A stretch of DNA of 33,167 nt, from NCBI GenBank assembly GCA_902775105.1, contig CACYLC010000011.1, forward strand, positions 1 to 33,167, in the 5' to 3' direction. This document shows, piece after piece, positions 1-33,167 of the stretch. A program made the position numbers and the translations under genes. Within the stretch, counting starts at the first letter, position 1. Each line of letters opens with the position of its first letter. The DNA is from Oscillospiraceae bacterium. Lineage in GTDB: Bacteria; Bacillota; Clostridia; Oscillospirales; Oscillospiraceae. The notes under the pieces were generated by a model. It was not told the origin of the DNA and did no database searches. It saw only the letters and a program-made list of their open reading frames with translations.

Positions 1-48
1 AACTCCTTTTTCTCATATTTCTCGGCAATTTTTGCTCCACTTCAGACT

Positions 49-86
49 AGAACCCCCTATTTTGCCATGGCAAAATAGGGGGTTCT
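49..86. terminator. Perfect 38-bp palindrome, possible terminator
   Basis: The 38 bases are an exact inverted repeat centred on CCATGG, so RNA from either strand can fold into a very stable hairpin. It is followed by only three T residues on the plus strand, so on its own it is an imperfect intrinsic terminator. Its outer arms (AGAACC/GGTTCT) match those of the next hairpin, suggesting a tandem terminator for a gene left of the window. Confidence 0.55.
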
Positions 87-98
87 TTGACAGGCTGA

Positions 99-131
99 AG
101 AACCTCTGCCGTTTGGCAGAGGTTCTTTTTT
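99..131 (+). terminator. Rho-independent terminator
   Basis: A perfect 12-bp stem (99-110 with 115-126), a GTTT loop and a run of six T at 126-131. This is a textbook intrinsic terminator on the plus strand. It probably ends a transcript entering from the left and insulates the gene starting at 172. Confidence 0.85.
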
Positions 132-171
132 GTGTGCCCATTGCATAGCCTCTCACAAAGGAAGTGATCGT

Positions 172-696
172 ATGGAGGAACGGCTGCCGCTGTATGAAAA
201 CGGCGTTTCTGCGGGCATTCTGCTCCGGCAGGAGGAGGGGCTGCATACGCTGTTTTCCGCCGAGTGTGTTCAGGGACAGGGAATGCGGAAGCTGTGGCTG
301 CGCAGCGAGCGGGGCGGCGGCCTGCTTCTGGGAACGCTGGTGCCGGAGGAGGGGCGGTGGCGGCTTCGAAAGCGGGTCAGCCGTTCCGAGCTGCAGCGGC
401 AGGGACTGACCGGTCAGATCTGGGGAGAACTCCTGTCGGAAGGCGGGCCGGCAGCGCAGAGTACTCCCGGCTCAGCCGGAAGTCCCGTCAGCCCCCGGGA
501 CCCGGTGATCGCCAGTGCGGTGCGGCAGAGCCGTGGCGGCCGGTGGCGGCAGATGGGGCAGCGCTGGAGGCTGAGCTATCTGTGGCAAGTGGGGCAGCCG
601 GTGCCGCTGGTACCTCTGTTCTGCTTTGCAAGCGTGGAGGGAGGAGAGCTGGTTTTTTTACTCAATGAGGCAGGTTATCCGGATTTGAATGAATAG
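172..696 (+). CDS. Hypothetical protein
   Basis: A 174-residue protein that I cannot assign to a family. It is rich in Arg, Gly, Leu and Glu, with no signal peptide, no clear membrane segment and no catalytic motif that I can see. The middle (about residues 85-110) is a Gly/Ser/Pro-rich linker, and the C-terminal 40 residues look more hydrophobic and folded. The ATG at 172 was chosen because AAAGGAAG lies just upstream; the frame is open further upstream from a TTG at 130, but that codon lies in the T-run of the preceding terminator. It is followed by two small spore coat genes on the same strand, so a sporulation-related role is possible but only by association. Confidence 0.7.
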   Translation: MEERLPLYENGVSAGILLRQEEGLHTLFSAECVQGQGMRKLWLRSERGGGLLLGTLVPEEGRWRLRKRVSRSELQRQGLTGQIWGELLSEGGPAAQSTPGSAGSPVSPRDPVIASAVRQSRGGRWRQMGQRWRLSYLWQVGQPVPLVPLFCFASVEGGELVFLLNEAGYPDLNE

Positions 697-749
697 AAAT
701 TGGAAAAGGAGGAAACAATAGCGTTACCATCATAAAGGAGATGATCCAC

Positions 750-935
750 ATGGCAAATCTGACCACAAAAGAACTGGCAGCACTGGAGGACCAGCTGAAT
801 TTTGAGCACGTCTGCGTCTGTAAGTACCAGGCCGCTGCCGCAGAGACACAGGAGAACACCCTGCGGGACTGCTTTAACAAGCACGCGGGGCAGCATCAGC
901 AGAGCTTTAACACCCTGCTGACCTTTTTGAAGTAA
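750..935 (+). CDS. Small spore coat protein, CotF-like
   Basis: A 61-residue, mostly helical protein with a pattern (ELAALEDQL at the N terminus, later KHAGQHQQSFNTLL) resembling the short CotF/COG5577 spore coat proteins of clostridia. These are thought to be structural components of the outer spore layers. An ATG at 741 abuts the ribosome site AAGGAG (735-740), so the ATG at 750 is the usable start. Three Cys residues, including a CVC, could form disulfides in the coat. It lies 13 bases upstream of a second coat-like gene and is almost certainly co-transcribed with it. The family call rests on remembered sequence patterns and is moderately secure. Confidence 0.7.
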   Translation: MANLTTKELAALEDQLNFEHVCVCKYQAAAAETQENTLRDCFNKHAGQHQQSFNTLLTFLK

Positions 936-948
936 GGAGGAGACACAA

Positions 949-1200
949 ATGAACGATCAGGAGCGTATTACCGACCTCATGCTGATGGAGAAGAAGATGA
1001 GCACCAACTACAACGAGTTTGCCGGCGAGTGCGTCAATCCTCAGCTGCGTCAGAAATTCCTCGACCTGCTCAATCGGGATCAGCAGATCCAGAGCCAGCT
1101 GTTCCAGACCGCCCAGAGCCGGGGCTGGTACCAGTCCAAGCCTGCTGACGGAATGCAGATCAATCAGACCTATCAGAAGTTCTCCGCATTCGGCGGCTGA
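949..1200 (+). CDS. Spore coat protein, CotF-like
   Basis: An 83-residue protein. The first 60 residues form a predicted two-helix hairpin (ERITDLMLMEKKMSTNYNEF, then PQLRQKFLDLLNRDQQIQSQLF), the typical half-bundle of the CotF/ferritin-like coat family. The C-terminal tail is Gln- and aromatic-rich (YQSKPADGMQINQTYQKF), as in many spore coat proteins. A GGAGGA site sits directly upstream. It is the second gene of a two-gene unit ending in a clear terminator at 1290-1342. Expression is probably restricted to the mother cell during sporulation, but I could not identify a sigma-E or sigma-K promoter with confidence. Confidence 0.8.
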   Translation: MNDQERITDLMLMEKKMSTNYNEFAGECVNPQLRQKFLDLLNRDQQIQSQLFQTAQSRGWYQSKPADGMQINQTYQKFSAFGG

Positions 1201-1289
1201 GCTTGCCTATTTCGGCCGATCTGTCCGCATGAGAGCAGGCTGCGGAGAGAAAACTGCATGTTTTACCTGAATTTTTAAGCGGACAACAA

Positions 1290-1342
1290 AACAGACTGCG
1301 TGATGGGAAAATCGTTTCTGTCATGCGGTCTGTTATTTTTTT
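1290..1342 (+). terminator. Rho-independent terminator
   Basis: A 14-bp stem (1290-1303 with 1321-1334, two wobble pairs), a 17-nt loop and a run of seven T at 1336-1342. It closes the spore coat gene pair. Confidence 0.85.
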
Positions 1343-1499
1343 ATTGCAGAGATCGTCTGTTGCCAGGGATCAATGCAGCAACATGCGGCAAACTTTGGCA
1401 GAGCAGGCGAGGATTTCACAGAGTATTTTCCGCCTGCAGATGGAAACTAACAAAGCCGACAGAACAGCATCTGCGGTGAACTGAAAGGGAGGTAATGAA

Positions 1500-2009
1500 A
1501 TGAAAGGATGGGTCACAGCACTGGCGTTGGTCATGGCGTTTTCTCTGGCCGGCTGCGGCATGCGTACCGATGATACCGACGTGAACCGGACGGGCACCAG
1601 TACCGGAAATCAGGTTGCGGACGGTACTGCCGCGGACAACGGAGCGGCCGACGACGGCCTCTATGATGCCGATGAAAATGGCATGGTAGAGGACGACGGC
1701 GTGAACGGAAACCAGAGCGGCACCAACTCCACCACCGGTGGGACGACGACCAACTCTACCACCGGTCGAACCACGACCGCCACCAATCCGTCGAACAGCA
1801 ATCAGACGGGTTCCGCCACCGGCAACCTGGCTGAGGGCGCAAGAGATGTGATGGACGGCGCTGCCGATGCGGTAAGAGACGTGACCAACGGCGTGGTCAA
1901 CGGAGCGGAGCAGGCGGCAGACGGCGTTATCAACGGCGTGGACAATGCTGCCGATACCGTTCAGAACGGCATGAATCGGACGGTAAACGGTACCGGTACG
2001 GGCCGATAA
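1500..2009 (+). CDS. Low-complexity lipoprotein
   Basis: A 169-residue predicted lipoprotein. A short signal segment ends in the lipobox SLAGC with lipidated Cys19. Residues 20-110 are a disordered Asp/Thr/Asn/Gly-rich linker including two TTNSTTG-type repeats. From about residue 112 the chain changes to an amphipathic repetitive stretch (GARDVMDGAADAVRDVTNG, then NGVVNGAEQAADGVINGV), reminiscent of LEA-like or YtxH-like helices. GGGAGG precedes the ATG. It stands alone between two hairpins. Function is unknown; a surface or spore-envelope role is conceivable. Lipidation is well supported by the motif, the rest is descriptive. Confidence 0.75.
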   Translation: MKGWVTALALVMAFSLAGCGMRTDDTDVNRTGTSTGNQVADGTAADNGAADDGLYDADENGMVEDDGVNGNQSGTNSTTGGTTTNSTTGRTTTATNPSNSNQTGSATGNLAEGARDVMDGAADAVRDVTNGVVNGAEQAADGVINGVDNAADTVQNGMNRTVNGTGTGR

Positions 2010-2026
2010 CGGAACGCACGGCAGAG

Positions 2027-2061
2027 AAAGGCTGGCTCGAATCGAACCTGAGCCGGCCTTT
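2027..2061 (+). terminator. Hairpin, weak terminator
   Basis: A 12-bp stem (2027-2038 with 2050-2061, one wobble pair) and an 11-nt loop just after the lipoprotein stop. No T-run follows, so termination is uncertain. Confidence 0.5.
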
Positions 2062-2264
2062 CGCCGCCTGTGACAGACGACACAGGGCGACATAACTCCC
2101 CCAAAATGGAAAGTGACATAATTCAGCTCCGTTCCTTTAAAATTTGGCGGCGAAACGGGAAAAACGATAACTTAATCTGCACAAAAATGTTCAAATGGTG
2201 CGGAATACATCCGGTTTGGCGGGAAATCTCAGAAGAAATTTAAGGAAAAATTGGTTACAAGGGG
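2062..2264. other. Intergenic stretch without a gene
   Basis: The gap between the lipoprotein and rsmH. The frame of rsmH is open upstream to 2195, but the predicted peptide has no RsmH character and lies partly upstream of the promoter at 2265. I see no mraZ or mraZ remnant here, although mraZ usually sits directly before rsmH. Confidence 0.5.
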
Positions 2265-2293
2265 TTGCAATTTCGGAACAAAAGAATTATACT
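2265..2293 (+). promoter_or_regulatory. Sigma-A promoter of the dcw cluster
   Basis: -35 TTGCAA at 2265-2270, a 17-nt spacer, and -10 TATACT at 2288-2293. Transcription would start near 2300, giving a leader of about 57 nt before the rsmH ATG. Confidence 0.75.
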
Positions 2294-2356
2294 GTATATC
2301 GTGGTAATAAGGGGTTGTCGACGACTAAATCTAGGGGTAGAAAGGCTGGGCGGCAC

Positions 2357-3292
2357 ATGGCTGAATTCACGCATTGCCCGGTTCTCTTAGAGGAGTGTCT
2401 GGAAGGACTTCGTATCAAGCCGGACGGCATTTATGTGGACGGCACGCTGGGGCGAGCCGGACATGCCCGTGAAGTGGCTGCAAGGCTGACTGCCGGGCGG
2501 CTCATCGGCATTGATCAGGATCAGGCGGCGCTGGACGCCGCCCCGGAGCGCTTCGGCGCCGAGTTCGGCAAAGTGACCCTTGTTCACCGCAACTTTCGCC
2601 ATATCCCCCAGGTGTTGGACGAGTTGGGGATCGACCGGATAGACGGCGTTTTGCTGGATCTGGGCGTCTCCTCCCCTCAGCTGGACGACGGGAGCCGGGG
2701 CTTTTCCTATATGAAGGATGCTCCGCTGGATATGCGCATGGATCAGACGCAAACGCTGACGGCAGCTGACGTGGTGAACGACAGCTCGGAGGACGAGCTT
2801 CGCCTTTTGCTTAGCCGATACGGTGAGGAACGTTATTCTCCCCGCATCGCCGCCGCCATCTGCAAGAGAAGAGAACAGGCACCCATCCGCACCACGCTGG
2901 AACTGGTAGACATCATCCGTTCCGCCATGCCGGCGCAGGCGCTGCGGGAGAAGCAGCACCCGGCCAAGCGCAGCTTTCAGGCGCTTCGCATTGCGGTCAA
3001 CGATGAGCTGGGCGCCATTGCCGACACGATGGAGGCAGTCATTCCCCGATTCAATCCGGGAGGGCGGCTGTGCGTCATCACGTTCCACTCTCTGGAGGAT
3101 CGCATCGTCAAGGTGGCCATGGCCGAGGCGGCCAGAGGCTGCACTTGTCCGCCGGAGTTTCCGGTGTGCGTGTGCGGCAATATGCCTAAGGTGCGTCTGA
3201 CGCCCAGAAAACCGATTACACCCTCAGCAAAAGAGATCTCTGAAAATCCCAGAGCCAGAAGCGCCAAGCTGCGCATCTGTGAAAAATGCTGA
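2357..3292 (+). CDS. rsmH: 16S rRNA (cytosine1402-N4)-methyltransferase RsmH
   Basis: A SAM-dependent methyltransferase that modifies N4 of C1402 in the decoding centre of 16S rRNA; usually the second gene of the dcw cluster after mraZ. The 311 residues match the family length. It begins with the characteristic HCPVLLEE, followed by the SAM-binding VDGTLGRAGH (about 27-36), the DGVLLDLGVSSPQLD block, GFSYMKDAPLDMRMD, and the C-terminal FHSLEDRIVK and PPEFPVCVCG segments. The ATG at 2357 was preferred over the open frame from 2195 because family members begin within a few residues of HCPVLL and the promoter lies downstream of 2195. It leads the plus-strand division cluster. Confidence 0.96.
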   Translation: MAEFTHCPVLLEECLEGLRIKPDGIYVDGTLGRAGHAREVAARLTAGRLIGIDQDQAALDAAPERFGAEFGKVTLVHRNFRHIPQVLDELGIDRIDGVLLDLGVSSPQLDDGSRGFSYMKDAPLDMRMDQTQTLTAADVVNDSSEDELRLLLSRYGEERYSPRIAAAICKRREQAPIRTTLELVDIIRSAMPAQALREKQHPAKRSFQALRIAVNDELGAIADTMEAVIPRFNPGGRLCVITFHSLEDRIVKVAMAEAARGCTCPPEFPVCVCGNMPKVRLTPRKPITPSAKEISENPRARSAKLRICEKC

Positions 3293-3321
3293 TGCGATAC
3301 AAATGAAATGAGGCTTTTTCC

Positions 3322-3876
3322 ATGGCTTCTGCCGCAAGACATAATCAGGCTGCCGTTTACGGCAATGTAGCCTATCATAGAGAAACATACCAGCGTGGCA
3401 ACGCCGTTCCCCGCCGCCGTGACCGTGGGCCCCAGCTTCAGGAGCTGCCCCTCGTCCGGCCCAGGAAGGGCGCCCAGCAGCAGGTACATACCAGAGTCAA
3501 GGTCAATCTTCGGCCTCGGGAGGAATTCAGTTTCCTGCCTGCCGTTGGTTTTCTGGCCGCTGCCTTTATGGCGGTGATGATCATCTTGAGTTACAGCCGG
3601 CTTGACGGCATCTACGCCCAGACGGTACAGACCAGAGACCAGCTCACCGTGCTCCAGCAGGAGGGGCAGACGCTGATGGCTCAGTACGAAGAGGTATTTG
3701 ATCAGGCGGCGCTGGAGTCGGCCATTGCCCAGTCCGGGGTGATGCTGACGGAGGCGCAGAATGACCAGAAGGTCTATGTGGATCTTTCCGAGCCGGACAA
3801 CGCCGTGGTCTATGACCGTGGCGGAGACGGATTGTGGAGCCACGTTCAGGATCTGTTGGGCATATTCGGGTCATAA
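3322..3876 (+). CDS. ftsL: FtsL-like cell division protein
   Basis: A 184-residue bitopic membrane protein in the standard ftsL position between rsmH and the class B PBP gene. A long basic, Pro/Arg-rich cytoplasmic tail (1-68) is followed by one membrane segment (about 71-90), a coiled-coil-like external region (about 95-130: QTRDQLTVLQQEGQTLMAQYEE) and an acidic C terminus. FtsL pairs with DivIC and DivIB to activate FtsW-PBP at the septum. Sequence similarity in this family is low, so the call rests mainly on topology and gene order. It is longer than typical FtsL (about 100-120 residues), mostly because of the N-terminal tail. A terminator hairpin follows at 3941. Confidence 0.75.
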   Translation: MASAARHNQAAVYGNVAYHRETYQRGNAVPRRRDRGPQLQELPLVRPRKGAQQQVHTRVKVNLRPREEFSFLPAVGFLAAAFMAVMIILSYSRLDGIYAQTVQTRDQLTVLQQEGQTLMAQYEEVFDQAALESAIAQSGVMLTEAQNDQKVYVDLSEPDNAVVYDRGGDGLWSHVQDLLGIFGS

Positions 3877-3940
3877 CCCTGGCCGGAAATACATAGGCTG
3901 AACAAGCATAGAAACAAGCCACAAGAGAATGAAAACACAG

Positions 3941-3977
3941 GGCGTAAGAAAATAGTCTATTTTCTTGCGCCTTTTTT
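3941..3977 (+). terminator. Intrinsic terminator inside the dcw cluster
   Basis: A 14-bp stem (3941-3954 with 3958-3971, one wobble), a GTC loop and a run of six T at 3972-3977. It lies between the ftsL-like gene and the PBP gene, so a fraction of dcw transcription should stop before the PBP. Confidence 0.85.
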
Positions 3978-4026
3978 ATCCATGATCCAAGGGCAGGCAG
4001 CGCTCTGGCGGAAAGGCAGTGTTACA

Positions 4027-6471
4027 GTGAATCAAGAGCGAAAGATCCGGGAAGCGAACAAGGAGGCCAACCGCCTCGTCCTCAGCCGCACCGTCAAGCT
4101 GATGGCGGTTTTCGGCGTGCTCATCTTCATCCCTCTCATCATGCAGCTTTACCGGCTTCAGGTGGTGCAGCACGACGAATTGGAAGAGCGGGCAGTGGAG
4201 CAGCAGACGTCGTCCCTGTCTATCTCCGCCTCCCGAGGCACCATTTATGACGCCAACAAAAATGTGCTGGCCATCAGCTCCACCGTCTATGACGTCATCC
4301 TGTCCCCCAAGGCCATCGCAGACAAGCAGAAGGAACTGGACGAAAATCTGGCCAAGGCGAAGGAGAAAGGAAAGGACACCGCTCCCTATGACTGGAACGT
4401 GGAGGATGTGGTCGTCACGAATCTGTCCCAGCTTTTGGAACTGGACGAGAACGGACTGCGGGAGAAGTGCGGCGATACCAACAGCCAGTATAAGCGGATT
4501 GCCCAAAAGGTGGAGAGCGACACCGAGGCGGAGATCCGGGAGCTGATCGACTCGTACCATCTGGCAGGCTGCGTCTACCTCCAGCCCAACACCAAGCGGT
4601 ACTATCCCTACGCCAATCTGGCGGCGCAGATCATCGGCTTTACCAACGACAGCGGCGGCGCTTACGGTCTGGAGTCCAAGTTTGAGGCGGAGCTTTCCGG
4701 CAACCCCGGCTTGGTGGTGACGGCGAAAAACGGCATCGGCACCGACCTGATGAATTTCTTCCAGGACTACTACGACGCCGAAAACGGCGATAATATCTAT
4801 CTGACCATTGACTCTACCATCCAGTCCTACTGCGAGAGCTATCTGGAGCAGTACTGCAAGCGGTACGAGACCCAGTACGGCGGCGTCATCATCGCCATGG
4901 AATGTGACACCGGCGCTATTTTGGGCATGGCCATGTCGCCCACCTTTGACCTGAACGATTACAGTACCGTGACCGACGAGGTGCTGCTGAGCAAAGTAGA
5001 GCAAAATGCCAAGGACATCGAAGCGGCCTCCAAGGAGGCGGTGGAAGCGGCCATCGCACAGGCGGAGGCGGAGGGCAGAGAGCTGACAGCCGAAGAAAAA
5101 ACGCCCAAGACCTATGAAGAGGCCTATAACGAGGCCTATGCCAACGCCGTCTACTCCCAGTGGACGAATAAGGCCATCACTGACACCTACGAGCCCGGCT
5201 CCACCTTTAAGGCCATGGTGCTGGCCGCCGGATTGGAGGAGGGCGTCATTGACGAGAACTCTACCTTCGACTGCGGCGGCAGCGTGAAGATTGACACCTA
5301 TACCATTCGCTGCTCCGCCCGAAGCGGACACGGCCACCAGACGTTGGCTGAGGCGGTGGGTCACTCCTGTAACCCGGCATTGATCGCCATCGGCCAGAAG
5401 ATCGGCAGAGAGAAGTTTTACGACTATCTCTACCGCTTCGGTATTATGGAGCCTACCGGTATCGACCTGCCCTACGAAAACAGCAGCAACGTCTGGCCCT
5501 ACGATAAATTCCATATCACCGAGCTGGCCACCGCCTCCTTCGGTCAGCGGTTCCAGGTCACGCCCATGCAGGAGCTCAACGCCTTTAACGCCGTGGTGAA
5601 CGGCGGCTATTTGATGACGCCCCATGTGGTGGATCACATTACAGATCCTGCCGGTAACACCGTCTATACGGCGGACACTACCCCGGTGCGTCAGGTCATC
5701 AGCGAGAGTACCAGCGCCCAGTGCGCAGAGATTTTGGAGGGTGTCGTCTCCAAATTCACCGGAAAGAACGCCTATCAGCCCGGCTACCGCATTGGCGGTA
5801 AGACCGGCACCTCCCAGACGCTGAAGAAAGGCGAGTGGATCGTCTCTTTTGTGGGCTTTGCCCCGGCGGACGATCCGGACGTCATCGTCCTGGTCATCTT
5901 TGACCGGCCCAAATCCGTAGATGGCGTCAGTTCGGTCACTGCCAACGGCGACGTCATCTCCGGCGGCGCTATGGCTGCCCCTGTGGCGGGCGAGCTGCTG
6001 GCTAAGATCCTGGACTACCGAGGCTATGAAAGGGCTTACAGCTCCGACGACCTGACCGGCCAGTTTACCGCCATGCCCGACCTCACCGGTATGACCGAGA
6101 CCGAGGCAAATCAGGCGTTGCAGAGCAAGCAACTGTCCTACCGTGTGGTAGGCTCCGGTGACACCGTCACCGGACAGATCCCCAGAAGCGGCAATTACGT
6201 CCCGCAAAACAGCAAGGTCATTTTGTACATGGGCGTGGACGCCCCCACCGATACAGTAGAGATGCCCAATTTGAAGGGCTTGTCGCCCAAGCAGGCCATT
6301 CAGGCGCTGAATGATTTGGGACTCTTTATGCGGGCCACCGGCGCCAGCGGCTATTATACCAGTACCACCGTCTGTACCGGACAGAGCGTAGATCCCGGTA
6401 CTCAGGTGCAGCGGGGTTATGTGGTGGACGTCCAGTTTACGGACAGCGATGTGGCGGACAGCCCCGACTAA
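4027..6471 (+). CDS. Class B penicillin-binding protein with PASTA domains (SpoVD/FtsI-like)
   Basis: A monofunctional DD-transpeptidase that cross-links peptidoglycan at the division or spore septum. After a short cytoplasmic tail and one membrane segment (about 24-43) come the dimerisation domain and the transpeptidase domain with catalytic STFK (Ser392, Lys395), SCN (447-449) and KTG (592-594). Two PASTA domains (about 682-743 and 745-810) close the protein. An Ala/Glu-rich insertion (about 318-378) precedes the STFK motif. The frame is open from an ATG at 3982, but that codon follows a terminator T-run and has no ribosome site; the GTG at 4027 has GGAAAGG upstream and was preferred (814 residues). 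Whether this is the vegetative FtsI or the sporulation SpoVD cannot be settled from one window. Confidence 0.92.
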   Translation: MNQERKIREANKEANRLVLSRTVKLMAVFGVLIFIPLIMQLYRLQVVQHDELEERAVEQQTSSLSISASRGTIYDANKNVLAISSTVYDVILSPKAIADKQKELDENLAKAKEKGKDTAPYDWNVEDVVVTNLSQLLELDENGLREKCGDTNSQYKRIAQKVESDTEAEIRELIDSYHLAGCVYLQPNTKRYYPYANLAAQIIGFTNDSGGAYGLESKFEAELSGNPGLVVTAKNGIGTDLMNFFQDYYDAENGDNIYLTIDSTIQSYCESYLEQYCKRYETQYGGVIIAMECDTGAILGMAMSPTFDLNDYSTVTDEVLLSKVEQNAKDIEAASKEAVEAAIAQAEAEGRELTAEEKTPKTYEEAYNEAYANAVYSQWTNKAITDTYEPGSTFKAMVLAAGLEEGVIDENSTFDCGGSVKIDTYTIRCSARSGHGHQTLAEAVGHSCNPALIAIGQKIGREKFYDYLYRFGIMEPTGIDLPYENSSNVWPYDKFHITELATASFGQRFQVTPMQELNAFNAVVNGGYLMTPHVVDHITDPAGNTVYTADTTPVRQVISESTSAQCAEILEGVVSKFTGKNAYQPGYRIGGKTGTSQTLKKGEWIVSFVGFAPADDPDVIVLVIFDRPKSVDGVSSVTANGDVISGGAMAAPVAGELLAKILDYRGYERAYSSDDLTGQFTAMPDLTGMTETEANQALQSKQLSYRVVGSGDTVTGQIPRSGNYVPQNSKVILYMGVDAPTDTVEMPNLKGLSPKQAIQALNDLGLFMRATGASGYYTSTTVCTGQSVDPGTQVQRGYVVDVQFTDSDVADSPD

Positions 6472-6652
6472 AGGAACCGCTGATTGAACCAAGCGACGGC
6501 GTCTGGGGTCAATTTTCCGCCATACAGGTCTAAAATTTCTGGAAATCCGTCAGGATTTGCCTGCAAGGGGCACTTACGCCTTCGAAATTTTATCTCTGCC
6601 TGACGAAAAATATCCTCGCCCAGCCATCCGAGAGATTTAAGCAGCGCTTCCT
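6471..6652. repeat. MITE-like palindromic element, long copy
   Basis: A 182-bp element with imperfect terminal inverted repeats: left end AAGGAACCGCTGATT, right end AAGCAGCGCTTCCT. It shares its ends and internal blocks (CGGCGTC, TTTTCCGCC, CAGCCATCCGAGAGATT) with a shorter copy at 20153-20238. It has no coding capacity for a transposase. The left end overlaps the last base of the PBP stop codon. An internal inverted repeat (CTAAAATTTC near 6530 and GAAATTTTAT near 6585) adds secondary structure. Confidence 0.75.
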
Positions 6653-6731
6653 GAAAAAGGGTAGAAAGGAAACGCCAAATGTGGTATGCTAAGCCATATG
6701 CTGCCTTTATTGGCGTTGGAGGTTTCGAAAG

Positions 6732-7718
6732 ATGAGAGTATTGATTGCGGCATTGATCGCCTTTGCTGTGAGCTGGGCGGTAGGAAAAGTACTGATCCCG
6801 TGGCTGGCGGCGCTGAAGGCGGGGCAGACCATCAAGGAGATCGGACCCAAATGGCATATGTCCAAGCAGGGAACTCCCACCATGGGCGGGCTGATGTTTA
6901 TTGCGGGCATTCTGGTCTCACTGCTGATCGCCGGATTCCCGGATCTGCTGGAGGGCCATCCGGGCGGACTGTTCGTATTCCTGTTTGCTCTGGTCTACGG
7001 CGGCATCGGCTTTTTCGACGACTATATGAAGGTGAAGTACAAGAAGAACGAGGGGCTCACCGCACCTCAGAAGTTTCTGCTCCAGTTGGCGGCAGCCATT
7101 TTGTTTACCGTGCTGCTCCGCTATTTCGGCTATCTGGACGCCTGCCTCTATATCCCATTTGCCAATGTGACGGTGGATGTGCCGTGGATCCTCTATATGG
7201 TATTTGCAGCCTTCGTCATGGTGGGTACGGTGAATGCTGTCAACCTCACCGACGGCGTGGACGGCCTTGCCACCGGCGTCACCATGCCGGTCGCCCTGTT
7301 CTTCACCGTTGTGGCGATTCTGTGGGGCTATACCGAGCTGGGCATCTTCTCCGCCGCGTTCCTGGGCGGCCTTGCTGCATTCCTGATCTATAACTTCCAT
7401 CCCGCCAAGGTCTTTATGGGCGATACCGGCTCCCTCTTTCTGGGCGGCGCCGTGGCGGGACTGGCCTTCGGACTGGATATCCCCATTGCCCTTATTCTGG
7501 TGGGCATCATCTATATCGCAGAGACCCTCAGCGATATCATTCAGGTCACCTATTTCAAGCTGACCCACGGCAGGCGCATCTTCCGCATGGCGCCTCTGCA
7601 CCATCACTTTGAGATGGGCGGCTGGAGCGAGGAGAAGGTGTTCACCGTCTTTACCGCAGTTACCGCAGCGGGCTGCCTGCTGGCGTTCTTGGGCGTCATG
7701 GGGCGGTTTGCGGCGTGA
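6732..7718 (+). CDS. mraY: Phospho-N-acetylmuramoyl-pentapeptide transferase MraY
   Basis: An integral membrane enzyme that transfers phospho-MurNAc-pentapeptide from UDP to undecaprenyl phosphate, forming lipid I on the cytoplasmic face. The 328 residues, about ten membrane segments, are close to family length. Diagnostic motifs are GTPTMGG (48-53), the FFDDYMK pair Asp96-Asp97, NLTDGVDGLA (171-180), FMGDTGS around Asp231 and the HHH at 290-292. GGAGG at 6718-6722 precedes the ATG. murD, the usual gene between mraY and ftsW, is missing here; a palindromic repeat lies downstream instead. Because a terminator and a repeat element precede it, the gene may use a local extended -10 promoter near 6683-6691 (TGGTATGCT), which is weak evidence. 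Confidence 0.97.
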   Translation: MRVLIAALIAFAVSWAVGKVLIPWLAALKAGQTIKEIGPKWHMSKQGTPTMGGLMFIAGILVSLLIAGFPDLLEGHPGGLFVFLFALVYGGIGFFDDYMKVKYKKNEGLTAPQKFLLQLAAAILFTVLLRYFGYLDACLYIPFANVTVDVPWILYMVFAAFVMVGTVNAVNLTDGVDGLATGVTMPVALFFTVVAILWGYTELGIFSAAFLGGLAAFLIYNFHPAKVFMGDTGSLFLGGAVAGLAFGLDIPIALILVGIIYIAETLSDIIQVTYFKLTHGRRIFRMAPLHHHFEMGGWSEEKVFTVFTAVTAAGCLLAFLGVMGRFAA

Positions 7719-7732
7719 ATGCCAAGACCACC

Positions 7733-7808
7733 TCGTAGGGGCGATTTATGAATCGTCCGCCGATTACGGAAATCCAACGAACGGGCGATTTGGGAATCGC
7801 CCCTACGA
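7733..7808. repeat. Compound palindromic intergenic repeat
   Basis: A 76-bp element bounded by a perfect 14-bp inverted repeat (TCGTAGGGGCGATT at 7733-7746, complement at 7795-7808). Inside are two further small palindromes, GGGCGATT-TATG-AATCGTCC and GGGCGATT-TGGG-AATCGCCC. It occupies most of the mraY-ftsW gap. The layout is typical of short dispersed palindromic repeats in gut Firmicutes; only one copy is seen here, so its dispersal is inferred. Confidence 0.65.
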
Positions 7809-7863
7809 AGAACGTTTTATTCTCCTCTATGGAGAATTCACCCCCGCACAGAAAGGACGTGCA

Positions 7864-9135
7864 ATGCCAATGGCTCTGCCATGGAGAACAAAGCGAGACC
7901 TGACCCGACAGCAGCAGTGGGCGCACGGACCCATTGATATGCCCTTTCTGATGCTGACCCTGTTGCTTTTGGGTATCGGACTGGTAATGCTGCTCTCAGC
8001 CTCCTCCTATGCCGCCAGTGTCTCGGAAAAGACACACTACGATCCGATGTACTACTTCAAGCGTCAGGCGATCTTTGCCGTCATTGGCGTTTTCGTCATG
8101 TACATCGTTTCCCGCATCGATTATCAGCACATGCGCTGGATGGGCGTTTTTGCGCTGGGTATCGCCATCGTTCTGTTGATTGCGGTCAAGGTTCTGCCCT
8201 ATCCGTTGGCGATCTCCATTAACAACGCTAAGCGCTGGCTGAATCTGGGCTTTACCACCTTTCAACCGTCAGAAATTGCCAAAATTGGCGTGGTCATTTA
8301 CTTCTCGGCATCTCTGTCTATACGTCCGGTGGCGCAGATCCGAATGCAGCAGCAGAGCAAGCAGTTTCCCAGACGGAGAAAGCGCCAGTCCAGCCTCAGC
8401 TATTGGGCGGATGTGCTCTCCTGGGCAAGCGCTAAGACCGGTCTTGGCGAGCTGGTTCCCTATGCTGTGGTGCTGGTCATCATTGCGGGACTGCTGATGT
8501 TGGAACCTCATATGTCGGCCACAGTTTTGATCTTTGCTGCGGCCGCGGCGATCCTCTTTGCCTCCGGCATCCACTGGGGCTGGTTTGTGCTGGGTGGAAG
8601 CACTGCTGTGCTGGGCGGTCTGTTTTTCATCTTCGTCATCGGCTATCACTCCAGCCGTATTACTGTCTGGAAGGATCCCTGGTCTGACGCACTGGGCAAG
8701 GGCTATCAGGTCATCCAGTCCATCTACGCCGTGGCCTCCGGGGGCGTCTCCGGTTTGGGCTTTGGTCTCAGCCGGCAGAAGTACCTCTATCTCCCGGAGG
8801 ATATGAATGACTACATCTTTGCCATCGTCTGCGAGGAGCTGGGTCTCATTGGGGCGACCCTCATTATCCTCCTCTTTGCCCTTTTGGTGCTGCGTGGCTA
8901 CTGGCTGGCCATCCACGCAAGAGACCGGTTCGGCTCTCTGATGGTGGTGGGCGTCACCACGCTGATGGCGGTACAGGTATTTATGAATATTGCCGTGGTC
9001 ACCAACCTGATCCCCTCCACCGGCATCTCACTGCCGTTTTTCAGCTACGGCGGCACGGCGCTGGTCATCCAGCTGGCAGAGGTAGGACTGGTGCTGGCGG
9101 TGTCAAGGCAAATTCCGGCTCCCAAGCAGGGATAA
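7864..9135 (+). CDS. ftsW: Septal peptidoglycan glycosyltransferase FtsW
   Basis: A SEDS-family lipid II polymerase that works with the class B PBP at the division septum. The 423-residue polytopic protein contains RWLNLGFTTFQPSEIAK (124-140), the catalytic-loop segment YLPEDMNDYIFAIVCEELG with the conserved Asp, and the C-terminal signature NLIPSTGISLPFFSYGG. The ATG at 7864, with AAAGGA a few bases upstream, was preferred to the longer open frame that overlaps mraY. About residues 152-195 form an unusually long loop rich in Gln/Arg/Lys (including PRRRKRQ), which lengthens the protein relative to typical FtsW. FtsW rather than RodA is inferred from its place before murG. Confidence 0.94.
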   Translation: MPMALPWRTKRDLTRQQQWAHGPIDMPFLMLTLLLLGIGLVMLLSASSYAASVSEKTHYDPMYYFKRQAIFAVIGVFVMYIVSRIDYQHMRWMGVFALGIAIVLLIAVKVLPYPLAISINNAKRWLNLGFTTFQPSEIAKIGVVIYFSASLSIRPVAQIRMQQQSKQFPRRRKRQSSLSYWADVLSWASAKTGLGELVPYAVVLVIIAGLLMLEPHMSATVLIFAAAAAILFASGIHWGWFVLGGSTAVLGGLFFIFVIGYHSSRITVWKDPWSDALGKGYQVIQSIYAVASGGVSGLGFGLSRQKYLYLPEDMNDYIFAIVCEELGLIGATLIILLFALLVLRGYWLAIHARDRFGSLMVVGVTTLMAVQVFMNIAVVTNLIPSTGISLPFFSYGGTALVIQLAEVGLVLAVSRQIPAPKQG

Positions 9136-9165
9136 CGGAAAAAGTCGGAAAGGATGGCGCATTTT

Positions 9166-10296
9166 ATGAAGGTACTCTTTACTTGCGGCGGTACCGCCGG
9201 ACATATCAACCCCGGTCTGGCCCTCGCCCGGATGTTCCGGGAGCGGGACAACGCTGAGATCCTCTTTGTGGGCGCTGACGGCGGCATGGAGCAGCAGCTG
9301 GTGCCGAGAGAGGGCTTTCCCATCCGGACAGTGACGATTACCAGCTTTTACCGCTCTCTGAGCCTGAACGGCATTAAGCACAACCTGACCACGGCGAAAA
9401 ATCTCAGCAAGTCCCGCCGTCAGGCGGCGAAGATTCTGGACGATTTCCAGCCCGACCTGGTGGTCGGCACCGGCGGCTACGCCTCGTACCCCATCGTCCG
9501 TGCTGCGGCAAAGCGGGGCATCCCCGCCGCCGTCCACGAGTCCAATGCCTTCCCCGGCCTCACCACCAAGGCGCTGTCCCGGGTGGTGGATCTGGTGATG
9601 GTGGGCTTTGAGGAGAGCAGGGAGCACTACCCCGATCCGAGCAAGGTGGAGGTCACCGGTACGCCTGTGCGGGGAGACTTCTTCTGCCTTGACCGAAAAG
9701 AAGCCCGGCAGAGACTGGGCTATGCCGACGAGCTTCCCGTTGTCCTCACCACCTGGGGCAGCTTGGGCGCACTCAAAATGAACCAGCACATGGTGGACTT
9801 TGTGGAGCGGGAGTGCACCGAAGGTACCCCCTTCCACCACATCTACGGCGTGGGACAGCGGTATTATGCCGGCGTCATGGAGGAGCTTGACAAGCGGGGC
9901 ATTGACCTGAAGGACTATCCCAACGTGGACGTCCGGGAGTATATCTATGATATGCCGGTGTGCATGGCGGCGGCGGATGTGGTGCTGAGCCGTGCGGGAG
10001 CGTCTACCATTGCGGAGATCTCTGCCATCGCAAAGCCCAGTATTCTGGTGCCCAGTCCCAATGTGACGGCGAATCATCAGGAGAAAAACGCGCGGCTTCT
10101 CTCGGATCAGGGCGGTGCGGTGCTGATGCTGGAGCCGGTCTGCTCCGGAGATCGGCTGTACGAGAAGGTCGAAGAGATGCTGAGCGACAAGGACGGCCTC
10201 AGGCAGATGAGCCGCACCCTCTCCAAGCTGGCTGTCTCCGACGCCAACGAGCGGATTTATCGGGTTTTGAAGGAGCTGTGCAGGGAACGGGCTTGA
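9166..10296 (+). CDS. murG: UDP-GlcNAc:lipid I N-acetylglucosaminyltransferase MurG
   Basis: A peripheral GT-B fold enzyme that adds GlcNAc to lipid I to make lipid II. The 376 residues carry the N-terminal GGTAGHINPGLALA loop, VVGTGGYASYPIVRAA, VHESNAFPGLTTKAL, and the C-terminal nucleotide-sugar motif SRAGASTIAEI followed by PSPNVTANHQEKNA. The family GGS motif of the second domain reads TWGSLGA, with Trp replacing the first Gly. The ATG at 9166 gives the normal MurG N terminus; an in-frame ATG at 9154 directly abuts GGAAAGG and would be poorly placed. It starts 30 bases after ftsW and is probably co-transcribed with it. murC, which often follows, is absent. Confidence 0.96.
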   Translation: MKVLFTCGGTAGHINPGLALARMFRERDNAEILFVGADGGMEQQLVPREGFPIRTVTITSFYRSLSLNGIKHNLTTAKNLSKSRRQAAKILDDFQPDLVVGTGGYASYPIVRAAAKRGIPAAVHESNAFPGLTTKALSRVVDLVMVGFEESREHYPDPSKVEVTGTPVRGDFFCLDRKEARQRLGYADELPVVLTTWGSLGALKMNQHMVDFVERECTEGTPFHHIYGVGQRYYAGVMEELDKRGIDLKDYPNVDVREYIYDMPVCMAAADVVLSRAGASTIAEISAIAKPSILVPSPNVTANHQEKNARLLSDQGGAVLMLEPVCSGDRLYEKVEEMLSDKDGLRQMSRTLSKLAVSDANERIYRVLKELCRERA

Positions 10297-10398
10297 CCGT
10301 TTCGGACGATAGACGAAAACCCATACTATTTTTTGGCATAAGCACGTTTTTTCCTTTCCTCTCATAGTATGACACAAAACTGTGGGGAGGAAAAAGCA

Positions 10399-11649
10399 AT
10401 GAGTGAGATCATCATCTTCGGCGGCAAAAGGCTGGAGGGCGCTGTCCACGTCCACGGGGCGAAAAACAGTGTGCTGCCCATTCTGGCGGCCACGATCCTG
10501 TCCGGCAGCGTCAGCGTGATACATAACTGCCCCCGGCTGTCCGATGTGGACGCCACGGTGGCGATTCTGGAGCATCTGGGCTGCCGGGTGAAGCGAGAGG
10601 GGCAGACGGTGACGGTGGATTCCAGCACCCTGGACCGCTGCGACATTCCCGAACATCTGATGCGGGAGATGCGCTCCTCGGTTATCTTTCTGGGAGCCGT
10701 CCTCGCCCGGACAGGAGAGGCGAGACTCTGTACCCCCGGCGGCTGTGAGTTGGGTCCACGACCCATCGACCTGCATCTGGCTGCCCTTCGGCGGCTGGGA
10801 GCGGAAATCCGGGAGACGGGAGGCAATCTCCGCTGCCGGGCAAAGGGTCTGCGGGGGGCGGAGGTCAGTCTCACCATCCCCAGTGTGGGCGCAACCGAAA
10901 ACGCCATGCTGGCGGCCTGCGGCGCCAGAGGGGAGACGGTCATCTACAACGCCGCCCGGGAGCCGGAGATCGTGGATTTACAGCAATTCCTGAATGCCTG
11001 CGGGGCCCGAGTCCGGGGAGCGGGCAGCTCCGCTGTCACCGTTGAGGGCGGGATCCCTCTCCACACGGTGGAATACTCCGTGATGGCAGACCGCATTTGC
11101 GCTGCCACTTATCTCTCCGCCGGGGCGATTGCCGGAGGAGAGGTGGAAGTGGAGGGTGTTCCCAGAAGCCAGCTGGTGCTGATCACGGATCTGTTCTCCG
11201 CAGCCGGGTGCCGTATCCGGGCAGAGGAGCGGCGGATCTGGCTGGAGAGCGACGGACTGCTCCGCAGCGTTTCGCCGGTGCGGACGGCACCCTATCCCGG
11301 CTTTCCCACCGATGCCCAGCCCCCGGTGATGGCGGCGCTGACCAAGGCCAAGGGAACCACGGTATTTGTCGAGACCATGTTTGAAAACCGTTATCGCCAC
11401 ACGCAGGAGCTGGTTCGCATGGGAGCGGATATCCGGGTGGAAGGCAGAGTGGCGGTGGTCTGCGGGGTGTCGAAGCTCCACGGTGCCAGTCTGGAGGCAG
11501 CCGATCTCCGGGGCGGAGCCGCTCTGGTGGTGGCGGCCCTGGGCGCGGAAGGGGAGAGCCGCATCGGCGGACTGCACCATATTGACCGGGGCTATGCCGA
11601 TTTGACGGAACGTCTGGCGGCGATGGGAGGTTCCATTCACCGCAGTTGA
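10399..11649 (+). CDS. murA: UDP-N-acetylglucosamine 1-carboxyvinyltransferase MurA
   Basis: A cytoplasmic enzyme for the first committed step of peptidoglycan synthesis, transferring enolpyruvate from PEP to UDP-GlcNAc; the target of fosfomycin. The 416 residues match the family. Lys22-Asn23 lie in HGAKNSVLP, and the catalytic, fosfomycin-reactive Cys116 lies in TPGGCELGPRPIDLHL. Other family blocks are MRSSVIFLGAVLAR and TDAQPPVMAAL. The ATG at 10399 has GGGGAGG at 10384-10390; the in-frame ATG at 10369 has no such site. Its presence inside a dcw cluster, between murG and divIB, is a pattern seen in clostridia and bacilli. Many Firmicutes carry a second MurA; this window cannot show whether one exists here. 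Confidence 0.96.
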   Translation: MSEIIIFGGKRLEGAVHVHGAKNSVLPILAATILSGSVSVIHNCPRLSDVDATVAILEHLGCRVKREGQTVTVDSSTLDRCDIPEHLMREMRSSVIFLGAVLARTGEARLCTPGGCELGPRPIDLHLAALRRLGAEIRETGGNLRCRAKGLRGAEVSLTIPSVGATENAMLAACGARGETVIYNAAREPEIVDLQQFLNACGARVRGAGSSAVTVEGGIPLHTVEYSVMADRICAATYLSAGAIAGGEVEVEGVPRSQLVLITDLFSAAGCRIRAEERRIWLESDGLLRSVSPVRTAPYPGFPTDAQPPVMAALTKAKGTTVFVETMFENRYRHTQELVRMGADIRVEGRVAVVCGVSKLHGASLEAADLRGGAALVVAALGAEGESRIGGLHHIDRGYADLTERLAAMGGSIHRS

Positions 11650-11671
11650 TACAAAGGAGAACGAAAACGCT

Positions 11672-12454
11672 ATGGCAACACGGCGAAAACATCAACCCCG
11701 CAGCCGCCGAAAGAGCGGACGGCTGTTCCGGGTGTATATCATCCTCTCCGCCCTCATCATTGTGGCGGCAGTGGTGGCGGGCTCGGTGGTTTTCTTCAAG
11801 GCCAACCGCTTTGAGGTGACGGGCAACCGGCGCTATACAGAAGAGGAGTTACTGGAGGTCTCCGGCCTTGAGGCGGGGGAGAACCTGTTCCGCATTCCCC
11901 GTCGGGAGATCGCCCGGAAGATGGAGGAGTCTCTGCCCTATCTGAAGCGGGTGAATATCCGTCTGTTGCCGCCGGAGCGGGTGGTCATCGAGGTGGAGGA
12001 GACGGCTCCTGCCGGGGCGTTGATCAGCGGCAGCACGATCTGGTATGTGGATGCCAGAGGCAAGCTGCTGGAACAGGTGAAGGAGAATGAGGGCTACCCC
12101 GACATCACCGGACTGACTCTGGTGGAGCCTGCGGCGGGTACGGAATTTGTGGTGGCAGAGGAGGACAGCCTCAAGGCCAAAGGGCTGAAGGGCCTCCTGT
12201 CTGCCCTGGAGGCGAAGGAGATGTTAAGCCAGGTGCAGAGCATTGATTTCGGAGCCTCCTCCAGCTTTCTCACCATGCGCTATCAGGATCGCCTGACCGT
12301 AAAGATGGGACTCAACGATGACTTTGCCTATGACCTGAAAATGCTGGCGGCGGTAGAGGAGAAGTACATCACGGAGAACTGGTCTGCCGGCGACACCGGA
12401 ACATTGGATATGACCTCCCGGGATGACGGGCAGGCCGTGCTCTCCAGAGATTAA
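11672..12454 (+). CDS. divIB: Cell division protein DivIB/FtsQ
   Basis: A bitopic divisome protein that partners FtsL and DivIC outside the membrane. The 260 residues comprise a very basic cytoplasmic tail (1-18, rich in Arg/Lys), one membrane segment (about 20-43), a POTRA domain beginning at FEVTGNRRYTEEELLEVSGL (about 47-115, including the typical GENLFRI), and a beta domain with the WYVDARGKLLEQ segment common in DivIB. AAAGGAGA precedes the ATG. It is the last gene of the plus-strand division cluster and ends at a strong bidirectional terminator, convergent with an Lrp-type regulator gene. Confidence 0.92.
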   Translation: MATRRKHQPRSRRKSGRLFRVYIILSALIIVAAVVAGSVVFFKANRFEVTGNRRYTEEELLEVSGLEAGENLFRIPRREIARKMEESLPYLKRVNIRLLPPERVVIEVEETAPAGALISGSTIWYVDARGKLLEQVKENEGYPDITGLTLVEPAAGTEFVVAEEDSLKAKGLKGLLSALEAKEMLSQVQSIDFGASSSFLTMRYQDRLTVKMGLNDDFAYDLKMLAAVEEKYITENWSAGDTGTLDMTSRDDGQAVLSRD

Positions 12455-12471
12455 CATTCAGACAAAACAAA

Positions 12472-12514
12472 ACGCACTCTCATTTGGTTCCTTGCCAAAT
12501 GGGAGTGCGTTTTT
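12472..12514. terminator. Bidirectional intrinsic terminator
   Basis: A 16-bp stem (12472-12487 with 12495-12510, one wobble), a 7-nt loop, a T-run on the plus side (12510-12514) and an A-run on the left that becomes a U-run for the minus strand. It serves divIB and the convergent regulator gene. Confidence 0.88.
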
Positions 12515-12516
12515 CG

Positions 12517-12951
12517 TTATTGATCCTTGACGCTTTTCAACACATAGTAGCTGGTGATGGAGGCGACCCCTTCCATCATGGCAATGCGGTGGTGAAGATC
12601 CTGCAAATGCTGGTGGGATTGTGCAGTGACCCGAAGCAGGTAGTCCATATTGCCGGTGAGATATTCGCAGCAGACCACATCCGGTTCGGCCTTGATCTTC
12701 TCCTCAAAGCGCTCGTAATACTGAGGACTTGCCATAGAGACGCCCATGAGCATCATCAGCGGGCGGCCCAGCTTGCTCTGATCCACAATGGCGGTGTAGC
12801 GTTGGATAACTCCCTGCTCTTCCATCCGGTGGATGCGCTCCAGCACGGATGAGATGGACAGATTGACCTTGCGGCTGATCTTAGAGGCGGAAAGCCGGGC
12901 GTTTTCCTGCAGGCAGGCCAGAATTTCCCTATCCAATTGATCCATGGGCAT
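12517..12951 (-). CDS. Lrp/AsnC family transcriptional regulator
   Basis: A 144-residue leucine-responsive-type regulator. The N-terminal winged helix-turn-helix begins MDQLDREILACLQENARLSASKI and continues SISSVLERIHRMEEQGVI; the C-terminal RAM/ligand domain includes PDVVCCEYLTGNMDYLLRV. Such proteins form dimers to hexadecamers and respond to amino acids. The ATG at 12951 has GAGAGG about five bases upstream; the open frame extends to 13161, but that extension overlaps the upstream muramidase gene and the promoter. A near-consensus promoter of its own lies at 13001-13029. Targets are unknown; the amino-acid gene ilvA lies about 3 kb away on the same strand. Confidence 0.92.
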   Translation of the reverse strand: MPMDQLDREILACLQENARLSASKISRKVNLSISSVLERIHRMEEQGVIQRYTAIVDQSKLGRPLMMLMGVSMASPQYYERFEEKIKAEPDVVCCEYLTGNMDYLLRVTAQSHQHLQDLHHRIAMMEGVASITSYYVLKSVKDQ

Positions 12952-13000
12952 CCCATCCTCTCGTGCTATGTAATGTGAAAGCGCCAATACGGTGTCTATT

Positions 13001-13029
13001 ATTGTACCTGATTTCCCGGCGGATGTCAA
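13001..13029 (-). promoter_or_regulatory. Sigma-A promoter of the Lrp-type gene
   Basis: On the minus strand, -35 TTGACA (13024-13029), a 17-nt spacer and -10 TACAAT (13001-13006). The start would be near 12994, about 43 nt before the ATG. The promoter begins only 11 bases after the muramidase stop codon. Confidence 0.82.
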
Positions 13030-13039
13030 AGCGAAAAGG

Positions 13040-13903
13040 TCACGAGCGGAACCAGATATCCCGGTCAGCATTGCCCTCGATGCCGGAGACGGAACCGGAA
13101 TTGGTGTACTGCCACAGCTCCATGGCGTAGGCGTAGCTAGGGTAGTCCCCGTATTCGGCATACCAGACGCCGATGTCCTGCAAATCGGTGAGGTCGTAGC
13201 TGAGATAGCCCAGCATGCCGTTGCAGTAGAGCATGGGAGTGTAGCCGCCTGCCCGGATTGTGTCGCAGAACGTCCTGGCGCAGGCAGTCACCGTCTCGCC
13301 GGGCACGCTGTCCGTTCGGGCTTCGTCATCCTCAATGGTCTCCCAGTCGTAGACCACGGGACCCTCCAACTTCCGACCGTCCAGCCATAAGAGTACCTGC
13401 TCCGCCTCCTCGACGGCCTCCTCCTCACTGACGGCCTGAGAGAAGAAGTAGACGCCCACCAGCAGGCCGTTCTCCTTCGCTCCGGCGTAGTTATCCTCAA
13501 AAGATGTATCCTCACGGATCGCTCCGGCGGAGTAGCCGCGGTTGCCGATGCGGAGAATGGTAAAGTCAATGTTGTCTGCCGCCACAGCTGCCCAGTCGAT
13601 CTCTCCTTGATGGGCGGAGACGTCCACGCCGTAAAGGGCGTCGCCGGAGTAGGTGACAACGCCGTTTTCATCCGTGGTAAAGTGCGTTTGCTCCAGATCA
13701 CTGCGTTTCAGTTCCTGATGGATGACCACTTCCTGACCGCCGACCACAACCGTCTCCGGCTCCGATTCGGCCTCCGGCTGCCGCTGATGCAGGAGGAAAG
13801 CCAGCACAAGAATCAGGGTTGCGAAGGCGAGCAGCAGTACGATGAGCAGGACATGCAGCCCCGTCTGTCTCCTCGGTTTTGCTTTCAGGCGGGTGCCTGC
13901 CAT
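13040..13903 (-). CDS. Membrane-anchored GH25 muramidase
   Basis: A 287-residue predicted cell-wall hydrolase of glycoside hydrolase family 25 (Chalaropsis-type lysozyme), which cleaves the MurNAc-GlcNAc bond. A basic N-terminal tail is followed by one membrane segment (about 16-38) with no obvious cleavage site, a linker, and the GH25 domain from about residue 91 (YGVDVSAHQGEIDW, Asp94). The catalytic pair sits in VVYDWE (Asp186, Glu188). The domain ends with ELWQYTNSGSVSGIEGNADRD, also typical. GGAGGG precedes the ATG at 13903. It is the gene immediately downstream of ftsZ on the same strand but separated by a terminator, so coupling to division is only suggested by position. Confidence 0.92.
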   Translation of the reverse strand: MAGTRLKAKPRRQTGLHVLLIVLLLAFATLILVLAFLLHQRQPEAESEPETVVVGGQEVVIHQELKRSDLEQTHFTTDENGVVTYSGDALYGVDVSAHQGEIDWAAVAADNIDFTILRIGNRGYSAGAIREDTSFEDNYAGAKENGLLVGVYFFSQAVSEEEAVEEAEQVLLWLDGRKLEGPVVYDWETIEDDEARTDSVPGETVTACARTFCDTIRAGGYTPMLYCNGMLGYLSYDLTDLQDIGVWYAEYGDYPSYAYAMELWQYTNSGSVSGIEGNADRDIWFRS

Positions 13904-13941
13904 GTTACTCCCTCCTTGGTCAAAATTCGGCACATATCGTA

Positions 13942-13975
13942 TAAAAAACGACCGTCAGGAGACCCCGACGGTCGT
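13942..13975 (-). terminator. Rho-independent terminator of ftsZ
   Basis: A perfect 9-bp GC-rich stem (13948-13956 with 13967-13975) and a 10-nt loop, followed on the minus strand by six U. It lies 12 bases after the ftsZ stop. Confidence 0.85.
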
Positions 13976-13986
13976 AAAGTGAGCTC

Positions 13987-15102
13987 TTATCTGCGCTTAT
14001 TAAAGATGGCGAAAATGTCGTCGAAGGGATCCTCTTCCTTAGCGGGAGCGGCCTGCTCCTCTACGGCCTCGGCTGCCTGAGGAGCCTCGCTGCCGGCGGC
14101 GACCTTTTCAGCGGCCTGAGAGAAGGGCTTTTCCACCACTTCATCCCCCTTGTCAAAGCCGGTGGCGATGACGGTGACCCGAATCTCGTCCTCCAGACTT
14201 TCGTCGAACGTGGCGCCGAAGATGATGTTGGCGTCGGGGTTGGCGGCCTGCTGCACCAGATTGGCGGCAGTCTCCACTTCCTCCAGACCGATGTCCATGG
14301 AGCCGGTCACGTTGACCAGAACGCCCTTGGCACCGTTGATGGAGGTCTCCAGCAGGGGAGAGGAGACGGCGAGCCGTGCGGCCTCTTCCGCCTTGCCCTT
14401 GCCGGCGGCACGGCCCACGCCCATGTGAGCCAGACCGGCGTCCTTCATGACGGCGGTGACGTCGGCGAAGTCCAGATTGATAAAGCCTACGTTCTTGATG
14501 AGGTCGGAGATGGACTCCACGGCCTGACGCAGTACGTCGTCGGCGATCTCAAAGGCGTTGGCAAAGGTAATCTTCTGATCGGTGGCGTGCTTGAGCCGGT
14601 CGTTGGGAATGATGACCAGGGAGTCCACCTTGCCCTTCAGCTGGGCAATGCCCTCCTCGGCCTGCTGCATCCTGCGGCGGCCCTCAAAGCCGAAGGGTTT
14701 GGTCACCACACCGACAGTGAGGATGCCCTGCTCACGGGCGACCTCGGAGACAATGGGAGCGCCGCCGGTGCCGGTGCCGCCGCCCATGCCGCAGGTGACA
14801 AAGACCATGTCGGTTCCTTCCAGTGCCTTGGCGATCTGGCTGCGGCTCTCCTCGGCGGCCTGCTTGCCCACCTCGGGATTGGCGCCGGCGCCCTTGCCTT
14901 GGGTCAGTTTTTCGCCGATCTGGATCTTATAGTTGGCGCTGGAGGCATCCAGAGCCTGCTTGTCGGTATTCACTGCAATAAAGTCAACGCCCTGAGTGCC
15001 GGAGAGCACCATGCGGTTGACCACGTTGGTGCCGGCGCCGCCGACGCCAATCACTTTAATATCTACAACAGTTTCAGGGACTGGCTCAAATCCAATGGCC
15101 AT
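13987..15102 (-). CDS. ftsZ: Cell division protein FtsZ
   Basis: A tubulin-like GTPase that forms the Z ring and organises the divisome. The 371 residues show the N-terminal [15 protein letters not shown], the tubulin signature in [18 protein letters not shown]-type core ([13 protein letters not shown]), and the T7-loop region with NLDFADV. A variable acidic, Ala-rich linker follows (about 320-353), ending in the conserved C-terminal peptide [11 protein letters not shown] that docks FtsA, SepF or ZapA-type partners. TAGGAGG precedes the ATG. Unlike most Firmicutes it lies on the strand opposite the dcw cluster, is transcribed toward it from its own promoter, and has no ftsA beside it. Confidence 0.97.
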
Positions 15103-15192
15103 GTTTGTTTCCTCCTAATATGCTCCCGGCCGCAGCCGGATTTCTCATTCGGTTGATGTCAATTCTTGGCGAATAAAATTCGTATTATAATT

Positions 15193-15221
15193 ATTGTAAT
15201 CGGATTTAACGGCAAGGTCAA
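15193..15221 (-). promoter_or_regulatory. Sigma-A promoter of ftsZ
   Basis: On the minus strand, -35 TTGACC (15216-15221), a 17-nt spacer and -10 TACAAT (15193-15198). Predicted leader of about 84 nt. A second AT-rich hexamer TATAAT lies just downstream (15184-15189) but with a poor spacer. Confidence 0.75.
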
Positions 15222-15314
15222 TACCTCGTCCCCGGATTTCAGCATATTTTTTGCTGGAATTAAATGCCTGTTAAGATCTATGCCTTTACAGATAGCCAAA
15301 AAGAAGCGCCGGGA

Positions 15315-15917
15315 TCAGATTTCCTGACGTCCCTCCAGCGCTCTTGCCAATGTTGCATCGTCGGCGTATTCCAGATGGCTCCCCACCGGGACGCCGTAGG
15401 CCAGGCGGGTGATTTTCACCGCAAAGGGGCGGAGGAGACGGCTTAAATACATGGCAGTGGTCTCGCCCTCGGTGTCGGGGTTGGTGGCCATAATGACCTC
15501 CTGTACCTCGCCGGAGGCCACCCGGCTGACCAGCTGGCTGATCCGCAGATCGTCGGGGCCCACATGGTTCATAGGGGAGAGGACGCCGTGAAGGACGTGA
15601 TACAGGCCGTTATACTCGCCCGAGCGCTCCATGGCGATGACGTCCTTGGGGTCGGCCACCACACAGACCACGCTCCGATCCCGCTTGAGGCTGGAACATA
15701 GGGCGCAGGGGCCGTCGCCCTCCGTCAGGTTCTGACAGATGGGACAGCTGGTAATGGACTGCTTTGCCTCCAGGATGGACTGGGCAAAGGCCTCGGCGTC
15801 CGCCTTGGGGAGATCCAGCACGTGAAAGGCCAGCCGCTGGGCGGATTTGGCGCCGATGCCGGGCAGGCGGTTAAAGTGCTCTACCAGCGATTCCAGAGCA
15901 GGAGGGAGATACTGCAT
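15315..15917 (-). CDS. recR: Recombination mediator protein RecR
   Basis: Part of the RecFOR system that loads RecA on gapped single-stranded DNA. The 200 residues match the family: an N-terminal helix-hairpin-helix (LPGIGAKSAQRLAFHVL), a four-Cys zinc site (Cys58, 61, 71, 74), and a Toprim domain with VVADPKDVIAMERSGEYNGLYHVLHG and TNPDTEGETTAMYL. The usual neighbours dnaX and the YbaB gene are absent. It begins 27 bases after the ilvA stop on the same strand and has no visible promoter, so it is probably read from the ilvA promoter. Confidence 0.97.
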   Translation of the reverse strand: MQYLPPALESLVEHFNRLPGIGAKSAQRLAFHVLDLPKADAEAFAQSILEAKQSITSCPICQNLTEGDGPCALCSSLKRDRSVVCVVADPKDVIAMERSGEYNGLYHVLHGVLSPMNHVGPDDLRISQLVSRVASGEVQEVIMATNPDTEGETTAMYLSRLLRPFAVKITRLAYGVPVGSHLEYADDATLARALEGRQEI

Positions 15918-15944
15918 AAAAATTCTCCTTACAAAAGGGAAGGT

Positions 15945-17168
15945 TTATCCGTCGTAGACAGAGGACGTACCTGTCTCGGCGGCGTCATAGCCCTCCTTGC
16001 GCAGGGCGTCCAGAATGGACTGCTTGTGCTCTGCGCCGAAGGCCTCCAGCGTCATCTTCAACTCTACGCCGTGCTGACGGTTGATATTGACAAACTGGTT
16101 GTGCTCCAGCTTGATGATGTTGCCCTTGAGGTCGGCAATCAGTTTCGCTACCCGCAGCAGCTCGCCGGGGCGGTCGGGGAGATGGACGGAGAAGGTGAAT
16201 ACCCGGCTGCGGTTAATGAGACCGTGCTGGATAATAGAGGCCATGGTGATGACGTCCATATTGCCGCCGGTGAGAATGGATACCACGTTCTGTCCCTTGC
16301 AGTCCAAGTGGTAGAGGGCGGCGGCGGTGAGCAGACCTGCGTTTTCCACGATCATTTTATGCTTTTCCGTCATGTCGAGGAAGCAGTTGACCAGCTCCTC
16401 GTCCTTTACGGTGATGACGCCGTCCAGATACTTCTGCAGATAGGGCAGGCACTGATCTCCGGGCGTCTTGACCGCAACACCGTCGGCAATGGTCTCCACG
16501 GTGGGAAGGGTGACGATGTGCCCGGCCTCCAGACTTGCCTTCATGGAGGCGGCACCCTCCGGCTCTACGCCGATGACCCTGACGCTGGGGTTCAGCAGCT
16601 TTGTCAGCGTGGCCACGCCGGAGGCCAGTCCGCCGCCGCCAATGGGCACCAGAATGACGTCCACATCGGGAAGGTCGGAGAAGATCTCGTAGGAAATGGT
16701 ACCCTGACCTGTGGCAATGCGAAGGTCGTTGAAGGGGTGAATGTAGGTCAGTCCCTGCTCGGCTGCCAGCTCTGTTGCTTTTGCGGCGGCGTCGTCAAAG
16801 CTGCTGCCGTGGAGGACGACGTTTGCCCCGTAGCTCTTGGTGTTCTCTACTTTGATGAGCGGCGTGGTGGTAGGCATGACCACGGTGGCGGCCACACCGG
16901 CTTTTTGGGCAGCATAGGCCACGCCCTGAGCGTGGTTGCCGGCGGAAGCGGTGATCAAACCCCGCTCCCGCTCCTCCTCAGCCAGGGTGGAGATGGTATA
17001 GTAGGCGCCCCGAATCTTGTAAGCGCCGGTCACCTGCATGTTTTCCGGCTTAAAGTAGACGTTGTTGCCGGATGCGGCGGAAAAATAGGCGGAGGGAATC
17101 AGGTGGGTGTCCCGCAGGACGCCTTTGAGTACATTTCTCGCTGATTTGAAATCTTCTAAGGTCATCAT
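15945..17168 (-). CDS. ilvA: Threonine ammonia-lyase (threonine dehydratase)
   Basis: A PLP enzyme converting threonine to 2-oxobutanoate and ammonia, for isoleucine synthesis or threonine catabolism. The 407 residues are a fold-type II catalytic domain with the Schiff-base lysine in TGAYKIRGAYY (Lys51), TASAGNHAQG and the phosphate loop GGGGLASG, plus a single C-terminal ACT domain (about 322-407, starting FTFSVHLPDRPGELL). One short ACT domain is the pattern of Firmicutes enzymes often annotated TdcB/IlvA, so biosynthetic versus catabolic is unresolved. The start at 17168 (Met-Met-Thr) has GAGG upstream; the open frame to 17207 overlaps the promoter. It is followed closely by recR. Confidence 0.95.
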   Translation of the reverse strand: MMTLEDFKSARNVLKGVLRDTHLIPSAYFSAASGNNVYFKPENMQVTGAYKIRGAYYTISTLAEEERERGLITASAGNHAQGVAYAAQKAGVAATVVMPTTTPLIKVENTKSYGANVVLHGSSFDDAAAKATELAAEQGLTYIHPFNDLRIATGQGTISYEIFSDLPDVDVILVPIGGGGLASGVATLTKLLNPSVRVIGVEPEGAASMKASLEAGHIVTLPTVETIADGVAVKTPGDQCLPYLQKYLDGVITVKDEELVNCFLDMTEKHKMIVENAGLLTAAALYHLDCKGQNVVSILTGGNMDVITMASIIQHGLINRSRVFTFSVHLPDRPGELLRVAKLIADLKGNIIKLEHNQFVNINRQHGVELKMTLEAFGAEHKQSILDALRKEGYDAAETGTSSVYDG

Positions 17169-17216
17169 GTTGTTTGCCTCGCTCTGTAATGGGTCGTGCC
17201 AAAGCACATTTTTTCT

Positions 17217-17245
17217 ATTCTAGCGGTAAAGTTGAATCATGTCAA
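17217..17245 (-). promoter_or_regulatory. Sigma-A promoter of ilvA-recR
   Basis: On the minus strand, -35 TTGACA (17240-17245), a 17-nt spacer and -10 TAGAAT (17217-17222). Leader about 40 nt. Confidence 0.82.
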
Positions 17246-17306
17246 TGAAAGAAAGAATTTAGCCAACAACCCTTTCAGGCATCAAGAAAGGGCAAGTGGG
17301 GGAATG

Positions 17307-18368
17307 TCATGGCAGCGTTTTGCGCAGCACTGGAATCTTCCGAATGAGCCAGGTAACCAAGACCGTAACGGCCAAGGTCGCAAACGGCGCACCCAGACGG
17401 TAGGACATGGATTTACTGGTGACGGGGAACACCTTGAGGATGGTTCGCAAAATGAAAATGTGAAGCAGGTAGAGGCTGAAGGTATAGTCTTTCAGGAAGT
17501 TCACCAATTTGCTGATCAGGGAGACCTGCATCAGCCGCTCTCCCGCATATCGGAAAAACACAAATATGCCGACGGAGTATACGATGCTCGGCACGTTCAG
17601 ATACCCCTTATATGTTTTCACAAGCGCACCGGCTTCCATGGATGCCTGATAGGTGCCGATGAGATGCACGAGAAAGGCGGCGACGGAGAGCGCGTACAGG
17701 AGATATCTCGCCCCGGGCGAAAGCGCACAGTGGGTGAGAAGGTATCCCAGGATCACAAAGAGCAGATATCCGGCGACGGCGGAGACGGAGAACTCATAGG
17801 AAACGGATACGTGGAACAGGCTGAGCAGGAACGGTATGAGACAATTCAGGATAAATCCCGCAATAGCGAGATATTGAAAAACAACAACCCGCTTGTCCTC
17901 GGCCACTGCGGCAAACAGGGGAATGGACAAATAGATGCAAAACAGCGGGATGAAAAACCAGTATACGTCCGTGGCCTTTCCCGACAACAGGGCATTGACG
18001 ATAAACTGAGGGGTGACGTCGTCCGGCTTAATGCTCTTCCAGTAAAAAAGCCGGATCGCAATGCCCAAAAGGCTCCATACCAGGTAGGGAATCACTGTTT
18101 TCTGCACCCGTTTGCGAAAGTACTCCTTCAGCCCGTAGCGCTTATAAAAGTCCAGCAGCGTGGCGCCGGAGATCATAAAGAACACCGGAACGGCAAAATA
18201 GAATACACACTCGATGACATTTGCCACCTTCCAGTATTTTGCTGTTGCGCTGAATGTCCAGAAGCAGCCGTTTGCGTGAAGAAAGACCACTGCCAGCGCA
18301 GAGACGACGCTTGCAAAGCTCAGATAGTCGATCTGTTTGCCCGGAGTTTTTATGCTGTTTGAATTCAT
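17307..18368 (-). CDS. Acyltransferase-3 family membrane protein
   Basis: A polytopic membrane acyltransferase of about 353 residues (OafA/WecH type), the family that transfers acetyl or other acyl groups to surface sugars, peptidoglycan or lipids. It opens with the family pattern QIDYLSFASVVSALAVVFLHA, has the FFMISGATLLDF segment and about ten hydrophobic helices, ending with SLYLLHIFILRTIL and a final membrane helix. The start is uncertain: Met at 18368, Met at 18392 and GTG at 18404 are all in frame and none has a good ribosome site; 18368 puts the family motif at the usual distance from the N terminus. Substrate is unknown. Two promoters lie upstream. Confidence 0.88.
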   Translation of the reverse strand: MNSNSIKTPGKQIDYLSFASVVSALAVVFLHANGCFWTFSATAKYWKVANVIECVFYFAVPVFFMISGATLLDFYKRYGLKEYFRKRVQKTVIPYLVWSLLGIAIRLFYWKSIKPDDVTPQFIVNALLSGKATDVYWFFIPLFCIYLSIPLFAAVAEDKRVVVFQYLAIAGFILNCLIPFLLSLFHVSVSYEFSVSAVAGYLLFVILGYLLTHCALSPGARYLLYALSVAAFLVHLIGTYQASMEAGALVKTYKGYLNVPSIVYSVGIFVFFRYAGERLMQVSLISKLVNFLKDYTFSLYLLHIFILRTILKVFPVTSKSMSYRLGAPFATLAVTVLVTWLIRKIPVLRKTLP

Positions 18369-18492
18369 ATCCGTCAACCGTTTTCGCCGCATTGCGCCCG
18401 GCACGGCAGGGGCATGGAGCGCGGCTCCCTTTCTGAAAAGTTGGATCTGTTTGGAGCGTCAATCATCTGTCGGGGTGCTGTTTTCTCCGTTC

Positions 18493-18521
18493 ATTATAGG
18501 TAGAAACGATACAGATTGCAA
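18493..18521 (-). promoter_or_regulatory. Proximal sigma-A promoter of the acyltransferase gene
   Basis: On the minus strand, -35 TTGCAA (18516-18521), a 17-nt spacer and perfect -10 TATAAT (18493-18498). Confidence 0.75.
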
Positions 18522-18576
18522 GTCCTGCACAGCACCGGTGGCATACCTGCCGAACAAACTGCGTCCAGTAGACACT

Positions 18577-18605
18577 ATTATAGCGAAAGGGACTGGGAAT
18601 TGTAA
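18577..18605 (-). promoter_or_regulatory. Distal sigma-A promoter of the acyltransferase gene
   Basis: On the minus strand, -35 TTACAA (18600-18605), a 17-nt spacer and -10 TATAAT (18577-18582), exactly 84 bases upstream of the proximal promoter. Confidence 0.7.
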
Positions 18606-18657
18606 GAGGAAACCAAAAAGAAAGTGCAAAAACGGGATAGGAATTTGCCGTCGATTG

Positions 18658-18666
18658 TGGTAGAAT
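18658..18666 (+). promoter_or_regulatory. Extended -10 promoter for the lipoprotein gene
   Basis: TGG followed by TAGAAT fits an extended -10 element; no good -35 is present at 17-18 nt. It lies about 50 bases before the lipoprotein ATG and back to back with the acyltransferase promoters. Confidence 0.45.
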
Positions 18667-18714
18667 ACAAAATGAAATGTTATGTAGTACAAAGGACAGA
18701 AAGGGGAGCAGAGT

Positions 18715-20148
18715 ATGAGACGCAAGCTGGGAATGCTGGGGCTGCTGCTCTGTCTGGCGGCGCTGCTCTGCGCCTGCAATCTCAGGTCGGGAGATGATCT
18801 GTACGCCCTGCCCAGAACCTCGGTGGAGTATGACAGCCTGCGGGACGCCCTTCAGGGTCTGCTGGACGGGGGCATGGAGTACGCCGCCCCGCTCTCCGGT
18901 TCCAACACCCAGCCGGTACAGGATGTGGATCTGGACGGAGACGGCATTGGCGAGGCGGTGGCCTTTTTCAAAGACGGCTCCGGCCTGCAGGTCTATGTGT
19001 TCCGTCAGAATGAGGAGGGCGAATATCAGGAGATGGCTCAAATCACCGGTCAGGGCATTGCCGTCAACTCAGTGGCCTATTCTCAGCTGGACGGCGAGGG
19101 CAACCGGGAGATTGTGCTGAGCTGGCAGATCTCCTCCGGTGTCTACGCCCTGTCCGCATACAGCGTGCGGGAGGGCAGCTGCACAGTGCTGCTGGAGCCC
19201 CGCAATTATACCAAGTACGCCGTGGTGGATCTGGACAGCGACGGTCAGGACGAGCTGATTCTGCTCCAGATGGACGCCTCTGATGTGGGCGGCAACCGGG
19301 CGGAGTATTACACCTATCAGGACGGCGTGATGGCGCTGCAGAGCGAGGCATATCTCTCCTCCGATCTTTCCGTCATCGACCGCACCCGCGCCAGCACCCT
19401 CTTTGGCGGCGAGAACGCCCTCTATGTCACCGGCTACGCCACAGACGAGGAGACAGGCGAGGCCAGCACCAGGATCCAACTGACGGATATTCTCGCTCTG
19501 CGGGGAGACGGACTGGTCAATATTACCCGGGACGAGACGGCCGCCTCCAGCGTGAGGACGAGACGCCGGGTCTATGTGGCGGATCAGGATCTGGACGGAG
19601 ACGGCGTGTGGGAGATCCCCGACATCTCCGGCATGTACGAGCGTCTGGAAGGGGGCCAGGTCGTCCTATCCGACACCTTCTATCTCATCACCTGGTGCCG
19701 GTACGATATCAACGGCGGCCGCCATGTGCTGTGCAGCACCTATTATAACAGCAGCGACGGATGGTATCTGGTCATCCCAAACAGCTGGCGAAACCGCATT
19801 GCGTTGGCCCGCAGCGATTACAGCGAAGGGGTTACGGTGGAACGAAGCATCCAGTTTTATGTCCTGAAGCAGGTCGACTCCACCGCCGAAAGTACGCTGG
19901 AGGAGAGTGAGACGCTGGGTGCTTCCGTTCTGACCAACACCACGGCAGAGCTGTTTATGACGATCTGCAAAAATACCGGCACCGACCGGCTGACCCGATC
20001 TGTGCAGGGGGGCAGGACCGTGCTGAATACAAGCGCAGAAGACACTGTCTATTCCGTCCGGCTGGAGGAGGACAACTGGTTCCACTGGACGCCGGAAAAG
20101 GTGCAGCAGGCGCTGCATATCATTACAACGAACTGGTTTAACGACTGA
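18715..20148 (+). CDS. Lipoprotein with VCBS/FG-GAP-like calcium loops
   Basis: A 477-residue exported lipoprotein. The signal peptide ends in LLCAC with lipidated Cys21. The mature part carries at least three Asp-rich loops of the DxDxDG type typical of VCBS/FG-GAP or dockerin-like calcium sites: residues 70-80, 172-180 and 290-300, plus a weaker one at 124-132. This suggests a beta-propeller-like extracellular domain. The C-terminal third has no recognised motif. The ATG at 18715 follows AAGGGGAG. A response regulator and sensor kinase follow on the same strand after a repeat element. Ligand and role are unknown; a sensory accessory function is an inference from position only. Confidence 0.82.
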   Translation: MRRKLGMLGLLLCLAALLCACNLRSGDDLYALPRTSVEYDSLRDALQGLLDGGMEYAAPLSGSNTQPVQDVDLDGDGIGEAVAFFKDGSGLQVYVFRQNEEGEYQEMAQITGQGIAVNSVAYSQLDGEGNREIVLSWQISSGVYALSAYSVREGSCTVLLEPRNYTKYAVVDLDSDGQDELILLQMDASDVGGNRAEYYTYQDGVMALQSEAYLSSDLSVIDRTRASTLFGGENALYVTGYATDEETGEASTRIQLTDILALRGDGLVNITRDETAASSVRTRRRVYVADQDLDGDGVWEIPDISGMYERLEGGQVVLSDTFYLITWCRYDINGGRHVLCSTYYNSSDGWYLVIPNSWRNRIALARSDYSEGVTVERSIQFYVLKQVDSTAESTLEESETLGASVLTNTTAELFMTICKNTGTDRLTRSVQGGRTVLNTSAEDTVYSVRLEEDNWFHWTPEKVQQALHIITTNWFND

Positions 20149-20152
20149 TACG

Positions 20153-20238
20153 AAGGAACCGCTGATTTCATCAGGCTACGGCGTCCGGGCGGTCTGTTTT
20201 CCGCCCAGCCATCCGAGAGATTAAATCAGTGCTTCCTT
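20153..20238. repeat. MITE-like palindromic element, short copy
   Basis: An 86-bp element with 16-bp terminal inverted repeats (20153-20168 and 20223-20238, 14 of 16 positions complementary). It shares its left end, the CGGCGTC and TTTTCCGCC blocks, and CAGCCATCCGAGAGATT with the longer copy at 6471-6652. It looks like an internally deleted version of that copy. It lies between the lipoprotein stop and the response regulator and could fold into a hairpin in RNA. Confidence 0.78.
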
Positions 20239-20280
20239 AGGTGATACAGACTACTGGCATGACATCAATGGAGGCGGCTT

Positions 20281-20967
20281 ATGAGAAAGGTACTGGTACT
20301 GGAGGACGAGGCCAATATTCGCAGCTTTGTCGTGATCAATCTGAAGCGGGCGGGCTATGATACGCTGGAGGCATCCAGCGGAGAAGAGGCGATGGAGATC
20401 GTCAAGCGGAATCCGGATATCCGGGTGGCGCTTCTGGACGTAATGCTGCCCGGCATCGACGGCTTTGAGGTCTGCCGCCGCATCCGGGCGGACAATGCCA
20501 AGATCGGCATTATCATGTTGACTGCAAGGACCCAGGAGATGGACAAGGTCACGGGGCTGATGACAGGCGCCGACGACTATGTGACCAAGCCCTTCTCTCC
20601 CGCCGAGCTGACCGCCCGGGTGGACGCCCTCTACCGCCGGACGGGAGGCGAGCCGCTGCTGGAAAACGGCGTCATCCGGCAGGAGCCCTTCCTGCTTAAC
20701 ACGAGAAATCGGACGCTGGAGAAGAACGGCCAGCGGATCAAGCTGACCCAGGTGGAGTATGCCATCATCAAGCTGTTTATGGATAACCCGGGCAAGGCGC
20801 TCTCCAGAGACGAGATCCTGGAGGCAGTTTGGGGCAGAGACTACTTCGGAGAGGTCAAGATTGTGGACGTCAATATCCGCCGCCTCCGCCTTAAGGTGGA
20901 GGACGACCCTCAAAATCCCACCTATATTACCACTGTCTGGGGCTACGGCTATAAATGGGGCTTCTGA
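20281..20967 (+). CDS. OmpR/PhoB-family response regulator
   Basis: A 228-residue DNA-binding response regulator. The receiver domain (1-120) has the acidic pocket Glu9-Asp10... in LVLEDEAN, the phosphorylated Asp53 in LLDVMLPG, Thr/Lys of the switch in MLTART and the conserved Lys in YVTKPFSP. The C-terminal winged helix (about 130-228) includes LTQVEYAIIKLFM and VDVNIRRLRLKVEDDP, ending YGYKW as is usual. GGAGG precedes the ATG. The cognate histidine kinase gene follows at once. Regulated genes cannot be told; the upstream lipoprotein and downstream genes are candidates. Confidence 0.95.
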   Translation: MRKVLVLEDEANIRSFVVINLKRAGYDTLEASSGEEAMEIVKRNPDIRVALLDVMLPGIDGFEVCRRIRADNAKIGIIMLTARTQEMDKVTGLMTGADDYVTKPFSPAELTARVDALYRRTGGEPLLENGVIRQEPFLLNTRNRTLEKNGQRIKLTQVEYAIIKLFMDNPGKALSRDEILEAVWGRDYFGEVKIVDVNIRRLRLKVEDDPQNPTYITTVWGYGYKWGF

Positions 20968-21002
20968 GACCGCATACCCCGGCGGACGGGGAAGGGCGCC
21001 AT

Positions 21003-22580
21003 GTGACAAGGCAGGACAAGGAGGGGAAAGCTGCTCCCGTCCAGAACCTGACAGAGCTGCTCCGGCCGGCGAACCCCTTTCAAAAGGGCATCCGACGCCG
21101 CTGGATGGTCAACAGCGTGGGCGTCATACTGAGTATCGTCATTGTTGTGGTTATCATCTCCGCCATGGCGCTGAGCAGCTACTACTATAACTCCATGCGC
21201 CTGGGCATGGAGGCCAAGGTCAACGCCGCCAGCGAATTTTTCTCCAGCTATGCCTCCAACGAGAAGGAATATCTGGACATGGCGAATTATTATGTAAACG
21301 AATTTGACGAGCGGGACCGTTTAGAGCTACAGTTCATCGACATTCGCAAGCAGCGGGTGGTACTGTCCTCTCTCTCCACCTACGGTCTGAATAATATGAG
21401 CCGAGCCATGACGCCGGACGTCACCTATGCCATGGACAACCAGACCACCGGACACTGGGCAGGTCGGGACGAGAGCACTGGCGAGCGGATTATGGCGGTG
21501 GCATCCCCCATTATCAACCGGGGTGAGGTCAAGGGCGTTATGCGTCTGGTCACATCGCTGTCGGTGGTGGATCGGCAAATCATCTATGTGGTCTGCCTGA
21601 TTATGCTGGGGGGAATGCTGCTGGTGGTGCTGATGTACGCAGTCAGTATCTACTTCATCAAGTCCATCGTGGATCCCATGGCAGGCATCACCGAGACGGC
21701 CAAGCGCATTGCCGGCGGCAGCTACGGCATCCAGATCGAGAAACGCTATGATGACGAGATCGGACAGCTCACCGACGCCATCAATGACATGTCTCTGAAA
21801 ATCAGCCAGAACGAAAAGATGAAGAGTGAGTTCATCTCCTCCGTCTCCCATGAGCTGCGCACGCCCCTGACCGCCATCAACGGCTGGGGCGAGACACTGC
21901 TTTCCGGCGAAATCACCGATCCGCAGGATGTGCAGAAGGGACTGGGCATCATTGTCAGCGAGGGAAAGCGGCTTGCCCAGATGGTAGAGGAGCTGCTGGA
22001 ATTCTCCCGCATCGAGGACGGCCGGTTTACCCTGAATATGGAGACGATCGACATCAAGGCGGAATTTGAGGACGCCGTGTTCACCTACAGCCAGATCTTC
22101 CCCAAACAGGGGATTACCCTGCATCATAACGAGTGCGAAGAGGAGTTTGACCCCATTCCCGGCGACCCCCAGCGGCTGCGGCAGGTGTTCTGCAACCTGC
22201 TGGATAACGCTGCCAAGCACGGCGGCTCCGGCGGCGTCATCCAGACGGCCATTGCCCGGCTGGAGGACACCATCTGTATTACCATCCGGGACTACGGCCC
22301 CGGTATCCCGGAGGAGGAGCTGCCCTTCGTCAAGCGGAAGTTTTACAAAGGCTCCTCCAAGGCCAGAGGCAACGGCATCGGCCTTGCCGTCTGCGACGAG
22401 ATCATTACCCGTCACGGCGGCCAGCTTGACATTGCCAACGCTCCCGGCGGCGGCTGTCTGGTGCGGATCATCCTGCCCCTGACCGCCCCGTCCCCTCAAA
22501 AACCTGCCGCCAGCACAGGAACGCTGCCGCTGGAGGACATCCGTGCCGCGCTGGCAAAACAGTCAGATACAATAGAATGA
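21003..22580 (+). CDS. Sensor histidine kinase
   Basis: A 525-residue membrane kinase partnered with the preceding regulator. Order: basic cytoplasmic tail, membrane segment 1 (about 36-58), an extracytoplasmic sensor region of about 135 residues, membrane segment 2 (about 193-218), HAMP, a HisKA domain with the phosphoacceptor His283 in SSVSHELRTPLTAI, and an ATPase domain with NLLDNAAKHGG, DYGPGIPEEE and GNGIGLAVC. The frame is open from an ATG at 20955 inside the regulator gene, without a ribosome site; the GTG at 21003, six bases after GGGGAAGGG, was preferred. The stop codon directly abuts the first LexA box of the next operon. Confidence 0.93.
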   Translation: MTRQDKEGKAAPVQNLTELLRPANPFQKGIRRRWMVNSVGVILSIVIVVVIISAMALSSYYYNSMRLGMEAKVNAASEFFSSYASNEKEYLDMANYYVNEFDERDRLELQFIDIRKQRVVLSSLSTYGLNNMSRAMTPDVTYAMDNQTTGHWAGRDESTGERIMAVASPIINRGEVKGVMRLVTSLSVVDRQIIYVVCLIMLGGMLLVVLMYAVSIYFIKSIVDPMAGITETAKRIAGGSYGIQIEKRYDDEIGQLTDAINDMSLKISQNEKMKSEFISSVSHELRTPLTAINGWGETLLSGEITDPQDVQKGLGIIVSEGKRLAQMVEELLEFSRIEDGRFTLNMETIDIKAEFEDAVFTYSQIFPKQGITLHHNECEEEFDPIPGDPQRLRQVFCNLLDNAAKHGGSGGVIQTAIARLEDTICITIRDYGPGIPEEELPFVKRKFYKGSSKARGNGIGLAVCDEIITRHGGQLDIANAPGGGCLVRIILPLTAPSPQKPAASTGTLPLEDIRAALAKQSDTIE

Positions 22581-22594
22581 GAAACATTTGTTCG
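22581..22594. promoter_or_regulatory. LexA (SOS) box 1
   Basis: Read on the minus strand this is CGAACAAATGTTTC, a full match to the Gram-positive LexA/DinR consensus CGAACRNRYGTTYC. It lies just upstream of the -35 of the DUF1385 promoter and immediately after the kinase stop codon. Confidence 0.82.
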
Positions 22595-22601
22595 ATTTTG
22601 C

Positions 22602-22630
22602 TTGCAATTCGAACGGATGTTTGATACAAT
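22602..22630 (+). promoter_or_regulatory. Sigma-A promoter of the DUF1385-prmC-recA-recX operon
   Basis: -35 TTGCAA (22602-22607), a 17-nt spacer and -10 TACAAT (22625-22630). The spacer is almost entirely occupied by LexA box 2, so bound LexA would block RNA polymerase. Start expected near 22637. Confidence 0.82.
22610..22623. promoter_or_regulatory. LexA (SOS) box 2
   Basis: CGAACGGATGTTTG matches the consensus CGAACRNRYGTTYC at 13 of 14 positions (the final base differs). It fills the -35/-10 spacer. Its start is 29 bases from that of box 1. Confidence 0.8.
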
Positions 22631-22646
22631 GTCAGGAGATGATCTC

Positions 22647-23612
22647 GTGGAAAAAGAGACACAACCGGCCAGCTTTCGCACGACCATCGGCGGACAGGCG
22701 TTGATCGAGGGCATCCTCATGCGCGGCCCCGAGAAGCAGTCCATTGTCGTCCGCCGCCCGGACGGCGGATTGGAGATCAAGACGGAGGAGCTGAAGCTCA
22801 TTAAGGAGCGCTATCCCGTTCTGGGACTGCCCTTTATCCGGGGCTGCGTCACCTTTTTGGACTCCATGTATAAGGGTGTCAAGGCGCTGATGTACTCCGC
22901 CGACTTCTACCCGGAAGAGGAGGCGGCTCAGCCCGGTAAGTTTGAGGTCTGGCTGGAAAAGCGGCTGGGCAGCGAGGCGTTTAGCAAGGTCATCGTGGGA
23001 TTGTCCGTAGTGCTGGGCATCTGCTTCTCCGTGGGACTGTTTTTCCTGCTGCCCACGGTTTTGACGAATTTGCTCAGTTACCTGATTCCCATGAGCAAGC
23101 TGGCGGTCAGCCTGATTGAGGGCGTCATCCGCATCGCCATTTTCCTCAGCTATCTCATCCTCGTCTCCAAAATGAAGGATATCCGCCGGGTTTTTTCCTA
23201 CCACGGCGCGGAGCATAAGACCATTTTCTGCTACGAGCGAGGTCTGGCGCTGACGGTGGACAACGTCCGGGACATGCCCCGGCACCATCCCCGCTGCGGC
23301 ACCAGCTTCCTGTTCGTGGTGGTGGCCGTGGCCATTCTGGTTCACGCCGCCCTCTTTAGCTTTGTAACTCCCTCCAACGTCTTTGTGCGGATGCTCTTAC
23401 AGCTTGCGACCCTGCCGGTGATCGTGGGCATCAGCTATGAGTTCAACCGTTTTGTCGGCGGACACGACAACGCCGTGACCCGATTGCTCAGCGCTCCCGG
23501 CCTGTGGATGCAAAACTTTACCACGTTTGAGCCGGACGACTCTATGATGGAGGTGGCCATCGAGGCGCTGAAGCAGGTACTGCCCAGTCAGAAGGGGCAG
23601 GATCAGTGGTGA
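22647..23612 (+). CDS. DUF1385 family membrane protein (YqhQ-like)
   Basis: A 321-residue membrane protein of the DUF1385/YqhQ family, whose biochemical function is not established. It begins with the family block GGQALIEGILMRGPEKQSIVVR, has four or five hydrophobic helices (roughly 105-165 and 225-275), and carries the conserved YHGAEHKTIFCYE and HPRCGTSFLF motifs, whose His/Cys/Glu residues could bind metal. The frame is open from 22602, but the earlier ATG codons fall within or upstream of the promoter; the GTG at 22647, nine bases after AGGAG, fits the predicted transcript. DUF1385 next to prmC is a common clostridial arrangement. It is first in a probable SOS-controlled operon ending with recA-recX. 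Confidence 0.92.
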   Translation: MEKETQPASFRTTIGGQALIEGILMRGPEKQSIVVRRPDGGLEIKTEELKLIKERYPVLGLPFIRGCVTFLDSMYKGVKALMYSADFYPEEEAAQPGKFEVWLEKRLGSEAFSKVIVGLSVVLGICFSVGLFFLLPTVLTNLLSYLIPMSKLAVSLIEGVIRIAIFLSYLILVSKMKDIRRVFSYHGAEHKTIFCYERGLALTVDNVRDMPRHHPRCGTSFLFVVVAVAILVHAALFSFVTPSNVFVRMLLQLATLPVIVGISYEFNRFVGGHDNAVTRLLSAPGLWMQNFTTFEPDDSMMEVAIEALKQVLPSQKGQDQW

Positions 23613-23627
23613 TGGGAGTGTCGAACC

Positions 23628-24545
23628 ATGGCGACGACGTATAACAATCTGTATCTGGATCTCCGCCGCAGCTTCCGTCTGGCGGGCATCGAGGCCGCCG
23701 CACTGGAGGCCAGAGAGCTGATCTGCCACGCCGCCCACAAGACGCAGGAGCAGTTCTGGGCGGACATCAACTACTACATTCCCTCCTCCCTCCAACGCGA
23801 GGTGGAGGAGCTGGCCCGCCGCCGTCTGGAGGGAGAGCCTGCCGCCTATTTGCTGGGAGAGTGGAGCTTCTGCGGTCTGGATCTGGACGTGAATCCCACG
23901 GTGCTGATCCCCAGAGCGGACACAGAGGTGGTGGCGGAGCAGGCAATCCGGCGGACGAAAGAGGCGGGGAACATGGCGAGAGTGCTGGATCTCTGCGCCG
24001 GAACCGGCTGTATCGGTCTGGCGGTAGCCACTTATGCGCCGGATTGCCGGGCGGTGCTGGCGGATTACTCCCCCGACGCCGTACGGATCTGCCGGCAGAA
24101 TATCCGAAGAACCGGCAGGCAGTCAAACGTCACCTGTTTTCAGACGGATGCCAGAGACGCACCGCCCAGGCCATTTGGTCAGTTCGACGTCATCGTCTCC
24201 AACCCGCCCTATATCCCCACGGCGGATATCGAGACGCTGGACGAGTCGGTGCGGTGCTACGAGCCCCATCTGGCGCTGGACGGCGGTGAGGATGGATTGG
24301 ATTTTTACCGGGTTATTACCGCAAAATGGAAGCATGCCCTCCGTCCCGGCGGCTGGCTGATCTATGAGGTCGGCATGGGACAGGCAAAGGATGTGGAGGC
24401 GCTCCTGAGGGAGCAGGGGTTCAAGTCCATCTCCAGTTATCCCGATACGGCCGGCATCCTCCGGGTGGTGGAGGGCCGCTGGCTCATTGAAGAAGATGAA
24501 TTTACCCTTTGGAGTCCTGAAAATGGGACTATCACTGTGAAATAA
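23628..24545 (+). CDS. prmC: Peptide chain release factor N5-glutamine methyltransferase PrmC
   Basis: A SAM-dependent enzyme that methylates the Gln of the GGQ loop in release factors, raising termination efficiency. The 305 residues have the N-terminal helical domain, GEWSFCGLDLDVNPTVLIPRADTE, the SAM-binding VLDLCAGTGCIGLAVA, and the diagnostic catalytic SNPPYIPT (Asn192 onward). The ATG at 23628 is 15 bases after the DUF1385 stop. The usual partner prfA is not adjacent; recA follows 31 bases downstream instead. No terminator is seen on either side, so it is probably part of one transcript with recA. Confidence 0.96.
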   Translation: MATTYNNLYLDLRRSFRLAGIEAAALEARELICHAAHKTQEQFWADINYYIPSSLQREVEELARRRLEGEPAAYLLGEWSFCGLDLDVNPTVLIPRADTEVVAEQAIRRTKEAGNMARVLDLCAGTGCIGLAVATYAPDCRAVLADYSPDAVRICRQNIRRTGRQSNVTCFQTDARDAPPRPFGQFDVIVSNPPYIPTADIETLDESVRCYEPHLALDGGEDGLDFYRVITAKWKHALRPGGWLIYEVGMGQAKDVEALLREQGFKSISSYPDTAGILRVVEGRWLIEEDEFTLWSPENGTITVK

Positions 24546-24576
24546 TAAGGACAAATAACAGAGAAGGAGCAACACT

Positions 24577-25719
24577 ATGGCTACGAAAAAACCCACCATT
24601 CGTCCCGCCGCCCCGGCCAGCGACAAGAAGAAGGCGCTGGAGACCGCTGTTGCGCAGATTGAGCGCACTTTCGGCAAGGGCTCCATCATGCGTCTGGGCG
24701 ATAACACCGCCATTCAGGTGGAGAGCATCCCCACCGGTTCCCTGGGGCTGGACATCGCTCTGGGCATCGGCGGCCTCCCCAGAGGGCGAATTATTGAGAT
24801 TTACGGCCCGGAGTCTTCCGGTAAGACGACGCTAGCCCTCCATGTGGTGGCGGAAGCGCAGAAACTGGGCGGCGAGGTGGCCTATATCGACGCCGAGCAC
24901 GCCATGGATCCCACCTACGCCAGAGCGCTGGGGGTGGATATTGACTCCATGCTGATCTCTCAGCCCGACACCGGCGAACAGGCATTGGAGATCACCGATC
25001 AGCTGGTGCGCTCCGGTGCCGTAGACGTTGTGGTGGTGGACTCCGTGGCCGCGCTGGTGCCCCGCGCCGAAATTGAGGGCGAGATGGGCGACAGCTATGT
25101 GGGCTTGCAGGCCCGGCTGATGAGCCAGGCATTGCGCAAGCTCACCGGCTCCATCGGCAAGACGAACTGTATCTGCATCTTCATCAACCAGCTGCGGGAA
25201 AAGGTGGGCGTCATATACGGCAATCCTGAGGTCACCACCGGCGGCCGGGCGCTGAAGTTTTATTCCTCCGTCCGCATCGAGGTGCGCCGGATCCAGACCC
25301 TGAAGGTGGGAGACGAGATGATCGGCAACCACACCCGAGCCAAGGTGGTCAAGAACAAGGTGGCGCCCCCCTTCCGGGAGGCGGAGTTCGACATCATGTA
25401 CGGTACCGGCATCTCCAAGGACGGCGAGATCGTGGACTTGGCCCAACAGCTGGGCCTTGTGGAGAAGTCCGGCTCCTGGTACTCCATGGGCGAGGTGCGC
25501 CTCGGCCAGGGTCGGGACGCCGCCAAGCAGTATATGGTGGATCACCCTGACGTGGCCGAGGAGCTGGAGGCACAGATCCGTGCCAACCTCTACAAGCTGA
25601 TGAGCCGTCAGTCTTTGGTGGCTGCCAAGGCCGCAGGACGCACTGTGGGCGAAGAGGAGCCTGCTGCCGGCGCCGCCGCTCCCAACATCGACGTCTCCGC
25701 CGACGACTTTGAAGGCTGA
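24577..25719 (+). CDS. recA: Recombinase RecA
   Basis: A DNA strand-exchange ATPase and co-protease for LexA self-cleavage. The 380 residues contain Walker A GPESSGKT (77-84), [11 protein letters not shown], the L2-region [20 protein letters not shown] and a short acidic C-terminal tail ending SADDFEG. GAAGGAG precedes the ATG. The 31-base gap from prmC contains neither a promoter nor a LexA box that I can find, although recA is normally SOS-regulated. The paired LexA boxes upstream of DUF1385, about 1.95 kb away, are the likely control point. recX overlaps the stop codon. Confidence 0.98.
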
Positions 25720-26345
25720 TGCCGAAGGTCGATCGGGTAGAACCCTCTAAACACGTCAAGGGCAGGTATCTGGTCTTTCTGGATTCCGGCACATTGGTCA
25801 AGGTTGGGGAGCAGGAGCTGCTGGACTTTGGCCTCCGTCCCGGTCTGGTGCTGGAGGGGGAGGACTTAAACCGGCTGCTCACCTCCAGCGAGGACACTGC
25901 CGCCAAGGAACGAGCCGCCCGGATGATCGGCGCAAGACCGCTGTCCAAGCAGGAGCTGGTGAACCGGCTGGTCTCCAAGGGAGAGGGAGCCTCCTCCGCC
26001 CGGAAGGCCGCCGACTGGCTGGAGGACTTAGGCGCCGTCAACGACGGGGAATATGCCAAGACGGTGGTGCGCCACTACGACCGCATGGGCTACGGCCCCC
26101 AGAAGCTGCGGGACGAGCTGTTTCGCCGCAAGATTCCAAAGGACTGCTGGGACGAGGCGCTGGGAGAGGCGAGACCCCAGCGGGAGGTGGTGGCGGAGTT
26201 TCTGGCGTCAAAATTCCGCTATCGTGAGGTCACGGACAAGGAGCTGCAACGGCAGACCAATGCCCTCCGCCGCCGGGGGTTTAGCTGGGAGGTCATCCGG
26301 GAGGAGCTGCGAAATTACGTCCCTGAGCCGGAGAATTGGGACTGA
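25719..26345 (+). CDS. recX: RecA regulator RecX
   Basis: A small helical-repeat protein that binds RecA filaments and modulates their growth. The 208 residues show the tandem three-helix repeats typical of RecX: RPLSKQELVNRLVSKG, AADWLEDLGAVNDGEYAKTVVRHY, GPQKLRDELFRRKIPKD and the last repeat RQTNALRRRGFSWEVIREEL. The ATG overlaps the recA stop as TGATG, so translation is coupled and expression follows recA. An inverted repeat downstream (26376-26413) might weakly terminate the operon. Confidence 0.93.
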   Translation: MPKVDRVEPSKHVKGRYLVFLDSGTLVKVGEQELLDFGLRPGLVLEGEDLNRLLTSSEDTAAKERAARMIGARPLSKQELVNRLVSKGEGASSARKAADWLEDLGAVNDGEYAKTVVRHYDRMGYGPQKLRDELFRRKIPKDCWDEALGEARPQREVVAEFLASKFRYREVTDKELQRQTNALRRRGFSWEVIREELRNYVPEPENWD

Positions 26346-26375
26346 ACAACTGCTAAAAGTGCACAGAATACAGGA

Positions 26376-26413
26376 ATTTGGGAGTCAAAGGGTGTTTACC
26401 TCGGCTCCCAAAT
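26376..26413. promoter_or_regulatory. Inverted repeat around the rimO promoter
   Basis: Perfect 9-bp arms ATTTGGGAG (26376-26384) and CTCCCAAAT (26405-26413) with 20 nt between. The right arm lies in the -35/-10 spacer of the rimO promoter. It could be an operator, or a long-loop hairpin ending the recX transcript; no T-run follows. Confidence 0.45.
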
Positions 26414-26423
26414 CTGTTATACT
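26395..26423 (+). promoter_or_regulatory. Probable promoter of rimO-pgsA
   Basis: -35 TTTACC (26395-26400), a 17-nt spacer and -10 TATACT (26418-26423). Leader about 25 nt to the rimO ATG. Confidence 0.6.
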
Positions 26424-26453
26424 GAGGCAATGGATATAATTGGAGTGAATGAG

Positions 26454-27794
26454 ATGAGCTACAACATTGCCTTTATCAGCCTCGGCTGTGATAAAAACCG
26501 GGTGAACTGCGAGCAGATGGCCGCTCTGGTGCAGGACGCCGGACATTATGTGGTGGACGACCCGGCGGGCGCCGACCTCTGCGTGGTCAATACCTGCGGT
26601 TTCATCGACGCTGCCAAGGAGGAGGCCATCTCCAACATTTTGGAAATGGCAAACCTCAAGGAGCAGGGACTCTTGAAGAAGATCCTCGTCACCGGCTGCC
26701 TCTCCCAGCGCTATCGGGAGGACATCAAGACGGAACTGCCGGAGGTGGACGGCCTTCTCGGAACCGGCAGCTACCATGAGATCGTTCAGGCGGTGGAGGA
26801 GGTCATGGGCGGTGAGACGGCCGAGCACTTCGGAGACATCAATGCCGCCTATGAGGACGGCGACCGGATGGTCTCCACGAACCCATGGACGGCCTACCTG
26901 AAAATTGCGGAGGGCTGCTCCAACCGCTGCGCTTTTTGCATCATTCCCAAGCTCCGTGGCAAGTACCGCAGCCGCTCTATGGAATCCATTCTGGCGGAGG
27001 CTCATGTGCTGGCAGACAGCGGGGTGGAGGAGCTGATTTTGATCGCTCAAGACGTCACCCGCTACGGCAAAGAGCGTTATGGCCGGTACATGCTGCCGGA
27101 GCTGCTGACCGAGCTGTGCAAGCTGGACTTCCACTGGATCCGGCTCCACTATCTCTACCCCGACGCCCTGACCGATGAGCTGATCAATGTCATGGCACGG
27201 GAGGACAAGATTGTCAACTATGTGGATATTCCGATTCAGCACATCAACGATGGCATTTTGAACACCATGTGCCGCAGGGGGGACAAGGCATACATCACCA
27301 ATCTCTTTCACAAGCTGCGAGAGAGGCTGCCCGGCGTGGTCATCCGTACCAGCATCATCTGCGGACTCCCTGGCGAGGGCGAGGCGGAGTTTGAGGAACT
27401 GTGCGAATTCCTGCGGGCGGAAAAGCTGGAACGGGCAGGAGTGTTCCAATACTCTCCGGAGGAGGGAACCCCTGCTGCGGAGATGCCCGATCAGGTGTCG
27501 CCGGAACTGGCAGAGCGGCGTGTTGGGTTGCTTAGCCAGTTGCAGGCCGGGGTCATGGACGACTGGAACGACAGTATGTTGGGACAGGTGGTGGAAGTTC
27601 TCTGCGAGGGCTTTGACGAGGAGATGGGCTGCTGGGCAGGGCGTACTTACGCTGATTCCCCCGGCATTGACGGCACCGTCTACTTTACTGCTGCCGGAGA
27701 GGTACCGATCGGCAGCTTTGTCCCCGTGCTCCTCACGGGGACGGAGGACGGCGAACTGATGGGCGAGATCGACCGATGGGAGGAAACCGTATGA
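26454..27794 (+). CDS. rimO: Ribosomal protein uS12 methylthiotransferase RimO
   Basis: A radical-SAM enzyme that adds a methylthio group to the conserved Asp of ribosomal protein S12. The 446 residues comprise an N-terminal MTTase domain with cluster-binding Cys12, Cys48 and Cys82, a radical-SAM domain with CSNRCAFC (Cys155, 159, 162), and a C-terminal TRAM domain. The start SYNIAFISLGCDKNRVNCE and the motif GCSNRCAFCIIPKLRG identify RimO rather than MiaB. The ATG at 26454 has GGAG eight bases upstream; an in-frame ATG at 26430 has no site. Its stop overlaps the pgsA start. Confidence 0.95.
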   Translation: MSYNIAFISLGCDKNRVNCEQMAALVQDAGHYVVDDPAGADLCVVNTCGFIDAAKEEAISNILEMANLKEQGLLKKILVTGCLSQRYREDIKTELPEVDGLLGTGSYHEIVQAVEEVMGGETAEHFGDINAAYEDGDRMVSTNPWTAYLKIAEGCSNRCAFCIIPKLRGKYRSRSMESILAEAHVLADSGVEELILIAQDVTRYGKERYGRYMLPELLTELCKLDFHWIRLHYLYPDALTDELINVMAREDKIVNYVDIPIQHINDGILNTMCRRGDKAYITNLFHKLRERLPGVVIRTSIICGLPGEGEAEFEELCEFLRAEKLERAGVFQYSPEEGTPAAEMPDQVSPELAERRVGLLSQLQAGVMDDWNDSMLGQVVEVLCEGFDEEMGCWAGRTYADSPGIDGTVYFTAAGEVPIGSFVPVLLTGTEDGELMGEIDRWEETV

Positions 27795-28315
27795 ATACCG
27801 CCAATAAAATTACCCTTGTCCGGGTGATCCTGATTCCTGTCTTTGTGGTGATCTGCTATCTGAGCTTCCCATACAGCCGGTGGGTGGCGCTGGGGATCTT
27901 CATCTTGGCCAGCTTCAGTGACTTCCTGGATGGCTATATTGCGAGAACCTACAACCAGATCACGGATTTTGGCAAGTTTTTAGACCCGATTGCCGACAAG
28001 CTGCTGGTGACCTCTGCTATGTTGATTTTTGTGGAGCAGGGGAGAATGCCGGCTTGGGTGCTGCTGTGCGTCATTGCCAGAGAGTTCGCCGTCTCTGCCC
28101 TCCGACTGGTGGCGGTGGATAACGGCAGAGTGATCGCCGCCGGGTGGTCGGGCAAGGTCAAGACGGCTTCCACCATGGTCTGCATCTGCGTTTTGCTGGT
28201 ATTTGACCTTCCTGTGCTGAATCTCGTCTGTAACGCCGTCATTCTGGTGACGACTGTGTATTCCGGTATCGAATACTTTATCAGAAACCGAGATGTCATC
28301 AACCCCAATAAATGA
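27791..28315 (+). CDS. pgsA: CDP-diacylglycerol--glycerol-3-phosphate 3-phosphatidyltransferase PgsA
   Basis: A membrane enzyme making phosphatidylglycerol phosphate, the precursor of phosphatidylglycerol. The 174 residues include about five membrane helices and the CDP-alcohol phosphotransferase signature (positions about 44-66): DFLDGYIAR, then DFGKFLDPIADK, with all catalytic Asp residues present. The start ATG at 27791 overlaps the rimO stop (ATGA), with GGGAGG upstream, so the two genes are translationally coupled. It is followed by a strong bidirectional terminator. Confidence 0.95.
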   Translation: MNTANKITLVRVILIPVFVVICYLSFPYSRWVALGIFILASFSDFLDGYIARTYNQITDFGKFLDPIADKLLVTSAMLIFVEQGRMPAWVLLCVIAREFAVSALRLVAVDNGRVIAAGWSGKVKTASTMVCICVLLVFDLPVLNLVCNAVILVTTVYSGIEYFIRNRDVINPNK

Positions 28316-28324
28316 ATGCTTCGG

Positions 28325-28368
28325 CAAAAAACGGCCCACTGAACAGCTGCGTTCAGTGGGTCGTTTTT
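28325..28368. terminator. Bidirectional intrinsic terminator
   Basis: A 14-bp stem (28331-28344 with 28351-28364, one wobble), a 6-nt loop, T-run at 28364-28368, and an A-run at 28326-28331 that gives a U-run on the minus strand. It ends pgsA and the convergent hydrolase gene. Confidence 0.88.
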
Positions 28369-28391
28369 CGGGCCCGTTTTTCAAACAAACC

Positions 28392-29408
28392 CTAATATGT
28401 GTATCGGCACATTTGGATAAAATACTCAAATATCTTACTGCCAGTGGAGTCCATGTATTCCGGATGCCACTGCAGGCCGATGACCGGGAGATAGGCATGT
28501 TCAAACCCCTCTACCGTCCCGTCATCTGAGCGCATGGTGATATTCAGGTCGGAGCCAATATCCTTGGCTGACTGATGGTGAAAGCTGTAAACATCCAGCG
28601 AGTTGCCGTAGAGACTGCTCAGGATAGAGCCGGCTGCGATGGAGGTGTGCTGACTCCTGTCTTTGTGACCGCTGATATCCTGATTTAAAGTGCCGCCAAA
28701 GTAGACATTCAACACCTGTCCGCCTCTACATATGCCCAATACCGGCTTCTTCGCCTGAATGAATTTGTCCGCCAACGTGAATTGCACATCATCCAAATAG
28801 AGGTCAATATCAGAACTGTCAGTGTTTTCCTCGCCGTAGCGGGAGGGATCAATATCTCCACCGCCCGGGAGAACGAGGCCGTCGTAGTCGGAAACATCTG
28901 CGTCTGCGGTGACAATTTCTGCCTCGGCTCCGTGGGATGTCAGCATGGAGACAATTTCCTCTGCCGATTCGCTGCCTTCTCCGCCGAACGCAACGGCAAT
29001 TCGAATGGCTCCGGTCTTTTCCTCCCGGCTTGGCGCTGCGACTTCGACACATTGAATGGAGATTCCCGATGCGTCATAATCGCTGGTATAGGTTTTGCCC
29101 GTGCGATCGGTGCACCGAACGGTATAAGTATACGCACTTCCCGGCTCCGCCGTTCGATCGACAAAGCTGGTTGCGGTGGTGTCGCCAATGGGGCTCCATG
29201 CACCGGATTCGTTTTGTCGAAATACGCGGTAAAGCTGTGCATGGGGGACGGCGTCCCACGCTATCTCAATGCCCTCGCTCACGTTTGTTATGGATGAGAG
29301 GACAGGGGCAGAGGAGATAGTCGGTTCGCCCCTCGGGTAGGCGGGAGAGCCTGTCTGAAGCGAGACGATTGCAAGGGCAATCGCAAGCCATTTTATTACT
29401 TTTTCCAT
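28392..29408 (-). CDS. Exported FN3 plus peptidase C26 (class I amidotransferase-like) protein
   Basis: A 338-residue protein with three parts: a signal peptide (about 1-24), a fibronectin type III-like domain (about 30-120, APVLSSITNVSEGIEIAWDAVPHAQLYRVFR and later YTYTVRCTD), and a class I glutamine amidotransferase-like hydrolase domain (about 133-338) of the gamma-glutamyl-GABA hydrolase/peptidase C26 type. The nucleophile Cys227 lies in LGICRGGQ, with His315 and Glu317 in QWHPE; PGGGDIDPSRYG is also typical. PuuD-type enzymes are normally cytoplasmic, so export with an FN3 module is unusual. The Met at 29408 was chosen; a GTG at 29423 is also in frame. A gamma-glutamyl hydrolase outside the membrane is a reasonable inference, substrate unknown. 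Confidence 0.87.
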   Translation of the reverse strand: MEKVIKWLAIALAIVSLQTGSPAYPRGEPTISSAPVLSSITNVSEGIEIAWDAVPHAQLYRVFRQNESGAWSPIGDTTATSFVDRTAEPGSAYTYTVRCTDRTGKTYTSDYDASGISIQCVEVAAPSREEKTGAIRIAVAFGGEGSESAEEIVSMLTSHGAEAEIVTADADVSDYDGLVLPGGGDIDPSRYGEENTDSSDIDLYLDDVQFTLADKFIQAKKPVLGICRGGQVLNVYFGGTLNQDISGHKDRSQHTSIAAGSILSSLYGNSLDVYSFHHQSAKDIGSDLNITMRSDDGTVEGFEHAYLPVIGLQWHPEYMDSTGSKIFEYFIQMCRYTY

Positions 29409-29423
29409 AAAACGAGTGAGCAC

Positions 29424-29819
29424 CTCAATTCTGCCGTTCAGATAAGTAAAGGAAAGCTACTGGTTCGCCGTACTGTCGTACTCTTGAGGAAAGACCGCAG
29501 CTGCTTTGAACTTATTCGTCAAACGACGAGCTATATACATGTGATTTCTGAAAATATCTTTTAAAGGTATATAAGTGATTTTTGTTTGTACAATTTGACA
29601 TTCTGCCGACAAATGCAGATGTCTGGTTCGGCTGCGAGAGATAAATACTATATCACATATTCAGGGATTTTGCAAGGGGAATTGGCGCGAAAAATAGGAC
29701 ATGTCTTTATTGTGTCTGACATGGAATTCCATTTTCTTCTAAATTATCAAAAACTTGGGATTGCGTTTTGATGAAAATGATCGAGATCCGTTTTGCTTTG
29801 ATAGAGCCAAACAAATAAA
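29424..29819. other. AT-rich intergenic region without a gene
   Basis: About 400 bp between the hydrolase and the small Spo0A-like gene, clearly more AT-rich than its surroundings. I see no credible coding sequence; a 61-codon frame at 29586-29771 lacks a ribosome site and any family resemblance. It contains a perfect 12-bp palindrome ATGGAATTCCAT at 29721-29732 and a possible minus-strand promoter. Confidence 0.6.
29566..29593 (-). promoter_or_regulatory. Possible promoter of the exported hydrolase
   Basis: On the minus strand, -35 TTGTAC (29588-29593), a 16-nt spacer and -10 TATACC (29566-29571). It would give a leader of about 150 nt, so the assignment is tentative. Confidence 0.35.
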
Positions 29820-29860
29820 GAAAAAAACAGCTGTCTGCCGATCAATCGGCAGGCAGCTGT
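29820..29860 (-). terminator. Rho-independent terminator
   Basis: A 16-bp stem (29827-29842 with 29845-29860, one wobble pair; the innermost pairs must open to form a loop), followed on the minus strand by seven U. It closes the small gene at 29864-30079. Confidence 0.85.
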
Positions 29861-29863
29861 CAT

Positions 29864-30079
29864 TTATTGATGCAGTAATTGGATCGCATAATCCAGAAAT
29901 TCCTCTGCAGTGGGAACCTCCCCCTCGCACGGAACCTCCCGCTGGTCTGCGGCCTGAGCTTCCGTTTTATGTAAATTATTCCACGCCGCATCCAGCGCCC
30001 GTTGGAGCTCTGTCCGAACTTCCTCGGGAGAACCGCCGTACTCTGTTGCAATTCGCCTGTAAATCTCCTGCGCATCCAT
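29864..30079 (-). CDS. Small protein resembling the Spo0A C-terminal domain
   Basis: A 71-residue protein. Residues 1-37 (IYRRIATEYGGSPEEVRTEL, then QRALDAAWNN) resemble the last helices of the Spo0A DNA-binding domain, where the pattern is IA-x-x-Y, x-x-VERAIRHAIEVAW. There is no receiver domain and no recognition helix region, so it cannot be a functional Spo0A; the remaining residues are acidic with a final helix (EEFLDYAIQLL). AAAGGAG precedes the ATG and a terminator follows. It is divergent from an XRE regulator that shares its control region. Family resemblance is my recollection of Spo0A and should be treated as moderate. Confidence 0.7.
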   Translation of the reverse strand: MDAQEIYRRIATEYGGSPEEVRTELQRALDAAWNNLHKTEAQAADQREVPCEGEVPTAEEFLDYAIQLLHQ

Positions 30080-30094
30080 ATTTTTTCTCCTTTC

Positions 30095-30164
30095 GACCAG
30101 TATAGCGGTCGATGATTTGGCTCAGTTTAGCATAGAATATCAAAAATTGCAACCAATACTGGTC
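30095..30164. promoter_or_regulatory. Mirrored operator-like sites in a divergent control region
   Basis: GACCAGTAT at 30095-30103 and its exact complement ATACTGGTC at 30156-30164 flank the region between two divergent genes. The left site is itself within CGACC-N8-GGTCG. The distance and symmetry fit binding by the adjacent XRE protein at two sites, possibly with looping. Confidence 0.45.
30124..30152 (-). promoter_or_regulatory. Promoter of the small Spo0A-like gene
   Basis: On the minus strand, -35 TTGCAA (30147-30152), a 17-nt spacer and -10 TAAACT (30124-30129). It lies between the two mirrored GACCAGTAT sites. Confidence 0.6.
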
Positions 30165-30181
30165 AAAAAGGGGCATGGGGA

Positions 30182-30451
30182 ATGGATGAGCAGAAGGTCA
30201 GACGGGACAGGAACATGGGCGCAAATCTCAGAGTGCTGCGGCGGGCGCATAAGCTGTCTCAGGAAAAACTGTGTGCGGAGCTGCAGCGGCGGGGCTGTGA
30301 TATTGGCAGAACGGCCTACGCCAAATACGAGTCCGGGGAACTGAACATTCGAGCCAGCGTCCTGATCGAGCTGCGGAAGATCTATCAATGCTCCTATGAT
30401 GATTTTTTTGCCGGCCTGGACGGAGAGGAGAAGGGTGAGCGACATACCTGA
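30182..30451 (+). CDS. XRE-family transcriptional regulator
   Basis: An 89-residue Cro/CI-type helix-turn-helix protein, essentially a single HTH_3 domain: NLRVLRRAHKLSQEKLCAELQ, the turn and recognition helix around DIGRTAYAKYESGELNIRASVLIELRKIYQCSYDDFF. The C-terminal tail is short and charged with no ligand domain. AAAGGGG lies upstream of the ATG. It is divergent from the small Spo0A-like gene, with mirrored candidate operators between them, so auto-regulation and control of the neighbour are likely. No phage or toxin partner is visible. The cysE control region follows 36 bases downstream. Confidence 0.9.
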   Translation: MDEQKVRRDRNMGANLRVLRRAHKLSQEKLCAELQRRGCDIGRTAYAKYESGELNIRASVLIELRKIYQCSYDDFFAGLDGEEKGERHT

Positions 30452-30487
30452 ATTTGTCCCGTAACGGCTGAAATTTTTTCCCGGCCA

Positions 30488-30516
30488 TTGACACAAAACC
30501 GGGAGCATGCTAATAT
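30488..30516 (+). promoter_or_regulatory. Sigma-A promoter of cysE-cysS
   Basis: -35 TTGACA (30488-30493), a 17-nt spacer and -10 TAATAT (30511-30516); an overlapping TATAAT (30514-30519) has a 20-nt spacer. Start near 30525, at the head of the T-box leader. Confidence 0.78.
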
Positions 30517-30524
30517 AATAGCTG

Positions 30525-30742
30525 TATGAAGAGCCGCTGTGAAGGGAAAGAGTAACACTGCGCTGTCAGCCAGCGAGGACGGGTCACCGGATGAAAGCCT
30601 GTCTCTGTCAGTTCGTGCGAAGTGCGTCCCGGAGCGGGAGGGTAATGCCTCCGGTGTGCCGCCGTTATCGGTATCAGAGTGATAAAAAAGAGTGGAACCG
30701 CGGTTTATGATCGCCTCTTGCAGAAATGCAGGAGGCGCTTTT
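30525..30742 (+). ncRNA. T-box leader, cysteine-specific
   Basis: A tRNA-sensing riboswitch. The Stem I block GAAGGGAAAGAGTAA (30541-30555), the distal-loop block (CAGCGAGGA, then GATGAAAGCC), the specifier region GAAG-TGC-GTCCCGGAG with Cys codon TGC at 30623-30625, and the T-box proper TGGAACCGCG (30693-30702) are all in order. TGGA pairs with the UCCA end of tRNA-Cys (discriminator U73). The terminator stem is 30712-30722 with 30727-30737, then CTTTT. Uncharged tRNA-Cys should favour the antiterminator and expression of cysE and cysS. The leader end points are estimates. Confidence 0.9.
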
Positions 30743-30780
30743 CATGCTCGGTCTCTTTTTTGGAATTGGGAGAGAAGCTC

Positions 30781-31452
30781 ATGTTTCGTTTTCTCAGCGA
30801 GACGCTCTCGGCCTATCAGGCCAGAGATCCTGCCGCCCGGAGCAAGTTGGAAATTTTTTTGCTCTATCCCGGCGTTCACGCAACCATTTACTATAAAATT
30901 GCCCACTTTCTCCACCGTCACCATCTCCGCTTTTTAGCCCGTTTTGTCTCCCAATGGGCGAGACGGCGGACGGGCATCGAGATCCATCCCGGTGCCACCA
31001 TTGGCCGGAGGCTGGTCATCGACCACGGTATGGGCATCGTCATCGGCGAGACTGCCGAGTTGGGGGACGACGTGCTGCTCTATCAGGGCGTGACTCTGGG
31101 CGGCACAGGCAAGGAACAGGGCAAGCGGCATCCCACCATCGGGAATAATGTACTCATTGGCTCTGGTGCCAAGGTGCTCGGTCCCGTTCTGGTGAGAGAC
31201 GGCGCTCGTGTCGCCGCCAATGCAGTGGTGCTCAAAGAGGTGCCGCCGGACTCCACCGCTGTCGGCGTTCCCGCCCATATTGTCAAGATTGCCGGTGAGC
31301 GGGTGGCCTATGCCAGCATCGTGGATCAGATCAATATCACTGACCCGGTGAACGAGACCATCAAGTCTCTGCTCTCTCGGGTGGAGTTTTTGGAGCGGCA
31401 GCTGGATGAACAGGCTGCAAAGCAGACAAATGAGAATCGTCAGGAGGAATGA
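30781..31452 (+). CDS. cysE: Serine O-acetyltransferase CysE
   Basis: Makes O-acetylserine from serine and acetyl-CoA, the first step of cysteine synthesis. The 223 residues are the short Firmicutes form: a helical N-terminal region, then a left-handed beta-helix of hexapeptide repeats (about 65-170) with the active-site segment IDHGMGIVIGETAELGDDVLLYQGVTLGGTG, and a C-terminal tail that could bind cysteine synthase or mediate feedback. The ATG at 30781 has GGGAGA upstream; the open frame from 30679 runs through the T-box and is not real. It is followed three bases later by cysS. Confidence 0.95.
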   Translation: MFRFLSETLSAYQARDPAARSKLEIFLLYPGVHATIYYKIAHFLHRHHLRFLARFVSQWARRRTGIEIHPGATIGRRLVIDHGMGIVIGETAELGDDVLLYQGVTLGGTGKEQGKRHPTIGNNVLIGSGAKVLGPVLVRDGARVAANAVVLKEVPPDSTAVGVPAHIVKIAGERVAYASIVDQINITDPVNETIKSLLSRVEFLERQLDEQAAKQTNENRQEE

Positions 31453-31455
31453 CCT

Positions 31456-32862
31456 ATGGAAATTTTCAACTCTATGACCCGCCGCAAGGAGGAATTCGTC
31501 CCAATCGAGCCCGGCAAGGTGAAGATGTACGCCTGCGGCCCTACCGTCTACAATCTCATCCATGTGGGCAACGCCCGGCCGATCATCCTGTTCGATGTGT
31601 TCCGCCGCTATATGGAGTACCGGGGCTACGAGGTGACCTTTGTCCAGAACTTTACCGACGTGGACGACAAGATCATTAAGCGGGCCAACGAGGAGGGATT
31701 GACCTCCCACCAGGTGGCGGAGAAGTATATTGAGGAGTATTTTAAGGACGCCAAGGCGCTGGGCGTCCGCCCGGCCACCATCCACCCCAAGGCCACTGAG
31801 ACCATGGACGAGATCATTGATCTGGTACAGACGCTGGTGGAGAAGGGCTATGCCTACCCGGTGCCCAGCGGTGATGTCTATTACCGGACGCTGAAGTTCA
31901 AGGGCTACGGCAAGCTCAGCCATCAACCGATTGACGACCTCCTCTCCGGCGCCCGCATCGACGTCAACGACGAGAAGGAAAATCCCTTGGACTTTGCCCT
32001 GTGGAAGGCCGCCAAGCCCGGCGAGCCTTACTGGGAGTCCCCCTGGGGCAACGGACGTCCCGGCTGGCACATCGAGTGCTCTGCCATGAACCGGAAATAT
32101 CTGGGTAGGACCATCGACATCCACTGCGGCGGTGAGGATCTCCAGTTCCCCCACCACGAGAACGAGATTGCACAGTCCGAGGCGGCCAACGACGCCCCCT
32201 TTGCCCATTACTGGATGCACAACGGCTTCCTCAATATTGACAACAAGAAAATGTCCAAGTCTCTGGGCAACTTCTTCACCGTCCGGGACGCCGCCGAGGC
32301 CTACGGCTACGAGCCCATCCGCTTTTTCATGCTCTCCGCCCATTACCGTACCCCGCTGAACTACTCCGCCGAATCCCTCCAGCAGGCGCAGGCCGCCCTT
32401 GACCGGCTCTATACCGCCAAGGACAATCTGGCCTTCCTCGCCCAGAACGGAGCGGAGGGAGAACCCACCGAGGCGGAGCAGGCGGTGCTGAATCAGGCGG
32501 ACGACTTCCGTGAGCGGTTTGATGCCGCCATGGACGACGATTTCAACACCGCCGACGCCGTCTCCGTCCTCTTTGAGGTGGTCAGGGCGGCGAATAAGGC
32601 GGTTGGCCCCGATCAGAAGCCGACGAAAGCCGGCGCAGAGGCGCTCCTCAAGCTGGTGCTGGAGTTTACGGATGTCCTCGGCCTCCTCTACGGCAAGGCG
32701 GAGGAGAGCCTGGACGACAAGGTGGAGGCGCTGATCGCCCAGCGTCAGGAGGCCCGGAAGAATAAGAACTGGGCGGAGGCCGACCGGATCCGGGATGAGC
32801 TGAAGGCCATGGGCATTACCCTCATGGACACCAAGCAGGGCGTCCAGTGGAAGAAAGACTGA
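31456..32862 (+). CDS. cysS: Cysteinyl-tRNA synthetase
   Basis: A class Ia synthetase charging tRNA-Cys. The 468 residues show the N-terminal zinc ligand Cys27 in YACGPTVYN, the HIGH-equivalent HVGN (36-39), WHIECSAM and [21 protein letters not shown] with further zinc and active-site residues, KMSKS (265-269), and a C-terminal helical anticodon-binding region ending with [28 protein letters not shown] precedes the ATG. Three bases separate it from cysE, so both depend on the cysteine T-box. The gene for Mini-III RNase, often next, is absent. Confidence 0.97.
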
Positions 32863-32875
32863 CAGAAGATAGCGC

Positions 32876-32904
32876 ATCCCCCACCGCCGGCGGCGGTGGG
32901 GGAT
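32876..32904. terminator. Strong GC-rich hairpin between convergent genes
   Basis: A perfect 13-bp stem (32876-32888 with 32892-32904) and a GGC loop directly after cysS. Neither strand has a T-run, so it is a weak intrinsic terminator despite its stability; it may act as a 3-prime-end stabiliser or bidirectional pause site. Confidence 0.6.
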
Positions 32905-32911
32905 ATGTGTC

Positions 32912-33167
32912 TTATGGGAGGTTTTGGACGAAGTCGAGAATAATCCGGTTGACTTCCTCCGGCTGATCGGTATTGGAGTTGTGTCCTGCGTTTTGTATCC
33001 AGTAGAGGGGTAACCCCTCTGCTTTCGCCCAACGGCGGTTGTAGCTCTTTGCAGAACCCGCCTGATCCCGTTCGCCGCAGATCAAAATGGCGGGACAGTC
33101 GATCTGATAGGGCAGGTTTGCCTCCATTGCTTCCGCAAGCATCCGAAATCCGTGTCCGGCCAGCTTG
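32912..33167 (-). CDS. Alpha/beta hydrolase, C-terminal part (cut by window edge)
   Basis: About 85 C-terminal residues of an alpha/beta-fold hydrolase whose N terminus lies beyond the window. The catalytic acid is in ILICGERDQAGS and the catalytic His in IQNAGHNSNTDQPEEV, both at normal spacing from the C terminus, and the end VNRIILDFVQ is the usual last helix. The nucleophile Ser is not in the window. The in-frame ATG at 33142 is internal; the frame continues to the edge (KLAGHGFRM). Substrate cannot be told. Confidence 0.85.
   Translation of the reverse strand, partial: KLAGHGFRMLAEAMEANLPYQIDCPAILICGERDQAGSAKSYNRRWAKAEGLPLYWIQNAGHNSNTDQPEEVNRIILDFVQNLP

Follow-up and report, generated by a model that had tools for sequence, protein, structure and literature searches.

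LexA-type boxes at the head of an operon and a promoter-like element beside recA suggest dual control of recA in one clade of Oscillospiraceae

In the stretch of DNA analysed here (the window, 33,167 nucleotides from an Oscillospiraceae bacterium), recA and recX follow a DUF1385 gene and prmC, and two LexA-type boxes lie before DUF1385, nearly 2 kb upstream of recA. The locus raises the question of whether recA is governed by LexA from such a distance, and whether the promoter found there is the only one that serves it. An earlier note on this DNA had proposed both, which, if right, would place DUF1385 and prmC in the SOS response. The two boxes and the good sigma-A promoter before DUF1385 that it described were verified in the sequence, and so was the tight packing of the genes from DUF1385 to recX (a 15-nt gap, a 31-nt gap and a TGATG overlap). 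The features are collected in Table 1.

Table 1. Genes and putative control sites of the recA operon in the window.
Feature	Position	Strand	Basis or remark
OmpR/PhoB-type response regulator gene	20281..20967	+	Upstream operon gene; NCBIfam RpaB/PhoB/YycF-type, best 218 bits
Sensor histidine kinase gene (WalK/PhoR-like)	20955..22580	+	Pfam HisKA, HATPase_c, HAMP
LexA box 1, CGAACAAATGTTTC, core GAACAAATGTTT	22581..22594	-	0 mismatches to CGAACRNRYGTTYC
Sigma-A promoter TTGCAA-17-TACAAT	22602..22630	+	Promoter scan
LexA box 2, CGAACGGATGTTTG, within promoter spacer	22610..22623	+	1 mismatch to CGAACRNRYGTTYC
DUF1385 gene	22647..23612 (start approximate; GTG likely)	+	PF07136, E 1.8e-90
prmC, release-factor glutamine methyltransferase	23628..24545	+	TIGR03534, 258.6 bits, cut-off 199.1
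Palindrome GTCCTGAAAATGGGAC (GTCC box), putative WYL-domain activator site	24514..24529	+	Conservation, shuffles
-10-like hexamer AATAAT	24541..24546	+	Exactly 11 nt past palindrome
recA	24577..25719	+	TIGR02012, 560.7 bits, cut-off 325.3
recX	25719..26345	+	Three Pfam RecX domains; under the cut-off of the NCBIfam RecX models

The kinase gene overlaps the response-regulator gene (20955 against 20967), whose product reaches the cut-off in none of the 25 NCBIfam models shown. From DUF1385 to the start of recA the plus strand is free of terminator-like sites, as had been claimed; the terminator scan returned two sites where 3.4 were expected, and since its sole plus-strand candidate lies inside recA, a terminator within the operon was rejected. 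Two points had been missed in the earlier note, namely a non-LexA promoter-like element at recA and the kinase gene abutting box 1, which starts at the base directly after the kinase stop codon (22580/22581). Because of this junction, where no plus-strand terminator-like site is seen, the operon may also be transcribed from the two-component genes. We propose that the four genes from DUF1385 to recX form the distal end of an old operon, in which response regulator, kinase, DUF1385, prmC, recA and recX follow one another.

When CGAACRNRYGTTYC is allowed up to two mismatches, the window contains six matches, the four besides boxes 1 and 2 all having two mismatches, and as this total equals the chance level (mean of 7.1 in shuffles), the evidence for the boxes is their quality, position and conservation, and not their count. 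In the 1.81 Mb of the own genome, GAACN4GTTY has 63 strand matches (139 for the reversed control); about 0.002 are expected on both strands of the 66 nt before DUF1385, and two are observed. The 12-letter core of box 1 is identical to the box (C10:3401) before the genome's own lexA (C10:3477-4067, TIGR00498, 204.6 bits against a cut-off of 110.95), and LexA boxes are also seen upstream of uvrB and of a Y-family polymerase gene. The predicted operator is of this genome's own LexA type, with the core seen at lexA, and overlaps the promoter, box 2 lying in the spacer; the promoter layout TTGCAATTnGAACRAATGTTTGATA recurs, with variants, in genus loci.

For the comparison, 110 family genomes with recA were available, and 100 regions besides the window were analysed (left out of the recA regions were nine genomes: G003, G004, G006, G019, G041, G076, G105, G109 and G111). 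The arrangement expected among relatives was found: a core box precedes DUF1385 in 23 of 27 genus loci, 11 of the 27 having two, about 30 nt apart, while in the 30 loci with RecA at least 74% identical, such a box (up to one mismatch, within 150 nt) precedes DUF1385 in 22, recA in none and each other gene in 0 to 2. Across the family, 27 of 95 loci have a LexA-type box before DUF1385; lexA is present in all 27 of these genomes, compared with 34 of the 68 loci without the box, and in the RecA tree (3 of 101 rows omitted as too short, two of them box loci) all 25 placed box loci fall in one clade with support 100/94, so that the predicted boxes are not due to chance. This clade has 37 rows (25 with the box, 10 without, 2 unlabelled), and the 10 rows without a LexA box count against the dual control proposed below. 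A promoter-like site before DUF1385 is present in 18/35 loci of the clade versus 7/60 outside it, and the gap between the kinase and DUF1385 genes has a median of 94 nt in the clade versus 21 nt outside (at most 60 nt in 49 of 55 outside). For lexA itself, 20 of the 30 best loci have a core match upstream, one of the 20 being poor, and 50 of the 120 family genomes sampled (27 of the 78 good-quality ones) have no lexA match at E<=1e-30. The comparison lends strong support to regulation of the DUF1385 promoter by LexA, which makes it very likely that LexA governs DUF1385 and prmC; the interpretation in the earlier note is supported in part.

Beside recA, the window has no LexA box, in agreement with the earlier note, the one relaxed core match (GAGCAGGGGTTC, at -166) being inside prmC. 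LexA boxes at recA were rejected for the family too, as at up to one mismatch the 70 loci beyond the 30 nearest add three cases, none of the form GAACRRATGTTT. At the level of the order, 16 extra-family loci have recA in view, and a relaxed core precedes recA in 5 of them; two of these cores are LexA-like (L370, GAACATATGTTG; L379, GAACAAATGTTG), both from one other family. Before DUF1385, no core is seen in any of the 16 extra-family loci where that region is visible; the arrangement is thus not general in the order. Within the genus, the four loci that lack a LexA box in front of DUF1385 are all from a second sub-lineage, where neither a LexA nor a GTCC box is beside recA in 15 loci (in one, only 72 nt are visible). 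In nine loci of this sub-lineage prmC and recA are separated by 0.5-1 kb, again with neither box at recA, which makes read-through to recA doubtful there. Ten genus loci keep the LexA box before DUF1385 without recA within about 600 nt after prmC; recA is 0.5-1 kb further on the same strand in nine, and in one genome none was found.

The statement that the operon has no internal promoter is not supported, as a conserved promoter-like element of the form GTCC-N8-GGAC, with 11 nt to a -10, stands directly before recA (24514-24546) and overlaps the end of prmC. The palindrome is unique in the window on both strands, and was seen 0 times in 200 dinucleotide shuffles. Of the 14 near genus loci, the window among them, 13 have it before recA with its spacing, though the gap from the prmC stop to recA varies from 31 to 78 nt. 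As the window and 12 of its 13 neighbours share this second element, the promoter before DUF1385 as the sole driver of recA is unsupported. Coding alone does not explain the palindrome, because it is wholly intergenic in 8/13 genus recA loci (in the other five, the window's included, it overlaps prmC). When the exact palindromes upstream of recA are considered, 9 of 11 score at least 4 at offset 11, compared with at most 2 at any other offset, and the -10 resembles that of sigma-A promoters, with a preference for T and G at the extended -10 positions. The window copy itself is a match at up to one mismatch and not a strict one (centre AAAAT for TTTAT, -10 AATAAT, overlapping prmC codons). At this stringency the GTCC box precedes recA in 12/100 loci, a minority of the family, and other genes hardly ever (prmC 0/99, DUF1385 1/95, HK 0/87, recX 0/98, rimO 0/95). 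The strict pattern with 11-nt spacing gives 109 matches in 52 of 120 family genomes versus 6 for the reversed control, and in the own genome 3 versus 0 (8 versus 1 at up to one mismatch). A palindrome with a 7-nt spacer gave 82 strand matches versus 276 for its reversed control, and the 8-nt form was used instead; two strict matches (G084:C19, G021:C128) are inside prmC, about 200 nt before recA, and were not counted as recA promoters.

Strict boxes precede recA as well as genes for a WYL-domain regulator, polymerase, helicase, AddB, a GyrB-like protein and Cas3. Among the matches listed, the DNA-repair and defence genes after the box are recA, Y-polymerase, AddB, PcrA-like helicase, GyrB-like, methylpurine glycosylase and Cas3/Cas5, and for many others that follow it no tie to DNA damage is known (TruA-like, LeuA-like by eye, unknowns). 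Of the 109 strict matches, 91 were read for downstream ORFs, 6 gave none and 85 ORFs resulted, while the other 18 comprised 11 in recA regions already covered, 6 before WYL genes and 1 at a contig end; a separate contig scan, whose pattern had more fixed letters than the family pattern, used 80 of at least 119 stretches, 10 of the 80 without an ORF. The ORF after each box was picked with a simple score built on Shine-Dalgarno site and length, which leaves some of the small ones in doubt, and the gene names come partly from Pfam/NCBIfam and otherwise from similarity or reading of the sequence. At the own-genome GyrB-like gene (C77), a TTGACA-type promoter is seen by eye between box and gene.

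The WYL regulator is the candidate reader of this box. WYL and WCX domains (PF13280 and PF25583) are found in L241, L402 and L449, and the own genome has a relative 53% identical to L241 (C9:39313-40284). Among the 30 best WYL loci the box is 54-67 nt upstream in 13, with one more at -143; the own-genome WYL gene has no GTCC box upstream. At E<=1e-25 a WYL gene is present in 46/52 motif-positive versus 27/68 motif-negative genomes, which leaves 6 motif-positive genomes without a WYL match and 27 WYL-positive genomes without the strict motif. The WYL gene follows the motif on the tree and lexA does not: tree-based independent pairs gave 7.2 the same way and 0.4 opposite for WYL (median p 0.03, a moderate result after correction for phylogeny, with p from 0.002 to 0.45 over pairings), and 3.0 versus 1.3 for lexA (p 0.6). 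The test covered these two as regulators, and is not blind for WYL, as that family was chosen since it had been seen downstream of the motif.

To hypothesize from these sequence patterns, recA is probably under dual control, by LexA at the operon head and by a DriD/PafBC-like WYL activator beside recA. A LexA-repressed sigma-A promoter would have arisen between the kinase and DUF1385 genes in one family clade, where LexA on box 2 would cover the spacer of the promoter, probably with cooperative help from box 1 some 30 nt further upstream. RecA-driven cleavage of LexA would then induce DUF1385, prmC, recA and recX together, which supposes read-through to recA. The second promoter, at recA, would have a weak -35 and a -10 together with the palindrome, which spans about -39 to -24, and may be switched on by the WYL-domain regulator in the manner of DriD and PafBC; once its WYL domain has bound single-stranded DNA, the presumed signal of damage, the dimer would recruit sigma-A polymerase.

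Other readings were weighed against this one. That some other factor reads the GTCC box, such as an XRE or ImmA-linked regulator or an alternative sigma factor, appears unlikely but keeps some weight, as the box also precedes three small XRE-type genes and two M78 peptidase genes among the 85 family ORFs and occurs in the six genomes without a WYL match; the sigma-A-like -10 with its extended positions, and the presence of the box at WYL genes that track it on the tree, speak for the WYL protein. We find it somewhat less probable still that most recA transcription comes by read-through from the response-regulator/kinase promoter, with LexA as a roadblock or tuner. The abutting kinase stop with no terminator-like site, the short gaps outside the box clade and the rarity of a promoter-like site there agree with such a reading, against which stands the promoter layout between kinase and DUF1385 in about half of the clade's loci, which is kept in the genus.

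A purely LexA-based model, in which the palindrome at recA is functionless and recA is driven only from the promoter before DUF1385, would account for the conserved boxes, the packed genes and a window palindrome that is off-consensus and partly coding. It seems improbable to us in view of the constancy of palindrome and spacing across variable gaps, the wholly intergenic copies, and the same element before recA in other loci. Lastly, DUF1385 and prmC could be the selected SOS targets and recA a mere passenger of the LexA promoter, as the ten genus loci that keep the box with recA farther away would suggest. This we regard as improbable too, since nine of the ten retain recA farther downstream on that strand and recA is the central SOS gene, and we know of no damage role of DUF1385 or PrmC.

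Dual control, as preferred here, has partial parallels. In Clostridioides difficile, operators of lexA and recA were tested by SPR (PMC4234289); their core is GAAC-N4-GTTT, box 1 has the same 12-letter core, and the targets lexA, recA and uvrB resemble those predicted here (lexA, uvrB and the recA operon). Unlike here, the operator there is at -39/-41 from recA itself and not nearly 2 kb upstream before DUF1385-prmC, and the second, non-LexA element before recA is a further difference (PMC4234289). DriD of Caulobacter crescentus is described in the available part of a preprint as a WYL-domain activator of a LexA-independent DNA-damage response, with a site upstream of its own gene that it reportedly does not activate (PMC12340889). 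A WYL activator is likewise proposed here, with the box upstream of some family WYL genes, but the DriD consensus is ATACGAC-N7-GTCGTAT, and the targets named in that part do not include recA, a predicted target here (PMC12340889). DriD (8tp8) and PafBC (6sj9) are among the solved structures closest to the own-genome WYL protein, and the protein aligns with DriD at residues 170-321 only. Mycobacterial PafBC is a WYL activator of DNA-repair genes that works by sigma adaptation with the housekeeping sigma and a -26 motif, comparable to the right half-site here (about -27 to -24); it is a heterodimer with a non-palindromic motif, whereas the system proposed here has a palindrome and, so far, a single WYL gene (PMC11804915, PMC6789036). 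As GTCC-N8-GGAC matches neither the DriD nor the PafBC operator, the GTCC/WYL system would work like these two without being a member of either. In the SOS meta-regulon of the human gut, LexA sites are reported before lexA, recA, uvrA/B/D and translesion polymerases, and in the main text of that study prmC and methyltransferase are mentioned 0 times (PMC3998124). Among the literature matches listed, titles and the beginnings of abstracts gave no account of such an operon arrangement or of a clostridial WYL damage regulon.

On a wider scale, we lean slightly towards the existence in Clostridia of a second, LexA-independent damage/defence regulon at GTCC-N8-GGAC-N11-TATAmT, often with a self-regulated WYL activator and coupled to SOS via recA in the window's clade. 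Its predicted members would be recA, a translesion polymerase, PcrA, AddB, a topoisomerase subunit, CRISPR-Cas and tiny-protein families, and the window's clade would give recA one promoter of each kind, LexA and WYL. If dual control is right, LexA can govern recA from a promoter that lies two genes upstream, the SOS response would take in a release-factor methyltransferase along with an uncharacterised protein, and a concrete promoter code is offered for a LexA-independent damage response in Clostridia.

The two LexA boxes and the sigma-A promoter which the earlier note had described before DUF1385 were both recovered in the window; the promoter reads TTGCAA-17-TACAAT, with box 2 lying within its spacer, and the two LexA core matches seen in the 66 nt before DUF1385 compare with approx. 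0.002 expected from the genome rate. The same genome (a 1.81-Mb draft, of which the window is contig 11) encodes lexA, with the core GAACAAATGTTT also present 76 nt upstream of it, and LexA boxes are found upstream of uvrB and a Y-family polymerase gene as well. For C. difficile, the operators of lexA and recA that PMC4234289 examined by surface plasmon resonance contain the 12-mer GAACAAATGTTT. A second LexA-like protein is encoded at G000:C57:325-1142 (contig C57 of this genome, locus L196), its match to the lexA model being confined to the C-terminal part, and a LexA-like box, AGAACGTCTGTTCG, lies upstream.

Gene and promoter features of the window, and loci whose genes follow GTCC boxes
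Feature	Position or loci	Remark
Response regulator	20281-20967	
Histidine kinase	20955-22580	
LexA box 1	22581-22594	minus strand
LexA box 2	22610-22623	plus strand
DUF1385	about 22647-23612	
prmC	23628-24545	
GTCC box	24514-24546	palindrome plus its -10; the only such site on either strand
recA	24577-25719	
recX	25719-26345	followed by rimO
Promoter-like site of rimO	26395-26423	TTTACC-17-TATACT
Proteins of ~40 residues (RGHVEVYDxxGRFxFSAD)	L228, L229, L231, L233, L236, L243, L248, L250, L301, L302, L315, L335, L336, L340; of the named loci, e.g. L383, L404	
Cas3 or Cas5	L290, L307, L334, L347, L429	Pfam
Uncharacterised family of ~270 residues	L247, L312, L346, L439	

The family sample comprised 120 genomes, with recA found at E ≤ 1e-60 in 110. 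A core box (at most 1 mismatch in 8 letters, at most 150 nt upstream of the gene) precedes DUF1385 in 22 of the 30 loci with RecA at least 74% identical, versus 5 of the 65 others; before recA it is absent in all 30 of these loci and occurs in 3/70 remaining family loci. lexA is present in the genomes of 27/27 box loci versus 34/68 loci without the box, and on the RecA tree a single clade of 37 rows (support 100/94) takes in all 25 box loci that were placed, along with 10 rows that have no box. A promoter-like site before DUF1385 is seen in 18/35 loci inside this clade versus 7/60 outside. Of the 27 genus loci, 23 have a core box, and 11 of these have a pair ~30 nt apart. Taken together, the conserved boxes, their clade and the co-occurrence with lexA support well the predicted LexA control from the head of the operon.

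In 89 of 101 loci (100 fetched and the window), DUF1385, prmC and recA follow each other closely and the start of DUF1385 is visible, and the same gene order was met beyond the family, within the taxonomic order; by this comparison, the gene order is older than the LexA promoter. Because of this, and because none of the 16 outside-family loci of the same taxonomic order with the region in view has a LexA core before DUF1385, the promoter looks like a gain within the Oscillospiraceae family sampled. A relaxed core before recA was found in 5 of 16 such loci with recA in view, two of them LexA-like. Since L370 and L379, loci of another family of the order, carry the LexA-like cores GAACATATGTTG and GAACAAATGTTG directly upstream of recA, that family may retain LexA beside the gene. 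At the other end of the operon, rimO may be a separate unit, as it appears to have its own promoter-like site. The recA operon may also be transcribed by read-through from the kinase genes.

Beside the LexA promoter at the operon head, a conserved promoter-like element directly before recA makes it very likely that the earlier note was wrong in seeing no internal promoter. Inspection of the recA upstream regions brought out this element, a recurrent GTCC-N8-GGAC palindrome with a -10 placed 11 nt downstream. With at most 1 mismatch, this GTCC box occurs before recA in 12/100 loci, and elsewhere before prmC in 0/99, DUF1385 in 1/95, the histidine kinase in 0/87, recX in 0/98 and rimO in 0/95. 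Among 11 exact recA-upstream palindromes, picked regardless of the -10, offset 11 scores at least 4 of 6 in nine, and every other offset in at most two. The right half-site lies at -27 to -24, if the -10 spans -12 to -7, and at unselected positions ahead of the -10, T and G are favoured (90 and 96 of 155), which is an extended -10.

No GTCC box was obtained from 200 shuffles of the window. The window copy overlaps the final prmC codons and so does not have the appearance of an intergenic promoter; the box is kept before recA in 13/14 genus loci with RecA at least 85% identical (window included), and in 8 of those 13 the palindrome is entirely intergenic. A second sub-lineage of the genus has it in 0/15 loci (one with only 72 nt upstream visible), and the 4/27 genus loci without a LexA box before DUF1385 all belong there. 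In two genus loci without the LexA box (L522, L523), a GTCC-N8-GGAC palindrome was seen by eye upstream of DUF1385, in the place that the LexA box occupies in other loci, with no -10 at the usual distance. In L554, L555 and L557-L563, from a genus sub-lineage, prmC and recA are separated by 0.5-1 kb, with GGGCGGCC-rich repeats in several and a ~192-aa ORF in some.

The strict pattern, GTCCNNNWTAWNGGAC-N11-TANNNT, gave 109 matches in 52/120 family genomes, and the reversed pattern, used as control, gave 6. Nine strict boxes lie directly upstream of recA and eight directly upstream of a WYL-domain regulator gene. Of 85 downstream ORFs read, 14 are one ~40-residue protein family, sited directly after the boxes (and followed in L236 by an ORF that is GyrB-like by eye), and 4 are a pseudouridine-synthase family, of which one member was tested. 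Y-family polymerase, AddB, PcrA-like helicase, Cas3, Cas5, M78 peptidases and small XRE-type proteins are represented by a few ORFs or one each; many others are without a name. L247, the sole member of the ~270-residue family scanned, had no Pfam match at E ≤ 1e-5. The Cas3 and Cas5 genes directly after GTCC boxes hint that CRISPR-Cas belongs to this regulon. In the window's genome, a strict box lies upstream of a GyrB-like gene on contig C77. A further strict copy, at C20:20204, closely follows a LexA box at C20:20187 and precedes a small-protein gene. At this one promoter (G000:C20:20187-20236; L200, L251), the LexA box CGAACATCTGTTTG and the strict box are a few bases apart; as a guess, the ~78-aa protein that follows could be a damage-induced cell-division inhibitor. 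A scan of named genomes gave at least 119 GTCC-box stretches; the 80 listed are mostly titled Clostridia or subgroups, with the exception of one Spirochaetaceae and several titled only "bacterium", and the 70 ORFs read from these include 4 RecA-like (2 confirmed by Pfam) and 3 WYL (2 confirmed).

We infer that the GTCC box is bound by the WYL protein. The box lies upstream of the WYL gene in 14 of the best 30 family loci, 13 of them at 54-67 nt before the start, and the gene is present in 46/52 motif-positive versus 27/68 motif-negative genomes. When the tree is accounted for, WYL and motif give 7.2 concordant pairs versus 0.4 (median p 0.03, range 0.002-0.45), and lexA and motif 3.0 versus 1.3 (p 0.6). 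The WYL protein of the window's genome has solved relatives that include DriD (8tp8, E 9e-9) and PafBC (6sj9, E 7e-4), both matching in its C-terminal half; these are WYL-domain activators of Caulobacter crescentus and mycobacteria, respectively.

Since lexA at E ≤ 1e-30 was not found in 50/120 family genomes (27/78 of good-quality ones), part of the family may be without LexA-type SOS control. For the window, the whole account being a prediction from sequence, the best one is that recA would have two damage-linked promoters, one repressed by LexA at the operon head before DUF1385, and one directly beside the gene, probably activated by a WYL-domain regulator.
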